From assembly GCF_023516575.1 (NCBI RefSeq), contig NZ_JAMGBE010000003.1, forward strand, positions 1 through 64,000: DNA of 64,000 bases. Reading direction: 5' to 3'. Origin of the DNA: Sphingomonas hankyongi (lineage in GTDB: Bacteria; Pseudomonadota; Alphaproteobacteria; Sphingomonadales; Sphingomonadaceae). Positions 1 through 64,000 of this stretch are shown one piece after another. The stretch's first letter is position 1. The number at the start of each line of letters is the position of its first letter. The notes below the pieces were generated by a model. The model was not told the origin of the DNA. It saw only the letters and a program-made list of their open reading frames with translations, and did no database searches. The translations under genes were made by a program, and so were the position numbers.

Positions 1-1
1 T

Positions 2-319
2 ATCGTGTCGTCGAGCGAGAAGCGCGGAACCCTCCTCGCCGGCCTGAGCGTCGGCGGAAAGGTCGGACCGGTCGATCTGCGGCTTGGTTACGAGGGCGAA
101 TTCGCCAGCGATGTCCACAGCCATGCGGGCAACTTCCGCATCGTGGTGCCGCTGGGTGGCCACGCGGCTCCGCCGCCGCCGCCGCCTCCTCCGCCGCCAC
201 CGCCGCCGCCGGCTACGCAGACCTGCGCTGACGGCTCGGTGATCCTGGCGACGGACACCTGCCCGGCACCGCCGCCTCCGCCTCCGCCGCCGCCACCGGC
301 GCCAGAGCGCGGCAAGTAA
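2..319 (+). CDS. C-terminal end of an outer-membrane beta-barrel-like protein with proline-rich tail (partial)
   Basis: The frame is open from the left edge of the window, so the N-terminus is missing and the first in-window GTG need not be the start. The visible part opens with alternating polar and hydrophobic residues (LRLGYEGEF, FRIVVPLGG), which look like the last strands of a porin or autotransporter barrel. Two proline runs of about ten or more residues follow, split by a short segment with two cysteines (QTCADGSV, DTCPAP), and the protein ends in ERGK. Such tails occur on sphingomonad surface proteins, but no specific family is recognised. A stem-loop follows the stop codon. Confidence 0.6.
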   Translation: MVSSSEKRGTLLAGLSVGGKVGPVDLRLGYEGEFASDVHSHAGNFRIVVPLGGHAAPPPPPPPPPPPPPPATQTCADGSVILATDTCPAPPPPPPPPPPAPERGK

Positions 320-331
320 GCCACGATGGAA

Positions 332-357
332 TGGTGGGCGCCGCAAGGTGCCCACCA
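332..357. terminator. Stem-loop after the partial barrel gene
   Basis: Arms TGGTGGGC (332-339) and GCCCACCA (350-357) pair perfectly, 12 bases after the stop codon of the upstream gene. There is no clear T-run, so this may be a Rho-dependent or weak terminator. Confidence 0.45.
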
Positions 358-589
358 AATCCTCCTAACAGAACAAGGTTTTCGACCGACTTGCACCCCT
401 GTGAGGCGGTCGAAGCGGGAGATCCCTTTCTCCCACATTAGAAGGCTCGTCCTCGGCCGGGGGCGGGCCTTCACTCCACCAGATACAAGCTCGTGAAACG
501 TCGTTGGGGATGACGATGATTGCGGCCAACAGGCATTCGTGACGTCCGTTTTCGACCCATTGCAGACGTTCGGCAGTCTCCAGGTTTGT

Positions 590-877
590 TCAGTGCCTTA
601 TCCGCTGATCGAGCCACGCGGCAGCGATCAGCCGCAGCTCCTCGCGGGCATGGGACGCACGAGCCGGGTCACACAGGGAGGCCGCACATTCGAGATGATG
701 CAACTGGAGGGAGATACATTCGGCGTGCGCGATCATATGACCCGGCGCGGAGGCCGCACGAAGATCGTCGATGATCGAGTGAATGGTCGCCTTGGCCCCC
801 GGGGGCGCGACCTTCGCGCTAATCACCGCGTCGAGCACCTGATAGACTGCAACGTGAATGTCTGGTGCGTAAGCCAC
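590..877 (-). CDS. Small hypothetical protein, 95 residues
   Basis: The frame starts at a GTG preceded by a clear Shine-Dalgarno GGAGG eight bases upstream, which decides both start and strand. The product is alpha-helical and rich in Ala, His and Leu, with no signal peptide and no membrane segment. It contains HMIAHAECISLQLHHLECA, a histidine- and cysteine-bearing stretch that could bind a metal, although this is only a guess. I do not recognise the family. It stands alone, with a minus-strand terminator-like hairpin upstream of it at 944-983. Confidence 0.6.
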   Translation of the reverse strand: MAYAPDIHVAVYQVLDAVISAKVAPPGAKATIHSIIDDLRAASAPGHMIAHAECISLQLHHLECAASLCDPARASHAREELRLIAAAWLDQRIRH

Positions 878-943
878 TGAGCACCTCCGATCTCACGTAG
901 AATTGAACGAAAGTGGTTAACAACTCTCTTCGACTATCCGCTC

Positions 944-983
944 AAAAAAAGGCGGCCCGTCCAGTAGGAAAACCGGGGCCGCC
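944..983 (-). terminator. Rho-independent terminator reading on the minus strand
   Basis: Read on the minus strand, a GC-rich stem (951-958 with 976-983) is followed by seven T residues (950 down to 944). No convincing minus-strand gene ends just upstream, so the transcript it serves is unclear. Confidence 0.55.
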
Positions 984-1077
984 AGTACGCAACTAAGCTT
1001 ATGATTATCCGAGCATTGTCCCGCCTTGGCGTGAACAAAACATAAAACTTGGAGCGGACCTCGTTCGTTGTAAGGCG

Positions 1078-1269
1078 GTGAATATGCGCGAACACGCTGC
1101 CGCGATCCGCACCAGAGCGGAACTGGCCCGTCGCCTTGCCGGCGAAATCAAGGAGCCTCGTGCGTCAGCAGCGCTACGCGAAATCGCGGATGGGCTGGAT
1201 GCCGATGCTGACATGCTGGAGCGTAACGTCATTCAAATAAAGGACGCGGCCCGTCGCAACGAGGAGTGA
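1078..1269 (+). CDS. Small helical hypothetical protein, 63 residues
   Basis: A GTG (1078) or the ATG two codons later begins a short, strongly helical, charged protein with regularly spaced Ala/Leu and Arg/Glu, suggesting a helical hairpin or a small cytosolic oligomer. There is no signal peptide or transmembrane segment. The opposite frame gives only low-complexity Ser/Ala sequence, which supports the plus strand. The gene is followed by a symmetrical hairpin at 1362-1399. Function unknown. Confidence 0.5.
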   Translation: MNMREHAAAIRTRAELARRLAGEIKEPRASAALREIADGLDADADMLERNVIQIKDAARRNEE

Positions 1270-1361
1270 GAGACGCCAGCGCTGTAGGAACCCTGTTAGC
1301 CAGCCCTCGTTTGATTGGCATCGCGTGTTGCCTTCTGCCTCGACCTGGGCAGCTAACACGC

Positions 1362-1399
1362 ACGAAGCGGTCCGGCTAAGGTCTCCGGGCCGCTTCGTT
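1362..1399. terminator. Bidirectional terminator-like hairpin
   Basis: Arms ACGAAGCGGTCCGG and CCGGGCCGCTTCGT pair over about 13 of 14 positions and are followed by TTT on the plus strand. It lies between a plus-strand gene ending at 1269 and a minus-strand frame ending at 1440, the usual place for a shared terminator. Confidence 0.5.
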
Positions 1400-1439
1400 T
1401 ATGTCTGCTTTCCATTCGCTGCGGAAATTCGTGCCCGGA

Positions 1440-1691
1440 TTAGACCGCGGCGTCGAGTTCGGTGCAGAGCGGGAGTTCATCGTAGGGCGGCTTGTAGCCG
1501 TGGCGATCGATAAGTGGCATTCCGTCAGGCATAGACCGAAGAAGTTCGGCGGATAGGCGTCCGATCGCAAACCAATCGGCGTCGTAGCCGCGCTCCTCGC
1601 GATAGCTGAAGCTGTAGCCAAGAAGGCGGTCCAGGACGGAAGGGCGACCCGCGTTGAAATCAGGACCCAGACCGGCGAGCTAGTCTTTCAT
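1440..1691 (-). pseudogene. Hypothetical protein gene interrupted by an amber codon at codon 4
   Basis: On the minus strand an ATG at 1691 opens MKD, then meets an in-frame TAG, then runs open for 79 codons to TAA at 1440-1442. The downstream part is clearly protein-like: it begins LAGLGPDFNAGRP, contains GYSFSYREERGYDADWF and ends PPYDELPLCTELDAAV. No ATG, GTG or TTG lies between the amber codon and this conserved-looking body, so it cannot be rescued by an ordinary internal start near the N-terminus. The simplest reading is a recent nonsense mutation in a protein of about 83 residues. A rare CTG start a few codons after the TAG is the alternative. No family is recognised. Confidence 0.6.
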
Positions 1692-1725
1692 CGCCCGGCC
1701 TAGAGTACGCGCTCCCACATTGAAC

Positions 1726-1760
1726 GAAGCGGCCCAGCCCTCGGTAAGCTGGACCGCTTC
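1726..1760. repeat. GC-rich stem-loop, related to hairpins at 1362 and 3998
   Basis: Arms GAAGCGGCCCAGC (1726-1738) and GCTGGACCGCTTC (1748-1760) pair with one mismatch. It lies 5' of the broken gene, not at a gene end, so a terminator role is not obvious. Confidence 0.5.
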
Positions 1761-2003
1761 TATGGACTAGCCTGGAGCGCTTCAAGATGGCCGGGGGGCC
1801 GGAATACGCCACAGGTGAGACCCGCCAGTACTTGAGACTAGGCTGAGCGCCTGGAAATCTGGCGAGTCTCGGGCGCACCTTATCTAAAGTTAGTATGCAG
1901 AAGCAATCCTAAAGATTTGCGCTAGTGTCGCCAAAAGAGACGCATAGTATCTGGAAAGTGTCGGGTAGTCGACATAACCAGTGATCGTCCGTGTTAGCGC
2001 TTA

Positions 2004-2108
2004 TCAAGGTCTAAAAAATAGCAGGAATATTACAGCAGCGCCGAGCAATCCCACGAACGCAGCGGCGAAGCTCCACTTACGGAGTAAGTGCCGAAGTCGG
2101 CGGTTCAC
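2004..2108 (-). CDS. Possible tiny single-pass membrane protein, 34 residues
   Basis: A GTG-started minus-strand frame gives a basic N-terminus (NRRLRHLLRKW) followed by a hydrophobic run SFAAAFVGLLGAAVIFLLFF and a short RP tail. That is the pattern of a single membrane helix with a positive cytoplasmic side. The frame stays open upstream without a better start and the ribosome site is weak, so the start is uncertain. The opening of the helix (SFAAAFVG) recurs in another small membrane protein at 31924-32097. Function unknown. Confidence 0.3.
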   Translation of the reverse strand: MNRRLRHLLRKWSFAAAFVGLLGAAVIFLLFFRP

Positions 2109-2326
2109 CCGCTCTGTTTCGCCTAAACGGGGCCAAAAAAGAAGGCTCGGCTGCTTACGGGAGACAAAGGATGTGACCTACCGTCAGCTTTCCACCCAAA
2201 TCGGACATTGGCTCAGCCAACTTTGATTGCGAGGCGCTCGCCGGTACGCACCAACGGCGCTAGCCCCATATCGGGACAAGCGCCAAATGCCTCGCTTCCC
2301 TGCACCCTATAGTAGCTAAGGTGACG

Positions 2327-2400
2327 CGGGGTCCGCTCGCGGCACGACGGACCCCGAGTAGGGCGGCTCGGTCTGCGTATCCCCTAGCCGAGCCGCTTTT
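2327..2400 (+). terminator. Two tandem perfect hairpins ending in TTTT
   Basis: The first stem is CGGGGTCCG (2327-2335) with CGGACCCCG (2348-2356). The second is GCGGCTCGG (2363-2371) with CCGAGCCGC (2388-2396), followed at once by TTTT. The second has the form of an intrinsic terminator in the plus direction. No plus-strand gene precedes it, so it could end a small non-coding RNA. Confidence 0.5.
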
Positions 2401-2747
2401 ACGCGCGGCCCAGTATGCGGGCATAGTTACCTTAGGATAACGCCGTCCGTTCATGTCTTGGAAAAGCTTAGCCAAGCATCCCTGCCGGACGCCCAATCGA
2501 CCAGGGCCTCGACCGACTCTCGACCCGGAAGGGTAAGCCGAGGACGGCTGCCCACACGCAAGGACATCCGACCAGACTTGGCAGCCGTCTGAACCCACGG
2601 CTTTCACCAGAACGATTCGCTCACCGAACTCAGCGCATCGGATCAAAGCGGTCCAGTGTACGCGTCGGCGTGAGTGATGAGGCGGCCCGTGAATCGTCAC
2701 GTTCGGCTCAAATTGTGGGATTATAAGTCACGTTAGAAATTGGGCGA

Positions 2748-3386
2748 CTAAGCGAGTGCTTGAGCGAGTCTCCGCCGCTTGCGGCGCATCGCAAATCCGA
2801 TCGCCCCGAAACCAACCAGCATCATCGCCCACGTCGAAGGTTCCGGCACCGACCCGATAAGTAGATTGTCGATTCCGGTACCGTTCGCGTTCGGCGATAT
2901 CGTCACAGACAGCGCGTTCGCAAATGACATCGAGTAGCTAATAGGTGCGCAAAGCGGCGTGCAGTTTTGGCCAAACGTTTGGGTCGCAAGCAGCGTCCCG
3001 GTGCCATTCGCACCCGACCAGACATTTATGACGTTGCCGGTACCAAAGAAGAATGCATCGAACGCAATGCTTGTGAACGCGGTGTCCGCCGTGAACACCA
3101 GTGGCGAGTTGAGCATATAGGCGATCGAAGAAGTGATGCCGTACTGCGGCTGCGTGAATTGCGACGTGCTGTCGAAATTTGCGTTCGTGAAACTGATACC
3201 GAAGTCCGTACCCGACGTGCCGCCGGAGTCAGTTCCACCGTTATAGAATTCGTTGATTGCAACGGCCGTGCTGCCTGGGGGAGCGCTGTCGCTGCTGCCC
3301 TCAAAATCCAGAACGATAGCGGCGTTAGCAGCGCCAGAAATGGAGGCAGCGCAAACTGCCGCCAGCAACTTCGAACACCTTACCAT
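2748..3386 (-). CDS. PEPxxWA-CTERM sorted extracellular protein
   Basis: This 212-residue protein has an N-terminal signal peptide ending near GAANA, a Gly/Ser/Thr/Asn-rich beta-type body, and a C-terminal sorting tail of VPEPSTWAMM, a hydrophobic helix and RRKRRR. The PEPxxWA motif is the substrate signal of the sphingomonad exosortase system, whose exosortase is encoded at 13445-14368. Two cysteines (NCTPLC) lie in the body. The protein is expected to be exported, cut near PEP and linked or released at the cell surface. Its biological role is unknown. It stands alone on the minus strand about 6 kb from the three other PEPxxWA genes. Confidence 0.9.
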   Translation of the reverse strand: MVRCSKLLAAVCAASISGAANAAIVLDFEGSSDSAPPGSTAVAINEFYNGGTDSGGTSGTDFGISFTNANFDSTSQFTQPQYGITSSIAYMLNSPLVFTADTAFTSIAFDAFFFGTGNVINVWSGANGTGTLLATQTFGQNCTPLCAPISYSMSFANALSVTISPNANGTGIDNLLIGSVPEPSTWAMMLVGFGAIGFAMRRKRRRLAQALA

Positions 3387-3487
3387 AAACGCACCCCTGA
3401 CTCGCTCGAACCCGTTTCACACAGCTCGAATCGGGCTCAAACGTACGGTAAACAATAGGTAAATCAAGTGCCTGTCCCGAACGAGCG

Positions 3488-3697
3488 TCAGACTCTTTGG
3501 ATCACGGTCCGCTGGTGACCGCAGATTGCGCATTTGCCTCTACTTCGAACGAAATCACCGGTTGTTCCCAACGCGGTTGTAATTGGCGTGGCTCGGGCCT
3601 GACGGGAGAGGAAAAGTGCTTGTGCGATGCAAGGATCGCAAACCTGGTCGGGGCGCTTCTCACTTATGAATTTGTGGACGCGCTCAGCCACTAACAT
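3488..3697 (-). CDS. Small CxxC...CxxC zinc-ribbon-like protein
   Basis: The product has 69 residues and two cysteine pairs, CDPC (about residue 21) and CAIC (about residue 57), spaced as in a zinc ribbon. The N-terminus (ERVHKFISEKRPDQV) is helical, and the whole resembles small proteobacterial proteins with a winged-helix-like segment before a zinc knuckle, possibly regulators. Its ATG overlaps the stop of the upstream PilZ gene (ATGTTAG), which implies translational coupling. Function is unproven. Confidence 0.65.
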   Translation of the reverse strand: MLVAERVHKFISEKRPDQVCDPCIAQALFLSRQARATPITTALGTTGDFVRSRGKCAICGHQRTVIQRV

Positions 3698-3969
3698 GTG
3701 AAGCCCTCCTCCGGCGTGTCGAGAAATATTCCGCCCGCCTCATCAGTCGTAATCCAGCGGATCTGAGCTCGAGTTCGAGTTCCCCGGTGCGAAACGAGCG
3801 TCACCACCTCCCAGGGATCAAGGTATTCGCCACGATGCTGGATACGGAAACCGTCAAGAGAAATGTCTTTGAGCACCACGGCGAACGAATGGCCATCGGA
3901 CGTTAGAAGCGTAACCGGCTGTTCCAAATCGATCCTTTTGGACCGCTCATCTCGCCGTTCTCCTTGCAC
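3691..3969 (-). CDS. PilZ domain protein, probable cyclic di-GMP receptor
   Basis: The 92-residue product is essentially a single PilZ domain. The N-terminal arginine motif (RRDERSKR) and the DISLDG motif, matching the D/N-x-S-x-x-G consensus, are the two c-di-GMP-binding elements. The barrel end GGIFLDTPE is also typical. The start is a GTG with GAGG about 12 bases upstream. It sits next to an exopolysaccharide operon on the other strand, so a role in c-di-GMP control of polysaccharide or surface behaviour is plausible but inferred. It is co-transcribed with the zinc-ribbon gene downstream. Confidence 0.8.
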   Translation of the reverse strand: MQGERRDERSKRIDLEQPVTLLTSDGHSFAVVLKDISLDGFRIQHRGEYLDPWEVVTLVSHRGTRTRAQIRWITTDEAGGIFLDTPEEGFTC

Positions 3970-3997
3970 TTCCGATCATTCCTCACAAAGCTCGGAA

Positions 3998-4030
3998 GAG
4001 CGGCCCAGCGCTCGGGGTGCTGGGCCGCTC
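3998..4030. repeat. Perfect 12-bp stem-loop between divergent genes
   Basis: GAGCGGCCCAGC (3998-4009) and GCTGGGCCGCTC (4019-4030) are perfect inverse complements around a 9-base loop. It lies between the start of the PilZ gene and the exopolysaccharide promoter, where no gene ends. It shares its core with the hairpin at 1726-1760. Confidence 0.6.
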
Positions 4031-4245
4031 GATTACACCTGCGGCGGACCAGCTGAGGGTCGGATCACGCAACAGGTGAAGTTCGCCTCAATGGCTCGGG
4101 GGAGCCCGCAAACTTAGCGATGACGTAAAGCAAAAATAAAAAGTCACCGAGTCCGCCAGCCGACACTTCGATTTTTTTTCTGGGACAGGGCCGTCGGATC
4201 CATAAAGTACGCTCGGGCCGTGGTATAGTTGGTCCAGGGGATTGA

Positions 4246-4273
4246 TTGGACGAGATTTTTACTCGAATATAAT
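4246..4273 (+). promoter_or_regulatory. Sigma70-type promoter of the exopolysaccharide operon
   Basis: A -35 box TTGGAC (4246-4251) and a perfect -10 box TATAAT (4268-4273) are separated by 16 bases. Transcription would begin near 4280, about 40 bases before the ATG at 4322. Short arms CGAG and CTCG flank the spacer (4251-4254, 4262-4265) but are too short to claim as an operator. The rest of 3970-4321 holds only this promoter and the hairpin at 3998-4030. Confidence 0.6.
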
Positions 4274-4321
4274 GCGTTGTGTTCGCGGAACGTATCGCCG
4301 CGGCGTTGTCGGGGGCAGTAC

Positions 4322-4972
4322 ATGAGTCGTGTTGAGTCGGGCTTCACCTCAGCCTGGCGTTTTGGGATCGGTAGTCGCGGCCTGTTGCCGCTGATCACCT
4401 TCATTTTGACCTTTGGTTTGTCGCCTGCAGCTTTTGCTCAGGCGCAACCACAGCAGGCTCGCGCCGAATATCGGTTGAACGCCGGTGACACGCTTGACGT
4501 CTTCGTCTGGGGCGAGGAGCGGATGCAGCGCGAGGTCCGCGTGCTTCCGGACGGTACGTTCGCATTCCCGTTGGCTGGTACCATCCAGGCCGAAGGCCGC
4601 ACGGCGCGCGAAGTTGGAACGGAGATCCAGAGCCGCATCCAGAGTTACTTTCGGGCGGGCACACCCGAGGTGACAGTGTCGGTCAAGGACACGTCGGGCC
4701 TTCGTTTCTATGTCGTTGGCAAAGTGCGCGCGCCCGGCAGTTACTCAGTCGGCCGAACGATAAACGCCCTGCAGGCTCTGAGCCTCGCTGGTGGTCCGTC
4801 GGAGTTTGCCAACGTCGACCAGGCGGTGATTTTGCGTGAGACGCGCAATGGTCAGACGGCCGAACGCGTAAGCCTCTCGGACGTCCTGCGAGGAGCGCGC
4901 GGTATCGAGCCAGGTGAGCAGGCGCGACCGATTCCAACGCTGCGCAGCGGCGACGTGCTCGTCATCCCCTAG
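4322..4972 (+). CDS. Polysaccharide export outer-membrane protein (Wza/ExoF-like)
   Basis: This 216-residue protein has a signal peptide ending near AAFAQ, a polysaccharide-export domain (YRLNAGDTLDVFVWGEE, VLPDGTFAFPLAGTIQAEGR) and one SLBB-type domain (FYVVGKVRAPGSYSV). It forms the periplasmic/outer-membrane channel for exported polysaccharide. I chose ATG 4322 rather than the longer upstream frame because the signal peptide begins sensibly there and GGGGG lies just upstream. It is the first gene of an operon, one base before the barrel gene, and its promoter is at 4246-4273. No lipobox cysteine is seen, unlike classical Wza. Confidence 0.9.
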   Translation: MSRVESGFTSAWRFGIGSRGLLPLITFILTFGLSPAAFAQAQPQQARAEYRLNAGDTLDVFVWGEERMQREVRVLPDGTFAFPLAGTIQAEGRTAREVGTEIQSRIQSYFRAGTPEVTVSVKDTSGLRFYVVGKVRAPGSYSVGRTINALQALSLAGGPSEFANVDQAVILRETRNGQTAERVSLSDVLRGARGIEPGEQARPIPTLRSGDVLVIP

Positions 4973-4973
4973 A

Positions 4974-6116
4974 ATGGATTCCCGTTATCGGCTTGGCGTC
5001 TTAGCCCTGATCGCGTCATCGGCGCTGGTTCCCGACGCGCATGCGGCGGAACGTCGCGCGAGTATCACGGCGACGGGGGGCGTTAGCGCGTCTGACAATC
5101 CTTTCCTGTCAACGACTGGCAACGCAGAGGCGCTGCTTTCTGAACTTACGATTCATCCAGTGCTGACAAGCCGTACCGAAACATCCTCGGTTGAGCTGTC
5201 CGGAACAGCCAGTCACCGACGCTATAGCCGTCAATATGGCTCTTATGTCTACGGCACCGGCGTCCTATCGGGGTCGATACAAGAGAGCGAAGAACTCGAG
5301 CTGAGTGCATCCGCTCACTACCGTCACGAGATTAATGCGGACGTCGTCGATGATGTTGCGGCCGCAATCGATCCGAAAAGCGTCAGGCAATCGTTCGGAG
5401 CCGACGCGGCGGCGACCTGGCGCGCGTCGGAGCGCAGTGTTTTTACGCCAAGTATGAGCGTGGAGCGTGTCTCGTTCGAGGATAGCAACCGTTTGCAGTC
5501 GTATGACAGGGTCGGCGGATCGCTGGGCTACAATCGGCAATTGAACGAATACACGAGTGCCGGAGCAAACTTTGGCACGGAACTGTATCGGCATCAGAAC
5601 GCAGCCGATGCCAACGTGCTTTCGGCGACCGCGACCATCCAACACAAGCTATCGCCCACGATGGAAATTGAAGGTGCGCTTGGAGTTGAGAGCGTCGGCG
5701 GGAACCATGAGGGTCAACTGAGCGATAGCTCGGACAGGCAGGTGTTTCTTACGGGTAATGGCAGTCTCTGCCGTCGCGGCGAGTGGACCAATCTGTGCCT
5801 GACGAGCGCAATCTCATCTCAACCGAGCGGAGTAGGATCGCTGGAGCGACGGCTGTCAGGTGGAGTGAGCTATTCTCTCCGCATGGGGGAATCCTCCAAT
5901 CTGGGCCTCTCGGCGAACTACCAGCGGTCATCGAGCGTCAACGACCTGATCGATGAGCCGCTGACCTACATGCATGCGCGCGCAGCGTTCGACAGGAAGC
6001 TGTCCGACGCTCTGACCGTAGACACGTTTCTTGATTATCGCAGACGCGCAGGCATCGCTTCTGCCGGGGCAGCGTCTGCCGGCATAAACCTGCGCTGGAA
6101 GACGGGGCGGAACTGA
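4974..6116 (+). CDS. Outer-membrane beta-barrel protein of the exopolysaccharide/exosortase locus
   Basis: The product has 380 residues with a signal peptide (LALIASSALVPDAHA) and then repeated amphipathic beta strands rich in Ser, Thr, Tyr and Gly. It ends in a barrel-like C-terminus (GINLRWKTGRN). Barrel proteins of this kind sit beside chain-length genes in exosortase-linked polysaccharide loci and are thought to help secretion across the outer membrane. The start at 4974 follows the upstream stop by one base, and the next gene begins two bases after its stop. The exact family is not certain. Confidence 0.75.
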   Translation: MDSRYRLGVLALIASSALVPDAHAAERRASITATGGVSASDNPFLSTTGNAEALLSELTIHPVLTSRTETSSVELSGTASHRRYSRQYGSYVYGTGVLSGSIQESEELELSASAHYRHEINADVVDDVAAAIDPKSVRQSFGADAAATWRASERSVFTPSMSVERVSFEDSNRLQSYDRVGGSLGYNRQLNEYTSAGANFGTELYRHQNAADANVLSATATIQHKLSPTMEIEGALGVESVGGNHEGQLSDSSDRQVFLTGNGSLCRRGEWTNLCLTSAISSQPSGVGSLERRLSGGVSYSLRMGESSNLGLSANYQRSSSVNDLIDEPLTYMHARAAFDRKLSDALTVDTFLDYRRRAGIASAGAASAGINLRWKTGRN

Positions 6117-6118
6117 CA

Positions 6119-7573
6119 ATGGAAGAAAACGAAAGCGGGTTATCGCTCGCCGAAATGGCATCAGCGCTGATGCGGCGTAAGTATTGGCTCATTGCGCCCG
6201 CGGTGATCGGTACGTGCGTCGCCGGGGTCGTCGCGATGGTGATGGATCCTGTCTATCAATCTTCCGCAACGATCCTGATCGAGTCCCAGCAAATTCCAAC
6301 GAGCCTGGTCGCATCGCCTGTGACAAGTTACGCGGACGAGCGCATCGCCAAGATTCGCCAGCAAATCCTAAGCCGGGAAAATCTGGTTGAGCTGATCAAC
6401 AAGAACAAGCTCTATCCCGATGAGCGCGGAACCAAGCAGCTCGTCGACATCATCGAGATGATGAAGAACGCCATTAAGGTCGATCTCGTCAGTGCCAATG
6501 TCGGATCGAACAACTCTCAGGGGAAGGCGACCATCGCGTTCACTTTGGCCTTCGATTACTCCGACGCAAACCTCACGCAGAGCGTAACACAGCAGCTGAC
6601 GAGCATGTTCATCGACGCTGACGTTCGACGGCGGACAGAGCAGGCATCCGGAACTGCAGCGTTTCTCTCCAGGCGAGCTGATGAACTGCGCGATCGCCTT
6701 CAAAAATTAGAAGGCCAAATCACCGCGGTCCGTGCCCGTTACAGCGGGGCGCTTCCTGATCAGGTCCTTGCCAGTTCACAGAATAGCGCCTCGTTGAGAA
6801 GCGAAATCGCGCGCATCGATATCGAGGCCCAGGGCGTGATGGCGAGCAATGCGCAGCTCGCTACTCGCATGCAGGACAACAGCTCAGACCCAGCCCGCAA
6901 CGAGCTGGCTCAAGCCGAGGCCAATCTCAGCAAGCTCGAAGCAACTTACGCCGATAACCACCCCGACGTCATGGCGGCGCGCGAGTTGGTGAGGCGTTTG
7001 CGGGAGGGCGACCAGTACGTGAGCCCGCAAGCCATTCGTCCAGCTCTGGTACAGGAGCTTAATTCAGGTCGGTCGCGTCTTGCGTTGTTGGATCGTCGTC
7101 GTGCGGAACTTGAGTCCGAAGTTGCGAAGGCTGACCGGCTCGTGGGCTTGTCTCCACAGGCGGCTTACGAGGTCAACAATCTCCAACGCGAGTACGACAA
7201 CCTGGATGAGCAATACCAGAAAATCAGAGACCGGCAGATGGAAGCGCAGGTGGCTGCCAACCTGGAGGCCGAAGAGAAAGGCGAGCGCTTCACGCTCGTC
7301 GACGCTCCTCAACTTCCGGAAGACCCGATCAAGCCAAACCGCCCGATGATTGTCTTTCTTGGGCTCCTGGGCGGCCTTGGGTTTGGCTTCGCCCTTCTGG
7401 TTTTACTGGAGCTGGTAACGAAACCAATTCACGGGCGGGCCGGAATCGCCAGACTAACGGGCCACACCCCGCTGGGGGCCGTGCCTCTTAGTCGCCACGG
7501 TGCAATCGCCAATGACCAGCCATCACTGAAAACAAGGATCCTGCATTGGCTACCCAGAAAGGCGCACTCGTGA
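6119..7573 (+). CDS. Polysaccharide chain-length determinant, GumC/Wzc N-terminal type
   Basis: The protein has 484 residues, the usual size for the kinase-less GumC/EpsF form. A Wzz domain begins after a short cytosolic N-terminus, with a first membrane helix around residues 22-43. A long periplasmic coiled-coil section contains the conserved ATYADNHPDVMAAR element. A second helix near residues 410-437 follows the proline-containing EDPIKPNRP. It forms an inner-membrane oligomer that sets polymer length and passes the chain to the export channel. The partner ATPase gene begins inside its stop codon (GTGA overlap). Confidence 0.92.
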   Translation: MEENESGLSLAEMASALMRRKYWLIAPAVIGTCVAGVVAMVMDPVYQSSATILIESQQIPTSLVASPVTSYADERIAKIRQQILSRENLVELINKNKLYPDERGTKQLVDIIEMMKNAIKVDLVSANVGSNNSQGKATIAFTLAFDYSDANLTQSVTQQLTSMFIDADVRRRTEQASGTAAFLSRRADELRDRLQKLEGQITAVRARYSGALPDQVLASSQNSASLRSEIARIDIEAQGVMASNAQLATRMQDNSSDPARNELAQAEANLSKLEATYADNHPDVMAARELVRRLREGDQYVSPQAIRPALVQELNSGRSRLALLDRRRAELESEVAKADRLVGLSPQAAYEVNNLQREYDNLDEQYQKIRDRQMEAQVAANLEAEEKGERFTLVDAPQLPEDPIKPNRPMIVFLGLLGGLGFGFALLVLLELVTKPIHGRAGIARLTGHTPLGAVPLSRHGAIANDQPSLKTRILHWLPRKAHS

Positions 7574-8325
7574 CCGTGTCAGGGAACGAGGAGCGAGACG
7601 TCGCGGGCACGGTGGCAGGGAATCAAGGCGATGACTGGCGCCGCAATTCCCGCAACATCGTTCCCAAAGGTGATCACCTGTTGGAGCATGGGATTTACGC
7701 GCTGCATCACAAGGATCCGCGCGCGAAACCATTCCTCCTGCTACGATCGCAGGTGCTCAATGCGCTTGGTCACCTCAAGGGCAGCGTGCTTGCGGTCACA
7801 TCGGCCTCTGCACTCAATGGAAAGTCACACGTCGCCGCGAATCTCGCGTGCGCCATCAGCCGCGTCAGGGAGACGAGGTTGGTCGATTTGCATCTGCGCC
7901 GGCCTGTTATCGGCGACCGCTTCGGCCTGCCTCAAGTCGAGGGCATTAGTTCCTACCTGGAGGGGAGCAACGATCTCGGGCAACTGAGCTTTCGGATCCA
8001 GGACGAACAGCTCGCAATTCACGCCGCAGGACGGCCGACTGAAGACTCGTCCGATCTCCTATTATCGCCTCGGCTGGGCAAGCTGATGTCGAAGTGGCAA
8101 GATGGGCCCGACGAGCCGATATGTATCGTCGACACGCCGCCCGTCCTCGAGAACGACGACATGCTTCTAATATCCAAGCAAGTCGACGGGATCCTTTTCG
8201 TGGTCGAAGAGGGGCGGACGACACGCCACGAGATGATGGAGTCCTTCCGGCTGCTGAACGGAACGCCGGTGATTGGGACAATCTTGAACAAATCGATTGC
8301 TCCCTTGGCTGCCCTACACGGCTAG
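7570..8325 (+). CDS. CpsD/CapB-like P-loop ATPase, divergent and without a tyrosine tail
   Basis: This is a 251-residue relative of bacterial tyrosine kinases. The P-loop (SASALNGKS, about residues 78-86) keeps GKS but replaces the usual TPGEGKS spacing residues. Walker A' is LVDLHLRRP and Walker B is CIVDTPPVLEND. The C-terminus (GTILNKSIAPLAALHG) has no tyrosine cluster, so autophosphorylation as in Wzc is not expected. I prefer the GTG at 7570, which forms a GTGA overlap with the upstream stop and has AAAGG seven bases before it. A TTG at 7546 is possible. It probably powers or regulates the chain-length protein encoded upstream. Confidence 0.82.
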   Translation: MTVSGNEERDVAGTVAGNQGDDWRRNSRNIVPKGDHLLEHGIYALHHKDPRAKPFLLLRSQVLNALGHLKGSVLAVTSASALNGKSHVAANLACAISRVRETRLVDLHLRRPVIGDRFGLPQVEGISSYLEGSNDLGQLSFRIQDEQLAIHAAGRPTEDSSDLLLSPRLGKLMSKWQDGPDEPICIVDTPPVLENDDMLLISKQVDGILFVVEEGRTTRHEMMESFRLLNGTPVIGTILNKSIAPLAALHG

Positions 8326-8330
8326 CCTGA

Positions 8331-8954
8331 ATGAGGTACGTATTTCTAACGGCGGTACTCGCTATAGTGTTTTTGGCGAGCTGCGATCGCACTGAGCGTG
8401 CAACGGCCGAGTCATCTGATCTGCACGTTAATGCAGCTGCGATCACTAAGAGCGAGATTCCTCCGCTCACCTGGGGCGCGAAGCTGTTAGCAGTTATCCC
8501 GGACCGCGGCGATGATAGTCTACCAACGATGGCTTCCGTCAGGAGCGCGTTCGGCGACTGCCGACTGATTGACGGTCCAGCGGTGCACGGCCGGTGTCCT
8601 CTTGAAACTGGTAACAATGATGCACTTGGCGCTTCAACGGTTGAAATCCGAGTAGACCATGCCGGTGATCGCGCGCGGGCCATCCGTTTGAGAGCTTGCT
8701 GCTCAACAGACGACGCGTTCTTCCAACCCATCGCGCGCGAGTCCGTCATTCGATCGGAGCTAATATGTCCGGAGCTCACGATAGTCGCGTCTGAATCGGC
8801 GCAGGCCTTCAGAGTATCGGCGCCTGGCAAGCGCGATTTTGTCTACATGAAGTCGGCCCAAAACTCTTCGGATGGTCGCTCAATCAGTCTCACCGTGCTG
8901 TTAAATCCCGTTTCGCCTGGGAATGAGTGCGCGGCGCTCGGCCAAGTCCAATGA
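8331..8954 (+). CDS. Lipoprotein of unknown function
   Basis: The 207-residue product begins with a lipoprotein signal peptide ending in the lipobox LASC, so the mature protein should be anchored to a membrane by Cys18. The body has several cysteines (including CC in RACCSTDD) that could form disulfides in the periplasm. No known domain is recognised. It starts six bases after the CpsD-like gene and is probably in the same operon, which suggests a role in polysaccharide export or surface assembly. That is inference only. Confidence 0.65.
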   Translation: MRYVFLTAVLAIVFLASCDRTERATAESSDLHVNAAAITKSEIPPLTWGAKLLAVIPDRGDDSLPTMASVRSAFGDCRLIDGPAVHGRCPLETGNNDALGASTVEIRVDHAGDRARAIRLRACCSTDDAFFQPIARESVIRSELICPELTIVASESAQAFRVSAPGKRDFVYMKSAQNSSDGRSISLTVLLNPVSPGNECAALGQVQ

Positions 8955-9061
8955 TAACTACGGTTTTTAAAGCCAAGCGATGATCGGCTTATTCGCGGAG
9001 GCGCGGGTCGACTAGAAAATGGCTTTTGTCCCAAAACGATACGGACTCTTAACTTTTTGTT

Positions 9062-9082
9062 AAAATCGGTTGACTCGATTTT
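9062..9082. promoter_or_regulatory. Palindrome upstream of a PEPxxWA gene
   Basis: AAAATCG (9062-9068) and CGATTTT (9076-9082) are perfect inverted arms separated by seven bases. They lie in a 276-base intergenic region upstream of the gene at 9231, so they could be an operator. The arm content could also form an RNA hairpin ending in TTTT that terminates the upstream operon. Confidence 0.35.
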
Positions 9083-9230
9083 GCGTCGTGGCATGTTCCA
9101 AACCTAATAGGGGCGATTCTCGGGAGTCTTCCTGCATTGATGAACGTCGTCGCGTTATGCGTGGCGGCGAACGTGTAACTGCGCCGACTCTCGAGTTTGA
9201 GCTAAGTCGCGCCGTGTAGGGGCTAGTGCG

Positions 9231-10019
9231 TTGAGTAAGCGAGTTTGTGTGATCGCTGGATTCCTCGCGCTCGCCGCGACGCCCGCAAGTGCGGAGACCT
9301 TCAATTTCGCGACCGGTCCCAACAGCGGTACCACAGCTTCTTCGCTGAACTTCACGTCGGGTGGCCACTCCGTCAGCCTTAACGGATACACGTTCGCCAA
9401 TAGCCTCAGCCCCGGAGCGCTCGACGGTCTCAACCTCTATTCAACCACCTTCCACAGCGGAGCCACGCTGAGCTACAGCAATCGCGGCGTCGGGATCTGC
9501 TCGAGCACGGAGACAGGCGGGACTACAGGAAACAGCGCAGGTTGTCCTGAAATCGACAGTGCTGACGAGCAGGGACGCAACCGGGTCAATGTAAACGAGG
9601 CGCTGCTCCTGTCCTTTACTGGAACTCCGGCAGTCGATCTCCTGAGCGCAGTTCTGAACATCGTAGATGACAACGATACGCTCGGAATTTACGGCGTCAG
9701 CGCAACCGGCACTCTCGATTTCCTCGGCTTTACGGGCACGATCTTGAATCCGACTGGCGGGTTTACGGTTACGCCGATTCAGACCAACACGAATGCCGAG
9801 TATCAGCTGACGTTCACGCCCGCATTGGGCAGTTTCTCCGCATATCTCTTCACGACCATGACCAACGGCACAACGCCGACCACTGGTGATGGGTATCGGC
9901 TGCGGTCGCTCACGATCGCTGCGGTGCCGGAGCCTGCCACGTGGGCGCTGATGCTTGTCGGATTTGGTCTCGTTGGATTTCAGATGCGCCGAAGGCGGCG
10001 CGTGATTTTGGCAGCGTAA
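9231..10019 (+). CDS. PEPxxWA-CTERM sorted protein
   Basis: The product has 262 residues: a signal peptide (VIAGFLALAATPASA), a Thr/Ser/Gly-rich beta-sandwich-like body, and a sorting tail of VPEPATWALM, a hydrophobic helix and RRRRR. The start is a TTG with GGGG nine bases upstream. A GTG at codon 7 is an alternative that keeps the signal peptide. The protein should be exported, processed by the exosortase at 13445-14368 and placed on or outside the outer membrane. It is the first of three adjacent PEPxxWA genes separated by hairpins. The body has no recognised domain. Confidence 0.88.
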   Translation: MSKRVCVIAGFLALAATPASAETFNFATGPNSGTTASSLNFTSGGHSVSLNGYTFANSLSPGALDGLNLYSTTFHSGATLSYSNRGVGICSSTETGGTTGNSAGCPEIDSADEQGRNRVNVNEALLLSFTGTPAVDLLSAVLNIVDDNDTLGIYGVSATGTLDFLGFTGTILNPTGGFTVTPIQTNTNAEYQLTFTPALGSFSAYLFTTMTNGTTPTTGDGYRLRSLTIAAVPEPATWALMLVGFGLVGFQMRRRRRVILAA

Positions 10020-10050
10020 TGGGAGTTCTCGGCCATTCGCTGTTTCGGGC

Positions 10051-10077
10051 CTGCTTGCCCAGTTTCGCGGCAAGCAG
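10051..10077. terminator. Stem-loop between PEPxxWA genes
   Basis: CTGCTTGCC (10051-10059) pairs perfectly with GGCAAGCAG (10069-10077). There is no T-run, and the ribosome site of the next gene follows directly, so it may act as a processing or attenuation element. Confidence 0.45.
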
Positions 10078-10094
10078 AAGTAAGGAGAACAGGG

Positions 10095-10736
10095 ATGATT
10101 AGGCGATGCATTTTAGGAATGGCGGCGGCGCTGGCGATCACTGCATCGCCGGCCAATGCCGCAACTATTATCAACGGGAGTTTCGAGGACGGTCCTGACC
10201 CTGGAAGTTTCACTGAACACGTGGCCGGCGATACGAGTATCACTGGCTGGACCGTGAGCAGTGGGACGATCGATTATATCGGCAGTTACTGGGAGACGCC
10301 GTTCGGCGAAAACAGCATTGACTTGGCCGGGTCTTCTCTTGGGTCGATTACCCAGGAACTCACTGGCCTCAATATCGGGCAAGGATATACGATCACCTTC
10401 TGGGCCTCAAAGAACCCTGATGGCGGCTCCGATCCACGTACGGGCCTCGTGTCGGTCGGTGGTCAAACCGGTGCCTTTGCCTATTCGGCTTTCAATTCCC
10501 TCGCAGATATGCAGTGGGCTCCGTACAGCTTCTACTTCGTGGCGGACGCGACGAGCATGTTCCTGACGTTTGCCGCGGACGCAAGCGCTGGCTGCTGTTT
10601 TGGGCCGGCGCTTGATAACGTGGGCATCATTGATGCCGTGCCCGAGCCTGAGGTTTGGGCAATGCTGCTTCTCGGTTTCTTCGGAATCGGCGTGCAGATG
10701 CGTCGCCGTGGGGTGCTGCGAACTGTCACGGCTTGA
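10095..10736 (+). CDS. Choice-of-anchor C type PEPxxWA-CTERM protein
   Basis: The 213-residue protein has a signal peptide (MAAALAITASPANA). It then carries the features of the choice-of-anchor C/DUF642-like fold: INGSFEDGP near the start, ITGWTVSSGTIDYIG, NSIDLAG and GYTITFWASKNPDG. This is a galactose-binding-like beta sandwich often seen in exosortase or LPXTG-anchored proteins. The tail VPEPEVWAMLL plus a hydrophobic helix and MRRRG is the sorting signal. AAGGAG upstream of ATG 10095 fixes the start. It may bind carbohydrate, which would suit a polysaccharide matrix, but this is inferred from the fold. Confidence 0.88.
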   Translation: MIRRCILGMAAALAITASPANAATIINGSFEDGPDPGSFTEHVAGDTSITGWTVSSGTIDYIGSYWETPFGENSIDLAGSSLGSITQELTGLNIGQGYTITFWASKNPDGGSDPRTGLVSVGGQTGAFAYSAFNSLADMQWAPYSFYFVADATSMFLTFAADASAGCCFGPALDNVGIIDAVPEPEVWAMLLLGFFGIGVQMRRRGVLRTVTA

Positions 10737-10746
10737 CCAGTTTTGG

Positions 10747-10779
10747 GGTGTTCGCTGAGTTCGAGGTCCGGCGAACACC
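10747..10779 (+). terminator. Stem-loop between PEPxxWA genes
   Basis: GGTGTTCGC (10747-10755) and GCGAACACC (10771-10779) are perfect inverse complements just after the stop at 10736, followed a few bases later by AAATTTT. It is probably a terminator or partial attenuator. Confidence 0.5.
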
Positions 10780-10811
10780 TCAATAAATTTTGTTGAGTAG
10801 GGAGGATGATC

Positions 10812-11423
10812 ATGTCCAGACTACTTCTTGTCGGCGCTGCAGCTTTAGCAGTAATTAGTGCTTCGCCTGCATCGGCTGCGACGATCATTAACGAGACGTT
10901 CGAAAGCGGTTACGGCGTGTTCACGCCCAGCGGACGGGTCGATATCCTCACTGGCAACGATTATGTTCCGTGCTGCGGAACGTTCGGGTCCGCCGCCAGC
11001 ATGGCGAACCACTTTGTGTCTTTTGGCAGCGGAAACGAGCCGAGCGGCACGATCATGAGCACCAGTTTCAATACCGTGCTAGGCTCCCTCTATACGTTGT
11101 CCTTCGATTTCGCTGCACTCGGCAGCGGTACGGAATCCCTCATTTTCCAGGTGGCGGGTCAAACGTTTACGGTGAACCCCATCGCGAACAATAATCTCGA
11201 CACGACCTTCGCCAATACGTCGTTCAACTTCGCGGGCACTGGTGGTTTGACGACGCTAACGATCTTCAGCGGCGGCATCGCTAACGTCGATGCAATCGTC
11301 GACAACATCTCGGTCGTGGATGCCGTGCCTGAGCCTGGAATTTGGGCCATGCTTTTGCTCGGCTTTGGGGCAATTGGCTGGCAACTGCGGCGTCGTGGTC
11401 GTCCACAAATCCTAACTGCGTAA
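10812..11423 (+). CDS. PEPxxWA-CTERM sorted protein
   Basis: GGGAGG lies six bases before ATG 10812, so I prefer it to the ATG two codons earlier. The 203-residue product has a signal peptide ending SPASA. A beta-rich body follows, opening TIINETFESGYGVF with a CC pair (VPCCGTF) and the PEP-protein-like close VDAIVDNISVVDA. The tail is VPEPGIWAMLL, a hydrophobic helix and RRRGR. The paired cysteines and the N-terminal TIIN opening also occur in the neighbour at 10095 (GCCFG, TIINGSFE), suggesting distant paralogy. It is a likely substrate of the exosortase encoded 2 kb downstream. Confidence 0.88.
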   Translation: MSRLLLVGAAALAVISASPASAATIINETFESGYGVFTPSGRVDILTGNDYVPCCGTFGSAASMANHFVSFGSGNEPSGTIMSTSFNTVLGSLYTLSFDFAALGSGTESLIFQVAGQTFTVNPIANNNLDTTFANTSFNFAGTGGLTTLTIFSGGIANVDAIVDNISVVDAVPEPGIWAMLLLGFGAIGWQLRRRGRPQILTA

Positions 11424-11471
11424 ACTGCTGACTGTTCTTCGTCCCGTAAACGAGGAGCTTGTGAGCAGTCC

Positions 11472-11503
11472 GGCGCCGGCGCTTCCCGAGGAGCGCCGGC
11501 GCC
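11472..11503. terminator. Bidirectional terminator between convergent genes
   Basis: GGCGCCGGCGCT (11472-11483) and AGCGCCGGCGCC (11492-11503) form a perfect 12-bp stem with an 8-base loop. It lies between the ends of a plus-strand PEPxxWA gene and the minus-strand EpsD gene. Confidence 0.6.
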
Positions 11504-11569
11504 GCTCTATGTAAACCACGTCAGGCATGAGCGTGCTCAGCGTGAGATTGGGCCTCTCACTATGCCACG

Positions 11570-12403
11570 TTACTTCTTCTTAGGTTCGTAGCCTGGCTGG
11601 TACGTGATTTTCGCGCTCTTCTTGAGGCCCGCGACTTGAGACTCAATACTCTTTGCGAACCGCTGCTGTTGGAGCAGTTGGCTCGCATACTGAATCCGCG
11701 CTTCTTCGGGTATCGCTGCCGGCTGCTTCTCGCGGATGACATTCGCGAGGACCATCTGGCCGTTTGATATGATGAAAACCTCACCCGGCGGCAGATTGTC
11801 GATGCGGTCTGCGAGCGTCCGACTGACGCTTGTGGTGTCGAACACCGTCGGCACCCGCTCAAATCGAATGGCGGCCTGCTTCAACAAATCAGCCACCTCA
11901 TCCAGAGATTTCGCCTGCTCAATGAATTTCACATCATTGGCGTTCGACGGCTGAAGAAAGCGGATCTGCTCCAGGATCATGAGCTTTCGATTGTTGAAGA
12001 TGCCGGGATTCTGCTTGATGAAATTCTCCGCCTCCTGCCGGGTAGGCGGCTTTACTTTGCTCATCATGTGACGTTGTGCGAGGCCGGCAAGGTCATTCTC
12101 TTCGCTTCGTTGGCGGGAAAGAATGTACTCGCTCGATTTATCCAGGCCTTCGTCTTGAGCCGCTTTCACCAGAAGCTTGCGCGCAATCAGACGTTCAACG
12201 ATGGTTTGCTTAACGGCGGGGTCCTCGGCCTTTTTGCCGAGCTTGTTCGCAAGCAGCTCCGCGTTAAGTTCGGAAAGGGTAATCTCTTCCCCGTTCACCC
12301 GCGCTATGACTTGTCCAGTCGGTGAGCTGTCTGATTTGCCGCAGCCCGAAACGCCCACGCATACCGCAAGCGCTACTGACGCTCGCAACCATGAAATTTT
12401 CAC
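11570..12403 (-). CDS. epsD: EpsD-family peptidyl-prolyl isomerase lipoprotein
   Basis: This 277-residue protein has a lipoprotein signal ending VGVSGC (Cys21) and a SurA-like N-terminal chaperone region (VIARVNGEEITLSELNAELL). A parvulin-like PPIase region follows (MILEQIRFLQ, ADRIDNLPPGEVFIISNGQMVLANV). EpsD proteins accompany exosortase and exopolysaccharide genes and probably fold exported substrates in the periplasm. The parvulin domain is degenerate, as is usual in this family. The gene is divergent from the XrtV accessory gene across 111 bp, so the two may share a control region. Confidence 0.85.
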   Translation of the reverse strand: MKISWLRASVALAVCVGVSGCGKSDSSPTGQVIARVNGEEITLSELNAELLANKLGKKAEDPAVKQTIVERLIARKLLVKAAQDEGLDKSSEYILSRQRSEENDLAGLAQRHMMSKVKPPTRQEAENFIKQNPGIFNNRKLMILEQIRFLQPSNANDVKFIEQAKSLDEVADLLKQAAIRFERVPTVFDTTSVSRTLADRIDNLPPGEVFIISNGQMVLANVIREKQPAAIPEEARIQYASQLLQQQRFAKSIESQVAGLKKSAKITYQPGYEPKKK

Positions 12404-12514
12404 AAAACGCCCCCTCGGTACAACAACGCTTGACGCAGGCGCGCCACCGGTGTGAGCTTAGTCACCCGGCGGTAATCGTCAAAGCTTTTCTGTTACTTAA
12501 ACGAGGGTGTCGCG

Positions 12515-12760
12515 ATGCACACTGTGTATGATTGGGTCACGATCGCGATATTCGCCGGCCTCTTGGTTCTGTTCCTGCATAGGTCGTCGGATGAGGCGCC
12601 TCGCGACAAGCTGGTCCACTATCTCATCGCGGGAGCCGGATGCGCGACGGTCAATTATCTCGGCAATGAGGGGATGCACTTACTCGCCGTCCTCGGACTA
12701 GCCGGCGTGCTGGCATTCATACAGCTGACACTCCGCCCCCTTGGAGCCAACGCGCGCTAA
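12515..12760 (+). CDS. XrtV sorting system accessory protein
   Basis: The 81-residue product has two hydrophobic helices, one at the N-terminus (VTIAIFAGLLVLFLH) and one near the C-terminus (LLAVLGLAGVLAFIQL). Between them is a conserved polar centre (PRDKLVHYLIAGAGCATVNYLGNEG). Size, topology and position beside EpsI and the exosortase match the small accessory protein of exosortase-V systems. It is predicted to sit in the inner membrane. Its role in sorting is not biochemically known. GAGGG lies before the ATG. Confidence 0.75.
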   Translation: MHTVYDWVTIAIFAGLLVLFLHRSSDEAPRDKLVHYLIAGAGCATVNYLGNEGMHLLAVLGLAGVLAFIQLTLRPLGANAR

Positions 12761-12761
12761 G

Positions 12762-13448
12762 TCAGGAGCGTCCAAGAAGCGCGAGCCGGCCTACGGAAGT
12801 GGATCCAACACTGAGCTGTCCCAGAAAGCTCGACAGCAGGTCCCTCGACTGAACCGGATTCCCGTCGAGCATCGAAGCCCGGACCAGAATTCCGTCCGGA
12901 ATAATGCCGCGAACGCTGTCAGTCAGCCGCGCAATATGCTGCTGCAGCCACGAGTTTGGAAAAGAATCACCTAGCCGGACCCAATAGAGCACCTGTTCAA
13001 TACGCTCATCCCGGGATGCGGTGAAAAAGGTCGCAGGTACCGAAGTGGCCCCGGTAATTGGTACGCCAATGGATTGGACGTCGCGAATGGCAAAGCCTGC
13101 CGCCGGATAGCAAAACTCCGGGCGGTGGACTTGGAGAGTGTCGCTCTGGGTCGTTCCGTATGCGATGAGCAGCATAATGCCGGCGCTTCCATCCGACAGA
13201 TACACCCGGCTGATTTCCTGGTCGTACCTATTCTTCTTTCCGGCTTCGGCAGGACGGACAACATCGGCAGTGTCAGCGGCTATCCAGTGACCTACGCGGT
13301 CAGGGATTTCGTCGTTGAGTGGTCGATTGATGGGGGTGACCGCGCGTGTCCGAATCTGAAGGCCCGTTGCGGCTGCTGACGCGCCGATCATGAGTCCTCC
13401 CAGCAGAAGGTTCCTCCGTGATAGCCGCGAATCTAGGGGATTAATCAT
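12762..13448 (-). CDS. epsI: EpsI-type exosortase-associated protein
   Basis: The start is ATG 13448, which overlaps the exosortase stop as ATGA. A much longer upstream frame is only a shadow of the exosortase gene. The 228-residue product has a twin-arginine N-terminal helix (SRRNLLLGGLMIG) and the EpsI hallmark HRPEFCYPAAGF (residues 108-119). The C-terminal region has YWVRLGDSFPNSW, matching the family. EpsI occurs as a separate protein here rather than fused to the exosortase. It probably acts at the periplasmic face together with exosortase, but its chemistry is unknown. Confidence 0.88.
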   Translation of the reverse strand: MINPLDSRLSRRNLLLGGLMIGASAAATGLQIRTRAVTPINRPLNDEIPDRVGHWIAADTADVVRPAEAGKKNRYDQEISRVYLSDGSAGIMLLIAYGTTQSDTLQVHRPEFCYPAAGFAIRDVQSIGVPITGATSVPATFFTASRDERIEQVLYWVRLGDSFPNSWLQQHIARLTDSVRGIIPDGILVRASMLDGNPVQSRDLLSSFLGQLSVGSTSVGRLALLGRS

Positions 13449-14368
13449 CCTGCGCCGAGCCGTTGGCGAATGGGCCTGAGTAGATGGTCGATAGTGAAGA
13501 TCATCAGCACCGCGAGGGCAAAAGTCATCATACCCGCCAGGTCGTGCAGAAAGCTTTGTGCCACTTCGTCGCCAGCATAATAGTTCAATAAGATCAGGAC
13601 CACGACGCGCACGAAATTGGCGAAGATGGCGCAAGGCACGACAAAGAAGAGAAGAAAGAGTGCGTAACGCCAGCTGGAGCTGTGCATCAGGTAAACGTAA
13701 AAAAGGCCAATCGCTGAAAGGCTGATGATCGCGTTCAAGCCGGAGCAGGCAGCAGCGACCAGCAATTGATACGGTCCAACCTGGAGCGTTACGCCGGTAT
13801 TTGCGACGGGATAACCAAGGCCATGGAGAAGGGCGGTTGCAGCTTCCGAGATTCCCAGCTTCATAGGTTGGGTAAGGATTGCGACCACCGTGTCTGGCAG
13901 AGGTATCAAGAACGCGAGATAGACTAGCGGAAACCATAGAACGCGAACCGCTGGCGCGCCGCCCAGAGCAAAGATCAAGCCGTACAGGCTGGCCATCAGC
14001 CCGAAAACCTCAATGCCCAACACGCCGACAAGGCGTCCGAAGACGTAGACGAAAAGAGCAGGGGCCATCCAAGCCAGTGCATGCTTCAATGCTGGCGGCC
14101 GGGCGACGAGAAGCATCCGCGGCCAGAGTCTCGCCAAAAGCCATATGCCTGAGGCCAGGACGATCGGTCCGTGAGCGCCGTCCTCAGTCGACCAAATTTC
14201 ACTTGCCACCGAGACGATCGTCGGGATCGCGAGTGCGGCAATCCCCAGAATTAGCGGCCAGTACTCCTTGAAGCGCTGGCTGAAGACGCGCCACAGGTCA
14301 TTTGTTTGGGGCGTTGGCGAGGGGGGCGCGACGGACGACATCAGCCGACGGTCACCTGGCAGAAGCAT
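13445..14368 (-). CDS. xrtV: Exosortase (V type)
   Basis: This 307-residue polytopic membrane protein has about eight helices. The three exosortase active-site residues are visible in order: Cys208 in AACSGLNA, Arg254 in IFANFVRV and His275 in FLHDLAGM. Exosortases are transpeptidase-like enzymes that recognise PEP-CTERM tails, here the PEPxxWA form found in four proteins of this window. The V-type assignment rests on the PEPxxWA substrates, the separate EpsI and the adjacent accessory protein. ATG 14341 is an alternative start. The gene runs into epsI with a 4-base overlap. Confidence 0.9.
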   Translation of the reverse strand: MLLPGDRRLMSSVAPPSPTPQTNDLWRVFSQRFKEYWPLILGIAALAIPTIVSVASEIWSTEDGAHGPIVLASGIWLLARLWPRMLLVARPPALKHALAWMAPALFVYVFGRLVGVLGIEVFGLMASLYGLIFALGGAPAVRVLWFPLVYLAFLIPLPDTVVAILTQPMKLGISEAATALLHGLGYPVANTGVTLQVGPYQLLVAAACSGLNAIISLSAIGLFYVYLMHSSSWRYALFLLFFVVPCAIFANFVRVVVLILLNYYAGDEVAQSFLHDLAGMMTFALAVLMIFTIDHLLRPIRQRLGAG

Positions 14369-14565
14369 TCACGCACTCACATACCCCCGCCAATACGCAT
14401 ACAGCGCTGTACTGAAGCGACACAATAATAAGTATCCGCTTGTGTTAAAGCGATTTTTAAGCACGATGCCGCCGTCTCGGCAATGAGTCGAATCTGCGGC
14501 TGTAGTCGAGCTTGAGTAGAGCAATCGGGCTTGGTGTGACCGTCCGGTTTGCAGGGGTGGCGTAC

Positions 14566-16038
14566 ATGGGGGTTGCGGTAGTGGCGGGGCGTGTTGTTCA
14601 GGGTTCATCGGCGCAGGCGAAGAGCGGTTTTCGTCTGCACCTCAGCCTGGCGGCTACCAGTTGGGCATGTCGCGTGCTTGAGCTAGCAGCGGTCTGCCTT
14701 GCGAGCATCGGGACTACTTGGTTCTACGAGCTCCGCGTACCCGCCGATTTGGCTGCCAACTACGGCCGCCTGACGCTGCTTTCAGGCGTCCTTTACCTCA
14801 TCATTTCAGAGTCTCTCGGGGCCAACGAGGTCGAGGCTCAGTTGTCCTTGCGCAATGCGCTAGGACGAGTGCTGACGTCTTGGGCGGTGACCGCTGGTTC
14901 TCTTTTGTTGGTTGGATTCCTTCTGAAGGTCACTGAGGACTTCTCGCGGATTTGGGTGGTCGCATTCCTCACGTCCGGTGCAGTGGCCTTGATGCTGACC
15001 AGGGGTGCAGTCACTCCGCTAACGCGCCATATGAAGGGCCAGGGCGTCTTCAATCAACGCGTGGCGATTTACGGCGCGGGCCCCCAAGGATCGCGGCTCG
15101 CGTCTTACATATTGGGTCACGAAAAATTGACCCTCACAATAAATGGATTCTACGATGATCGCGTGCCGTCAAAGCTGGAAACCCATGGGCTACCGCTCTT
15201 GGGTGGCTCGCAGCAATTGATCGACGACGTTCGCCGGGACCTTGTTGATCAAGTTATCGTCGCGTTACCTTGGTCTGCAGAAAAACGGCTACGCGAAATC
15301 GTAGAGAAGATTGCCCTGACGCCTGTCCGCATTCGGCTTGCGCCTGACGTTGCAGGCCTCGTGTTCGCGCAGCGCTCAGTCGTGCTGCTCGGTGAAGTGC
15401 CCGTTGTTACAGTATTTGAACGACCGATTTCCGGCGTCGACCAGGCGTTGAAGTGGCTCGAGGATCATGTCCTGGGGATGTTCATCCTCTTGCTCGCGGC
15501 GCCGGCGATGGCGGTGATCGCGCTGGCCATCAAGCTGGACTCACCTGGCCCGGTGTTCTTCCGTCAGCAGCGCGAGGGCTTCAACAGCCGGCCATTCATG
15601 GTCTGGAAGTTCCGCAGCATGTACGTGGATCGCTGCCAGGGTGATGCAATCGATCAGGCCCAGCGCAACGATCCGCGGATCACCCGTGTCGGGGCATTCC
15701 TGCGTAAGACAAGCCTTGATGAGCTCCCTCAACTGTTCAATGTGCTCCTCGGGCATATGTCGCTGGTCGGTCCGCGACCGCATGCGCCGTCGACGCGCGC
15801 TGGCGGCAGGGTCTTCTCGGAGGTCATCGCCCGGTACGCGGCTCGCCATAATGTCAAGCCGGGGATGACAGGCTGGGCACAAGTCTGCGGATGGCGAGGC
15901 GAAACGCACACCGAAGAGCAGTTGCAGAAACGTTTCGAGCACGACCTGTTTTACATTGAAAATTGGTCGCTGTGGTTCGACCTCTACATCCTCATGCGCA
16001 CTGCCGGTACGGTGGTGATGCGGCGGGGCGCGTATTGA
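14566..16038 (+). CDS. Undecaprenyl-phosphate sugar phosphotransferase (WcaJ/PssY-like)
   Basis: The protein has 490 residues, the standard size for initiating polyprenyl-phosphate hexose-1-phosphate transferases. It has several N-terminal membrane helices, a CoA-binding-like Rossmann section (VAIYGAGPQGSRLASYI) and the C-terminal catalytic domain. That domain carries DSPGPVFFRQQREGF, VWKFRSM, LRKTSLDELPQLFNVL and MSLVGPRPHA. It starts the lipid-linked glycan by transferring glucose- or galactose-1-phosphate. AGGGG upstream supports ATG 14566, although in-frame TTG or GTG codons lie further upstream. It overlaps the next gene as TGATG. Confidence 0.92.
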   Translation: MGVAVVAGRVVQGSSAQAKSGFRLHLSLAATSWACRVLELAAVCLASIGTTWFYELRVPADLAANYGRLTLLSGVLYLIISESLGANEVEAQLSLRNALGRVLTSWAVTAGSLLLVGFLLKVTEDFSRIWVVAFLTSGAVALMLTRGAVTPLTRHMKGQGVFNQRVAIYGAGPQGSRLASYILGHEKLTLTINGFYDDRVPSKLETHGLPLLGGSQQLIDDVRRDLVDQVIVALPWSAEKRLREIVEKIALTPVRIRLAPDVAGLVFAQRSVVLLGEVPVVTVFERPISGVDQALKWLEDHVLGMFILLLAAPAMAVIALAIKLDSPGPVFFRQQREGFNSRPFMVWKFRSMYVDRCQGDAIDQAQRNDPRITRVGAFLRKTSLDELPQLFNVLLGHMSLVGPRPHAPSTRAGGRVFSEVIARYAARHNVKPGMTGWAQVCGWRGETHTEEQLQKRFEHDLFYIENWSLWFDLYILMRTAGTVVMRRGAY

Positions 16039-16820
16039 TGGGAATAAAGTCGCTTGTCCTCTCGAGCCTGGGCAGACTTCCTGAACGGGCGCGCAGAGCG
16101 ATCGTGAACGTCGGATTCAATATCCACCGTCAGCACTTCGACAAGCTCGCCTACGATCACGCGTTTGCTCCAAACATGGAGCACGGACTGCGCTATCTGA
16201 AATCGATGGGCTTCGACCCCCGCGGCATCCTTGACGTCGGTGCTTTCGAGGGAAATTGGACGAAACTCGCGCGCAGCATTTGGCCCCGTGCGCGGATTAC
16301 GATGATCGAGGGGAACGACCAAAAACTTGAGCTTCTCAAAAAAGTGGGCTTGTCGGCGGAGGCTCATCTCGAGCTCGTTCTGCTTGGGGCAGACGACGAT
16401 CAGGAAGTCCAGTTCTCAGTCATGGAATCCGGCTCTTCAGTATACGCGGAGCATAGCCCGGTCGAAAGAAAGTCTGTGGTCAAAAAGACGAAGAGATTGG
16501 ACAGTGTGATAGATGGCGGCGAGCCGATCGACCTGATCAAGATCGACGTTCAGGGGTATGAGCTGGAGGTTTTGCGTGGAGGTCCCGCCATTCTTGAACG
16601 TACCGAGGCAGTTCTGATCGAGATTTCGCTAATCGAGATCAATGAGGGTGCACCTTTGTTGCATGAAGTCGTACAATTCATGGCCGATAACGGGTTTCTG
16701 ACGTTCGATGTCCTGGAACTGCATCGTCGTCCCTTGGACGGTGCGATGAACCAGCTCGACATATTATTCCTGAAGGAAACGTCTGCCTTGCGCTCCGACA
16801 AGCGGCACTGGGCGAATTGA
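16038..16820 (+). CDS. FkbM-family methyltransferase
   Basis: The 260-residue protein carries the SAM-binding motif ILDVGAFEGNWT, an acidic second motif (ITMIEGNDQ) and the FkbM signature LIKIDVQGYELEVLRGG. FkbM enzymes O-methylate sugars or other hydroxyls, and in polysaccharide clusters they usually decorate the repeat unit. The ATG overlaps the stop of the WcaJ-like gene (TGATG), so the two are coupled. The sugar target cannot be told from sequence. Confidence 0.88.
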   Translation: MGIKSLVLSSLGRLPERARRAIVNVGFNIHRQHFDKLAYDHAFAPNMEHGLRYLKSMGFDPRGILDVGAFEGNWTKLARSIWPRARITMIEGNDQKLELLKKVGLSAEAHLELVLLGADDDQEVQFSVMESGSSVYAEHSPVERKSVVKKTKRLDSVIDGGEPIDLIKIDVQGYELEVLRGGPAILERTEAVLIEISLIEINEGAPLLHEVVQFMADNGFLTFDVLELHRRPLDGAMNQLDILFLKETSALRSDKRHWAN

Positions 16821-16890
16821 TGGCGACCGCGGCGGGTGAAAGCTTGATGCCAAGCAGCGAGCACGCCGATGGCGGGACAGGCAAATATTA

Positions 16891-17541
16891 ATGCTTCGCG
16901 ATGCTGCCAAATTGCTAACCCCCAAGCGCGCGAGCGAGCTGGCGCGATTCTTCTATTACCAGCGCGTCGAGGGATTTGACCCGCCGACCAAACCACATTT
17001 CGATAAGGAAACAAGCGTTTTCTTTGAGGAACAAGTCGCAAAGGCGCGGCAATATTTGGAATATGGATCGGGCGGCAGCACCCTGGTTGCAGATCGGCTT
17101 GGCGTGCCGACCGTGAGCGTGGAGGGCGATCGCTTCTATGCAGAAATCGTTCGCTCCGTCCTTAGAACCGATACCCTCGTGAAGATCGTGATTCCCCGCA
17201 TCGGATTGACTGGCGAGTGGAGCACGCCCGTGTTCAAGTCTGTGGCGAAAGCCCGCCGCTATATCGACGCGCCCTTTTCCAGCGCGGGCAAGTTTCCGGA
17301 CCTCGTGCTAGTGGACGGGCGCTACAGGGTCGCGTGCGCTCTCGAGGTGGCGCGACGAGCAAATCTCGGGGCGCATAGATCAATGATCATTTTTGACGAT
17401 TATTTCGATCGGCCGCAATATCGTGCGGCGGAGGAACGCCTGGGCAGTCCCCAGCGGATCGGTCGAGCGGCTGTTTTTCACGTCGGGCAGCAAGAAATCG
17501 CCGACCGCGACCTCCAGTCCCATCTGTACCATCCGCTGTAG
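16891..17541 (+). CDS. Methyltransferase-fold protein of unknown specificity
   Basis: This 216-residue protein has YLEYGSGGSTLVADRLG, which fits a Rossmann SAM-binding loop, an acidic strand (TVSVEGDRFYAE), a later LVLVDGRYRVAC element and IIFDDYFDR. The pattern resembles a group of class I methyltransferase-like proteins found in sphingomonad and rhodobacterial glycan clusters. Catalytic residues cannot be named. It lies between a FkbM methyltransferase and a sulfotransferase on the same strand, so glycan modification is likely. Confidence 0.65.
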   Translation: MLRDAAKLLTPKRASELARFFYYQRVEGFDPPTKPHFDKETSVFFEEQVAKARQYLEYGSGGSTLVADRLGVPTVSVEGDRFYAEIVRSVLRTDTLVKIVIPRIGLTGEWSTPVFKSVAKARRYIDAPFSSAGKFPDLVLVDGRYRVACALEVARRANLGAHRSMIIFDDYFDRPQYRAAEERLGSPQRIGRAAVFHVGQQEIADRDLQSHLYHPL

Positions 17542-17590
17542 ATGGCGTTTAGATTGAAATCACCAATGACCCGTTGGGAGCGCGCAAGAC

Positions 17591-18523
17591 GTGGTTGATC
17601 GTCCCGTGTTCTTGGTGGGAGCAGAGCGGTCCGGAACGACCATGTTGCGCCTCATGCTGGACAGCCACCCCGATATCGCCTTCCAGGGCGAGTTCAACTT
17701 CCTGGTCGATTGTGTGGGCGCAAATGGGGAGCTGCCCGAGGTTCAAACTTTCGAGTCAGTCGTCACCAAGGACCGCATTTTTCGGCTGTGGGATTTGGCC
17801 GTTCCGCCCGGACTGACCTTCGCCGAGCTCGCAAATTATTTTCTAGAGCAAAAAGACGCCTCCAAGCGCGCGAATGTCTTAGGCGCGACCGTTCATCGTT
17901 ACTTTGACAGGTTGCTTCACATCTGGCCCGCAGCCCGCTTCATCCACCTCGTTCGCGATCCGAGAGCTGTGGCGCTCTCAAGGGTCAGGATGGGATGGGC
18001 GGGGAACATCTACACGGGCATCCGCGAGTGGGCCGACGTCGAGCAACTCTGGGCGGAGTTTGTGAGCCGTATACCGGCAGACCGGCACATATCCGTTCAC
18101 TATGAACGCCTTGTAGAGCAGCCTGCAGCTGAACTGGCGCGCATCTGCGGCTTCCTAGGCCTGAATTACGACGAGGACATGATGCGCTACGACAGGCATT
18201 CGACTTATTCGCTGCCGAATGCGCAGGGAGCCGCCAAATGGCGCCAGCTTTCTCCGGTCGTCCTAGCGGCGGCTGAGTTTGAAGTCAGCCCTTGGTTGGA
18301 ACTTGCGGGCTATCAGCCTTCGCAGCCCAGCAAGCGGCCATCCAGCTTGCAGCGGATCGCCTTCGCGGTCCAAAGTCGGATCGCCGTCGTTCAGTTTCGC
18401 GCGCGCCGCTATGGCGGCCGCTTGTGGCTGGAGGATGTGCTGTCGCGGCGCGTGGGCAGCAATCGTTGGCGCGACCGGGTTCGACAGAGGGTCCACGCGA
18501 TCGATAACAAGCATCTCAAATGA
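17591..18523 (+). CDS. PAPS-dependent sulfotransferase
   Basis: The 310-residue product contains the 5'-phosphosulfate loop AERSGTTMLRLMLDSHP and the 3'-phosphate motif VRDPRAVALSR of PAPS sulfotransferases, followed by HYERLVEQPAAELARICGFLGL. It would move sulfate from PAPS to a hydroxyl of the glycan or of a lipid. The start is a GTG. The C-terminal 70 residues are basic and less conserved. Its place among glycosyltransferase genes suggests that the exopolysaccharide is sulfated, which is an inference worth testing. The genes that make PAPS are not in the window. Confidence 0.88.
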   Translation: MVDRPVFLVGAERSGTTMLRLMLDSHPDIAFQGEFNFLVDCVGANGELPEVQTFESVVTKDRIFRLWDLAVPPGLTFAELANYFLEQKDASKRANVLGATVHRYFDRLLHIWPAARFIHLVRDPRAVALSRVRMGWAGNIYTGIREWADVEQLWAEFVSRIPADRHISVHYERLVEQPAAELARICGFLGLNYDEDMMRYDRHSTYSLPNAQGAAKWRQLSPVVLAAAEFEVSPWLELAGYQPSQPSKRPSSLQRIAFAVQSRIAVVQFRARRYGGRLWLEDVLSRRVGSNRWRDRVRQRVHAIDNKHLK

Positions 18524-18585
18524 ATGTGCTCCGCTGCCCGGTTGTGCGAGCCCCTCCTTGCATTGAACCTGCGGCTGCTTGATCC

Positions 18586-19659
18586 ATGCTCATCTCTAGG
18601 GACCTGCGCATTCGCATGACAGCGGCGGCGGCCCGCGTTAGGCACAAATCCGCGCGACTGCTCGGCGGCGGCCGGCTCGTCGAGCTTCGCGATCTTCCTC
18701 ACGAAATCCTCTATCCGGCCCGCACCGTACATGCGCCCGTGCCGGTCGTGTTGCCGGGTGAGCTGGATAAAATTGAAAAGCTGGGCTTTCGCGGGTTGGT
18801 TCGCGACGAAATCGAATCGATCGCGACCGGAACGCGTAAAATCGGCCCGACGCTCCGCGTCGTCCTGAAAAATGCCTGCATCGGTTATGGACACGTCTAC
18901 ACTGGTGCTATCGCTCATTGGATGTCGTCGACGCAGGCGCCGAGTGAGCCCATCGTCGGCGAATTCACGTCGGCCGCCTGCCGCAGCTCGCGCGTCGGCT
19001 GCCACTATTTTGGCCACTGGCTACGCGACGATGCGGCGACGCACATTATGGCGTCCGCCGAACATGCGCCGATCGGGCTGCGGTCCCCAGGTTGGCCTGA
19101 CAAGGGCCACTACAAGCATTTGTTCGGCCAACAGTTTACTGAATTTGATTTCGCTTACGTCGGCGAATTGATCATTTACGACGACATCAGCCAAAATGCC
19201 CACAAGGCCGAGCGGCTGGCGCAGCTCCGAGTCGCGGCACGGAGGAAGGTCGCGGGACAAGCCAAGGGCCACGTCTGTTATCTCCAACGGGGTGCTGGCG
19301 GCAAGGCTCGCAGCTACGGCAACGAGCAGGAGGTGCTGGATCGGCTGCGGGCGGAGGGCGTCACCGTCGTCCAAGCCGAATCCCGGGATGCGGCGCAAGT
19401 TCTTGGCGAGCTTATGGGCGCGCGGCTGGTCGTCAGCGTCGAAGGCAGCCAGCTGTCCCACGCATTGCTCGCGCTAGATGAAGGGGGGGGCGTGCTAACC
19501 ATCCAGCCTCCTGACCGCTTCTGGAACTCGCACTTTGACTGGGCCTGCGCTCTCGGGATGGGATATGGGATCGTAGTCCTCGACAAGACCGATAGAGGCC
19601 CTGTCGTTAATGTAGACCGGCTGCTGGCGACCATCGACGAAATGCTCAGGGGGCGGTAA
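18586..19659 (+). CDS. Glycosyltransferase family 61 protein
   Basis: The 357-residue protein matches the DUF563/GT61 pattern. It has HYFGHWLRDDAATH in the middle, YLQRGAGGKARSYGNEQEVLDRL before the nucleotide-binding half, and VSVEGSQLSHALLALDEG near the end. GT61 enzymes transfer xylose, N-acetylglucosamine or arabinose in various systems, so the sugar is uncertain. It follows the sulfotransferase by 62 bases on the same strand and converges with the polymerase gene downstream. Confidence 0.82.
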   Translation: MLISRDLRIRMTAAAARVRHKSARLLGGGRLVELRDLPHEILYPARTVHAPVPVVLPGELDKIEKLGFRGLVRDEIESIATGTRKIGPTLRVVLKNACIGYGHVYTGAIAHWMSSTQAPSEPIVGEFTSAACRSSRVGCHYFGHWLRDDAATHIMASAEHAPIGLRSPGWPDKGHYKHLFGQQFTEFDFAYVGELIIYDDISQNAHKAERLAQLRVAARRKVAGQAKGHVCYLQRGAGGKARSYGNEQEVLDRLRAEGVTVVQAESRDAAQVLGELMGARLVVSVEGSQLSHALLALDEGGGVLTIQPPDRFWNSHFDWACALGMGYGIVVLDKTDRGPVVNVDRLLATIDEMLRGR

Positions 19660-19671
19660 CGCTCGTCTAGG

Positions 19672-21180
19672 TCAGCAGACCGGCGCGGATACTATCCGGC
19701 CATCCGGCCGAACTGCCTGCGCTCGCTCGGCCACGCGGGCCACGCGAAATCGGTGCAGGGTTCCGAATGAGAGCCCGAGAAGTAGGAACAGGATCAGGCC
19801 GTTGCGGCCCTGCATGTTGGTGGTGAACAGGGCCGCGTTACAGGCCAGCAGCGCCGAGAAGCAAAGGCCGGCGAAGTCGCGCCGCTCGTGATCCTTGTCC
19901 GAGCGCAATCTCCACAGCCCGGCGAGGGCCACGAGCGACGGTAATAAGAAAATCATGAGACCCGGAATTCCGGCGTGGAGTCCAGCGGATAAAGGCGCGT
20001 TGACAATGTCGACGATGCCTTGACCCTGCACCTGGTCGGACATCTCGATCGGGACCTGCTCGCGGCGGATGCCGGTCAATGGATGCTGGGCAATCAGCTC
20101 GATCATGCGGCGCGCCAGGGTCTGACGGTATTGGACGGTGCCGGCCGCGGCTTCGCCGAACCCGAATGCCGCCGAAATCACCCTTGAGTCTGAGGCCAGC
20201 AAGGCGAGGACCTCATAGGCCAGAGGAATGCCGAGCCCGGCTGCAGCTGCAAGAACGAATTTCCGGTTGAACGCCAGCGTCGCCATCGCGCCGACGAACA
20301 CGGTGAGGAGCCCGATCCTCGAGAAAGTCATGAGGACGCCCGCGGATAAAAGCACGCCAATCGCCCAAGCGCCGCTTGCGCGGGTGAAGCGTCGTCGCAT
20401 TGCATAAAGCATCACCAGCGCCAAGCTGAGGAACAGCGAGAGCGCCGTAGGGCCATCGAACGTTGCATTGGGCCGAATGAACCCGCCACGCCCTCCAGCG
20501 TAGGCGTTCATGGTGAATAGGTTCTGCAGCCCTGCATCCATCCGTTCGTAGATCAGCCAGCGGCGGGTCACTTCGAAGACCGCGACCGCGGACAGGGCGC
20601 AGGCGCAATAAATGAGCGACTGAACAAGGTTGGCCGGATCCCTAGCGAACCCCGTCGAGCGGCTGGCGATATAGTAAGGAAGGCCACCAATGAAGGCGAC
20701 CTGGAGAGCCTCGCGAAGCATGTTGGTGAAGCTTGTCCCGCGCGCGGCGATGAACCAAAGCATAGAGCAGAAGAGCAGGACCAGCAGGTCCGCCGAGGCC
20801 GCCTTCCAGCGCTGGTTGCGGCGAAGCCGTATCACGGCGGGCAACGCGGCGATGCCGACAAGCATGGAGTAGCGGACAATGATCAATTTGTTGATCGGCG
20901 CGGGCGCCCAAATCTCGAAACCAACGGGAGGCAACAGCCAAAGCGCGAAGAAATACAGGCGGGCGCGGTGCTCATTGTCTCCTCCGGCCGCGAACAACAG
21001 TATCAGGGCAATTCCCGCGAAGACGAAATAATTGGGGCTCAGCACCGCAACGAGCGGCAGAAGGATTGCGAGTGCAAGCTCTCGCAAGCCGATCAGCTGT
21101 CCCGAGGCCCGGTCGAGAAGGTACTTCAAGCCGAGCAGTACCGCCACCCAGAGCGCCCAGATTACGATGAGCTCTTTCAA
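19672..21180 (-). CDS. O-antigen ligase/polymerase-like membrane protein (Wzy type)
   Basis: This is a 502-residue polytopic membrane protein with about a dozen helices and a long periplasmic loop. The loop contains the RQTLARRMIELIAQHPLTGI segment typical of O-antigen ligase-family proteins, where LAR and HPLxG motifs are usual. It probably polymerises repeat units in the periplasm. The start is a TTG whose last bases overlap the TGA of the glycosyltransferase upstream (TTGA), so the two are coupled. A second polymerase-like gene of a different family lies at 42038-43081. Confidence 0.85.
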   Translation of the reverse strand: MKELIVIWALWVAVLLGLKYLLDRASGQLIGLRELALAILLPLVAVLSPNYFVFAGIALILLFAAGGDNEHRARLYFFALWLLPPVGFEIWAPAPINKLIIVRYSMLVGIAALPAVIRLRRNQRWKAASADLLVLLFCSMLWFIAARGTSFTNMLREALQVAFIGGLPYYIASRSTGFARDPANLVQSLIYCACALSAVAVFEVTRRWLIYERMDAGLQNLFTMNAYAGGRGGFIRPNATFDGPTALSLFLSLALVMLYAMRRRFTRASGAWAIGVLLSAGVLMTFSRIGLLTVFVGAMATLAFNRKFVLAAAAGLGIPLAYEVLALLASDSRVISAAFGFGEAAAGTVQYRQTLARRMIELIAQHPLTGIRREQVPIEMSDQVQGQGIVDIVNAPLSAGLHAGIPGLMIFLLPSLVALAGLWRLRSDKDHERRDFAGLCFSALLACNAALFTTNMQGRNGLILFLLLGLSFGTLHRFRVARVAERAQAVRPDGRIVSAPVC

Positions 21181-22304
21181 GCGACCGCGGTCACTTTCGT
21201 CTCAGCCGCGTCGACCGCGCGCCGGAGTGCCTCCTCGAACAGATTGGTCGCGTCATCCCACGAATAGCTGTGGGCCGTACGATAGGCGGCTTCCGACATT
21301 GCCCGCCACTGCGCCTCGTCAGTTTCGGCCATGCGCATTAGCCCGTCGGCAATCGCTGGTGCGTCGTAACCATCGACGATCCAGCCGTTGATCCCGTCGC
21401 TGATTAGGTCAGCCGCCGCCCCCGCTTTGGTGGCAATAACGGGTGTGCGGCAGGCCATTGCTTCAAGGATGGGAAGCCCGAAACCCTCCCGACGGCTTGG
21501 CCAAAGCCAGGCATCGCAAGCCGCATAGATATCGCAAAGCCGTTGCTGACTGACCTGGCCAAACGAGCGACACCACGATGGTATTTGGTCTGCTGTTCCC
21601 AAAGGATCGATCAACAGGAGCTGGAGATCCGGGACCGCATCTCGAACAGCGGAGGTGGCCTCAAATCCGGTTGGGCAATTCTTATCAGCCAGCGGCGAAA
21701 GCAGCATGCCAAGGGTTGGACGAGGCAGGCGTTCTCGTGGCGGGGCGTTGAACAGGATAGTGTCGACGCTGTTCGGGACTAGGTGCACGTCGTGGACGCC
21801 GAGCCGCCCGGTCAGGACCGACTTGAGCCACCCCGATATGGTTATTTTGGGGAATGGTAACCGTAAGGCGGCATGGACACGCTTCTCGTCGGTGTAAGGG
21901 AAAACCTCGTAGCCCTGTACAAAATGCACCTTGGTCCCTTTGCGGGCGGGCAGCGCGGAGACCCATTCCGCAGTCTCCCACCAGGTTGCGATGACGACGT
22001 CGGAATCTGGAACGTCGTCGGCGCGAATCGGCCGGTGCCGTTCGATCATGTGAAGAGCGTAGGTTTCGGCTGAAAAATGCGTTGGTCGCGACGATGCGGC
22101 GAGCCTAGCCCCCGGCCTTGAAAACCGCTTGAGCCGTTGCCGCAGCGTCGGCCGTGCTGGCGGACGACAAATGAGGTGCACGTCGTGCCCGCGCTTCGCG
22201 AGCCGGTCAGCATGCGTGTGGATCACCCTTGCGCCGCCGGAAAGGTCGGCTGCCGCCATGACAAAGCTGATACGCACTGGGCCACTTCCCCTTGGCTCAC
22301 GCAA
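21177..22304 (-). CDS. GT4-family glycosyltransferase
   Basis: The 375-residue protein has the GT-B fold hallmarks: an N-terminal donor-independent domain starting ISFVMAAADLSGGARV, and a C-terminal GT4 domain with WLWPSRREGFGLPILEAMACRTPVIAT, which holds the E-x7-E region. It acts at the cytosolic face, adding a sugar to the lipid-linked chain. It is the first gene of a two-gene minus-strand unit with the polymerase. It is divergent from the flippase gene at 22385. Confidence 0.88.
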   Translation of the reverse strand: MREPRGSGPVRISFVMAAADLSGGARVIHTHADRLAKRGHDVHLICRPPARPTLRQRLKRFSRPGARLAASSRPTHFSAETYALHMIERHRPIRADDVPDSDVVIATWWETAEWVSALPARKGTKVHFVQGYEVFPYTDEKRVHAALRLPFPKITISGWLKSVLTGRLGVHDVHLVPNSVDTILFNAPPRERLPRPTLGMLLSPLADKNCPTGFEATSAVRDAVPDLQLLLIDPLGTADQIPSWCRSFGQVSQQRLCDIYAACDAWLWPSRREGFGLPILEAMACRTPVIATKAGAAADLISDGINGWIVDGYDAPAIADGLMRMAETDEAQWRAMSEAAYRTAHSYSWDDATNLFEEALRRAVDAAETKVTAVA

Positions 22305-22384
22305 CTGGACGTTCGTTTACGATTCAACTAGTCTTCAACGTTAATCAACTCCCATCTTTTTGCAACGAATCCAAGGCACTGGCG

Positions 22385-23833
22385 GTGAAACGAATTCTGG
22401 ACCGGTCCGGCCCTGCTGCCCGCTTGCGGCTGACCGCTGCCGCGCGTCCCGAGCTGTCGGCCTTCATGGACCGTTGGTCGGCGCTTGGAACGACGCAGCG
22501 GCTGGCCCTTTCCGGCACGATCTGGACGTTGACCGCTTTCGGCGGAGCGCAGCTGTTGAGGTTCGCCGGCAGCCTCGTCACCACCAGGCTCCTCTTTCCC
22601 GAGCTGTTTGGACTGATGGCGATCGTCCAGTCCGTTCTCATGGCGATCGCGATGTTCTCCGACGTGGGTCTTTCGGACAATGTCGTTCGCGGTGACCGCG
22701 GCGACGATCGGAAGTTCCTCGCCAACGTGTTTGCCGTACAGGCAATGCGCGGGGTGGCGCTGTGGCTAGTTTGCGTTGCGGCCGCGCCATTCGTAGCGAG
22801 CTTCTACGGGGACGCACGGATCGCCTGGGTCCTTCCCGTCACCGGCCTTTCCGCAACCATCGCCGGCTTTCAGTCGACCTCCGTCATGCTGATGCGCAAA
22901 CGCATGGAGGTGCGGCGGCTGGCGCTGCTGGAGCTGATGGCGCAGGCGATCGGCTTGGCCGTTGTCATTCTCTGGGCGCTCGCCGATCCTTCGATTTGGG
23001 CACTTGTGGCCGGGGGGCTTTCCTCGTCGATTGCCAAGGTGGCCGGGAGCCACGTCCTCAACTGCCCGAACCGGGATCGATTCGGCTTTGACCGGGCGGT
23101 ACTGAGAGAGCTTTTCTCGTGGGGACGCTGGATTTTCATCTCGACGATGTTCACTTTTCTTGCCGGGCAGACCGACCGGCTGATTCTAGGCAAGCTGTTT
23201 TCGCTCGACTTTCTCGGCATTTACAACATTGCGTTCATGCTGTCCGACGTGCCTCGGGCGATAATGATCGCGCTGTCATCCCGGGTAATCCTGCCGACTT
23301 TCGCAATGTCGAAACACCTTCCGCGGGTTGAGGCTCGCGAGAAGATTAGGTCGCGCCGGCGCTGGTTGCTCGCTTTTGCGGCGCTGGCGCTTGGCAGCTT
23401 GGTCGGAGCCGGCGACGTTCTAGTGGTCGTGCTCTACGATCCGCGTTGGTCTGACGCCGGATGGATACTCCAGATCTTGGCAATCGGCGTCTGGCCGCTG
23501 ATCCTCGCCTGGAGCATGGACCCCATGTTGTTTGTTCTCGGGAAGGTGCACTACCCGGCTCTAGGCAATGCTCTGCGGTTCGTGCTGCTTTGTCTTCTGA
23601 GCGTCACTGGAGCATGGCTCGGAGGCGAAGTCGGCGCGGTGGTCGGAGTGGCGGTGAGCGTCCTTCCCGTGCTCGTCGTCAGCAAGATTGGTTTATGGCG
23701 CGAAGGCTATGCCTATGTCCGGCAAGACCTTATCGGGACCGGCCTATTCGTCGCGACCGCTGCACTCACCTACGGCGCTTGCGAGCTAATCAAAAGTTAC
23801 TCGGCGTCCCAGCCGCTCGGGATCGCTGGCTGA
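22385..23833 (+). CDS. Oligosaccharide flippase (Wzx/PST type)
   Basis: The 482-residue protein has about 12-14 hydrophobic helices and the polysaccharide-transporter pattern, including WTLTAFGGAQLLRFAGSLVTTRLL at the start and ISTMFTFLAGQTDRLILGKLF in the middle. It should move lipid-linked repeat units across the inner membrane. I chose GTG 22385 because AAGG lies nine bases upstream. Longer frames overlap the divergent gene. A second flippase lies at 54269-55756. Confidence 0.87.
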   Translation: MKRILDRSGPAARLRLTAAARPELSAFMDRWSALGTTQRLALSGTIWTLTAFGGAQLLRFAGSLVTTRLLFPELFGLMAIVQSVLMAIAMFSDVGLSDNVVRGDRGDDRKFLANVFAVQAMRGVALWLVCVAAAPFVASFYGDARIAWVLPVTGLSATIAGFQSTSVMLMRKRMEVRRLALLELMAQAIGLAVVILWALADPSIWALVAGGLSSSIAKVAGSHVLNCPNRDRFGFDRAVLRELFSWGRWIFISTMFTFLAGQTDRLILGKLFSLDFLGIYNIAFMLSDVPRAIMIALSSRVILPTFAMSKHLPRVEAREKIRSRRRWLLAFAALALGSLVGAGDVLVVVLYDPRWSDAGWILQILAIGVWPLILAWSMDPMLFVLGKVHYPALGNALRFVLLCLLSVTGAWLGGEVGAVVGVAVSVLPVLVVSKIGLWREGYAYVRQDLIGTGLFVATAALTYGACELIKSYSASQPLGIAG

Positions 23834-23837
23834 GCCC

Positions 23838-25043
23838 ATGCACATAGCCTATCTTACCAATGCCTATCCAAAGGTGAGCCACAGTTTCATTCGCCGCGAG
23901 ATAGCGGCGCTGGAGCAGCGGGGCGTTGAGATCACGCGAATTTCAATTCGCCGTACGAAGGAGCAGCTACCCGATCCCGCGGACGCAGAGGAGCTTGCCC
24001 GGACGCTGGTCTTGCTTGATGGATTGGGTAGCGCGCTTTCTCTCCTAGGGGCGGTTCTGCTTGCGGCGATCAGCCACCCGCTGCGCTTCCTCAAGGCGCT
24101 CGGCATTGCACATGAGATGAATCGCGCCGGCGGTATTGGCCTGGTTCGGCACTTGGCCTATCTCGCGGAAGCTTGCGCGCTGGCACGCATTTTGGCGCAG
24201 CGAGGGATCGAGCACATTCACGCGCACTTCGGTACCAACCCGGCGGCGGTTGCTCGGCTCGCGCGCGTGATTTCCGGTACCAGCTACAGTATGACGGTGC
24301 ACGGCCCCGACGAGTTTGATGCTCCTCGCGCTTACTGCCTCGAGGGTAAGATTGCGGATGCTCGTTTCACGGCCGCCGTTTCGAGCTTCGGACGCAGTCA
24401 ATTGATGCGTTGGGCACGCTTGGCCGATTGGCCCCGCATTGAAGTGGTTCGCTGTGGCGTCGACCGAGGCTTTCTCGACATGGAACCAGGCCCGCCTACA
24501 GCGGCGCGGCGGCTCGTCTGCGTCTCCCGGCTCAGTGCGCAAAAAGGCTTGCCGCTGCTGCTTGAGGCGGCAAGGCTGCTCGTTGAAGAGGAGAATGAGT
24601 TCGAACTGCGCCTCGTCGGGGACGGCGAGCTGCGGGGCACCCTTGAGGAAAAAATTCGCACGCTCGGCATCGAGCACAGGGTCAAAGTCCTTGGCTGGTG
24701 CAGCAACGCGGAGGTGCGAGCCGAGCTTAGCGCTAGCCGTGCGATGGTTTTGCCCAGCTTCGCTGAGGGGCTACCGGTGGTGATCATGGAATCTCTGGCA
24801 CTCGGTCGCCCGGTTATTGCGACCGCTGTGGCAGGCATCTCGGAACTGGTAGACACGCGATGTGGCTGGATCATCCCCGCCGGCTCAACAGAGGCGCTGA
24901 CTGAGGCGATGCGCCAAGCGCTCGAGGCCGCTCCCGAACAGCTTGTCAACCTTGGCCAGGAAGGCCGTCGACGTGTTGCCGCATTGCATGATGCTGACGC
25001 GAACGCGGGCATCCTGCTCGACCGTTTCGCCGTGCCAGCATGA
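23838..25043 (+). CDS. GT4-family glycosyltransferase
   Basis: The 401-residue product is a GT-B enzyme. Its N-terminal domain opens MHIAYLTNAYPKVSHSFIRREI, a pattern common in exopolysaccharide glycosyltransferases, and includes HIHAHFGTNPA and MTVHGPDEF. Its C-terminal domain has VCVSRLSAQKGLPLLLEA and VLPSFAEGLPVVIMESLALGRPVIAT. It begins four bases after the flippase stop and overlaps the next gene as ATGA. Confidence 0.9.
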   Translation: MHIAYLTNAYPKVSHSFIRREIAALEQRGVEITRISIRRTKEQLPDPADAEELARTLVLLDGLGSALSLLGAVLLAAISHPLRFLKALGIAHEMNRAGGIGLVRHLAYLAEACALARILAQRGIEHIHAHFGTNPAAVARLARVISGTSYSMTVHGPDEFDAPRAYCLEGKIADARFTAAVSSFGRSQLMRWARLADWPRIEVVRCGVDRGFLDMEPGPPTAARRLVCVSRLSAQKGLPLLLEAARLLVEEENEFELRLVGDGELRGTLEEKIRTLGIEHRVKVLGWCSNAEVRAELSASRAMVLPSFAEGLPVVIMESLALGRPVIATAVAGISELVDTRCGWIIPAGSTEALTEAMRQALEAAPEQLVNLGQEGRRRVAALHDADANAGILLDRFAVPA

Positions 25044-26197
25044 TATTCGCGGTCATCTGCGCAGCTTTTTTGGCACTCCCCGCCTTGATGTTCACGGTCG
25101 AGTGCCTGCTTGGGCTGAGACCCTTGCGAGGTTTGGTGACCGAGCCAGCGCCGCCGTTTGCCGTGCTCGTCCCGGCGCATGACGAAGCCCTTGGCATCGA
25201 AGAGACCGTGGCGGCGATACGCGCCGAACTCAGGCCAGACGATCACCTGCTGGTCGTCGCAGACAATTGTTCCGATGATACCGCGAATCTGGCTCGACGG
25301 AGCGGCGCCTGTGTGGTCGAACGCGATGACGCGAACCATAGAGGGAAGGGCTTCGCGCTGGCGTTCGGACGTGACGAGCTCGCCGACGTCCAGCCAGCCG
25401 TGGTGATCGTAATTGACGCCGACTGTCGGCCTGCGGCTGGAACGCTCAAGACTCTAGCGTCCGTTGCCGCGTCGCGGCAGGCGGCTACGCAATGCTTGAA
25501 CCTCATTGAACGAACAGTTGGCTCATCGCCCCTCGTGGCCATCTCGTCGTTCGCATTTCTGGTGAAGAACCTCGTGCGACAGCGGGGGCTAGCGCGACTT
25601 GGCGCTCCGGGGATTCTTCAGGGAACTGGGATGGCTTTCCCTTGGCCACTGTTCGCTTCGGTTCCCCTCGCAACCGGTGACATTGTGGAGGATCTCAACA
25701 TGGGTCAGGCGTTGCTGCGCGAAGGAAAGGACATCGTCTGGACCGAGGCAGGCCAAGTCACCAGTATGCCAGCGAGCCAGAAGGCCACGATGACGCAACG
25801 TACACGTTGGGAGCATGGCTTTCTTAGTTCTGCGATTGTTAACGCTCCGGCGCTACTTCGGGCAGCTGTAGAGCAAAGGCGCCTCGCCTTGGTCATTTCA
25901 GCACTCGATCTGTTTGTGCCGCCGATCGCGCTGCTCGTCATGGTCCTGATTATCGGCAGCGCGGCTGCAGCCGCATTCGGCATCGCAGCCGGGGATTTTG
26001 CTCCGTTCGCGATCATTACCGTGTCGCTCGGCGCCATCGTATTTGCCGTTCTATTGGCCTGGTTTGCCGAGGGCCGCAAAATAGTCTCGCTTAAGGCTCT
26101 ACTTGCGGCCCCGCTATATATTGTTTGGAAGTTACCTATTTACTTGAAGCTACTCGGTGCCCGCCAGAAGGGCTGGGTCCGGACCGCCCGCGAATGA
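25040..26197 (+). CDS. Membrane GT2-family glycosyltransferase
   Basis: The 385-residue protein has an N-terminal helix and a GT-A domain with FAVLVPAHDEALGIEETV, the DxD-bearing VIVIDADCRP, GDIVEDLNMGQ and the Q/RxxRW-like TQRTRWEHG. C-terminal membrane helices follow. That layout is shared with processive or membrane-bound synthases such as cellulose- and hyaluronan-synthase relatives, but the short length favours a single-addition enzyme. It overlaps its neighbours by ATGA on both sides, so it is part of a coupled operon from 22385 to 26730. Confidence 0.85.
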   Translation: MIFAVICAAFLALPALMFTVECLLGLRPLRGLVTEPAPPFAVLVPAHDEALGIEETVAAIRAELRPDDHLLVVADNCSDDTANLARRSGACVVERDDANHRGKGFALAFGRDELADVQPAVVIVIDADCRPAAGTLKTLASVAASRQAATQCLNLIERTVGSSPLVAISSFAFLVKNLVRQRGLARLGAPGILQGTGMAFPWPLFASVPLATGDIVEDLNMGQALLREGKDIVWTEAGQVTSMPASQKATMTQRTRWEHGFLSSAIVNAPALLRAAVEQRRLALVISALDLFVPPIALLVMVLIIGSAAAAAFGIAAGDFAPFAIITVSLGAIVFAVLLAWFAEGRKIVSLKALLAAPLYIVWKLPIYLKLLGARQKGWVRTARE

Positions 26198-26730
26198 ACA
26201 GCTATTTTCAATCGACCACGTTGATTTCGGCGACCGATCCAGATTGGAGCCGGGAGCGAAAGTCGCGCGGCAAGTGGCACCCCTCGCGTGCCCTACTTGC
26301 GTCCCTTCGGCGTTACCAGAATCCCCGGGGGCCCGTGGCAGTGCGCTGGTTGCGGCAGCGTTCTGCCGTGCTCGCTCATCGCTTCTGGTCGGTTGTGACG
26401 GGTGCCGATATCCCGCTCAATTGCCGTATCGGTGGCGGACTCCTCATTCCCCATCCCAATGGTATTGTCATCCACCCGGACTCGGAGATTGGGCCGAATT
26501 GCCTGCTCTTCCAGCAGGTCACGATCGGTGCGGCTGGGGGCGGTATTCCACGCCTCGGTGGTCACGTAGACGTCGGAGCCGGTGCCAAGATACTAGGTGC
26601 GGTGACGATCGGCGATCATGCCGTGATTGGCGCCAATTCGGTCGTATTGTGCGACGTCCCTGCCGGTGCGACCGCTGTGGGAGTGCCGGCACGCATCGTG
26701 AAGAGACGCGGATCGATCAGCGGCGCTTGA
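26194..26730 (+). CDS. Serine-acetyltransferase-like hexapeptide acyltransferase
   Basis: ATG 26194 overlaps the upstream stop (ATGA). The 178-residue product has a short helical N-terminal part and a left-handed beta-helix of hexapeptide repeats (IGGGLLIPHPNGIVIHPDSEIGPNC, VTIGDHAVIGANSVV). It closes with the CysE-like AVGVPARIVKRRG. In glycan clusters such proteins O- or N-acetylate sugars. A true serine acetyltransferase would have a longer N-terminal domain. Its end overlaps the convergent gene, a related acetyltransferase, by 14 bases. Confidence 0.85.
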   Translation: MNSYFQSTTLISATDPDWSRERKSRGKWHPSRALLASLRRYQNPRGPVAVRWLRQRSAVLAHRFWSVVTGADIPLNCRIGGGLLIPHPNGIVIHPDSEIGPNCLLFQQVTIGAAGGGIPRLGGHVDVGAGAKILGAVTIGDHAVIGANSVVLCDVPAGATAVGVPARIVKRRGSISGA

Positions 26731-26753
26731 TCGCTGCCGGCACTCCCACAGCG
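26673..26753. repeat. 19-bp perfect inverted repeat at the junction of two convergent acetyltransferase genes
   Basis: Arm one (26673-26691, containing GCTGTGGGAGTGCCGGCA) and arm two (26735-26753) are perfect inverse complements 43 bases apart. Each arm encodes the same conserved AVGVPA motif of its own gene, one on each strand. In RNA it would form a long stem that could terminate both transcripts. Confidence 0.85.
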
Positions 26754-27292
26754 AGCGCGCCAGCTGGCACATCGATCAACACTACGGCGTTGGCGCCGAT
26801 AACGGCGTCGTCGCCAATGCGCACACGGCCTAGAACCACGGCCCCGGCTCCGACGTCCACGCGGTCACCAAGAATCGGCGCGGCCGTCGCGTCAGACTTG
26901 TTCTTGATCCCGAACGTGCAGTTCTGGCGGACTGTGCAATCGTCCCCGATCACCGTCGCGCCATGCACGACAATCCCAGATTGATGCTCAATTACCACGC
27001 GCCGACCAATCTGAGCCGAATAAGGCAATTCGATGCCGTAACGGTTTCGCACATACCGAAACAACAGGCGATAAAAGATGCTCAGCGGCGCCCGTAGTAG
27101 TTTCGGTCGGATGTCCATTCGCCATACTCCGAACCGATAAACGGCAATCGCGCGGAAGCCAGGGCGGGTCCAATCACTACCATGAGAGCGCAGGTCCTCG
27201 CGAATGAGGGCAATCAGCGGCGAGCCCCTCGGTCGTTCGGTAGCTGCCGACGCTTCGAAATCGTCCGGTTCTCGGGCGAGGTCGACCATCAT
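26717..27292 (-). CDS. Serine-acetyltransferase-like hexapeptide acyltransferase
   Basis: The 191-residue protein resembles the enzyme at 26194-26730 but keeps more of the CysE-type N-terminal part (LIREDLRSHGSDWTRPGFRAIAVYRFG). Hexapeptide repeats follow (IGRRVVIEHQSGIVVHGATVIGDDC, VRIGDDAVIGANAVV), then AVGVPAAIKRR. Its ATG overlaps the stop of the glycosyltransferase upstream (ATGATGG). It probably acetylates a sugar of the glycan. It might equally feed cysteine synthesis, although the context argues against that. Confidence 0.87.
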   Translation of the reverse strand: MMVDLAREPDDFEASAATERPRGSPLIALIREDLRSHGSDWTRPGFRAIAVYRFGVWRMDIRPKLLRAPLSIFYRLLFRYVRNRYGIELPYSAQIGRRVVIEHQSGIVVHGATVIGDDCTVRQNCTFGIKNKSDATAAPILGDRVDVGAGAVVLGRVRIGDDAVIGANAVVLIDVPAGALAVGVPAAIKRR

Positions 27293-28203
27293 TTATACTC
27301 GATAAGCGTGGGAGCACCTGAACGTCTCGAGCGACGCCAATATTCAAACTGACCGATGGCATGCGGCAGTTTTCCAGCGACGATATGGGTCGCGTAGAGA
27401 GCTCCGCGCCTGGTGTAGCAACGAAGCCAGAGAACTGGCCACAACGGCCATGCCGGCGGGAGTGACCATACGAAGTTGCTCATGACGCGCCTCCGCAGAT
27501 GGGGTTCACTACGGCCTCTGCAAGCATTCGCTTCCATATCCGCATAGCCGCTACGCTTGGCACGCTGCCACCACTGGCGAAGGTGGAAAATTGCCGCGTC
27601 GTGGATTGTCATCGCCGCGTCCAGCCGAACGATCCGCCAGCCCGCCTGCCGCAGGCGAAAGCACAGGTCTGGCTCCTCACCGGCGATCAGTGTGGGTTTG
27701 AATCCGCCAACTTGCTGGAACGCGGTGGTCCTCATGAGCACATCGCCTCCGCACGACTGCACATCGCCGATGGGCGTATCCCACTCCAAGTCACAAAGCC
27801 GGTTGAACAACGAGGCTCGCGGGTAACGCTCGCGGCGCCTTCCGCAGACGGCGGCAACGTCAGAATGCGATCGAAGGTGGCTCAATCCGGTACCAAGCCA
27901 ACTTGATTCAATCTCACAATCACCGTCGATGAACTGAATGAAATCTGTGGAGGGAAAAAGCCGCAAGAGCTCGGCCGCCCCTGCGTTCCTCGCACGGGCA
28001 GCTGTCAGAGGCTGGCGACGATCAAGTTCAACAACCGGCACGTCAAATGAGCGCGCCAGCTCGACGCTGCCGTCATTTGAGTCCGAATCGACGTATACAA
28101 CTCGCTCGAAGTCGCGCTTGATTGATTGCAACGAGATCCGGAGGCGCTCGCCCTCGTTGCGACCGATGACTACTGCTCCCCTGATCGATGGCTCATCAGT
28201 CAT
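27289..28203 (-). CDS. GT2-family glycosyltransferase
   Basis: The 304-residue protein has a GT-A domain: GAVVIGRNEGERLRISLQSI, VVYVDSDSNDGSVELA, the DxD region FIDGDCEIESSW, and GEEPDLCFRLRQAGWRIVRLD near the catalytic base. A C-terminal hydrophobic segment (WPLWPVLWLRCY) may touch the membrane. It belongs to a minus-strand operon from 29233 down to 26717 with short overlaps at each junction. Confidence 0.88.
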   Translation of the reverse strand: MTDEPSIRGAVVIGRNEGERLRISLQSIKRDFERVVYVDSDSNDGSVELARSFDVPVVELDRRQPLTAARARNAGAAELLRLFPSTDFIQFIDGDCEIESSWLGTGLSHLRSHSDVAAVCGRRRERYPRASLFNRLCDLEWDTPIGDVQSCGGDVLMRTTAFQQVGGFKPTLIAGEEPDLCFRLRQAGWRIVRLDAAMTIHDAAIFHLRQWWQRAKRSGYADMEANACRGRSEPHLRRRVMSNFVWSLPPAWPLWPVLWLRCYTRRGALYATHIVAGKLPHAIGQFEYWRRSRRSGAPTLIEYK

Positions 28204-29233
28204 GTGAGGTCATCCACATTGGCAGATGATCGCGTGTAGTGATGGATCTGATGGACGGGCTGGGGGGATCTGCACGCCACGGGAATGAATGCTGCAGCTG
28301 GTCTCGAAGCTCATGCTCGATCAACTGCAAATTCCGCGACATCCGGAGACTCCGGCGAAGCGAAAAGATGGCGTAACCAATGCCCCAGCTGAGCACCGCG
28401 GTCATTGCCGTGAAACGACCGCGCGTCAGAGAGAAAAAGCGCCGCCTGGACTCGTACCAATAGGCAGGGCGGGGCGGGAGCTTGGCGCCAGGTAGTGGTC
28501 GGCTGTGTACTCCGGTTGCCGCGCCGCCAACGTGCCGCACTCGGCTCCGTGGTTCATGACGAATCTGCCAACCTGACTTGCGCATCCGCCACATCAGCTC
28601 GATTTCTTCGTGGTACAGGAAGAAGCCGTCGTCAAAGAGGCCGCTATCGCGCAGTGCCGCGGTGCGAAGCATCACGCTTGCGCCGGTTACCCAATCCGCC
28701 TCGAAATCGTTTTGCGCCGGTGGATAGGCGGGCGGGCGAGCCCTGAGCAAACGATAGATGAGATCGGTGCGTGCAGCTCGCGCCATTTCACCCCGCAGGT
28801 TGGGAAATGGAAATGCACTCCCCGTCGGCGTTCCGTCGGGTTCCAACAACTGGCTTCCAACTGCCGCTACCGTCGGGTTATCACGAAGGTAATCCGCCAA
28901 GATCACGACCGCTTGGGGCTCAATCACCGTGTCAGGATTGAGCAGCATGATGAATTCCGGCGGGTCCCGGCGAGCCAGCAAACTGGACAGGGCAACATTG
29001 TTCGCGAACGCAAAACCCCCATTCACTTCAAGAGTTATGAGGTCGGTCCACTCGCGGAACTGGCCTTGCGACAAGAATTTTCGGAGGGTCTCGGCAGATC
29101 CGTCGTTAGAACCGCCATCAACAATGATCGCGCACATTCCGGGTAACCGGGCACGTTCAGACAACAGCGCTTGGAGGCACTTCCCTACGAGCGCTGCGGT
29201 ACGAAAATTCACGATGACGACGGCAACAGACAT
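28196..29233 (-). CDS. GT2-family glycosyltransferase, rhamnosyltransferase-like
   Basis: The 345-residue product has the WbbL-like GT2 pattern: SVAVVIVNFRTAALVGKCLQAL, IIVDGGSNDGS, VNGGFAFANNVAL, FIMLLNPDTVIEP, DWVTGASVMLRTAAL, and FDDGFFLYHEEIELMWRMRKSGW. Enzymes of this kind often transfer rhamnose, which would fit the rmlACBD genes at 43-46 kb, but donor identity cannot be read from sequence. It overlaps the next gene by eight bases. Confidence 0.86.
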   Translation of the reverse strand: MSVAVVIVNFRTAALVGKCLQALLSERARLPGMCAIIVDGGSNDGSAETLRKFLSQGQFREWTDLITLEVNGGFAFANNVALSSLLARRDPPEFIMLLNPDTVIEPQAVVILADYLRDNPTVAAVGSQLLEPDGTPTGSAFPFPNLRGEMARAARTDLIYRLLRARPPAYPPAQNDFEADWVTGASVMLRTAALRDSGLFDDGFFLYHEEIELMWRMRKSGWQIRHEPRSRVRHVGGAATGVHSRPLPGAKLPPRPAYWYESRRRFFSLTRGRFTAMTAVLSWGIGYAIFSLRRSLRMSRNLQLIEHELRDQLQHSFPWRADPPSPSIRSITTRDHLPMWMTSHD

Positions 29234-29306
29234 AAAGATTCCGCAACTCGCCGCCTTGCTACGTGCGCTCAGGACGCCGTTAAGTACCTAAGAGGAAAAG
29301 AATATG

Positions 29307-30047
29307 TCAATCAATGAGATTTCGGCACCGGAGCAGAATAATGTGCCAAAGGAAAGTCAGGTTGCCGACGAGATATCGCCGCCATAGTCGGCGGGGCTCC
29401 AGCGCTAGGCGGAACAGCCATTCCAGCCGAAGTTTGCGCAGTATTGCTGGCGCGCGGGAGAAGCGGCCAGCGGCGAAATCGAGATACGCCCCGATGCACA
29501 GCAGCGTTGCGCCTGTGCTCACCCCGTGCCGAACTGCCCAAAGCTCCTGGCGTGGCTGACCCATGCCGACCAGAACGAGATCGGCCGCGGATTTGCGAAT
29601 CTGGTCGGCGATTGGTTGATTCTGATCTTCTTGAAAGAAGCCGTGCAGGGATCCGCACAAGTTTAGGTGTGGGAACAAGGCGGAAAGGGATCTCAGAGCA
29701 TCAGCCAAGACCTCGGCCGTGCTCCCCAATAGGAAAATGCGCGTCCCGGGCGCCAACTGAGACAGGATAGCAGGTGTAAGGTCCGTCCCGTTGAGGTTTT
29801 CTGGAAAACCTTGGGAGTACAGAAGCCGACCAGCAATATCGACACCCAAACCATCATTGAAAATGATCATTTGACCCAACGCTTCGGCAAACTGTGGGCA
29901 TGATAGAGCCAGGTTGACCGTGTGGGCGTTGCAAAAGCCAAAGACTTCAGCCGACCCCTCTTTTACCGAGTGCAAGACCTCCGCGATTGCTCCTTTGCAT
30001 GTTTGGACCCTGACTCTCACAGGACCGATCTGGCGGACAAGGCTCAC
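29307..30047 (-). CDS. WecG/TagA/CpsF-family glycosyltransferase
   Basis: The 246-residue protein shows the GT26 motifs: IFNDGLGVDIAGRLL, NLNGTDLTPAIL, LVLVGMGQPRQELWA, CIGAYLDFAAGRFSRAP and LEWLFRLALEPRRLWRRYLVGN. These enzymes transfer N-acetylmannosaminuronate, ManNAc, glucose or similar sugars to a lipid-linked acceptor, usually as the second sugar. The C-terminal basic and hydrophobic segment anchors it to the membrane. The start is a GTG with no strong ribosome site. It lies 15 bases after the glycosidase-like gene. Confidence 0.9.
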   Translation of the reverse strand: MSLVRQIGPVRVRVQTCKGAIAEVLHSVKEGSAEVFGFCNAHTVNLALSCPQFAEALGQMIIFNDGLGVDIAGRLLYSQGFPENLNGTDLTPAILSQLAPGTRIFLLGSTAEVLADALRSLSALFPHLNLCGSLHGFFQEDQNQPIADQIRKSAADLVLVGMGQPRQELWAVRHGVSTGATLLCIGAYLDFAAGRFSRAPAILRKLRLEWLFRLALEPRRLWRRYLVGNLTFLWHIILLRCRNLID

Positions 30048-30062
30048 AACGAAACTCGAGAT

Positions 30063-31853
30063 CTACTTAGTGGGCCTTGCCGCAGCTGCTTGCAGCATGT
30101 CCAATAATGCCTCGTATCGCGGCGAAGTCGGCTGATCGATGGACTCGAAGATAGACCAACTACCGTATTTCGTGGGCTTTCCGATGAGCCCGTAATTCAT
30201 GAACAGGCTTCCACCCGCCCGGCGGAATGCCTCGAAGTTAGCCAATTCCACCCGATAGATCTCCGGCCGCCGCTGCAAGGCAACAAGGAAGTCGGTGTAG
30301 CGTTGGTTGAGATGCTGATTAGGTGGTGTGAGCTCACCATAGCCGCTCTCATAGGTCACAAGCGCGAGCCCATATTGGCGCGATCGCTCAGCGTGATACG
30401 AATATAGTGGAGATTGTTCGAACCTGACGCCGTCGCTCAGTGACTTCAGGGCTCGGTTATAGCCGCCGTCTGGATCGCTCCACCAGTTGGTAACGGTTGC
30501 GAGTTTTTCTGCCGCCGGAATGTGGAAATTATAATAGCCGGTTATCGCGTATTCGTCGAAATAGTCCGCGGCGCGCCGATGCTTCCCTTTTCCATCAAAC
30601 CAATGAGGCGTCTCCAAACCCGGAGTTTCCCGGCCTTTCCAGACGATTTGTGTACCGTAAACAACACGAACGCGATCTTTCTTGGTATCGCCAGTCGGGG
30701 GCTCACCAAAGGCCGAGTTCCAGATCGCTGCCATTTCCGCTGCTCGTTTGCCATACCATTCGATATAGCTGGCCTGCGGGCCGAAAGTTTCCTTCGCTCG
30801 TGCCTCGGCGTAGCGGGCCTGGACGTAGCCGAGGTTCCATACCTCGTTCGAGAGCTCAACGTGGATCTTTCTTCCTGGGTTTAGATTTGTGCGGACATAA
30901 TTGGCGAAGCCGCGCAAATAATCATCGCTCGCGTTAATGGGCATGTTGAACCAGGGGTCAGCCCCGCTTCGGTTGGCGAGCGCGACCATGATTTCGACCG
31001 GTACGCCTCGCGTCCACAACGCCTCCGAAGGTCGGGGACGATCGCTCCAATTCAGAAGATAGGACGCAGACAGGTCGTAAGGCTCTCGACCTCGCCGGAC
31101 GAGCTCCGTTCCGTCAGGGCGAATGAGCTTGTTCGTCGCCATCCAGTTCATGAAACGTATCACCTGGAAGGTCGAGGCCTTCTTTAAAAAGGTGGGATGA
31201 AAAATTTCGCCACGCTGGAAGCGAGGAAAGAGGTCTTCGCGGACGATGCGAATGTTTCGTAGATAATTCCCATTATGGTTGGGGTCGGTGGACCTAATCG
31301 AAATATGAAGCCAGCCGTTATCCGCCGCTTCGATCAGCAAGCGCTGTTTTGACTTTTCACGCTGCACAACGCGTGAGCCTTGCATTCCATCGATGACGCC
31401 TTCGCCATCATAGAGAACGACATAACGGGCGTGGGGAGGAGCCGACCCAGCGTCACCGCCACGGAGCACGACTAGGCCGGCGCTCCGGTGCCGCAGGGGT
31501 CCGTCTGTTGGCAATGAGCGCACCCATCCATTCTCGTCCAGATCGAGCTTTTCTTCCGTGCTCCAAACACCTGGGGGCGCTTGAGGGAGCCAGTCGCCCG
31601 AAGATTTCATGAGGTCCAGAAACGGTGTTGCAGTTGACCAATAGCTGAGCTGATCAACGTTTGTTCCTACCCTTGACTTCTCGTAGGCGACGGATTGGCC
31701 AGGAGGAGTTTCTGAGACGCGGCCGGAGGACAGCAATTCGTTAGCGCGGCTATAAAGCGCACCACCCATCATGGCCGAGCCGCTCGAGATGCCCCACATC
31801 GCGAGAGGAAGGAAGGCCGCGGTAACTCCAAGCAAAACACGCAGTACGCGCAC
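30063..31853 (-). CDS. Putative exported glycoside hydrolase-like protein
   Basis: The 596-residue protein begins with a hydrophobic signal or anchor helix. The centre and end resemble a clan-A glycosidase barrel: HVELSNEVWN (Glu337) fits the acid/base NE motif, and LVTYESGYGE (Glu502) fits the nucleophile strand. The region before the barrel (residues 60-240) looks beta-rich. I do not recognise an exact family. Its place beside WecG-type and polymerase genes suggests a periplasmic or surface enzyme that trims or releases the polysaccharide. The two-Glu assignment is inferred from motif spacing only. Confidence 0.65.
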   Translation of the reverse strand: MRVLRVLLGVTAAFLPLAMWGISSGSAMMGGALYSRANELLSSGRVSETPPGQSVAYEKSRVGTNVDQLSYWSTATPFLDLMKSSGDWLPQAPPGVWSTEEKLDLDENGWVRSLPTDGPLRHRSAGLVVLRGGDAGSAPPHARYVVLYDGEGVIDGMQGSRVVQREKSKQRLLIEAADNGWLHISIRSTDPNHNGNYLRNIRIVREDLFPRFQRGEIFHPTFLKKASTFQVIRFMNWMATNKLIRPDGTELVRRGREPYDLSASYLLNWSDRPRPSEALWTRGVPVEIMVALANRSGADPWFNMPINASDDYLRGFANYVRTNLNPGRKIHVELSNEVWNLGYVQARYAEARAKETFGPQASYIEWYGKRAAEMAAIWNSAFGEPPTGDTKKDRVRVVYGTQIVWKGRETPGLETPHWFDGKGKHRRAADYFDEYAITGYYNFHIPAAEKLATVTNWWSDPDGGYNRALKSLSDGVRFEQSPLYSYHAERSRQYGLALVTYESGYGELTPPNQHLNQRYTDFLVALQRRPEIYRVELANFEAFRRAGGSLFMNYGLIGKPTKYGSWSIFESIDQPTSPRYEALLDMLQAAAARPTK

Positions 31854-31923
31854 TTAACAGAACCCCTCAATGCGTCCGCCTGACTCCTGCGGATTCCATT
31901 ACAATTGCAGGCTGCACCAAGAC

Positions 31924-32097
31924 TTAGTCGAACATCAATCCACAATCGATCGACCTGCAGCTAAAAGACCACGTGTCGGCCAGCGCTTCCAGTTGCATTG
32001 TTTCGAGGGGGTTAAAGTCAAGCAGAACAATCAGAATGATTGCGCCGACGAACGCTGCCGCGAAAGACCGGTCAGCCGTTTGCAACCGTGTCGACAT
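31924..32097 (-). CDS. Small single-pass membrane protein, 57 residues
   Basis: ATG 32097 is preceded by GGGGGGCGAA, a strong purine-rich ribosome site, which supports a real gene despite its size. The product is MSTRLQTADR, then a membrane helix SFAAAFVGAIILIVLLDF, then a polar tail with two cysteines (SFSCRSIDCG). The helix start resembles the tiny frame at 2004-2108. Function unknown. It sits in the 415-base gap between the glycan genes and the phage-type module. The rest of that gap holds only the palindromes at 32194-32255. Confidence 0.5.
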   Translation of the reverse strand: MSTRLQTADRSFAAAFVGAIILIVLLDFNPLETMQLEALADTWSFSCRSIDCGLMFD

Positions 32098-32193
32098 TTC
32101 GCCCCCCGTAACAGTCATGATCGACGGCGTTGGGCCGGGCACCAAGATAGAGCCGAGCCAAGAATAATTGAGCTATCTTTCGAATAAAGCAAA

Positions 32194-32255
32194 CTTCTAG
32201 AAGAATTTCTCTTGAATAGTCTAGAGACTAGAGCGATTCAACCTGTCTAAAGACA
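32194..32255 (+). promoter_or_regulatory. Three evenly spaced palindromes, probable operators of the phage-type module
   Basis: CTTCTAGAAG (32194-32203), AGTCTAGAGACT (32218-32229) and TGTCTAAAGACA (32244-32255) are each perfect palindromes sharing the core TCTANA. Their centres are 25 and 26 bases apart, and the last ends 13 bases before the ATG at 32269. An outer pair TTGAAT and ATTCAA (32212-32217, 32236-32241) brackets the middle site. The arrangement suggests cooperative binding by a dimeric repressor. No repressor gene is seen nearby. Confidence 0.6.
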
Positions 32256-32268
32256 AACGGAGTCGTTT

Positions 32269-33162
32269 ATGGAACAATGGACGAGTCCTTCACTCCTAGA
32301 GAAAAACTTAGAGTTCATCGCAGGTCTTGAAAGGCCAAAGCGAAGACATCATTGGCCCCACTTTAGAGAATTATCCCTCGATCAGGACGAAATGGGCGCT
32401 CGCTTACTCGGGGTTGGCGGCAGCGATGCGAACGTCATTCTTTCTGGAGATAGTAAGAAGCTGAGGTCGTTATGGGAGGAGAAGCGCTGCCTTCGGCCGA
32501 GCGAAGACCTTTCTGATGTCCTCGCGGTGAACCTCGGCAACTGGACAGAAGCCTTCAACCGCCAGTGGTACGAAAAGGTCTCAGGAAACGCGATCACGCG
32601 CATCCGAGAGTCCAGCGTGTGCTTCAATGACGCGTGGCGGCGCTGCACCATCGATGGCTTCGTTCATGAACTTGGAGCCGTCTGGGAGGCGAAACACACC
32701 AACGCTTTCTCCTCGCTGGATGACATCCTTGAACGATTCATGCCTCAGCTCCAGCACAATATGGCGGTTCTAAAAGCCGAACGTGCGGTGCTTTCAGTCA
32801 TCTTCGGCAACCACAAATACGAGATCATCGAGGTGGCTTCGGACTGGCTCTACCAGCAGGATCTCCTCACAGCGGAGCGGCAGTTCTGGGATTGCGTCAT
32901 ACGCGGCACCGAGCCCGTGCCGGTGGAACCTCCACCGACCCCGAGGCCGCTGGGGACTCGCGAAGTCTGCTTTGAAGGCAACAATGCGTGGGCGTCCGCA
33001 GCATTTGATTGGCTCGAAAATCGTTTGGCAGCGAAGACGCATGCGAATGCGTCCGCGCAAATCAAACAGCTAATCGACGAAGATGTTACGCGGGCTTTCG
33101 GCCACGGCATCGAGGCCAAGCGAAGCAGGGCAGGGGCAATCACCATTCGAGAGTTCGTCTGA
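32269..33162 (+). CDS. YqaJ-type viral recombinase (exonuclease)
   Basis: The 297-residue protein has a PD-(D/E)xK nuclease layout of the YqaJ family. It shows GVGGSDANVILSG, LAVNLGNWTEAFNRQWYE, the catalytic CTIDGFVHELGAVWEAKHT (D then E-x-K) and MPQLQHNMAVL. Such enzymes chew DNA ends for phage recombination and pair with an annealing protein, here the ERF protein encoded next (TGATG overlap). Its presence inside polysaccharide genes, without an integrase or structural genes, suggests a prophage remnant or a captured module. Confidence 0.85.
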   Translation: MEQWTSPSLLEKNLEFIAGLERPKRRHHWPHFRELSLDQDEMGARLLGVGGSDANVILSGDSKKLRSLWEEKRCLRPSEDLSDVLAVNLGNWTEAFNRQWYEKVSGNAITRIRESSVCFNDAWRRCTIDGFVHELGAVWEAKHTNAFSSLDDILERFMPQLQHNMAVLKAERAVLSVIFGNHKYEIIEVASDWLYQQDLLTAERQFWDCVIRGTEPVPVEPPPTPRPLGTREVCFEGNNAWASAAFDWLENRLAAKTHANASAQIKQLIDEDVTRAFGHGIEAKRSRAGAITIREFV

Positions 33163-33890
33163 TGCCTGCGCCGCTAATTTATTCGGCGATCCACGCAGTT
33201 GCCGCCGATCTCGCCGAAGCGGGCATCCCCAAAGCCCATTTTAGCCCTGAAGGAAAATACGAGTATCGCTCGATCGATGACGTTTTGGGAGGCTTGGCGC
33301 CACTGCTCGCTCAACACCGTGTGTGTTTGCTCGTTCACGCGCTGGAGCGGAGCTCTTCAGCCGTAAGTCCCAGTTCAACCTCGATGACCTCGGTGGCGGT
33401 CAAAGTCGCTTATACCTTCGTAAGCGTTGATGATGGTTCCTCACACGTCGTCGCAACCTACGGAGAAGCGTCCGACGAGACCGACAAGGCTACCGCCAAG
33501 GCAATGGCTTCAGCATTTAAGACCGCAATGGTGCAGACCTTTTGCATTCCTACCGGAGAAGCGGAAGCGGATAGTCGTGGAGCCCGTCGACCACGAGCCA
33601 AGCTTCACGGCCCTCAACCTGAGCAAGGCTGGCAGCAGTGGATTATCGACATCCGTGATCTCCTGGCTGGTTGCGAGTCCGAGGAGGCGGTCACGCTGGT
33701 ACAGGATCGTAACCGAAGCCTTCTCACTGCTCTCAGTCGGGAGCACGGAGATCTCTATTCTGAGATCGGCAGCGACTTCTCATCCCGGCGAGAATACTTG
33801 AGGTCGAAACCCGCGAAGCCGAAGGTTGCTCGGGCAAGATCGTCCAAGCGCCGCTCGACCCCAGCTCCCGAAGCGCTGCAGAATGCTTAA
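33162..33890 (+). CDS. ERF-family single-strand annealing protein
   Basis: ATG 33162 overlaps the upstream stop. The 242-residue product has the ERF core: IYSAIHAVAADLAEAGIPKA, FSPEGKYEYRSIDDVLGGLAPLLA, and TYGEASDETDKATAKAMASAFKTAM followed by FCIPTGE. A low-complexity basic C-terminus follows. ERF proteins anneal single strands exposed by the partner exonuclease, giving a Red-like recombination pair. The next gene overlaps by eight bases. Confidence 0.88.
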   Translation: MPAPLIYSAIHAVAADLAEAGIPKAHFSPEGKYEYRSIDDVLGGLAPLLAQHRVCLLVHALERSSSAVSPSSTSMTSVAVKVAYTFVSVDDGSSHVVATYGEASDETDKATAKAMASAFKTAMVQTFCIPTGEAEADSRGARRPRAKLHGPQPEQGWQQWIIDIRDLLAGCESEEAVTLVQDRNRSLLTALSREHGDLYSEIGSDFSSRREYLRSKPAKPKVARARSSKRRSTPAPEALQNA

Positions 33891-34218
33891 ATTCCCGAGG
33901 CGCCTTGTGCGGACCAAACCGGCGTCTCAATCGGGCCGGTGCCAAGGTCATCTGTCGTGGGTCCGCAAGCACTCGTGCTCAATTCCCGGCTGCGAACGGA
34001 TCCCGGTCGAATGCGCCCACGTTCGGCGAGGAACGGGAGGAGGGATCGGGCTCAAGCCTTCTGATCGTTGGGTGATCAGCCTCTGCGCATTGCATCATCG
34101 GGAGCAACACACGATCGGTGAGGCTCGTTTCGAGCTGAAACATTCGATTGATCTGCGAGAGCTCGCTTGTGAGTTCGCTCGCAGGTCTCCGCACTGGCGA
34201 AGGCTACGGGAACTCTAG
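33883..34218 (+). CDS. DUF968-like phage protein with HNH-like Cys/His cluster
   Basis: The 111-residue protein has a basic N-terminus and then a metal-binding pattern: CSIPGCERIPVECAHVRRG, SLCALHHREQHTIG. The spacing of C-x4-C, C-x-H, C-x2-HH and H resembles DUF968 and HNH-type nucleases found in phage recombination regions. It would act on branched or nicked DNA made by the two upstream proteins, although activity is not proven. It is the last gene of the module. The lasso operon begins about 60 bases downstream. Confidence 0.75.
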   Translation: MLKFPRRLVRTKPASQSGRCQGHLSWVRKHSCSIPGCERIPVECAHVRRGTGGGIGLKPSDRWVISLCALHHREQHTIGEARFELKHSIDLRELACEFARRSPHWRRLREL

Positions 34219-34276
34219 TTGATCGCTGAGATTCTAAGCATGGCCTTACACTTATGTGGTGGTTAGTGATTTGGCG

Positions 34277-35422
34277 ATGCTGCGGGAACTCACGGGAAAG
34301 GACCAGCTGCTGGCCGACCTGATCGCTGGGCGTGGCTATCCGTCTATTCAAGATGAGCCTTGCCCCACCGCTGATCTTGTAAAAGCGGTGCGGTATCACG
34401 GCATCGCTGGCTTGCTGCACGAGCGGAGTACTGGCTCCGAAGGGCCTTCGAGCTCGTTTGAAGAGGAGCTGCGCAACATCGCTCTTTCGCAGGCCATGTG
34501 GGAGCTACGACACCGAGCCGTTCTAGGTCGTATTCTGGAAGAGTTCGACGACCGAGGGATACGTTGCCTTCTGCTCAAGGGGACGGCTCTCGCATACGAT
34601 CTATATGACAACCCAGCTCAGCGAGCCCGAGGCGACACTGATCTTCTAGTCGAACAGTGCGCTCTCACCGAGGCGAGACGAGTTTTTCAAAGGCTAGGCT
34701 TTCAAGCTGAAAGCGAGGAGCCAGGCCTGCCGGAAGTCCTCCGGGGGCAGGAATCCTGGCTCTGTCGTGCGGACGACGGCTCGGTACATTCCATCGATCT
34801 ACACTGGAGAGTACTGAACGCCCCGGCGCTTCATGGAGCCTTCCCATTCGAGACGTTATGGTCGGGCCGTCGCGCACTGACGAAGCTCTCACGGGCTGCG
34901 TTCGCTCCTGCTCGTTCCATCCTGCTGGCTCATGCTTGCGTTCACCGCGCCCTGCACGATTGCTCGCCCTATTATGTCGGCGCCGACGTTTATTTTGGTG
35001 GCAATCGGCTGATCTGGCTGTGGGATCTTTTATTGCTGGGACGCTCTCTCACGCCACCGGAGTGGGAGGAGGTTGTCGAGCTGGCAAAGTCGGGGGCGCT
35101 CGGTGATGTGATCGTCGACGGATTGATGGCGGCGCAAGCGCGATTCGGCTCCTTCTGCCCAGCGCATGTTCAGGAGCGGCTGAGGCGCGCGGGACCCAAT
35201 CGTTACTTTCGCCGTGGCCAGCTCGGCCGGGCCGCGATGGACTGGTGGGCGGTCCGGGGTCCGCAGCGAAAGGCGCAATATGCGCTCGCGAAGCTGCTTC
35301 CCAGCCGGCAGTTCATGCAAGCCAAATATCCATCCGAGCGCGACAAGCCTCTCCCGCTGCTCTACCTTCGCCGGGTGCGGGAGCTGATCCGGCACCGTCC
35401 GACGGGAGCGAATGCCGGATGA
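34277..35422 (+). CDS. Nucleotidyltransferase-family protein of the lasso peptide cluster
   Basis: This 381-residue protein of the uncharacterised nucleotidyltransferase family (NTP_transf_5 type) shows LLLKGTALAYDLYDNPAQRARGDTDLLV, with the GDTD pair likely binding metal, and VHSIDLHWRVLN further on. Such proteins occur in kinase-containing lasso peptide clusters, where they may attach a nucleotide or act on a phosphorylated peptide. Their role is not settled. I prefer ATG 34277. A GTG at 34256 is possible. It overlaps the ABC transporter gene as ATGA and opens the cluster. Confidence 0.82.
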   Translation: MLRELTGKDQLLADLIAGRGYPSIQDEPCPTADLVKAVRYHGIAGLLHERSTGSEGPSSSFEEELRNIALSQAMWELRHRAVLGRILEEFDDRGIRCLLLKGTALAYDLYDNPAQRARGDTDLLVEQCALTEARRVFQRLGFQAESEEPGLPEVLRGQESWLCRADDGSVHSIDLHWRVLNAPALHGAFPFETLWSGRRALTKLSRAAFAPARSILLAHACVHRALHDCSPYYVGADVYFGGNRLIWLWDLLLLGRSLTPPEWEEVVELAKSGALGDVIVDGLMAAQARFGSFCPAHVQERLRRAGPNRYFRRGQLGRAAMDWWAVRGPQRKAQYALAKLLPSRQFMQAKYPSERDKPLPLLYLRRVRELIRHRPTGANAG

Positions 35423-37098
35423 AGGCTCGACAGCTCATCGCCTTCGCGAGGCCGTACAGCGGTCCCCTCAGCATCCTCGTTCTCCTGACTACGGCCAGTT
35501 CGATACTCATTCTGGCGGTGCCGTGGCTGGCCGGGCAGATGCTTGCCCGGATCGTTTCCGGCTCCGCTTCCGGCCAGGGACAGGTCATACCGCTGCTTCT
35601 GCTCTGCCTGGCCGGGGTTGCGCTGCTCAGCTTCGGGACTGCCTATCAGTCCGCGCGGACGACCGCGCACCTCCTGTCCGACCTCCGGCAGCGGGTATTC
35701 GACCACGTGCAGCGCCTCCCTCTCGGGTTCCACGACGGCCGCAGCAAAGGCGACACGCTCGCGCTGATGACCTTCGAGATCTCGCGCCTGAGCAATTTCC
35801 TGACGGCCACCCTGACGACCATCCCCTCGAGACTGCTCACGACTTTGGGAGCCATCGTCCTGATGTTCCGCATCGATGCCCGGCTCGCGCTGGTGGTACC
35901 GGTGCTGGTTCCGGCCTTTTACCTGATCCTGAAGATCGTCGGGCGGCGGCTCAGGGCTCTCGGCAGGGCCTGGCAGGAAGCAGAGGCGAAAGTTGTCGCG
36001 GTCGCGGAGGAAGCGCTCGAGATGCTTCCGGCGACGAAGGCGTTCACGCGCGAACGCGCCCAGAGCGAACGCTACCAGGCAGCACTCAGGCGGTCCGCCG
36101 GCCTGGCGGTGCGCGAAGGCACGATTTATGCCGCGCTCGAACCCCTCATTGGGCTTCTGGCCGCTTTCGCCGCGCTCGCGATTCTGTTGCTCGCCGGACA
36201 CAATGTTCGGACCGGTCAGATGAGCGCTGCAGAGCTGTTCAGCTTCCTTTTCTATGCGGCGCTACTCACACGGCCCGTGGGCGCGCTAGCCCACCTTTAC
36301 GGCCAGGTGCAGACCGCGCGCGGAACATTGACGCGGCTGCAGGGCGTCCTCGACATCGACGCCGAAAATCTGATCGATCGGCAATCGCCGGATTGGCGGG
36401 CGCGTGGAAACATCGTCTTTGAGGATGTGACGTTCGCATATCCGGGTCGCGAAACCGTGCTGCGAGGGGTCAATCTCGACATTGCCGCAGGCGAGACGGT
36501 CGCGCTGCTTGGCGCGAACGGCGCGGGCAAGACCGCCATGATCAACCTGCTCCTTCGTTATTACATGCCGCTATCTGGAAGGATTTTCATCGATGGACAG
36601 GACAGCGCAGGCCTTACCGTAGCCGACGTGCGCCGGCAGATAGGGCTCGTTCCGCAGAGCGCCTTCCTGTTCAACGGTACGATCCGCGACAACATTGCCT
36701 TTGGCGCGGAGACCCCGACCGAAGAGCGAGTCGATCGCGCGGCCCGCCTCGCTCAGGCCAGCAAGTTCATCGCTGGTCTCCCGGACGGAATGGATACTTT
36801 GATCGGCGACCGCGGTCTCCGTCTGTCGGGCGGGCAGCGGCAGCGAATCGCCCTTGCCCGCGCGCTGATCAACGACCCGCCGATCCTCCTTTTTGACGAG
36901 GCGACTTCGATGTTCGACGAGGAAGGGGAGTGTGCGTTCATCGCTGCCTGCCTTGACGCACTGAAGGGGCGCACCGTGCTCCTCGTGACTCACAGGCCGG
37001 CGACGCTCGCGCTTGCCGATCGCATCCTGACGCTGGACGATGGTCTGCTGCACGAGACGTCTCGCGGCCCCGCGAAACTGAACCAAGCTCTCGGATGA
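35419..37098 (+). CDS. Lasso peptide ABC exporter (fused membrane and ATPase domains)
   Basis: The 559-residue half-transporter has six membrane helices (about residues 15-290). The ATPase domain carries Walker A GANGAGKTA near residue 364, LSGGQRQR near residue 470 and Walker B ILLFDEATS. No N-terminal C39 peptidase is present, as expected when a separate B2 protease removes the leader. It should export the mature lasso peptide and give immunity to the producer. The start and stop overlap both neighbours as ATGA. Confidence 0.9.
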   Translation: MKARQLIAFARPYSGPLSILVLLTTASSILILAVPWLAGQMLARIVSGSASGQGQVIPLLLLCLAGVALLSFGTAYQSARTTAHLLSDLRQRVFDHVQRLPLGFHDGRSKGDTLALMTFEISRLSNFLTATLTTIPSRLLTTLGAIVLMFRIDARLALVVPVLVPAFYLILKIVGRRLRALGRAWQEAEAKVVAVAEEALEMLPATKAFTRERAQSERYQAALRRSAGLAVREGTIYAALEPLIGLLAAFAALAILLLAGHNVRTGQMSAAELFSFLFYAALLTRPVGALAHLYGQVQTARGTLTRLQGVLDIDAENLIDRQSPDWRARGNIVFEDVTFAYPGRETVLRGVNLDIAAGETVALLGANGAGKTAMINLLLRYYMPLSGRIFIDGQDSAGLTVADVRRQIGLVPQSAFLFNGTIRDNIAFGAETPTEERVDRAARLAQASKFIAGLPDGMDTLIGDRGLRLSGGQRQRIALARALINDPPILLFDEATSMFDEEGECAFIAACLDALKGRTVLLVTHRPATLALADRILTLDDGLLHETSRGPAKLNQALG

Positions 37099-38993
37099 GC
37101 GGGATTTGCGGGGTTGTCGGGCTCAATGGGAGAGCGCCCGCAGCCGATGAGTTGGACCCGACCCTCGAAGTCCTGAAGGCCCGGGGACCCGACGCCTTCC
37201 GTGTCTGGCACGACCAGAACATCATTCTCGGGCACACGTTGCTCACTACGACGCGCGAAGCTGCCGTCGAGCAGCTGCCCCTTCATCACCCCGAGAGCCG
37301 CTGCACGATCACCGCGGATGCGCGCCTGGACAATCGGGACGAGCTTTTCGCCGCGCTCGGCGTCCCGCCGGGCGGGCGGACGATCGGCGACGGTGAGCTG
37401 ATCCTGCGCGCCTATCTGCGATGGGGCGAAGACTGCCCGGGCCACCTGCTCGGTGATTTCGCCTTCGCCATCTGGGATGGTCGGCGCCGGCGGCTGTTCT
37501 GTGCGCGCGACCAGATGGGGATGCGGCAGCTAAGCTATGCATATTTGCCGGGCCGGGCGTTCGTGTTCGCGACCGAGCCGCGAGCGGTCGTGCATCACTC
37601 CCTCATTCCAAAGCAGCTAAATGAGGGCCGGGTCGCCGACTTCCTCGACAATCTTGAGCGCAGCACCCTGACGGAGACCTTTTACCGAGGGGTGCATCGG
37701 CTTCCGCCCGCGCACACCCTGGTTGCGGATGAATCGGGCCTTTCGGTCGAGCGCTACTGGCGGCTTTCCATGCCGGCACAGCTTCGGTTGAAGACGGACG
37801 AAGGCTATGTTGAGGCGTTTCTCGATACCTTTCGAGCGGCCGTAGGGTCCCGCCTTCGCAGCGCGAACGGCGTTGGCTCGATGTTATCCGGAGGCATGGA
37901 CTCGGGCTCGGTCAGCGCGATCGCGGCCGAGATCCTAAAATCCCAGGGGCGAGGGCCTCTCGCTACCTATTCAGTCGCACTCAGTGATCCGGCGACTTCC
38001 ATGGAAACGCTTGGAATCTACGAATCCTCTCAGATGCCTGGCCTCGATCCGCGGATTATCCGGGTGGAGGAAATGACGAGTTATCGCGACGAGATCATCG
38101 AGCTCACCAGGAACGAAGAGGAGCCCTTTGACTGTCACATGGGGCTGTTCCGCATGATTTACCGCGCTGCGAGCCGCGACGGAGTAAAAGTGGTCCTCGA
38201 CGGAGGCGCCGGAGACCTTCTCGTGTCTGGCGCGACCTACATGACCAAGCTGGCGCGGCGCGGTAATCTGCTCACGCTGTGGCGTGAGGCGCGCGCCACA
38301 GCCAACTTCTGGAACTTGCCTCCGCCTGCACTGAGTCTTTTTGGACGTAGCCTTTGGACTGCGTGGGCGCCTTCTCCGGCAGTGGCAGGACGACGGCGGC
38401 TTGCATGGTGGCTTAATGACCTCCGCAGCAGTCGATCGGGACGGATTTCGAAGCAGCTGATCGATCGGGCTAGGCTGAACGACAGGCGGCGAAAGACGAG
38501 GCTCGACGCGGAACGGATCGGTGCCCTGGATGACGATCAGCGGGCGCAATCCATTTCACAGGCCATACTGACGGTGGGCCGCGAGCGATATGACCGCGTC
38601 GCTGCTTCCTTCGGCGTGGAGCCGCGAGACCCCTTCATGGACCTGCGCCTCATTGATTTTTGTTTGTCGCTCCCGTGGAAACAGCTCCAGTCGGGAGGCT
38701 GGCCTAAGATCCTCCTGAGGCGCGCGATGGCCGGAAAGCTGCCGGACAGCGTACGGTGGCGCCGCGGGATGGATCACCTTGGCTTTCAGGTGATGAAGGA
38801 GATCTTCGGAAGCTTTAGTTCTGACGATCTCGATCGGGAGCAAATTCGCAATGTGCTGGCCCCGCATGTCACCGATGGTCATCTTCCCATCGTCCCGCCC
38901 GATTGGTCTGAACCGCGGCATTGTAAGGAGTGGGTTGACGCACTATGCCTCAACTGGTGGCTCCAAAAGGCCCGCCGCACGTTAGAACGCTAG
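37095..38993 (+). CDS. Lasso peptide macrolactam synthetase (protein C)
   Basis: The 632-residue protein is an asparagine-synthase homologue. Its N-terminus MSGICGVVGLNGRAP lacks the Cys2 nucleophile of glutamine-using enzymes, and its ATP-pyrophosphatase loop is MLSGGMDSGSVSAIA near residue 265. This combination marks the lasso cyclase, which adenylates the ring Glu or Asp side chain and closes it on the core N-terminus. It is followed 25 bases later by the precursor gene. The true glutamine-dependent homologue in this window, at 55835, differs by having MCGIAG. Confidence 0.9.
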   Translation: MSGICGVVGLNGRAPAADELDPTLEVLKARGPDAFRVWHDQNIILGHTLLTTTREAAVEQLPLHHPESRCTITADARLDNRDELFAALGVPPGGRTIGDGELILRAYLRWGEDCPGHLLGDFAFAIWDGRRRRLFCARDQMGMRQLSYAYLPGRAFVFATEPRAVVHHSLIPKQLNEGRVADFLDNLERSTLTETFYRGVHRLPPAHTLVADESGLSVERYWRLSMPAQLRLKTDEGYVEAFLDTFRAAVGSRLRSANGVGSMLSGGMDSGSVSAIAAEILKSQGRGPLATYSVALSDPATSMETLGIYESSQMPGLDPRIIRVEEMTSYRDEIIELTRNEEEPFDCHMGLFRMIYRAASRDGVKVVLDGGAGDLLVSGATYMTKLARRGNLLTLWREARATANFWNLPPPALSLFGRSLWTAWAPSPAVAGRRRLAWWLNDLRSSRSGRISKQLIDRARLNDRRRKTRLDAERIGALDDDQRAQSISQAILTVGRERYDRVAASFGVEPRDPFMDLRLIDFCLSLPWKQLQSGGWPKILLRRAMAGKLPDSVRWRRGMDHLGFQVMKEIFGSFSSDDLDREQIRNVLAPHVTDGHLPIVPPDWSEPRHCKEWVDALCLNWWLQKARRTLER

Positions 38994-39018
38994 TTTACGT
39001 ATCCAGAGGTAGTCGGTC

Positions 39019-39159
39019 ATGAAAACTGCACCCGTAAGCGAGACGAAATATTCTCCGCCAAAGCTCATCATCTACGGCGACATGGTGAAGAAGACCGCCT
39101 CAGGATCCGTCTCCAATCCCGAGACAGCCGGTAACCAGACCACGGCCAAGCATATTTAG
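39019..39159 (+). CDS. Lasso peptide precursor (protein A), 46 residues
   Basis: AGAGG about ten bases upstream supports ATG 39019. The leader carries YSPPKLIIYGDMVKKT, an exact match to the lasso leader pattern YxxPxLxxxGxxxxxT (Tyr11, Pro14, Leu16, Gly20, Thr26). With Thr26 at position -2, cleavage falls after Ala27. The core is SGSVSNPETAGNQTTAKHI (19 residues), whose Glu8 can close an eight-residue ring on Ser1. The C-terminal residue is Ile, not the Ser phosphorylated in paeninodin-type peptides. The stop is TAG, and the kinase frame continues in phase behind it. Confidence 0.85.
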   Translation: MKTAPVSETKYSPPKLIIYGDMVKKTASGSVSNPETAGNQTTAKHI

Positions 39160-39186
39160 TCTGGCGATTCGCTCGGAATTCCCGGG

Positions 39187-40080
39187 CTGAGCAAAGGCTC
39201 GACAATCAAGCTTACGTCGGATCTGGGCGCCGATGGCGAGTTCTGTCTGGATGACTGGAGCGTAGTTAACGCCTCAGGTGCCTTCGCTCTCCGTGGGGCC
39301 AGCAGGTGGCGGGACGGCGACCTCTCCATTGTAACGGACCCGTCCAGCCCAACCCTTTTTCAGATCAGCTTCGAAGGCGTTGGTAGTTTCGAAGTCGATT
39401 TCTCCAGCCGAGAAATTCGAGTTCGAAAGATCGGCCACCCATCGCCAGAAACAATTCGGCACCTGATTCTGGACCAAATCTACCCGCGAATTCTCGCAAA
39501 CGAAGGCCATCTCATCCTTCATGCAGCGGGAACGGCGATTGATGAGAAGGCTGTGCTCCTGGTGGGCGCCTCCGGATCCGGTAAGTCCACGCTTGCGGCC
39601 AGTATGCACAGCAATGGCTGGACCCTGCTTGGCGACGATGCCGTCCTTATCGGAACAGCAGACGGCCGCGTTACGGCGAAAGCGGTCTACCGGAGCCTTC
39701 GCTTGTTCCAGGATTCCGTCGACAAGTTGATCGCGGAGGGTTGCGAGCGGTCGCGAGTGGCCGACTATCTGGAGAAATGGAACGTCGGGGGAATGTCTGG
39801 GGACGAGCCTGCAGGGCCTTTGCCTGTCCGCGCAATCTTCTTGATTCAGTCCAGTCCGGAGGCGGACATTGCCGTTGAGCGGGCAGGTGGTTCCGCGGCT
39901 TCCATGTCATTGCTGGAGCAGACTTTCGCGCTCGATCCCACTAATCCCGACGATGCAAAACGAAGGCTTGGACAAGTGAGCATGCTCGGGGCGTCTGTGC
40001 CTTTATTCCAACTGACCTATCCCCGTGACTATTGGCGATTGGGAGAGGTTGAGGCGGCCATCAAGCAGGTAATCGGCTGA
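39187..40080 (+). CDS. HPr-kinase-like lasso peptide kinase with no canonical start codon
   Basis: From the precursor's TAG (39157) to TGA (40080) the same frame stays open. It encodes the kinase body: FEVDFSSREIRVR, LILHAAGTAI, the P-loop VGASGSGKSTLAASM, LLGDDAVLI and YRSLRLFQDSVDKL. The only ATG, GTG or TTG before the P-loop is a GTG at 39553 inside it, far too late. A CTG at 39187 (start of LSKGSTIKLTSDL) would give a normal length near 297 residues and is used here provisionally. Other options are amber readthrough from the precursor or loss of the original start. Homologues phosphorylate lasso precursors at the C-terminus. Confidence 0.7.
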   Translation: MSKGSTIKLTSDLGADGEFCLDDWSVVNASGAFALRGASRWRDGDLSIVTDPSSPTLFQISFEGVGSFEVDFSSREIRVRKIGHPSPETIRHLILDQIYPRILANEGHLILHAAGTAIDEKAVLLVGASGSGKSTLAASMHSNGWTLLGDDAVLIGTADGRVTAKAVYRSLRLFQDSVDKLIAEGCERSRVADYLEKWNVGGMSGDEPAGPLPVRAIFLIQSSPEADIAVERAGGSAASMSLLEQTFALDPTNPDDAKRRLGQVSMLGASVPLFQLTYPRDYWRLGEVEAAIKQVIG

Positions 40081-40126
40081 CTGCTTTTGCTTGTCTTTAA
40101 TTGGGAGAGCCGTAGCAAGCCGCCCC

Positions 40127-40405
40127 ATGATGGATATCCTGTCGCAGCGTTTGACGCCGTCCCCCGATGCCTTCGCGACCGCCATGGGGAGCGAAACGGT
40201 CCTGCTGCAAGTTAAGAGTGGGATCTATTACGGCCTCGACGAGGTTGGGACGCGGATTTGGACAGGGTTGCAGGCTGGACTGAAGCCAAGCGAGATCTGC
40301 GAGAAGATTGCTGGCGAGTTCGATATACCTGTCGCGACCATCGAGGCCGATGCAAGGGCGTTTCTGGAAGAGCTGAAGGCCCATGAGATCATCATCGCGG
40401 AATAA
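40127..40405 (+). CDS. PqqD-like lasso leader-binding protein (B1, RRE)
   Basis: The 92-residue protein has the PqqD/RRE pattern: SQRLTPSPDAFATAM, a beta hairpin LLQVKSGIYYGLDEVGTRIWTGL, then helices ending in LEELKAHEIIIAE. B1 binds the precursor leader and hands it to the B2 protease and cyclase. Two adjacent ATG codons (40127, 40130) are possible starts, with a GGGAG site rather far upstream. It overlaps the B2 gene by 23 bases. Confidence 0.88.
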   Translation: MMDILSQRLTPSPDAFATAMGSETVLLQVKSGIYYGLDEVGTRIWTGLQAGLKPSEICEKIAGEFDIPVATIEADARAFLEELKAHEIIIAE

Positions 40406-40838
40406 ACAGGGCAAGCTCACCCGAGCATCTAGGCTCAACGTCCGGGATTGGATCGACGTGGCGATTGCCGTGAAGGAACTGGCGATCGCCCGGGCAACGC
40501 TATCTCTAATCGATGTCGAGGAGTTGCTGACTGAGACCCACAGCAACGCCTCTCCAGCCCGCAGTCGAAGGCTAATCAAGAGAGTGGGCATGGCAATCGG
40601 GCGCGCACATCACAGGGTCCCTTGGCGCGCAGATTGCCTTGTGCAGGCCCTCGCCGCTCAGCGCTGGCTCGCTCGACACAATCTCCCGACTTCCATCTCT
40701 CTTGGTGTGAAGCGTGCCGGCGAAGGATCAATTGACGCTCATGCCTGGCTTACGTGCGGTGAACTGGTCGTAACTGGCGGCGACGTTGCGCCGTATCGCA
40801 GGTTGGAACCGGCATCACCGCCCGGTCCCCAAGACTGA
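40383..40838 (+). CDS. Lasso peptide leader protease (B2, transglutaminase-like)
   Basis: The 151-residue protein matches the lasso B2 family. It has VPWRADCLVQALAAQRWL with the catalytic Cys85, LGVKRAGEGSIDAHAWL with His120, and a C-terminal VVTGG followed by YRRL. It cuts the leader after Ala27 of the precursor using the B1-bound substrate. The split B1/B2 form is normal for clusters that also carry a kinase and an exporter. It is the last clear lasso gene, and no isopeptidase or TonB receptor follows. Confidence 0.9.
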   Translation: MRSSSRNKQGKLTRASRLNVRDWIDVAIAVKELAIARATLSLIDVEELLTETHSNASPARSRRLIKRVGMAIGRAHHRVPWRADCLVQALAAQRWLARHNLPTSISLGVKRAGEGSIDAHAWLTCGELVVTGGDVAPYRRLEPASPPGPQD

Positions 40839-40850
40839 GCCACAATCCCG

Positions 40851-41981
40851 TTGACTGCTTGCCTGGTCACCGCTGCGAATACGGCGTGGAATATCGTCAA
40901 CTTTCGTGCGGGCTTGATCAGCCAGCTCAAGCATGCGGGCTTCGATGTAGTCGTAGCGGTGCCGCCTGATTCATCATACAGCGAACGAATGGCGGCGCTG
41001 GGCGTCGAGCAAATCGATGTCGAACTCGATCGCTCTGGCTTGAACCCGTTCGCGGACGTCAGCTTATTCTTCAAATATTGGAAGGTGCTGCGTCGCCTGC
41101 GGCCTGCCGCGTTCCTCAGCTTCACAATCAAGCCCAATATCTACGGTTGCCTGGCCGCGCGAATCCTCGGTATTCCGGCGATCGCTAATGTCAGCGGCCT
41201 CGGTACGGCATTCTCCGAGCGCTCCTGGCTTCGGCGTCTCGCGACGAACCTTTACCGCGTAGCTCTGAAGCGCGCCCACGTCTTCTTCCAGAACGCAGAC
41301 GACATGCGTGAGTTCGTCGAAGATCGCATCGTGCTTCGCCAAAACGCGCAGGTGCTCCCTGGTTCGGGGATAGACCTGAAGGAGTTTGTCCCGGAGCCGC
41401 TGCCGGACGGCGGCCCGATATTCCTGCTCGTCGCCCGCCTTCTAGTGGGCAAGGGGGTTCGCGAATTCGTGGCAGCTGCCCAAGAGGTCAGGCGCGAATT
41501 CCCCGATGCGCGCTTCCGCCTGCTCGGGCCGGTGGACGAGGGCAATCCCACCGCGATCAAGCGTGATGAGCTCGATTCCTGGATCGCCGAAGGCGTGATC
41601 GAATATCTTGGGGTCAGGGAAGACGTCCGTGGCGAGATCGCCAAGGCTAGCGTGATGGTTCTGCCTTCCTTCTATCGTGAAGGGGTTCCGCGATCGCTGC
41701 TGGAGGGTGCAGCCATGGCTCGCCCGCTCATTTCCACTGACACGCCAGGCTGTCGCGAGCTCGTCGTCGAAACCGCCGGTGGGCTGGCCTGCGCGCCCCG
41801 CGATGTCAGCTCCCTGGTCGATGCGATGCGAAAAATCGCGCGGATGAGTGCCACTGAACGAACTCGCATGGGCTTGGCCGCCCGGAGCTTGGTGGAGGAG
41901 CGCTTTTCGGAAGAACGCGTGGTTCACGCATATCTTGCAGCCTTGGCTTCCGCAGGCGTTCGGCGACGGTCCCTTGTCTAG
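40851..41981 (+). CDS. GT4-family glycosyltransferase
   Basis: The 376-residue GT-B protein opens CLVTAANTAWNIVNFRAGLI and has AFLSFTIKPNIYGCLAARILG and NVSGLGTAFS in its N-terminal half. LLVARLLVGKGVREFVAAA and VLPSFYREGVPRSLLEGAAMARPLI follow in the donor half. The pattern is close to PglA/CapM-like enzymes that use UDP-N-acetylhexosamines, but this is not certain. The start is a TTG 12 bases after the lasso B2 stop. Despite that closeness it probably belongs to the glycan genes downstream. Confidence 0.85.
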   Translation: MTACLVTAANTAWNIVNFRAGLISQLKHAGFDVVVAVPPDSSYSERMAALGVEQIDVELDRSGLNPFADVSLFFKYWKVLRRLRPAAFLSFTIKPNIYGCLAARILGIPAIANVSGLGTAFSERSWLRRLATNLYRVALKRAHVFFQNADDMREFVEDRIVLRQNAQVLPGSGIDLKEFVPEPLPDGGPIFLLVARLLVGKGVREFVAAAQEVRREFPDARFRLLGPVDEGNPTAIKRDELDSWIAEGVIEYLGVREDVRGEIAKASVMVLPSFYREGVPRSLLEGAAMARPLISTDTPGCRELVVETAGGLACAPRDVSSLVDAMRKIARMSATERTRMGLAARSLVEERFSEERVVHAYLAALASAGVRRRSLV

Positions 41982-42037
41982 ACTGACGGGCCACTACCGC
42001 ATACGACCCGCACGCCTCTAAGCGCGAGGGTCCCGGC

Positions 42038-43081
42038 TTGCTCGTCTACTGGTTGCTGTTCGCGTATTTCGCCGCCGGCGCGTTGTTCGCACAAATTAGC
42101 CGCGGTCCTGAGACGGCCCCGCGGCCCATGCTCGCCATCGGCGCCATGATCGTCGCAGTGCTGATCGGCTTTCGGTACCAGGTCGGCGCCGACTGGCTCA
42201 CCTACAAATTCATCTTTCAGCGGGCTGCAAGATCGGACTTGCTTGAGGTGATGAGGCTGGGTGATCCAGCGTACCAGGCTCTGAATTGGCTGGTCCAGCA
42301 ATCGGGCACCGAAATCTGGCTGGTGAACGCGGTTTGCGCGGTGATTTTCGTGTGGGGGCTGTTCCGGTTCTGCATGGTTCAGCCGGTGCCCTGGGCAGCC
42401 GTCCTGCTTGCGGTCCCTTATTCGGTCATCGTGCTCGCCATGGGATACACACGGCAAGGCGTGGCAGTGGGCATCCTGATGGCTGGACTCGCTTCCTTCG
42501 TAAGGAGCGGGTCGCCGATGCGCTTTGCGGCTTATGTATTCGCCGCGGCGCTCTTCCATCGCAGCGCAGTCGTTGCCTTTCCGCTCGTTGCGTTGGCGAC
42601 CAACCGGAATCGCGCGATAAATCTACTGTTGGCCATCGCGGTCAGCATCATGCTCTACGACTTCTTTCTCGGCGACGCGCTCGACGATTACATCCAGGAT
42701 TACATCCGCACCCGTTACTCGTCGCAGGGCGCCGTTATTCGGCTGGCCATGAATATGGTCGCGGTTGCGGTGTTCTGGCTGCTCGGCAGGAGGCTTCGTT
42801 TCGGCGAGGTCGAGTATAGACTTTGGCGGAACTTCTGCGTCGGTTCGATCCTGCTTGTCGGCCTTTTGGTCGTTCTCCCATCGTCCACCGCCGTCGACCG
42901 GATGTCGCTCTACGTCATTCCGTTGCAGATCGCGGTGCTCGGGCGCTTGCCAATAGCCTTTCCCTCTCGGCTACCGGCGACTACTGCGATTGTCGTCTAT
43001 TGCTTCGCTGTCCAATTCGTTTGGCTGAACTTTGCCCAGCACTCGAAATATTGGGTGCCGTACCAGCTGTTTCCCCTCTAA
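42038..43081 (+). CDS. EpsG-family polysaccharide polymerase-like membrane protein
   Basis: The 347-residue protein has about ten helices and the EpsG pattern: VLIGFRYQVGADWLTYKFIF near the N-terminus, MGYTRQGVAVGILM in the middle and a short FHRSAVVAFPLV segment. EpsG proteins polymerise exopolysaccharide repeat units. It belongs to a different family from the ligase-like protein at 19672-21180. The start is a TTG with GAGGG upstream. It precedes the rhamnose genes by 24 bases. Confidence 0.85.
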   Translation: MLVYWLLFAYFAAGALFAQISRGPETAPRPMLAIGAMIVAVLIGFRYQVGADWLTYKFIFQRAARSDLLEVMRLGDPAYQALNWLVQQSGTEIWLVNAVCAVIFVWGLFRFCMVQPVPWAAVLLAVPYSVIVLAMGYTRQGVAVGILMAGLASFVRSGSPMRFAAYVFAAALFHRSAVVAFPLVALATNRNRAINLLLAIAVSIMLYDFFLGDALDDYIQDYIRTRYSSQGAVIRLAMNMVAVAVFWLLGRRLRFGEVEYRLWRNFCVGSILLVGLLVVLPSSTAVDRMSLYVIPLQIAVLGRLPIAFPSRLPATTAIVVYCFAVQFVWLNFAQHSKYWVPYQLFPL

Positions 43082-43105
43082 CAGGTCATGGTGGCAGGAG
43101 AGCGC

Positions 43106-43987
43106 GTGAAAGGTATTATTCTCGCCGGCGGCAGCGGCAGCCGGTTGCTCCCGGCAACCCTTGCTGTGTCCAAGCAGCTGCTTCCTGTCTTCGACAAGCC
43201 TATGATTTACTATCCCCTCGGCGTGCTGATGCTCGCCGGCATTCGCGACATTCTGATTATCTCAACCCCGACGGATTTGCCCCGCTTCGAGGCGCTGCTG
43301 GGAGATGGCAGCAGCTACGGCCTCCGTTTCTCTTATGCGGAGCAGCAAGAGCCGCGCGGGCTCGCAGACGCTTTCATCGTCGGCCGCGATTTCGTGGGCG
43401 ACAGTCCCGTGGCGCTCATTCTCGGCGACAACATCTTTTACGGCGCCGGGCTGATCGACCTTGTTCGAACGGCTGCCGAGCCCAAGGCGGGGGCCACGGT
43501 CTTCGCTTATCCCGTCGACGACCCCGAACGCTATGGCGTGATCGAATTCGATGCCGCAAACGGGCGCGGAATCTCGATTGAGGAGAAGCCTGAGTACCCC
43601 AAATCGAGCTGGGCGGTGACCGGGCTTTACTTCTACGACAACGATGTCCTGGACATCGCGGCGGGTCTGGCGCCTTCTGCGCGCGGCGAGCTCGAAATCA
43701 CGGATGTGAACCGTGCCTACCTCGTGCGGGGCGATCTTCACGTCGCCCGGCTCGGTCGCGGGTTCGCCTGGCTCGACACGGGCACGCATGACAGCCTTCA
43801 CGACGCCGCCTCGTTCGTCCGAACGATCGAGAAGCGCCAGGGACTGAAGGTCATGTGCCTCGAAGAGATCGCGCTCGAGCTCGGATATCTGACCGCGGCG
43901 GACCTCCGCGAGCGGGCCGATAAGCTCGGGCGCACCGACTATGCCGATTATCTCCGCCGCCGCGCAAACGAGCATGAGCGTGCTTGA
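43106..43987 (+). CDS. rmlA: Glucose-1-phosphate thymidylyltransferase
   Basis: The 293-residue protein has [56 protein letters not shown]-type elements ([15 protein letters not shown]) and [22 protein letters not shown]. It makes dTDP-glucose from dTTP and glucose-1-phosphate, the first step of dTDP-L-rhamnose synthesis. AGGAG seven bases before GTG 43106, and the standard MKGIILAGG start, favour this codon over ATG 43088. It overlaps rmlC by 14 bases. Confidence 0.95.
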
Positions 43988-44531
43988 TAGCCGGCCGCTC
44001 GAGCTCGACGGCCTCGTCGAGCTTACGCCCCATCGCTTCGCCGACGAGCGCGGCTTCTTCTCGGAGGTGTGGAGGGAAGATGCGTTCGCCGCGGCTGGCG
44101 TTCACGCGCACTTCGTTCAGGACAACCTGTCGCTCTCGAAGCGCAAAGGGGTGATCCGCGGGCTGCACTACCAGAGCCCGCCGGCGGCTCAGGCCAAGCT
44201 GGTGCGTGTCTCGCGCGGCGCCATATTCGATGTAGCGGTCGACATCAGGCCAGGCTCGGCAACTTACGGCCGCTGGGCCGGGGTCATTCTTTCGGCGGAG
44301 AAATGGAACCAATTGTTCATCCCAGAGGGGTTCGCCCACGGCTTCGCGACGCTCGAGGACGATACCGAGGTCAGCTACAAGGTTACGGCGCCCTACAGCC
44401 CAGATCACGACCGCGCGATCCGCTTCGACGATCCCGACATCGGCATCGACTGGCCGCTGGACGCTGAGCCTCTGCTGTCCCCCAAGGACGCCGCAGCGCC
44501 CCTGCTTCGTGACTCGAATACTGGCTTCTGA
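43974..44531 (+). CDS. rmlC: dTDP-4-dehydrorhamnose 3,5-epimerase
   Basis: The 185-residue cupin has [37 protein letters not shown] with the catalytic His, [20 protein letters not shown] and [27 protein letters not shown]. It epimerises the 4-keto sugar at C3 and C5. ATG 43974 lies inside the end of rmlA, so the two are translationally linked. Confidence 0.95.
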
Positions 44532-44533
44532 GC

Positions 44534-45601
44534 ATGAGCGACATCGCTTCGGTTCTTGTCACTGGGGGAGCTGGGTTCATCGGCGGCGCCGTTTGCCGAC
44601 GGCTCGTCCGCCGCGGCTATCGCGTGGTCAACCTCGACAAGCTCACCTACGCCGCGGACTTGAATGCTCTTCGCGGACTCGATGGCGAGGCCAATTACCG
44701 CTTCCATCAGGCGGACATTTGTGACGGCCCAAAGGTCGCGTCGATACTCGCGGACGAGCAGGTGCACGCGATCATGCATCTCGCGGCCGAGACGCACGTC
44801 GACCGGTCGATCGACGGCCCGGACGTCTTCGTGCAGACGAATGTCGTCGGAACGGTTGCGCTACTCAATGCGGCGCTGGATTATTGGCGAACCCTTGATG
44901 GCCGTCGCCGGGATGCTTTCCGTTTCCATCACGTGTCGACGGACGAGGTTTTCGGGGACCTGGACCTGGACGAAGGCGTCTTCACCGAGGAAACGCCTTA
45001 TGCGCCTTCCTCTCCTTACTCGGCCTCCAAGGCCGCCTCGGATCATTTCGTGCGCGCCTGGCACGAGACCTACGGACTGCCGGTCGTGCTATCCAATTGC
45101 TCGAACAATTATGGGCCGTTCCACTTTCCCGAAAAGCTGATCCCGTTGATCATCCTCAACGCATTGGAGGGCAAGGAGCTGCCGGTCTACGGCGACGGCC
45201 GTAACGTCCGCGACTGGCTCTATGTCGACGATCACGCCGCCGCGCTGGAGCTTGTGCTGACGAAGGGCGAGCTTGGCCAAAACTACAACATCGGAGGGCG
45301 GGCGGAGCGTTCCAACATCGGGGTCGTCGAGACGATTTGCGACCTTCTCGATGCGAAGGTGCCGCTTGCGAGCGGAGAGGCACGCCGGTCGCTCATACGC
45401 TTCGTTACTGATCGGCCAGGCCATGATCGGCGCTATGCCATCGACCCGACCAAGGCGGAGCAGGACCTGGGCTGGCACGCGGAAGAAAGCTTCGAGACGG
45501 GTCTCGAGAAGACCGTCGACTGGTTCCTGCAAAACGACTGGTGGTGGCGCCCCATCCGGGAGCAACGATATTCGGGGGCGCGCCTGGGCACCGGCGCATG
45601 A
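44534..45601 (+). CDS. rmlB: dTDP-glucose 4,6-dehydratase
   Basis: The 355-residue short-chain-type enzyme has the NAD loop VTGGAGFIGGAVCRRLV, HLAAETHVDRSID, the catalytic STDEVFGDL with the D-E pair, and the YSASKAASD triad residues Tyr and Lys. It converts dTDP-glucose to the 4-keto-6-deoxy sugar. It starts two bases after rmlC and overlaps rmlD as ATGA. Confidence 0.96.
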   Translation: MSDIASVLVTGGAGFIGGAVCRRLVRRGYRVVNLDKLTYAADLNALRGLDGEANYRFHQADICDGPKVASILADEQVHAIMHLAAETHVDRSIDGPDVFVQTNVVGTVALLNAALDYWRTLDGRRRDAFRFHHVSTDEVFGDLDLDEGVFTEETPYAPSSPYSASKAASDHFVRAWHETYGLPVVLSNCSNNYGPFHFPEKLIPLIILNALEGKELPVYGDGRNVRDWLYVDDHAAALELVLTKGELGQNYNIGGRAERSNIGVVETICDLLDAKVPLASGEARRSLIRFVTDRPGHDRRYAIDPTKAEQDLGWHAEESFETGLEKTVDWFLQNDWWWRPIREQRYSGARLGTGA

Positions 45602-46467
45602 AGATCCTGGTGACAGGGACGGACGGACAGGTTGCGCGTTCGCTGCGGGAACGTGGAGCCCAGTTTCCCGATTGCGAGATCAACTTCGTTGGACGCCCGG
45701 AGCTCGACCTCGCCCGGCCGGGAAGCGCTGCGGCTGCTATCGAAAGGTTGCGACCGGATCTTGTCGTCAACGCGGCGGCCTACACGGCGGTCGATCTTGC
45801 GGAGACCGAGCCTGAGGCGGCTTTCCGCATAAATGGCGATGCGGCCGGCGAAGTAGCTCGCGCCGCGCATGAGGTGGGCGCCGCAATTATCCAGCTATCG
45901 ACCGATTACGTCTTCGACGGGACCGCAACGGCTCCCTATCGCGAGGACGATAAGACTGCGCCAATCAATGTCTACGGCCGCTCGAAGGTCGCGGGCGAAG
46001 AACAGGTGCGGTCCGCCAATCCCGAGCATCTCATAATCCGTACTTCCTGGGTCCATAGTCCCTTTGGCCGCAACTTCGTGAAGACGATGCTGCGGCTTGC
46101 GGAGGATCGTGACGAGGTCCGCATTGTCGCTGACCAGGTCGGCTGTCCGACGAATGCCCTGGACATCGCAGAAGGCATCCTGACCGCCGCGACAAGCGGA
46201 AAGGGAAGCGGAGGCACCTATCACTTCGCAGCGGGCGGACAGTGCAGCTGGGCCGAATTCGCAGCGGAGATATTCGCGGTGAGCTCGGGTCTCGGCGGGC
46301 CGACAGCGGATGTTACCCCCATCTCGACGGCTGGTTTCCCGACAGCCGCCCCCCGGCCGCGTTACAGCGTTCTGGACTCGAGCCGTTTCCAGCAGGAATT
46401 CGGCTTCGTTATTCCTCGCTGGCAGGAGAGCGTGGCAGAGGTCGTTCGACGTCTCGTTTCCGAATGA
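45598..46467 (+). CDS. rmlD: dTDP-4-dehydrorhamnose reductase
   Basis: The 289-residue protein has the NAD(P) loop ILVTGTDGQVARSL, NAAAYTAVDLAETEP, STDYVFDGT, YGRSKVAGE with the Tyr-x3-Lys pair, and TSWVHSPFGRNFVKTM. It makes dTDP-L-rhamnose, the last step of the rml pathway. Start and stop overlap both neighbours by four bases. The order here is rmlA-C-B-D. The product would supply the rhamnosyltransferase-like enzymes in the window. Confidence 0.95.
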   Translation: MKILVTGTDGQVARSLRERGAQFPDCEINFVGRPELDLARPGSAAAAIERLRPDLVVNAAAYTAVDLAETEPEAAFRINGDAAGEVARAAHEVGAAIIQLSTDYVFDGTATAPYREDDKTAPINVYGRSKVAGEEQVRSANPEHLIIRTSWVHSPFGRNFVKTMLRLAEDRDEVRIVADQVGCPTNALDIAEGILTAATSGKGSGGTYHFAAGGQCSWAEFAAEIFAVSSGLGGPTADVTPISTAGFPTAAPRPRYSVLDSSRFQQEFGFVIPRWQESVAEVVRRLVSE

Positions 46468-47675
46468 GCGCGTCCCTTCTCTACATAAGCTATGACGGCA
46501 TGCTCGAGCCCCTCGGGCAAAGTCAGGTGCTGGCCTACCTGGAGCGCCTGGCTCCCGGCCGCGACATTCACCTGATCAGCTTCGAGAAACCGCAGGACTG
46601 GGCCGACACGGTGCGGCGGGAGAGGATCTCGCGGCGTATCGGCCAGGCTGCCATCCACTGGCATCCGTTGCGCTATCACAAGAAACCGTCAGCTCTTGCA
46701 ACGGCTTATGACATTGCCCTGGGTTCGGCGCGCGCGATCGCCATTGCGCGGCGTCATAAGGTCGGCGTCGTTCACTGCCGGAGCTACGTGGCGGGTTTGA
46801 TGGGCCTCGCAGTGAAACGGGCAACAAAAGCGCGATTCCTGTTCGATATGCGTGGGTTCTGGGCAGACGAGCGCGTGGAAGGCCGCCTATGGCCGGCCGG
46901 AGGAAGGCTGTTCCAGGCGGCGAAGCGCGCCGAGCGATCCCTGCTCCTGGCGAGCGATCATATCGTGACCCTGACGCGTGCTTCGGAGCGCGAATTGCAG
47001 ACCTGGCCGTTTCTGCAAGGACGTATGCCGCCCATCAGCGTCATTCCGACTTGCGCCGATCTCGACCGCTTCACGATCCAGGGCCCGCCGCAGCGCAAAC
47101 CGTTCGTCCTCGGTTACGTTGGATCGGTCGGTACCTGGTATTTGTTGGACGAGATGCTTCGCTGCTTCAAGCTGCTGCAGCAGATAGAAGCAGATGCTCG
47201 CTTTCTTATAATCAATCGCGGCGAGCATAAGCTGATTCAGGAGCGTGCCGCGGCGCACTCCATACCCACCGGGAATATTGAGCTGATCGGTGCCGACCAC
47301 CACGCCGTTCCTTCGTATATTCCGCGAATGTCGGCAGGCCTGGCTCTCTATCGGCCTTCCAGCTCGCGCGTGGCATGTGCGCCCACCAAGCTGGCGGAGT
47401 ATCTGGCCTGTGGAGTGCCCTGTTTGGGGAGCTCGGGCGTTGGAGACATGTCTGAGATCCTCGACGAGGAACAGGTCGGCGTTGTGCTTGACGATCTCGA
47501 TGACGATAGCCTGCGCAAGACGTTGTTGCGCCTCATCGAACTCAGTCGGAGCGCAAACATTCAGGATCGCTGCCGGAGCGTCGCTATGAAGTTGTTCTCG
47601 CTCGATGTGGGTGTTGCGGCTTACGCCGACATATACGAGCAGCTAGACGATCGGCATTCGAAAGTTCAACGGTGA
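46464..47675 (+). CDS. GT4-family glycosyltransferase
   Basis: The 403-residue protein starts at an ATG overlapping the rmlD stop. Its N-terminal half shows LLYISYDGMLEPLGQSQVLAYLERLA and FDMRGFWADERVEG, both typical of one branch of GT4 exopolysaccharide enzymes. Its donor half shows LGYVGSVGTWYLLDEMLRCF and KLAEYLACGVPCLGSSGVGD. It ends in a GTGA overlap with the methyltransferase gene, so it is part of one long coupled operon from 43106 to about 51689. Confidence 0.85.
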   Translation: MSASLLYISYDGMLEPLGQSQVLAYLERLAPGRDIHLISFEKPQDWADTVRRERISRRIGQAAIHWHPLRYHKKPSALATAYDIALGSARAIAIARRHKVGVVHCRSYVAGLMGLAVKRATKARFLFDMRGFWADERVEGRLWPAGGRLFQAAKRAERSLLLASDHIVTLTRASERELQTWPFLQGRMPPISVIPTCADLDRFTIQGPPQRKPFVLGYVGSVGTWYLLDEMLRCFKLLQQIEADARFLIINRGEHKLIQERAAAHSIPTGNIELIGADHHAVPSYIPRMSAGLALYRPSSSRVACAPTKLAEYLACGVPCLGSSGVGDMSEILDEEQVGVVLDDLDDDSLRKTLLRLIELSRSANIQDRCRSVAMKLFSLDVGVAAYADIYEQLDDRHSKVQR

Positions 47676-48520
47676 CTAGAGTGCAGCGGTCCGGCAATCT
47701 CGACAGGCCAACAGTGTCAGGTTTCGGTGCGGAATGGGCCGCTTTCGATCAGAGCCTCCTGCCGCCCGACGACCTCAAAGACCAATTCGGCGATTACTTC
47801 GGGATCTTTCCGTTCGAGACCTTGCCCGCCGAGGCGGAGGGCTTTGACCTGGGCTGCGGATCGGGCCGCTGGGCATCTCAGGTGGCGCCGCGAGTTGGGC
47901 TTTTGCATTGCATAGATCCCGCTGAGGAAGCGCTTGCGGTCGCCCAACGGCAGCTCGCTCTTTTCGACAATGCGCGCTTTCATCTTGCATCCGTGGATTC
48001 GATTCCGTTGCCCGACGAAAGCCAGGATTTCGGCTACTGCCTGGGGGTGCTCCATCACGTTCCGGACACGGCGGCCGGCATGCGGGATGCGGTGCGCAAG
48101 CTCAAGAAGGGCGCCCCCTTCCTCGTCTATATCTATTATGCGCTCGACGACCGCCCAATCTGGTTTCGAGCATTGTGGCGGACGAGCAATGCAGGCCGGA
48201 AACTGATTTCAAGACTCCCATTCGTTGCGAAGAAGGCAGTCAGTGAGCTGATCGCCGCGGGCGTCTATTGGCCTTTGGCCCGTGGTGCGGCGCTCTTCGA
48301 GCGCTGGGGCGCGAACGTCCACAACTGGCCACTCAACTGGTATCGCCACGGCAGTTACTACCGCATGCGTACCGATGCGCTCGATCGCTTCGGAACGCGG
48401 CTTGAGCAGCGCTTCACCCGACAGGAAATCGAGCAGATGATGCGGTCGGCCGGGCTCGATGGGATACGTTTCAGCGAGCGAGCGCCATTTTGGGTAGCCT
48501 GCGGCCGCAGGTTCGCCTGA
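47672..48520 (+). CDS. Class I SAM-dependent methyltransferase
   Basis: The 282-residue protein has FDLGCGSGRWASQVAPRVG (SAM loop), LHCIDPAEEALAVA, PLPDESQDFGYCLGVLHHVPD and KLKKGAPFLVYIYYALDD. It is probably a small-molecule O-methyltransferase acting on a sugar of the glycan. The GTG start overlaps the upstream TGA. The C-terminal WYRHGSYYRMRTDALDRFGTR segment recurs in methyltransferases of polysaccharide clusters. Confidence 0.85.
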   Translation: MTRVQRSGNLDRPTVSGFGAEWAAFDQSLLPPDDLKDQFGDYFGIFPFETLPAEAEGFDLGCGSGRWASQVAPRVGLLHCIDPAEEALAVAQRQLALFDNARFHLASVDSIPLPDESQDFGYCLGVLHHVPDTAAGMRDAVRKLKKGAPFLVYIYYALDDRPIWFRALWRTSNAGRKLISRLPFVAKKAVSELIAAGVYWPLARGAALFERWGANVHNWPLNWYRHGSYYRMRTDALDRFGTRLEQRFTRQEIEQMMRSAGLDGIRFSERAPFWVACGRRFA

Positions 48521-48537
48521 GCGGCTACCGGGCATCG

Positions 48538-49605
48538 ATGCGCATCCTCGCACTGACAAGATATGGCCCTCGCGCCGCGAGCACGCGGCAGCGTTTCCTG
48601 CAATATAGACCTGCATTTTCAGAAGCCGGAATTGAGCTCGATATCGCGCCGTTTCTCGGCGATCGGCATGTCGCTAGTTTAAGCGGGAGCCCGCGGCCAT
48701 CACTCGCTTACTACGCGGAAGCTTACCTTCACCGCGCGGCATCGCTGATCGACGCGCGGCGCTACGATGTCGTTTGGATCCATTGTGAGCTTTTCCCCTA
48801 CCTGCCGGGATGGGTAGAGGCTCTTGGCACACGTATTGCCGCGATCCCGGCCGTGTTCGATTACGACGACGCCATCTTTCACATGTACGAAGGGCGATCG
48901 TCCGCGGCTGCTCGTGCGCTGCTCTCCCGGAAGCTTGAGCCGCTGCTTCGAAGGGTCGCCGCCGCGACCTGCGGCAACGAGTACTTGCGCGAATATGCGT
49001 CTCGCTTTTGCCCCAACAGTCTCGTCGTTCCGACGGTCGTCGACACGGATCAGTATCGACCGGCTTCCCGGTCGTCTGGCGTGCCGGTGATAGGGTGGAT
49101 CGGATCGCCCTCGTCTTGGGTCAACGTGCGGCCGATCCTCCCAATTTTGCAGGAAGTCTGCGCAACGGGCGCCGCGTCTTTCCGCGCCGTTGGGGCGGGA
49201 TTGGAGGCTGAAGCCGATCGTTTTCCGGGCATGGAGTTGGTGCAGTGGACCGAAGCGCAGGAAGTGAAAGAGGTGCAAAGCTTCGATGTCGGCATCATGC
49301 CCTTGCTGGATGAGCCCTTCCAGCGCGGCAAGAGCGGCTATAAGCTGATCCAGTACATGGCTTGCGGATTGCCGGCCGTGGTCTCTCCCGTCGGAGTCAA
49401 TCGGGAGATCGTCGATAACAATGAAACGGGCTTTCTTGCAGCTGACCCTGAAAGCTGGAGGCGAGCCCTTTCAAGCCTTGCCAAAGATGCCAAGCCGAGG
49501 CGGCGGATGGGTGCGAAGGGTCGTGCAAAGGTTGAGCAAACCTACTCGCTTCGGACTCAGGCGCCTCGGCTCGTCGAGCTGTTTCGTGAGATCGCCCACC
49601 ACTAG
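48538..49605 (+). CDS. GT4-like glycosyltransferase
   Basis: The 355-residue protein opens MRILALTRYGPRAASTRQRFLQY, a pattern seen in a group of exopolysaccharide transferases. It has VFDYDDAIFHMYEGR in the acceptor half. The donor half has GWIGSPSSWVNVRPI, VGIMPLLDEPFQRGKSGYKLIQYMACGLPAVVSPVG and EIVDNNETGFLA. It is adjacent to the next gene with no gap (TAG then ATG). Sugar specificity is unknown. Confidence 0.82.
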   Translation: MRILALTRYGPRAASTRQRFLQYRPAFSEAGIELDIAPFLGDRHVASLSGSPRPSLAYYAEAYLHRAASLIDARRYDVVWIHCELFPYLPGWVEALGTRIAAIPAVFDYDDAIFHMYEGRSSAAARALLSRKLEPLLRRVAAATCGNEYLREYASRFCPNSLVVPTVVDTDQYRPASRSSGVPVIGWIGSPSSWVNVRPILPILQEVCATGAASFRAVGAGLEAEADRFPGMELVQWTEAQEVKEVQSFDVGIMPLLDEPFQRGKSGYKLIQYMACGLPAVVSPVGVNREIVDNNETGFLAADPESWRRALSSLAKDAKPRRRMGAKGRAKVEQTYSLRTQAPRLVELFREIAHH

Positions 49606-50577
49606 ATGACTCGGGACGAGCCCTATTTGTTCGTCGAGCGGGACCGATGTCCTGCCTGCCTCTCGCAGGACGTCGAGGTGGTCTATGAGAGCCGCTTCAA
49701 TGAGGGACCCGTCGCGATCTTCGTTCGTGACTATTACGGAATCGACCCGGGCGTCTTGGGTCACGCGCGATTTTCGCTAAGGCGTTGCTCCAACTGCTCC
49801 TTGCTCTACCAGGCATGGGTCGGGGATGAGCGGCTTTTGGCCGAGCTATACGGGGAATGGATCAACGAATCCGGCGATCCCGCGCACGACCCGGTTTACA
49901 CCGCCGTAATGGCGCATCCGCTCGAATCCCGCGATGCGCATGAAATGTTGAGCGCTGCCGCGTTTCTCGGGAAAGAGCCTTGCGAGCTTTGCACTCTGGA
50001 TCACGGCATGGGCTGGGCGATGTGGGCTCGAGTCGCCCGGGCCCTCGGCTGCCGATCGTACGGTACTGAGCTGTCGCCATCACGGGAGGAATTTGCGCGC
50101 GCGCATGGGATTGCTGTGGTGCCGGCGAACGTGCTGCCGCAACAACAGTTCGATTTCATCAATACCGAGCAGGTAATGGAGCACCTGCCTCAACTGCGCG
50201 AAACGGCCGAACGCCTTCGGGATGCGTTGCGACCTGGGGGGGTATTGAAGATCTCCGTCCCCTCCGCGGACCATGTCGCAAGCGTCATCCAGAAGCTGAG
50301 CGGCGGACATGCTGCTCTCAGCTGCGAAGAATTGATGCCGGTGCAGCCACTCGAGCATGTGAACTCCTTCACAAGCCAATCCATTCTAACGCTCGCGGCA
50401 TCGCTCGGCTTGAATGTCGTTCGGCCGAGCATTCCGGATCGCTACGCCTTTCTGAGCCGGCCTGGCACCTTGTCTGCCCGTCGGTTCAGCAACTCGGTGA
50501 AGGAGCTCGTGAGGCCATTCTACACGTACCGGAACCGTTCAAACCTCTACTTCTGGCTCCAGAAAGGGCCGGCTTGA
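49606..50577 (+). CDS. Zinc-containing class I methyltransferase-like protein
   Basis: The 323-residue protein begins with two cysteine pairs (CPACLS near residue 15 and CSNCSLLY near residue 61) that should bind zinc. A Rossmann methyltransferase fold follows, with FINTEQVMEHLPQLRETAERLRDALRPGGVLKISVPS. The SAM loop region (CTLDHGMGWAMWARVAR) departs from the usual DxGxG and keeps GMGWA. Enzymes of this layout (C-methyltransferase or O-methyltransferase type) act on sugars or lipids. A similar zinc-bearing homologue lies at 52602-53648. Confidence 0.78.
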   Translation: MTRDEPYLFVERDRCPACLSQDVEVVYESRFNEGPVAIFVRDYYGIDPGVLGHARFSLRRCSNCSLLYQAWVGDERLLAELYGEWINESGDPAHDPVYTAVMAHPLESRDAHEMLSAAAFLGKEPCELCTLDHGMGWAMWARVARALGCRSYGTELSPSREEFARAHGIAVVPANVLPQQQFDFINTEQVMEHLPQLRETAERLRDALRPGGVLKISVPSADHVASVIQKLSGGHAALSCEELMPVQPLEHVNSFTSQSILTLAASLGLNVVRPSIPDRYAFLSRPGTLSARRFSNSVKELVRPFYTYRNRSNLYFWLQKGPA

Positions 50578-51689
50578 TGGCGCGACTTGCGTTTGTTTTG
50601 CCGAGCCTTGCAGGAGGGGGCGCTGAGCGCGTCGCGCTGACCCTGGTCAACGCTTTCGCCGGAGCGGGTCATGATATCGATTTGGTCCTGGCGAGTGCCG
50701 AAGGTGAACTCCTCAGGCTCGTGCCCTCTGACGTCCGGGTATTTGACTTGCGCGCGAAGCGCTTTCGCAACGCTTTGTGGCCGCTCGTGCGATATTTGAG
50801 ACAGGCGCGCCCTGATGCCGTTCAGGTCTCGATGTGGCCACTGACGATCTTGGCGATCTTGGCGCGCTTACTTTCGGGTGTTCGAACGCGGCTGGTTGTT
50901 AGCGACCATGGGATACTTTCCCACCAGTATGGAGATGTGGTCACGAAGAGATGGCTGCGATGGAGTGTCCGGCGATTATATCCGATCGCGAACGCTCGAA
51001 TTGCTGTCTCGACCGCCGCTGTCCATGACCTCGCGAAGCTTTCAGGCATGCCAGAGAAGTCGTTTACGGTTGTTCACAATCCCATCCTTTCGGCGCCCGC
51101 GACGCCAGCGGAGAAGAAACGCGCGGAACAACTTTGGCCGGAAGGTAAAAAACGAATCTTGTCCGTGGGCAGCTTCGTTCCGGTTAAGAATCACGCATTG
51201 CTGATCGACGCACTCGCCAATGTCCATTCTGCTTGCGGGGCTTCGTTGATGATTCTTGGTGAGGGCGATTGCCGTCAGGCCCTCCAGGAGATGGTTAGGG
51301 CGCGCGGGATTGCCGATCGGGTTGCGATGCCCGGCTTCGCGATCAATCCGACAGCGTATTTCGAAAACGCTGACCTGTTCGTCCTGTCCTCTAACCACGA
51401 GGCCTACTCGCTGGTTCTTGTTGAAGCTATGGCGGCAGGACTTCCAGTGGTCAGCACCGATTGCGGCGGACCGCGTGAGATTTTGGACCACGGAAGATTC
51501 GGCCGTCTCGTTCCAGTAGGCGACGCACCAGCGCTTGCGCAGGCTATTGCTGACACGCTCCGGGAGAACATCGATCCCGAGCGTCAGAAGGCGCGAGCAC
51601 GTGAGTTAGCAAAGGATGCTCTAGCGCGTTACGAGGCACTCTTGCTCAAGCCCGAAGCCAGTCCCGTGCCGCGCTCGCTAAACCGTTAA
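50577..51689 (+). CDS. GT4-family glycosyltransferase
   Basis: The 370-residue GT-B protein has LAFVLPSLAGGGAERVALTLVNAF at the start and VVSDHGILSHQYGD. The donor half has ILSVGSFVPVKNHALLIDALA, MILGEGDCRQAL and LVEAMAAGLPVVSTDCGGPREIL. I chose ATG 50577 (TGATG overlap). A TTG one codon earlier is possible. Its 3' end overlaps the convergent gene by 44 bases. Confidence 0.88.
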   Translation: MARLAFVLPSLAGGGAERVALTLVNAFAGAGHDIDLVLASAEGELLRLVPSDVRVFDLRAKRFRNALWPLVRYLRQARPDAVQVSMWPLTILAILARLLSGVRTRLVVSDHGILSHQYGDVVTKRWLRWSVRRLYPIANARIAVSTAAVHDLAKLSGMPEKSFTVVHNPILSAPATPAEKKRAEQLWPEGKKRILSVGSFVPVKNHALLIDALANVHSACGASLMILGEGDCRQALQEMVRARGIADRVAMPGFAINPTAYFENADLFVLSSNHEAYSLVLVEAMAAGLPVVSTDCGGPREILDHGRFGRLVPVGDAPALAQAIADTLRENIDPERQKARARELAKDALARYEALLLKPEASPVPRSLNR

Positions 51690-52605
51690 ATTCATCATAA
51701 AGACCGTGCCGCCAGGCGCGGATTATGGCGTTACCGCGCATCGTCCGCGGCTCCTCCAGAATGGTGAGTCGTTGCCGAAGCGCACGAACCCGCTGAGCGT
51801 TCGACAGGATCGCTGCGTCAATCTTGCAGTCGGGGATCACCTTATGCAGGGACGAGCACGCACTTGCGAAGCGGTCCGTGAGTATATCGCGCCAAGCGAT
51901 CTCTGCTTTCCATGCGGGGCGCGGGTCGCGACCGGCATATTTCCGGATCTCAGCCCATCGGGATGCGGATTGGACCACATCCGGATCAGTTGTATTACCG
52001 CCATGTCGGCGATAAATCTGCATTGGTTCCTCGAGTAGTCTTTTCGCACCGAGAAGGTCAGCCGCCCAACCAATCCAGCTGTCGTAAGGGATGACCTCTG
52101 GGACCGGCAGCAACAGTTCAAGAAGTGGGCGCGCGATCGCAGTGCAGGAACCAGCGATCAAATAATTGTCCGGGAAGCCAGCCTTGCGCATCTTACCGAA
52201 CACGGTCTCACCCCCGCTTGCACCATCGGCATCAACTATTAGCTGATCATTGACGCATGCAAGTGCGCTCGGGTCGTCCCTCAATACGGCGCTTACGCGA
52301 TCAATCTTGTGCGGATACCATACGTCATCTTGATCCGCGATAAAGACGAGGTCACCCGTCGTTCGCGACATCGCTTTTGAAAAGTTGCGAGAATAGCCGA
52401 GGTTTTTGGCGTTGCGGTGCACGTGGACGGGGAAGGGCGCGGTCCGGGCGAAATCCTCTGTGATCGCGACTGTGCGATCGATGGAGGCGTCGTCGCAAAT
52501 CACGAGCTCATCGGGGTGTTTAGTCTGCGCGGCTAAGCTTTGTAGCTGCTGTCCGATGAAGCGCTCGCCATTGAAGGAAGCCATGGCGATTGAGATGCGC
52601 CTCAA
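51646..52605 (-). CDS. GT2-family glycosyltransferase
   Basis: The 319-residue protein has the GT-A opening ISIAMASFNGERFIGQQLQSLAAQ, VICDDASIDRT, LGYSRNFSKAM and FIADQDDVWYPHKI with the DxD-like DQDD. The pattern resembles rhamnosyl- or galactosyltransferases of O-antigen clusters. It converges on the GT4 gene with a 44-base overlap of the two coding ends. The start overlaps the methyltransferase stop as ATGA. Confidence 0.88.
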   Translation of the reverse strand: MRRISIAMASFNGERFIGQQLQSLAAQTKHPDELVICDDASIDRTVAITEDFARTAPFPVHVHRNAKNLGYSRNFSKAMSRTTGDLVFIADQDDVWYPHKIDRVSAVLRDDPSALACVNDQLIVDADGASGGETVFGKMRKAGFPDNYLIAGSCTAIARPLLELLLPVPEVIPYDSWIGWAADLLGAKRLLEEPMQIYRRHGGNTTDPDVVQSASRWAEIRKYAGRDPRPAWKAEIAWRDILTDRFASACSSLHKVIPDCKIDAAILSNAQRVRALRQRLTILEEPRTMRGNAIIRAWRHGLYDEFNGLASAARDWLRA

Positions 52606-53648
52606 GACGGCGCCCGCCGACCTGTAACGGTCAGAAATTCCGTGTGCTTCTTCGAAAAGGTTGCTTCTAGAAGTTCACTAGCCGTGAATTTGGGAGCTCG
52701 GCAGGCTGGTGCTGCATCCGAGAAAGGATCAATTCCCGACGCAATCAGCCGACTTTGCAACTGCATGCCACTAAGCGGATAGAATCTGCGACGGAAGCGT
52801 ATGTCGACGAATCCACTCGCTTCGAGCGCCCGGTGAAGGCCCTCGCGGTTGAACAGAACTAAATGACGGGGAGGCTCGAGCCCACGCCAGTTTTTTCCAT
52901 ATATACGGTGACCGACCGAATCTAAGTTAGGCGTGTCGATGAAGATCGTTGCTCCAGGAATGAGCAATTCATGGCAGGTCTGTAGCGTCGAGAGCGGGTC
53001 ATGAACATGCTCAATTACATGACTGAGAGTGAGCGCGTTGAACGCTTCGTTCGAGAAGTCGCTGAGGGATGGTCGAATATCGAATCCTCGATCTGACCCT
53101 GCTCGGCGGGCGTTTTCATCCGGTTCAACCCCGGCAACCTGCCAGCCTGCTTGTTTTGGAAAAGCAAGCCAATCGCCGTTCCCGCAACCAATATCGAGCA
53201 CCCGCGAACCGGGTTTGCTTCTCGGTAGATAGCGGAATGCGACATCCGCAGGCCAGCGGAGGGGCGGGACGAGAGCCGCAAGGATTGGTCCAGCTTTGGA
53301 CGAAGGTCGAAGTTGCGTTCCATACAAGGCATTTCGATAGCCGTTTCCCAGCTTTGTGCGCCAACGTCCGATCCATGAGTGATCGGCGATGGGGCGTTGC
53401 TGTTCGTGCGTATAGTAACGTTCATATGCGCGACCTATTGAACGCTCATCCGGTCGAGGATCGAGGTAACCGCTTCCACACCCGCCACATCGCCACATTG
53501 ACCATCTACCGGGAGCAACGCCGAAAACGTTGTCTGTCAGATCGGAGTGAAGGAGCATGCGGATCGTGGAGTTGCAGATTGGACAATTCTCGACCCACTC
53601 CAGCTGATCCTCGGGCCAGACCTGAATTCGCATCTTGCGTCTGTTCAT
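52602..53648 (-). CDS. Zinc-containing class I SAM methyltransferase
   Basis: ATG 53648 overlaps the stop of the acetyltransferase gene, so longer frames are rejected. The 348-residue protein has an N-terminal zinc site (CPICNS and CGGCGSGYLDPRP), then VLDIGCGNGDWLAF (a good SAM loop), VAGVEPDENARRA, LSHVIEHVHDPLSTLQTCHELL and IDTPNLDSVGHRIYG. It is like the gene at 49606 but with an intact SAM motif. It probably methylates a glycan sugar. Confidence 0.86.
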   Translation of the reverse strand: MNRRKMRIQVWPEDQLEWVENCPICNSTIRMLLHSDLTDNVFGVAPGRWSMWRCGGCGSGYLDPRPDERSIGRAYERYYTHEQQRPIADHSWIGRWRTKLGNGYRNALYGTQLRPSSKAGPILAALVPPLRWPADVAFRYLPRSKPGSRVLDIGCGNGDWLAFPKQAGWQVAGVEPDENARRAGSDRGFDIRPSLSDFSNEAFNALTLSHVIEHVHDPLSTLQTCHELLIPGATIFIDTPNLDSVGHRIYGKNWRGLEPPRHLVLFNREGLHRALEASGFVDIRFRRRFYPLSGMQLQSRLIASGIDPFSDAAPACRAPKFTASELLEATFSKKHTEFLTVTGRRAPS

Positions 53649-54259
53649 CACAACTGACCGGAGCGCACTAGTGCTAGAAACTCGTGGATGCGATCGCTCT
53701 GCAAAAAAGGTACGGCACGTAGGATTCGATCCTCGGGCCAATCCCACCATTGGATCTGGCTGAGTTGCTCGATCACCTCGTTGCTAAAGCGATATCGAAC
53801 CAGTTTTGCAGGATTTCCTGCCGCGATTGCATACGGTGGTACGTTCTTGGTCACCACCGCGAAGGCGCCAATAACAGCCCCGTCCCCGATGTGTACGCCC
53901 GATAGAATTGCCGCCCCTTGGCCGACCCAGACGTCGTTGCCAATTTCTACGTCGCCCTTGGAATGAGGATGACCCTCTAGAGCTTTGAAGCGAGGATTGA
54001 GAACATTAAAAGGGTAAGTCGTAACCCAGTCCGTGCGATGCTCGCCGCCTAGAAAAACCGTTACGTCGGCTGCAAATGAGCAGAAAGAGCCAATCTTCAA
54101 CTGATGCGCGGAATCCCACTTCAGGATCGTTAAGTCACCGTAACTCCCGTGACCGATCGACTCGCTTGGGTATTTTTTGGCAAGGTAGATCGATCCCGGA
54201 TCTCTCCCCAATAGAAGTCGTCGCGTCCGATTGAGCAAACCTTGCATCAATTTTCGCAT
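53648..54259 (-). CDS. CatB-type hexapeptide O-acetyltransferase
   Basis: The 203-residue protein has left-handed beta-helix repeats and the xenobiotic-acyltransferase features. These are LKIGSFCSFAADVTVFLGGEHRTDWVTTYPF with the catalytic His, GDVEIGNDVWVGQGAAILSGVHIGDGAVIGAFAVV, and YAIAAGNPAKLVRYRFS. It should acetylate a sugar hydroxyl. It is coupled to the methyltransferase downstream and follows the flippase by nine bases. Confidence 0.9.
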   Translation of the reverse strand: MRKLMQGLLNRTRRLLLGRDPGSIYLAKKYPSESIGHGSYGDLTILKWDSAHQLKIGSFCSFAADVTVFLGGEHRTDWVTTYPFNVLNPRFKALEGHPHSKGDVEIGNDVWVGQGAAILSGVHIGDGAVIGAFAVVTKNVPPYAIAAGNPAKLVRYRFSNEVIEQLSQIQWWDWPEDRILRAVPFLQSDRIHEFLALVRSGQL

Positions 54260-54268
54260 TGCGGGCCA

Positions 54269-55756
54269 TCAAAAATCACGAGAGCTGCTCCTCGCGTCTT
54301 TCAAGAACGGAACCAGCAACCTTATTCGCTTGAGGAGCTGATCAACTTGACGTGGTCTGCTTGTCCACACGATGATTACTGCGACCCCTAGCAAAACAGC
54401 TCCGACTAGGAATCGAAAAGGACTCCAATTGGGAACTGCGAGCGAAGCGATAACGCCCAAGATCATTAAGACTGATTGGCCGAGCAGTGGCATGCACTCC
54501 CTGATGGAGGTTCGGTCAATAACGAAAAGGGCGATGCTATCCACTGCGCAACGTACCGACCATGCTAGTGCCGCACCGGGCAAACCCAGCAAGCGCACCA
54601 GAAGGTAAAACATTGCCGCGTAAGGAATTATCTCAGAAATCATCAGCAACGCTGTAAGTTTTGGCTCGCCGCGAGCCAGTATGTGCCCATGCGGCACGCG
54701 AGCGAAGCTGTTGATCCAGACACCTAATAACAGGATGCATGCGATGGGCGCAGTTTTTAAGCCCAGCTCGGGGCCGAGCCAAATCGTGAGAAAGGGCGGA
54801 GCGGCAAATATCATCAATAGCGTTGAAGGTGTCATGGCGAAGGCAAGCGCAGAAATCGCTTGCGACGCGAGGCGCCTGGACTCACGCAATTCAGCAGAAG
54901 CAAGTCTTGGAAAAAGCGCCGACATTATCGCGCCAGGAACAATGAGGACCTGCCACACAAGGTTGAAAGGGACGACGTACACTGCGACAGCCGTTGAACC
55001 GAGGATGGCGCCAATCGCAAAGCGATCCCAGAAAACCATCAAAGGCCCGACGACATTGGAAACTGTTGTCCACCCGCCGAAACCTAAAAGTCGTCCAGTC
55101 TCTCTTGAGCTGGCCATTTGAAATCGTTCTACAGGGATTGCTTGAACGCACGCGGGGACGAGCAGCAGGAAGACGAACGAACGCGCTACGAGCGAGGCAG
55201 CGAGCAAGTTCGGCAAATCTGGTCCCGACCAGATCGCCACCATGAGCGGCAAGACCGAAGTGGCAATGGTGCCTGCACTCGAAATTAGGTTGATTGTGAG
55301 AAATTTTTGACGCCCTTCTAAGGCGCCAACGAGCACACTCTGAGCAATCCCGAAAGGCAGTGCGGCCACCAGGAAAGGAAGGGCACTTCCGACTTCCTCT
55401 TGTAGACCCAGTTCATGTGGGTCCAGCCTCATCAGGCCCAATCCGAACTTGGCCAACGGGGCGAATGCAAGAATGGCCATTAATGACAGGACCAGCGACA
55501 TCAATGCGCTCGTCCAGAATATGCTACTACGCTCGCGGCTGGATGCATCTGCTAATCTTGCAATCTTTTGCGCCGTCGCGCGGCCCAAACCAAAGTCAAA
55601 CAGACCGAAGTATCCGACCAAGAGCCAACATATAGCTAGCAAGCCATATCTGCCCGTGCCGATCACCTTGATATAGAGCGGAACGGTGACAATCGAGACT
55701 GCCAGCGGAATGAGCGCTCCGGCAACGTTGTAGCTCGTGTGCCGGACGACGCTCAT
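54269..55756 (-). CDS. Oligosaccharide flippase (second Wzx-like)
   Basis: The 495-residue polytopic protein has about 14 helices and the polysaccharide-export pattern: TSYNVAGALIPLAVSIVTVPLYIKVIG at the start, YFGLFDFGLGRATAQKIA and FWDRFAIGAILGSTAVAVYVVPF. It is the first gene of a four-gene minus-strand unit that runs to 51646. Codon use in this unit looks less GC-biased than the rml operon. Two flippases and two polymerases in one locus suggest more than one glycan. Confidence 0.85.
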   Translation of the reverse strand: MSVVRHTSYNVAGALIPLAVSIVTVPLYIKVIGTGRYGLLAICWLLVGYFGLFDFGLGRATAQKIARLADASSRERSSIFWTSALMSLVLSLMAILAFAPLAKFGLGLMRLDPHELGLQEEVGSALPFLVAALPFGIAQSVLVGALEGRQKFLTINLISSAGTIATSVLPLMVAIWSGPDLPNLLAASLVARSFVFLLLVPACVQAIPVERFQMASSRETGRLLGFGGWTTVSNVVGPLMVFWDRFAIGAILGSTAVAVYVVPFNLVWQVLIVPGAIMSALFPRLASAELRESRRLASQAISALAFAMTPSTLLMIFAAPPFLTIWLGPELGLKTAPIACILLLGVWINSFARVPHGHILARGEPKLTALLMISEIIPYAAMFYLLVRLLGLPGAALAWSVRCAVDSIALFVIDRTSIRECMPLLGQSVLMILGVIASLAVPNWSPFRFLVGAVLLGVAVIIVWTSRPRQVDQLLKRIRLLVPFLKDARSSSRDF

Positions 55757-55834
55757 GCGGCTCTCTTCCTCGGTGAAGTCGCGACATGCAAGGTCTCGCT
55801 AGAATTCGACAACCTGTCGTGCCAAGGCGGGCTG

Positions 55835-57832
55835 ATGTGCGGCATTGCCGGAGTGATTGGCGAAGCGGCCCGCGATGCTGGCCTGCTGTCGCGCATGGCG
55901 CAGACCATCGCGCATCGCGGACCGGACGACGAAGGCATCTGGAACGACGCCGAGGCTCTGATCGCGCTGGTCAATCGGAGGCTGGCGATCATCGACCTGT
56001 CTCCGCACGGCCACCAGCCGATGCTGTCCGCGGACGGCAGGTTCGTGCTCACCTTCAACGGCGAGATCTACAATCACGCGGAGCTGCGCGACGAGCTGGA
56101 GGCGAGAGGGGCCGTACCATCTGGAGGATGGCGCGGACATTCGGACACCGAGACCCTGCTCCAGGCCATTGCTTCGCTCCGGCTTGAGCCCGCGCTCGAA
56201 CGATGCGTCGGCATGTATGCCTTCGCTCTGTGGGACCGGCAGGAGCGGACGCTCCGGCTGGTGCGCGACAGGTTCGGTGAGAAGCCGCTCTATTATGGCT
56301 GGGTGGCCAAGGACTTCATGTTCGCCTCCGAGCTCAAGGCCATTCGCGCGCACCCGCGCTTCGAAGGCGAGATCGATCGCCGGGCGCTCGCGCTATATGC
56401 GTCGCGGACCTACATCCCCGCGCCGCTGTCGATCTATCGGCGCATCTTCAAGCTGGAGCCGGGGTGCATCCTCGACGTGCCGCTGGATGCTGCCGGGAAG
56501 CCGCTCGAAGAACCGCCGTCCACCGACAGTCCGGCGTCCGGGCTCTCCGTCACCCGCTACTGGTCTTACCGGGACGTATTGCTCAGCGGCCTGCGGGATC
56601 CGATCCGCGACGAAGACGAAGTGCTTTTCCAGCTCGAGTTCGTGCTTGCCCGCGCCGTTCAAAGCCAGTCGATAGCGGACGTTCCCGTGGGCGCGTTCCT
56701 GTCGGGCGGGATAGATTCCTCGGCGATCGTCGCGCTCTACCAGAAATATTCGTCGCAGCCGGTGCGAACGTTCACGATCGGCTTCCGCGAAGAAGCGTTC
56801 AACGAGGCAGATCATGCGCGGGCCGTCGCCCGTCATCTGGGTACCGAGCATAATGAGCGCGTCGTAACGGCGCGCGAGGCGCAGGAGGTCATCCCGCAGC
56901 TGCCGCGGATCTACGACGAGCCTTTCGCGGATTCGTCGCAAATCCCGACCTTTCTCGTGAGCCGCTTCGCGCGCGAGCAGGTCACTGTGGCGCTGTCGGG
57001 CGATGGAGGCGATGAGCTGTTCGGTGGGTACAATCGTTATTTCGGCACCGGACGCTTCTGGTCGAAGCTGAAGCTGTTGCCGGCTCCAGTGCGTGCGGCG
57101 TTGGCGGCACCTCTCGGGCGAGTCCCTCCGTCCGCCTGGGACCTTGTCGGGAAGGGCGTCCTGGGAAAGCGCCGCCCGCCCTATTTCGGCGCGAAGGTCC
57201 GCAAGACGATGCGCTCAATCGCCGGAGCGAGGAGCCTCGACGGTGTCTTCGCTACGTTCCTGGACGAGTGGGCAGGGGAGCCTTCACCGGTGCTGGGCGC
57301 CGACGTGGACCCGAAGCTCTGCGCGTTCGACCTCAATCTACCCGGCGCTCCAGACGCAATGCGGATGATGTACTGCGATGCGGTCAGCTACCTGCCGGAC
57401 GACATCCTGTGCAAGGTCGACCGCGCGACAATGGCCGCTAGTCTCGAAGGGCACGCGCCCTATCTGGATCACAGGGTAGCGGCATTGGCCGCGCGCATCC
57501 CGAATGGAATGAAAATCAGGGGTGGCAGCGGAAAACACATCCTGCGAAAGCTGTTGTATCGGGAGGCGCCGCGCGAACTTTTCGAACGCCCCAAGGCCGG
57601 CTTCGGCATACCGGTGGGCGAATGGATCAAGGGCCCGTTGCGGGATTGGGCTGAGGGTCTCCTCGACTCATCTTCGCTGAGCGCTGAAGGCTGGTTTGAC
57701 GCCGACATCGTTCGGGCCCGCTGGAAACAGCATCTGAACGGAGGCCGGGACTCTACCCAGGCCCTGTGGGCGATACTGATGTTCCAGGCGTGGGTGCGTG
57801 AGGAACGAACAGACGTCGCAGCGGCAGCGTGA
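55835..57832 (+). CDS. asnB: Glutamine-hydrolysing asparagine-synthase-family amidotransferase
   Basis: The 665-residue protein starts MCGIAGVIG, exposing Cys2 as the glutaminase nucleophile, with AHRGPDDEG, FNGEIYNHAELR and the pyrophosphatase loop FLSGGIDSSAIVALY near residue 290. Homologues in exopolysaccharide and exosortase clusters amidate a sugar acid or another acceptor rather than aspartate. AAGG eight bases before ATG 55835 sets the start. It is divergent from the flippase gene. The protein is distinct from the lasso cyclase at 37095, which lacks Cys2. Confidence 0.88.
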   Translation: MCGIAGVIGEAARDAGLLSRMAQTIAHRGPDDEGIWNDAEALIALVNRRLAIIDLSPHGHQPMLSADGRFVLTFNGEIYNHAELRDELEARGAVPSGGWRGHSDTETLLQAIASLRLEPALERCVGMYAFALWDRQERTLRLVRDRFGEKPLYYGWVAKDFMFASELKAIRAHPRFEGEIDRRALALYASRTYIPAPLSIYRRIFKLEPGCILDVPLDAAGKPLEEPPSTDSPASGLSVTRYWSYRDVLLSGLRDPIRDEDEVLFQLEFVLARAVQSQSIADVPVGAFLSGGIDSSAIVALYQKYSSQPVRTFTIGFREEAFNEADHARAVARHLGTEHNERVVTAREAQEVIPQLPRIYDEPFADSSQIPTFLVSRFAREQVTVALSGDGGDELFGGYNRYFGTGRFWSKLKLLPAPVRAALAAPLGRVPPSAWDLVGKGVLGKRRPPYFGAKVRKTMRSIAGARSLDGVFATFLDEWAGEPSPVLGADVDPKLCAFDLNLPGAPDAMRMMYCDAVSYLPDDILCKVDRATMAASLEGHAPYLDHRVAALAARIPNGMKIRGGSGKHILRKLLYREAPRELFERPKAGFGIPVGEWIKGPLRDWAEGLLDSSSLSAEGWFDADIVRARWKQHLNGGRDSTQALWAILMFQAWVREERTDVAAAA

Positions 57833-58002
57833 GTACAGCACACGATCGAACCGAACATCCCGTAATAAATGCCGTTCGACGAATGTGGGTCCTGTTGCCT
57901 ACAAACCACATAGACACGGAGGGTTTTTTGTCCGAAGCGAATTAGGGAAACTTTATTTTGGACCAATTGTTTTCCGTCGGGTCTGGACCAGGAGTGTAGT
58001 CG

Positions 58003-58416
58003 ATGCGGGCTTTGCGTTCGAGCGGAGTTGTGGGCGTTCTGGTAGCCGGATCGCTCTTCGTCAGTTCAACGGGTGCCGTTGCCGCTACCAATGTCAGCGC
58101 TGCACAAATCAATCCTTGGGGGGCCTTGACCGCGCTCAGCGGCGGTGCGCCTGCCGCTGCCCTGTGCGGCGCCGCGGCTGCGGCCGCGGCTGCCCAAGCG
58201 GCTCCGGGCTGCGTGCTTCCGGTCAACGATGCGGCGCCTGTCGCCACGCCGCCGCCTCCGACGCCCGTGCCCGTACCTCCGGTCGAGCCGATTGGTGGCG
58301 GTTTCGGCATCAATCCGCTTCTTCTGGCGCTTGGTGCGCTAGCAGCCGGCGCCCTGATCTACTTCCTGGTGCACGACAGTAATAACAATAACGACAATAA
58401 CGTCAGCGCCGCTTGA
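58003..58416 (+). CDS. Exported Ala/Pro-rich protein with C-terminal membrane helix
   Basis: The 137-residue product has a signal peptide (GVLVAGSLFVSSTGAVAA), an alanine run with CGAA and GCVLP cysteines, a Pro-Thr-Val stretch (PPPPTPVPVPPVEP), a helix (NPLLLALGALAAGALIYFLV) and an Asn/Asp-rich tail. It looks like a small envelope protein with a proline hinge. No family is recognised. It is the first gene after the polysaccharide cluster and may be co-expressed with the next one. Confidence 0.65.
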   Translation: MRALRSSGVVGVLVAGSLFVSSTGAVAATNVSAAQINPWGALTALSGGAPAAALCGAAAAAAAAQAAPGCVLPVNDAAPVATPPPPTPVPVPPVEPIGGGFGINPLLLALGALAAGALIYFLVHDSNNNNDNNVSAA

Positions 58417-58456
58417 ACGCTGGTTGTTCTGCTCTGATCGAAAGGGAAGAGGCGTC

Positions 58457-58852
58457 ATGAACTCTCGGTTTGTCACAAGGGCGTGTGTTGGAATGGCCGG
58501 GATGCTGGCGTTGCCCGGCATTGCGCTCGCGCAGGGGTGGACCCCCGGGTCCGAAATTGTCGGGCAGCCTCTGCAAGTCACCACCAACGGGGTGACGAAC
58601 ACGGTCTATCTCGACGCTGGCGGTAGCGCTCGAATCATCAGCCCGGGAGGCAATGTCGTTCCCGGAACCTGGACCGCTGCCAATGGTCAGCTCTGCTTGA
58701 GCACAGGGACTGCGCAGGAGTGCTGGCCCTATGCGGGACCGTTCCAGGCGGGACAACCGCTGACCCTGACTAGCTCGTGCAATCAGAGCTCGACCTGGCT
58801 GGCTTCGTCGACCAATGCCGGTCAGCGACCGGGCGGTGAGCGCGGCCGCTAA
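58457..58852 (+). CDS. Small exported hypothetical protein
   Basis: GAAGAGG six bases before ATG 58457 sets the start. The 131-residue product has a signal peptide ending GIALAQ and then a beta-rich domain (VTNTVYLDAGGSARIISPGG, GTWTAANGQLCLSTGTAQECWPY). Two cysteines are probably disulfide-linked. The GxWxxxxGxLC pattern resembles small secreted domains of sphingomonads of unknown role. It converges on surE. Confidence 0.65.
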   Translation: MNSRFVTRACVGMAGMLALPGIALAQGWTPGSEIVGQPLQVTTNGVTNTVYLDAGGSARIISPGGNVVPGTWTAANGQLCLSTGTAQECWPYAGPFQAGQPLTLTSSCNQSSTWLASSTNAGQRPGGERGR

Positions 58853-58870
58853 GCACCACATTTCCGGAGC

Positions 58871-59662
58871 TCAGGTGGCGGTCGCATCCTCAGATGTGGC
58901 CGCCAGCCTTTTGTGCAGAGCCTCGACGGAGCCTTCATGCGTCAGGTCGAGGTGTAGCGGAGTGACGGATACGTAACCGTCGGCAATCGCCTCCAGGTCC
59001 GTGAGGTGTCCGGGGGTTTCAACCATCGGGCCGAGCCCGAACCAGTAATAATCATAGCCCCTGGGGTCCGTCCGCTGGACGATTCGGAGCCGCCCGTAAT
59101 CGCGGAGCCCCTGCCGGCAGACTCGAACCCCGCGGACGTCCTCCGGCGCCATCGCCGGGAAATTGATGTTGATCAGCGTCCGCGGCTCGGTTTCGAACTC
59201 GAGCAGCGGCGCGAGCACGCGCTCGGCCCAAGCTTCCGCAGCCGCGAACGGCACCGTGTCTCCCATTCCCTCGCGCGAATAAGCTTGGCTCAGTGCGATG
59301 GATCGCACGCCAGCGAGAGCGCCCTCCATCGCCGCCGACACCGTTCCCGAATAGGTGACGTCCTCCGCCAGATTTGCCCCGCGATTGATCCCGGACAGGA
59401 TTACGTCTGGAGGCGAATCCTTCATCACATGTGCAAGCGCGAGCATCACTGCGTCTGTCGGCGTCCCGGTGACGGAGAAGCGACGCTCCCCGTGCCGTCG
59501 CAGTCGGACCGGCTGGGTGAGCGTCAGCGAGTGGCCAGCTCCGGATTGCTCTTCGGTAGGAGCTACGATCCAGATGTCATCGCTGAGCGTTCGTGCGACC
59601 GACTCGAGCAGCTTCAGGCCCCTGGCGTTCACGCCATCGTCGTTGGTGAGAAGGATGCGCAT
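58871..59662 (-). CDS. surE: 5'/3'-nucleotidase SurE
   Basis: The 263-residue protein has ILLTNDDGVNARGL with the two metal-binding aspartates, APTEEQSGAGHSLTL, GTPTDAVMLAL and ILSGINRGANLAEDVTYSGTVSAAMEGAL. It removes phosphate from nucleoside monophosphates and is a survival-linked housekeeping enzyme. GGAG five bases before ATG 59662 sets the start. A longer N-terminal frame is not needed. Confidence 0.95.
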   Translation of the reverse strand: MRILLTNDDGVNARGLKLLESVARTLSDDIWIVAPTEEQSGAGHSLTLTQPVRLRRHGERRFSVTGTPTDAVMLALAHVMKDSPPDVILSGINRGANLAEDVTYSGTVSAAMEGALAGVRSIALSQAYSREGMGDTVPFAAAEAWAERVLAPLLEFETEPRTLININFPAMAPEDVRGVRVCRQGLRDYGRLRIVQRTDPRGYDYYWFGLGPMVETPGHLTDLEAIADGYVSVTPLHLDLTHEGSVEALHKRLAATSEDATAT

Positions 59663-59954
59663 GGCTCCGCTATGCCGTTCGTCCCGCAATGGGGCAATCT
59701 GGACCGCGCTTGTGACGCTCTTATGCGCCATATCCGCAACAGCCGGGCGATTTCTTCACTTGCCGTACGTAAGTTCTTGTTCAGCCAACCGCGCGTATTT
59801 ATAGGCGCGTTTGGGGATAAGCGGCTTTCCCATAAGCTACGGGAAAGTCAGTGCTATTTGCCTCCGGCTGCACCGCTTGCCGGCCGCAGCCAGCGGCAGC
59901 GTTTTGGACTGTTTCGCAATGTGGGGCGGACCGGTCCAGTGCGGGGGAGGGATT

Positions 59955-60422
59955 ATGGCTACTGCACTTGTCGACCTTTACGGCGGCGACGATTTCGAAC
60001 CTTTTGATCGGATCATCCTTCCGGAGGCATATCGGCCTTCGGACGAAGACGAATTCATGTCTTCTAAGCATCGCGCTTACTTCCTCCGAAAGCTGAAGGC
60101 TTGGAAGGACGCGATCATCGAGGAGTCGCGGGCAACCATGGCTCAGCTTCAGGTCGATTCACTGCGTGAGCCGGATCTGGCCGATCGCGCTTCCAGCGAA
60201 ACGGATTGGTCGATCGAATTGCGCACTCGCGATCGTCAGCGCAAGCTTATCGCGAAGATCGATTGTGCGATCCGCCGTCTCTACGAAGGCGAATACGGCT
60301 ATTGCGAAGTCACCGGGGAGCCGATTTCCTTGGCGCGGCTGGAAGCGCGGCCGATTGCGACCATGACGCTTGAGGCGCAGGAGCGGCACGAGCGGATCGA
60401 AAAGGTTTCGCGGGACGACTGA
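59955..60422 (+). CDS. dksA: RNA polymerase-binding protein DksA
   Basis: GGGGAGGG before ATG 59955 sets the start of this 155-residue protein. It has the DksA coiled coil (YFLRKLKAWKDAIIEESRATMAQLQ, ADRASSETDWSIELRTRDRQRKLI) and the globular end EGEYGYCEVTGEPISLARLEARP. Only one of the four zinc-finger cysteines remains, which is typical of alphaproteobacterial DksA. It binds the polymerase secondary channel and mediates the stringent response with ppGpp. The 292-base gap to surE holds both divergent promoters, but none is clear enough to mark. Confidence 0.93.
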   Translation: MATALVDLYGGDDFEPFDRIILPEAYRPSDEDEFMSSKHRAYFLRKLKAWKDAIIEESRATMAQLQVDSLREPDLADRASSETDWSIELRTRDRQRKLIAKIDCAIRRLYEGEYGYCEVTGEPISLARLEARPIATMTLEAQERHERIEKVSRDD

Positions 60423-60439
60423 GTCCCGCGACTCGCGGG

Positions 60440-60607
60440 CTAATGGTGCGTGAAGTGGCCGGCGAGCTCGTCTTTCAGTTTTAGCTTTTCTTTCTTGAGG
60501 CGGTGGAGAAGGTCTTCGTCGGGGTGGGCGCGGTGCTCTTCCTCTTCGATCATCGCGTGGAGCGCCGCGTGCTTGGACTCCAATTCCTCGACCTGTGCCT
60601 TGTCCAT
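60440..60607 (-). CDS. YdcH-family (DUF465) small protein
   Basis: AAGGA before ATG 60607 sets a 55-residue start. The product is a charged helical hairpin (LESKHAALHAMIEEEEHR, LLHRLKKEKLKLKDEL) that matches DUF465. Its function is unknown, although such proteins are common and conserved in proteobacteria. It converges on dksA. Confidence 0.88.
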   Translation of the reverse strand: MDKAQVEELESKHAALHAMIEEEEHRAHPDEDLLHRLKKEKLKLKDELAGHFTHH

Positions 60608-60771
60608 CGGTGCCAATCCTTTCGTGAAAGCTGCTGTCACCAGGGCGTAATAAATCACGATTCGATCCCTTTGTCTTGATCCTTCTCTCGTCTGGTCCGG
60701 TGCAGCGAGCGGATCGTCGATGTCTCGGCGTCGGTTCCTCCCAGAAGCCTGCTGCGCTAGAATGGCGTTCG

Positions 60772-60969
60772 ATGAACGACGACGAGCCTGGCGCCGATCT
60801 GGAAGCGCTGAAGGCAGAACACCGCAGACTTGATGAGCGGATTCGGGCCCTGTCCGCAGAGCACGGACCAGATCAGCTCGAAATTGCGCGCCTTAAGCGC
60901 AACAAACTGCGTCTAAAGGATCAGATTCAGCGGATCTCCGCGGGGAATATACCTGATATCATTGCCTGA
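60772..60969 (+). CDS. YdcH-family (DUF465) small protein
   Basis: This 65-residue charged helical protein (LKAEHRRLDERIRALSAEHG, LEIARLKRNKLRLKDQIQRI) is a second DUF465 member near the one at 60440, on the opposite strand. The pair probably arose by duplication. No start better than ATG 60772 is visible, and the ribosome site is weak. Function unknown. Confidence 0.8.
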   Translation: MNDDEPGADLEALKAEHRRLDERIRALSAEHGPDQLEIARLKRNKLRLKDQIQRISAGNIPDIIA

Positions 60970-61065
60970 ATTCTGTCTCAGCGCGGGACAGTTGGGCTCA
61001 ATATGCGCGGCATTCGCCGAGTCGGCGTTTTCATGAGCATGCAACGGTGGCACTCTTCAGGGCCG

Positions 61066-61557
61066 ATGACCGACTCAGAGCCATTCCAGCCTCAGGTGCG
61101 AATCACCTCACGGCTCATCGACTCGCTCTACACCGAGGCGATGCTGCTCGCCGACGAGGCGCGCTCCTACTTCGACGATATCGGGCGCGAGGATCGCCGA
61201 ACCCTGGAGCCGTTCGCGCGGGTTGGCTTTGCCTGCGAGTCGCTCAAGGTCACAACCCGGATCATGCATATCGTCGCCTGGCTGCTCACCCAGCGCGCAA
61301 TAGAATCCGGTGAAATCCCGTTCCGCAATGGGCATCGGCCGGAACGGCGGCTCGGTCATGCGCAGGACAGCGACGAAGCGGTAGTTGCACAACTCCCCGA
61401 TGCGGCGCGCAAGCTCATCCAGGCCAGCTCAGATCTCTATGCACGCGTGAGGCGCATCGACGAGGACGGCCTCGAAGCCGAGGAAGCGCCGCAGAGTCCG
61501 GCGCGCGCCTTGATGGGCCGGCTCGAACGCGGGCTTGTCGGAGACAGCCCCGCCTGA
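61066..61557 (+). CDS. DUF1465 family protein
   Basis: The 163-residue protein has RLIDSLYTEAMLLADEARSYFDD, SLKVTTRIMHIVAWLLTQRAI and an acidic Pro-rich tail, matching DUF1465, a helical family limited mainly to alphaproteobacteria. I chose ATG 61066. An earlier ATG at 61033 is possible. Role unknown. Its neighbours are YdcH genes and an alcohol dehydrogenase, the typical sphingomonad order. Confidence 0.85.
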   Translation: MTDSEPFQPQVRITSRLIDSLYTEAMLLADEARSYFDDIGREDRRTLEPFARVGFACESLKVTTRIMHIVAWLLTQRAIESGEIPFRNGHRPERRLGHAQDSDEAVVAQLPDAARKLIQASSDLYARVRRIDEDGLEAEEAPQSPARALMGRLERGLVGDSPA

Positions 61558-61570
61558 CTATTCCGCGAGG

Positions 61571-62716
61571 GTGCGCAGCTTCGCTTTCTACCCTGGTCCA
61601 ACGCTCCTCGCGGGAAGCGAACGACTCCAAGAATTGATCGACCGGCTGCCGGATGGACCCGTCCTCCTGGTGAGCGATCGTTCGCTCGTGCGATTGGGTC
61701 TGCTGGACGGGTGCCGCGAGAAGCTTGCAGCGAGCGGTCGCGACCACATCCTGTTTGACGACGTCGAGGCGGACCCTTCGCGAGCGACTCTCATGAACGC
61801 GGTTGACCTGGGTCTATCCACCGGGGCCGTATCGGTTATCGGGTTCGGCGGCGGCAGTCCGATGGATGTCGCCAAGCTCGCTGCTTACCTGCTCGGCTCT
61901 GGCGACGAGCTGGATACCATCTGGGGCGTGGATATCGCGAAAGGCCGACGGCTCCCGCTCGCGCTCGTGCCGACGACTGCCGGGACGGGGTCGGAAGCAA
62001 CACCGATATCGGTGATAACCTGTGAGGGCGGGGTGAAGCTCGCGGTGAATGCCCGGCCTCTTATCGCCGACGTCGCATTGCTCGACCCGGAACTCACGGT
62101 GGGTCTGCCGCGCCAGGTCACGGCGGCTACCGGCATCGATGCGATCGTCCATGCGGTTGAGGCCTACACTTCGGCACGGCTGAAAAATCCGATATCGGAC
62201 GCTCTCGCGCGGGAGGCCTTACGGCTGCTGACCGCGAACCTCGTGCAGGCATGCGATCGACCGGACGGCCGCGATGCGCGGAGTGCGATGTTGCTAGGTG
62301 CGCACCTCGCCGGCCTCGCATTCTCGAATGCGCCAGTGGCGGGCGTGCATGCGCTGGCATACCCGCTCGGCGGCCTGCACCATTTGCCTCACGGACTCAG
62401 CAATGCGCTGATGCTGAGGCCGGTGCTGGAGCATAACGCCGAAGCCGCGCGCGAGCTCTACGCGGAGCTCGCGCCGATCGTGGATCCATCGTGCGAAGCA
62501 GCCGGCACGCAGGGTAAGGTTCGAAGCCTGATCGACGGGCTCGAGCAGCTTTGCGAAGCAACCGGTCTCAAGCTTCGCCTGCGCGACCACGGCATCCCCG
62601 AGGACGACATGCCAAGGCTTGCACAAGAGGCCATGAAGCAGATTCGACTCCTCGTAAACAATCCGTGCGAGATCAGCGAAGCCGACGCCCAGCGTCTCTA
62701 CGAGGCGGCATGGTAA
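61571..62716 (+). CDS. Iron-containing alcohol dehydrogenase (maleylacetate-reductase-like)
   Basis: The 381-residue protein has the group III fold: VIGFGGGSPMDVAKLAAYL (NAD binding) and VPTTAGTGSEATPISVIT. The metal ligands are in TGIDAIVHAVEAYTS (Asp, His) and GLHHLPHGLSNALMLRPVLEHN (His, His). It oxidises or reduces an alcohol or keto acid, and maleylacetate reductase is one option. GTG 61571 gives an N-terminus RSFAFYPGP that fits the family. A TTG at 61535 would overlap the DUF1465 gene. Confidence 0.85.
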   Translation: MRSFAFYPGPTLLAGSERLQELIDRLPDGPVLLVSDRSLVRLGLLDGCREKLAASGRDHILFDDVEADPSRATLMNAVDLGLSTGAVSVIGFGGGSPMDVAKLAAYLLGSGDELDTIWGVDIAKGRRLPLALVPTTAGTGSEATPISVITCEGGVKLAVNARPLIADVALLDPELTVGLPRQVTAATGIDAIVHAVEAYTSARLKNPISDALAREALRLLTANLVQACDRPDGRDARSAMLLGAHLAGLAFSNAPVAGVHALAYPLGGLHHLPHGLSNALMLRPVLEHNAEAARELYAELAPIVDPSCEAAGTQGKVRSLIDGLEQLCEATGLKLRLRDHGIPEDDMPRLAQEAMKQIRLLVNNPCEISEADAQRLYEAAW

Positions 62717-63129
62717 CGCGCGAAGCGCCCGCCATCTGGCGTAAGTTCACGACCCGTTGGGCAGACAACGATGTCTACGGGCACGTCAACAACACCGTCT
62801 TCTACCAGTGGTTCGACACGGCGGTGAACGCGTGGCTGGTGGAGCAAGGCATTCTCGACGTCCGGAACGGCGATCCTATCGCGCTCGTCGTCGAGACGCG
62901 CTGTGCCTATTTCGCACCGCTGGCGTTCCCGCAGGACGTTGAGGTTGGCCTGGCGATTGCCGAGCTCGGTCGCTCCAGCATGCGATATCGGATCGGAGTT
63001 TTCGCATCTGGCGATGAGCAAGCCGCGGCGCAGGGCGACTTCGTGCACGTGGCGGTAGATCGGGCAAGTCGTAAGCCGGTTGATCTACCTGCAGAGTGGC
63101 GAACGAAGCTGGAGGCGATCCGCGCCTAA
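62710..63129 (+). CDS. Acyl-CoA thioesterase (4-hydroxybenzoyl-CoA thioesterase-like)
   Basis: The 139-residue hotdog-fold protein has FTTRWADNDVYGHVNNTVFYQWFD, with the catalytic Asp and the N-N segment, and CAYFAPLAFPQDVEVGLAI. It should hydrolyse an acyl-CoA or aryl-CoA. ATG 62710 overlaps the dehydrogenase stop by seven bases, so the two are coupled and may work in one catabolic route. It overlaps the convergent monooxygenase by four bases. Confidence 0.88.
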   Translation: MVTREAPAIWRKFTTRWADNDVYGHVNNTVFYQWFDTAVNAWLVEQGILDVRNGDPIALVVETRCAYFAPLAFPQDVEVGLAIAELGRSSMRYRIGVFASGDEQAAAQGDFVHVAVDRASRKPVDLPAEWRTKLEAIRA

Positions 63130-64000
63130 GCGCAGATCCGCGCTTTCGCGTCCTCATACTGCTTGGCGAGCATGTCGATATATTCTGCTGCCGGACGAAC
63201 GCGGTCGATCACCCCGATACCTTGTCCCGAACCCCAAATGTCGCGCCAGGCTTTCGCCTTGCTGCCATCGGCTCCAAACTTCATCGTCGACGGGTCGCTC
63301 CGTTCCAGATTATCCGGGTCGAGGCCCGCGGCCACGATCGACGGGCGCAGATAATTGCCGTGCACGCCAGTGAAGAGGTCGGTGTATATGATCTCGGAAG
63401 CGCTGCCCGCGACAATCCCCTGCTTATACTCATCGCTTGCGCGCGCTTCATCGGTCGCGATGAACGGCGAGCCGATATAGGCCAGATCAGCTCCAGCAAC
63501 CGTCGCCGCGAGCACGGCGCCACCAGTCGCGATGGCGCCGGACAGGATCAAAGGCCCGTCGAACCACTGCCGGATTTCCTGGATGAGCGCGAATGGGGAC
63601 CAGCGCCCGGCGTGGCCTCCGGCACCTGCGGCGACGGCGATGACACCATCGGCGCCCTTTTCCACCGCCTTTCGCGCAAACCGGTCATCGATCACGTCAT
63701 GCAGTGTGATCCCGCCCCATGAGTGGACGGCCTCATTGAGCTCGACGCGCGCTCCCAGCGAGGTGATGACGATCGGCACCTTCCATTTCGAGCAGACATC
63801 CATGTCGTGCTCGAAGCGGTCGTTGGACCGATGGACGATCTGGTTGACTGCGAACGGCGCGGCTGGGCTCTCGGGATGGTCGCGGTCCCAATCTGCAAGA
63901 GCCTCCGTAATTTCGTGAAGCCATTCGTCGAGCTGGGAAGCGGGCCGGGCGTTGAGCGCCGGGAAGCTGCCCACGATGCCTGCCGTGCATTGTGCGATGA
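63126..64000 (-). CDS. Nitronate monooxygenase (partial, 5' end beyond window)
   Basis: The frame runs off the right edge, where QCTAGIVGSFPALNARP continues the N-terminal FMN-binding start of the family. Visible motifs are HSWGGITLHDVIDDRFARKAVEKGADGVIAVAAGAGGHAG, with the catalytic His region, LSGAIATGGAVLAATVAGADLAYIGSPF and WGSGQGIGVI. It oxidises alkyl nitronates using FMN. The C-terminus is complete (KARICA). Confidence 0.9.
   Translation of the reverse strand, partial: IAQCTAGIVGSFPALNARPASQLDEWLHEITEALADWDRDHPESPAAPFAVNQIVHRSNDRFEHDMDVCSKWKVPIVITSLGARVELNEAVHSWGGITLHDVIDDRFARKAVEKGADGVIAVAAGAGGHAGRWSPFALIQEIRQWFDGPLILSGAIATGGAVLAATVAGADLAYIGSPFIATDEARASDEYKQGIVAGSASEIIYTDLFTGVHGNYLRPSIVAAGLDPDNLERSDPSTMKFGADGSKAKAWRDIWGSGQGIGVIDRVRPAAEYIDMLAKQYEDAKARICA

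Follow-up and report, generated by a model that had tools for sequence, protein, structure and literature searches.

In the lasso peptide system BsfA/BsfK of Bradymonas sediminis (Duan et al. 2023, PMC10368454), the kinase BsfK phosphorylates Ser3 of the core, accepts an S3T substitution and acts on the linear precursor, helped by the B1 protein. This system has the same set of genes as the locus analysed here, namely N (nucleotidyltransferase-like), D (exporter), C (cyclase), A (precursor), K (kinase), B1 (leader recognition) and B2 (leader peptidase). The two cores are alike in a predicted eight-residue ring, a Ser or Thr at core position 3 and the lack of a C-terminal Ser, whereas BsfA has Ile(-2), Gly1, Asp8 and an Asp end and our precursor has Thr(-2), Ser1, Glu8 and an Ile end. 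The conserved motif of BsfK, H148-G163-G166-G168-K169-S170-D186-D187, is equally spaced in K by the published positions (PMC10368454).

Other described systems share fewer features. Paeninodin (PadeA/PadeK; PMC9266682, PMC8498205, PMC5067487) has the same C-A-K-B1-B2 order and an HPr-kinase-like K that acts on the linear precursor; however, its C-terminal Ser is phosphorylated and its cluster ends in D, whereas in our locus the core ends in Ile and both N and D lie upstream. A different order, A-B1-B2-C-K-D, is given for a proteobacterial kinase cluster (PMC5067487), unlike ours. SyanA/SyanK of Sphingobium yanoikuyae is likewise a sphingomonad cluster with a kinase and a split B, but the substrate of SyanK carries a C-terminal Ser (PMC9266682, PMC8498205). 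Pseudomycoidin (PsmK/PsmN) combines a kinase with a gene annotated as a nucleotidyltransferase, and it is by this annotation that PsmN is likened to N; its core, unlike ours, has a C-terminal Ser, on which PsmN installs hexoses (PMC9266682, PMC8498205). Finally, metanodin (Negri et al. 2025, PMC12670498) also has a first ring residue other than Gly, and its precursor was labelled 'other gene' by the tool used, which we count as a further likeness; it differs in Asn1 and an Asp ring acid, and the text of that report mentions no kinase.

The stretch of DNA analysed (the window, 64 kb) carries a compact cluster in the order N-D-C-A-K-B1-B2, with the following features.

34256..35422, plus strand: N, nucleotidyltransferase-like protein (PF14907, NTP_transf_5), GTG start; Pfam E 6.2e-36, 124.7 bits against a cut-off of 31.2
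35419..37098, plus strand: D, ABC exporter; PF00664 and PF00005 above cut-off; ATG overlaps the N stop (ATGA)
37095..38993, plus strand: C, lasso cyclase, asparagine-synthase-like; PF00733 and PF13537 above cut-off; ATG overlaps the D stop (ATGA)
39005..39009, plus strand: AGAGG, probable ribosome-binding site of A, read from the sequence
39019..39159, plus strand: A, predicted lasso precursor of 46 aa, stop TAG; from sequence, translation and motif scan
39019..39099, plus strand: predicted leader of A, 27 residues, with YxxPxLxxxGxxxxxT at -17 to -2
39100..39156, plus strand: predicted core of A, SGSVSNPETAGNQTTAKHI; codons of Ser1 at 39100-39102, Ser3 at 39106-39108 and Glu8 at 39121-39123
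39160..40080, plus strand: K, HprK/PEPCK-fold peptide kinase frame, in frame with A
40127..40405, plus strand: B1, PqqD-type leader recognition protein; PF05402 64.2 bits against a cut-off of 23.4
40383..40838, plus strand: B2, transglutaminase-like leader peptidase, overlapping B1; NF033537 67.2 bits against a cut-off of 33, and PF13471

The lasso components C, B1 and B2 are thus all present, B2 above a curated NCBIfam cut-off and C and B1 above Pfam cut-offs. Against the curated models for their own families, C (487 bits for NF033535, cut-off 525) and B1 (56.2 bits for NF033536, cut-off 80) score below threshold. A promoter scan gave no sigma-70-like site (1.5 in shuffles) and a terminator scan three terminator-like sites (5.9 in shuffles); both were uninformative. 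Directly upstream of the cluster lie phage-type recombination genes (32269-34218), encoding a YqaJ-type exonuclease, an ERF recombinase and a DUF968/HNH-like product. Exopolysaccharide-type genes flank the cluster at 29307-30047 and 40851-47675, among them WecG-type and other glycosyltransferases, EpsG and a sugar nucleotidyltransferase.

An earlier note on this DNA had proposed a 46-codon lasso precursor gene in a kinase-containing cluster, fitting YxxPxLxxxGxxxxxT at all fixed positions and lying between cyclase and kinase genes. The motif scan and the gene set bear this out. A starts 25 nt past the cyclase stop, 9 nt 3' of AGAGG, with the kinase frame directly following, and reads MKTAPVSETKYSPPKLIIYGDMVKKTASGSVSNPETAGNQTTAKHI before its TAG; the predicted cleavage site divides this translation into the leader MKTAPVSETKYSPPKLIIYGDMVKKTA and the core SGSVSNPETAGNQTTAKHI. 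All fixed positions of the lasso leader motif are filled (Y-17, P-14, L-12, G-8 and T-2). A holds the single exact match to the motif that a six-frame search of the window gave, against a mean of 0.02 open matches per sequence in 200 Markov-1 random sequences of window length, and a relaxed scan of 33800-41500 on both strands returned no other ORF; A therefore stands well above chance. No better precursor, a prospect raised in the earlier note, was found in that interval. Two NCBIfam lasso precursor models match A, each with a score short of its cut-off. We are confident that A encodes a lasso peptide precursor. Cleavage one residue past T-2 would release, as the note had it, a 19-residue core with Ser1, Glu8 and a C-terminal Ile.

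We searched related genomes for the same kinase. At E < 1e-40, one other besides the window was found in 71 genomes of the genus, that of Sphingomonas alba SE158 (G197, locus L066), and two others in 397 sampled genomes of the family, the S. alba genome again and that of Porphyrobacter sp. AAP82 (G383, locus L079). These two clusters are the closest relatives of the window cluster: both contain homologues of N, C, K, B1 and B2 as well as a precursor between C and K, and C is 48% identical to the S. alba cyclase. The S. alba core, SGTQPPTENGGQPQKHP, has Ser1/Glu8, which answers the note's suggestion to look for homologous cores in sphingomonads; the AAP82 core, AGSQGGQENATMTGPSFMA, has Ala1/Glu8. 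With a limit of E 0.01, a profile of 19 precursors, the window's included, matched 21 of the 397 family genomes, and only the window, S. alba and AAP82 below 1e-14.

Thirteen of the weaker profile matches (L148-L160) have a different leader type, ending [FY]G[ST]VR[NE]LTG, with Asp rings. This second sphingomonad precursor type has, by the Thr(-2) rule, cores that open with Gly1-Ser2 in 12 of 13 cases (that of L151 opens with GMS) and carry Asp at 8 or 9, and its recurring hydroxyl is Ser2, not Ser3.

A GTDB genome scan with a cyclase alignment yielded at least 79 loci. From the matches listed we defined a core family of the window plus 15 loci (L066-L075, L077-L080 and L107), giving 16 loci and 22 precursors; loci were chosen by core pattern and cluster, and L076 ends inside the cyclase. 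Among these 22 listed precursors position 1 is Ser in 11, Ala in six, Gly in four and Asn in one; position 2 is always Gly; position 3 is Ser in 13, Thr in eight and Val in one; and position 8 is Glu in 20, the window included, although such constancy is partly due to selection since the core itself was used to choose the 15 loci. Position 8 differs in L072, with Glu 7 and 9, and in one L077 precursor, with Glu 7. Ser/Thr occupies positions 4-7 and 9-14 in 14-23% of these listed precursors, and a C-terminal Ser occurs in two of the 22, both from L070, which could be of the C-terminal-Ser type. In contrast, among the other 71 listed precursors (52 loci) Ser/Thr3 is found in 4, a C-terminal Ser in 29 (14 of which are near-identical Mesorhizobium rows) and Asp9 in 55. 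Family counts are not independent, because the loci were picked partly by core and the rows are related.

Among the matches listed, the group is found in Alpha- and Gammaproteobacteria and on one acidobacterial contig without a kinase match. Gene order varies within it: the L071 precursor and a second L067 precursor lie past the kinase, and L080 and L107 have their kinase upstream of the cyclase. L068 has Val3 and still has a kinase, and L075 has Thr3 with no kinase match on its 7.9-kb contig. L080 and L107, both from gammaproteobacterial MAGs, carry consecutive precursors, three in L080 and two in L107, of the pattern S/A-G-S/T-x4-E, with Met-rich tails and, in L080, Cys as well.

In related genomes, lasso precursors were seen fused past the core to a Peptidase_S74 domain (PF13884, chaperone of endosialidase): L167 (G103), L168 (G378), L169 (G251), L058 (G412) and L170/L166 (G041). 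The domain begins SDxRxKxN (SDPAAKEN in L058), and a Pfam scan of L150, L153, L158 and L166 placed all four above the S74 cut-off. The fused ORF adjoins the cyclase gene in L058, L167, L168 and L169; beside that of L170 no cyclase match was found. We know of no self-cleaving or chaperoning follower in a lasso precursor, and 'lasso peptide' together with 'Peptidase S74' was not found in the open-licence literature searched. A PRMT/PrmA-like methyltransferase gene lies between kinase and B1 in two clusters (L054:6744-7916; L055:2746-3900, minus) and just 3' of the precursor in three (L058:4500-5567, minus; L167:5885-6916; L168:5263-6330, minus); the window has no space for one between A, K and B1.

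The earlier note had predicted a ring between Ser1 and Glu8, and the family backs it: the frequency of Glu8 (20/22) and of Ser1 (11/22) in the related precursors among the matches listed supports this ring well, and Glu8 is the sole acid in the core of A. On sequence grounds we regard a Ser1-Glu8 ring in the product of A as highly probable. The note's impression that a Ser-first core is strange did not hold, as Ser1 recurs in the family and serine is among the experimentally observed first residues of lasso peptides (Negri et al. 2025, PMC12670498). A Ser-first core is accordingly not unique and Ser as first lasso residue not new. Among the open-licence papers listed, none was found to use the phrase 'serine at position 1'. 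The computed monoisotopic mass of the predicted lasso is 1879.9024 Da, or 1959.8687 Da when monophosphorylated.

K is open for 306 codons. It matches Pfam Hpr_kinase_C at 24.3 bits, under the cut-off of 33.3, and comparison of its sequence with those of solved structures yielded no significant match (best E 0.15). We modelled its structure from 14 kinases (mean pLDDT 86.2) and searched with the model, which returned PEP carboxykinases, the best of them at E 4.6e-7, and at E 2.4e-5 the HPr kinase/phosphatase 3tqf, the expected fold for HPr-kinase relatives. The 14-row kinase alignment shows no variation at His121, Gly139, Gly141, Lys142, Ser143, Asp159 and Asp160, and against the published BsfK positions K has the whole motif at a constant offset of 27 (H121, G136, G139, G141, K142, S143, D159, D160). 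In a kinase tree of 77 rows, from which L070, L072 and L073 were left out, ten window-family loci (12 rows, with duplicates for S. alba and AAP82) and two long-branch sphingomonad rows split off with 100/95 support from the remaining 63 rows, among which are all those labelled C-terminal Ser. L080 and L107 share the core pattern, yet their kinases are on the far side of this split.

Phosphorylation of a C-terminal Ser, the site of PadeK and SyanK, was rejected for A, whose core ends in Ile. Position 3 is Ser, matching the BsfK site. The BsfK-type motif spacing of K, together with the split from C-terminal-Ser kinases in the tree, points to Ser3, inside the predicted ring, and given a working kinase we somewhat favour this residue as the phosphosite. 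K may instead act on another core hydroxyl, or on several, which we consider possible though rather unlikely. The core offers six Ser/Thr (Ser1, Ser3, Ser5, Thr9, Thr14 and Thr15), and SyanK and ThcoK are described as adding several phosphates, albeit on one residue (review PMC9266682). Against this, position 3 alone is Ser/Thr in nearly all related precursors (21/22), while position 5 is so in 5/22 and position 1 is Ser in 11/22, all among the matches listed. Ser1 stays a candidate since ring closure would take up its amino group and leave its hydroxyl free. The conserved Ser/Thr3 could alternatively serve ring shape, and the kinase beside Val3 in L068, the Thr3 core without a kinase match in L075 and the tree positions of L080 and L107 also speak against the Ser3 reading.

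From 39160 to 39552 the frame of K has no ATG, GTG or TTG, and the first canonical start, GTG 39553, lies past the catalytic His, whereas 14/14 relatives' kinases have one or more of these codons ahead of the His. K may therefore be poorly made or inactive. The earlier note had pointed out neither this nor the lack of a C-terminal Ser in the core. Near-cognate codons in the frame include ATT 39178, CTG 39187, CTG 39223 and CTG 39247. Placing the start by alignment failed, because alignments conflict as to the motif, within the first 45 codons, that corresponds to the relatives. A frameshift joining ATG 39233 or 39251, in another frame, to K is less likely, as codon scores favour the K frame already from about 39160-39190; the frame is the best of three in most windows from about 39160, with an exception at 39400-39460. 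The most likely reading is that K starts at a near-cognate codon, with coupling to the end of A, ahead of loss of function or an assembly error and then of read-through.

Loss of the start by mutation, or its concealment by an assembly error, would leave no working kinase and an unmodified Ser1-Glu8 lasso as the product. We judge this unlikely, though it would account for the missing start, present in all 14 relatives examined, and would agree with the long end branch of K in the kinase tree (1.32 against a median of 0.43). However, the long frame has stayed open with its catalytic residues kept, its codon scores are those of the top frame in most windows, and it models well from residue 28 on. 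CTG 39223, furthermore, opens a 12-residue stretch to Trp-Ser, the same distance as from the GTG of the S. alba kinase, though alignments disagree there.

It is very improbable that K is made solely by read-through of the A TAG, as a precursor-kinase fusion. A and K form one frame parted by that single stop, the codons past the TAG score as coding, and residues 1-27 of K, with pLDDT below 50, are predicted to be disordered and would be linker-like; yet none of the 14 relatives needs read-through. Were it to occur, each kinase molecule would bear its own leader and core ahead of the catalytic domain and the stop codon would set the ratio of substrate to enzyme. The idea that A is a chance open frame and that another gene encodes the precursor can be dismissed, for although A is short and its codon score near neutral (0.05 per codon), the leader motif is rare by chance, A has its position and homologues in relatives, and 33800-41500 holds no second candidate.

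We consider it probable that A gives rise to a class II lasso peptide belonging to the phosphorylated, kinase-containing group, made as follows. B1 would bind the leader via its YxxPxL region, and K would phosphorylate the linear precursor, most likely at the hydroxyl of the conserved core residue 3. B2 would then cleave one residue past T-2, C would join Ser1, through its amino group, to the Glu8 side chain, forming an eight-residue ring around an 11-residue tail, and D would export the product. N, which has homologues in both the S. alba and the AAP82 cluster, may modify the phosphate, a role that has been proposed for PsmN in pseudomycoidin.

By predicted gene functions and core, the cluster is of the phosphorylated lasso peptide type. 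Its core, ending in Ile, sets it apart from the C-terminal-Ser type (PadeK, SyanK, PsmK), and Ser3, with His, P-loop and Asp-Asp at BsfK spacing, places it with the residue-3 type; we infer by analogy that the system works like BsfK, with residue-3 phosphorylation predicted. A Ser/Ala1-Gly2-Ser/Thr3-Glu8 group was not found described among the open-licence papers listed, which is weak evidence that it is new. The core of A adds a testable member to a kinase-containing lasso group whose products may be phosphorylated in the ring rather than the tail. From the division between Ser/Thr3-Glu8 and C-terminal-Ser cores we predict kinases of two specificities, which direct assays could tell apart, and the missing start of K would mean either that a natural product operon uses a rare non-ATG start or that the gene is decaying.
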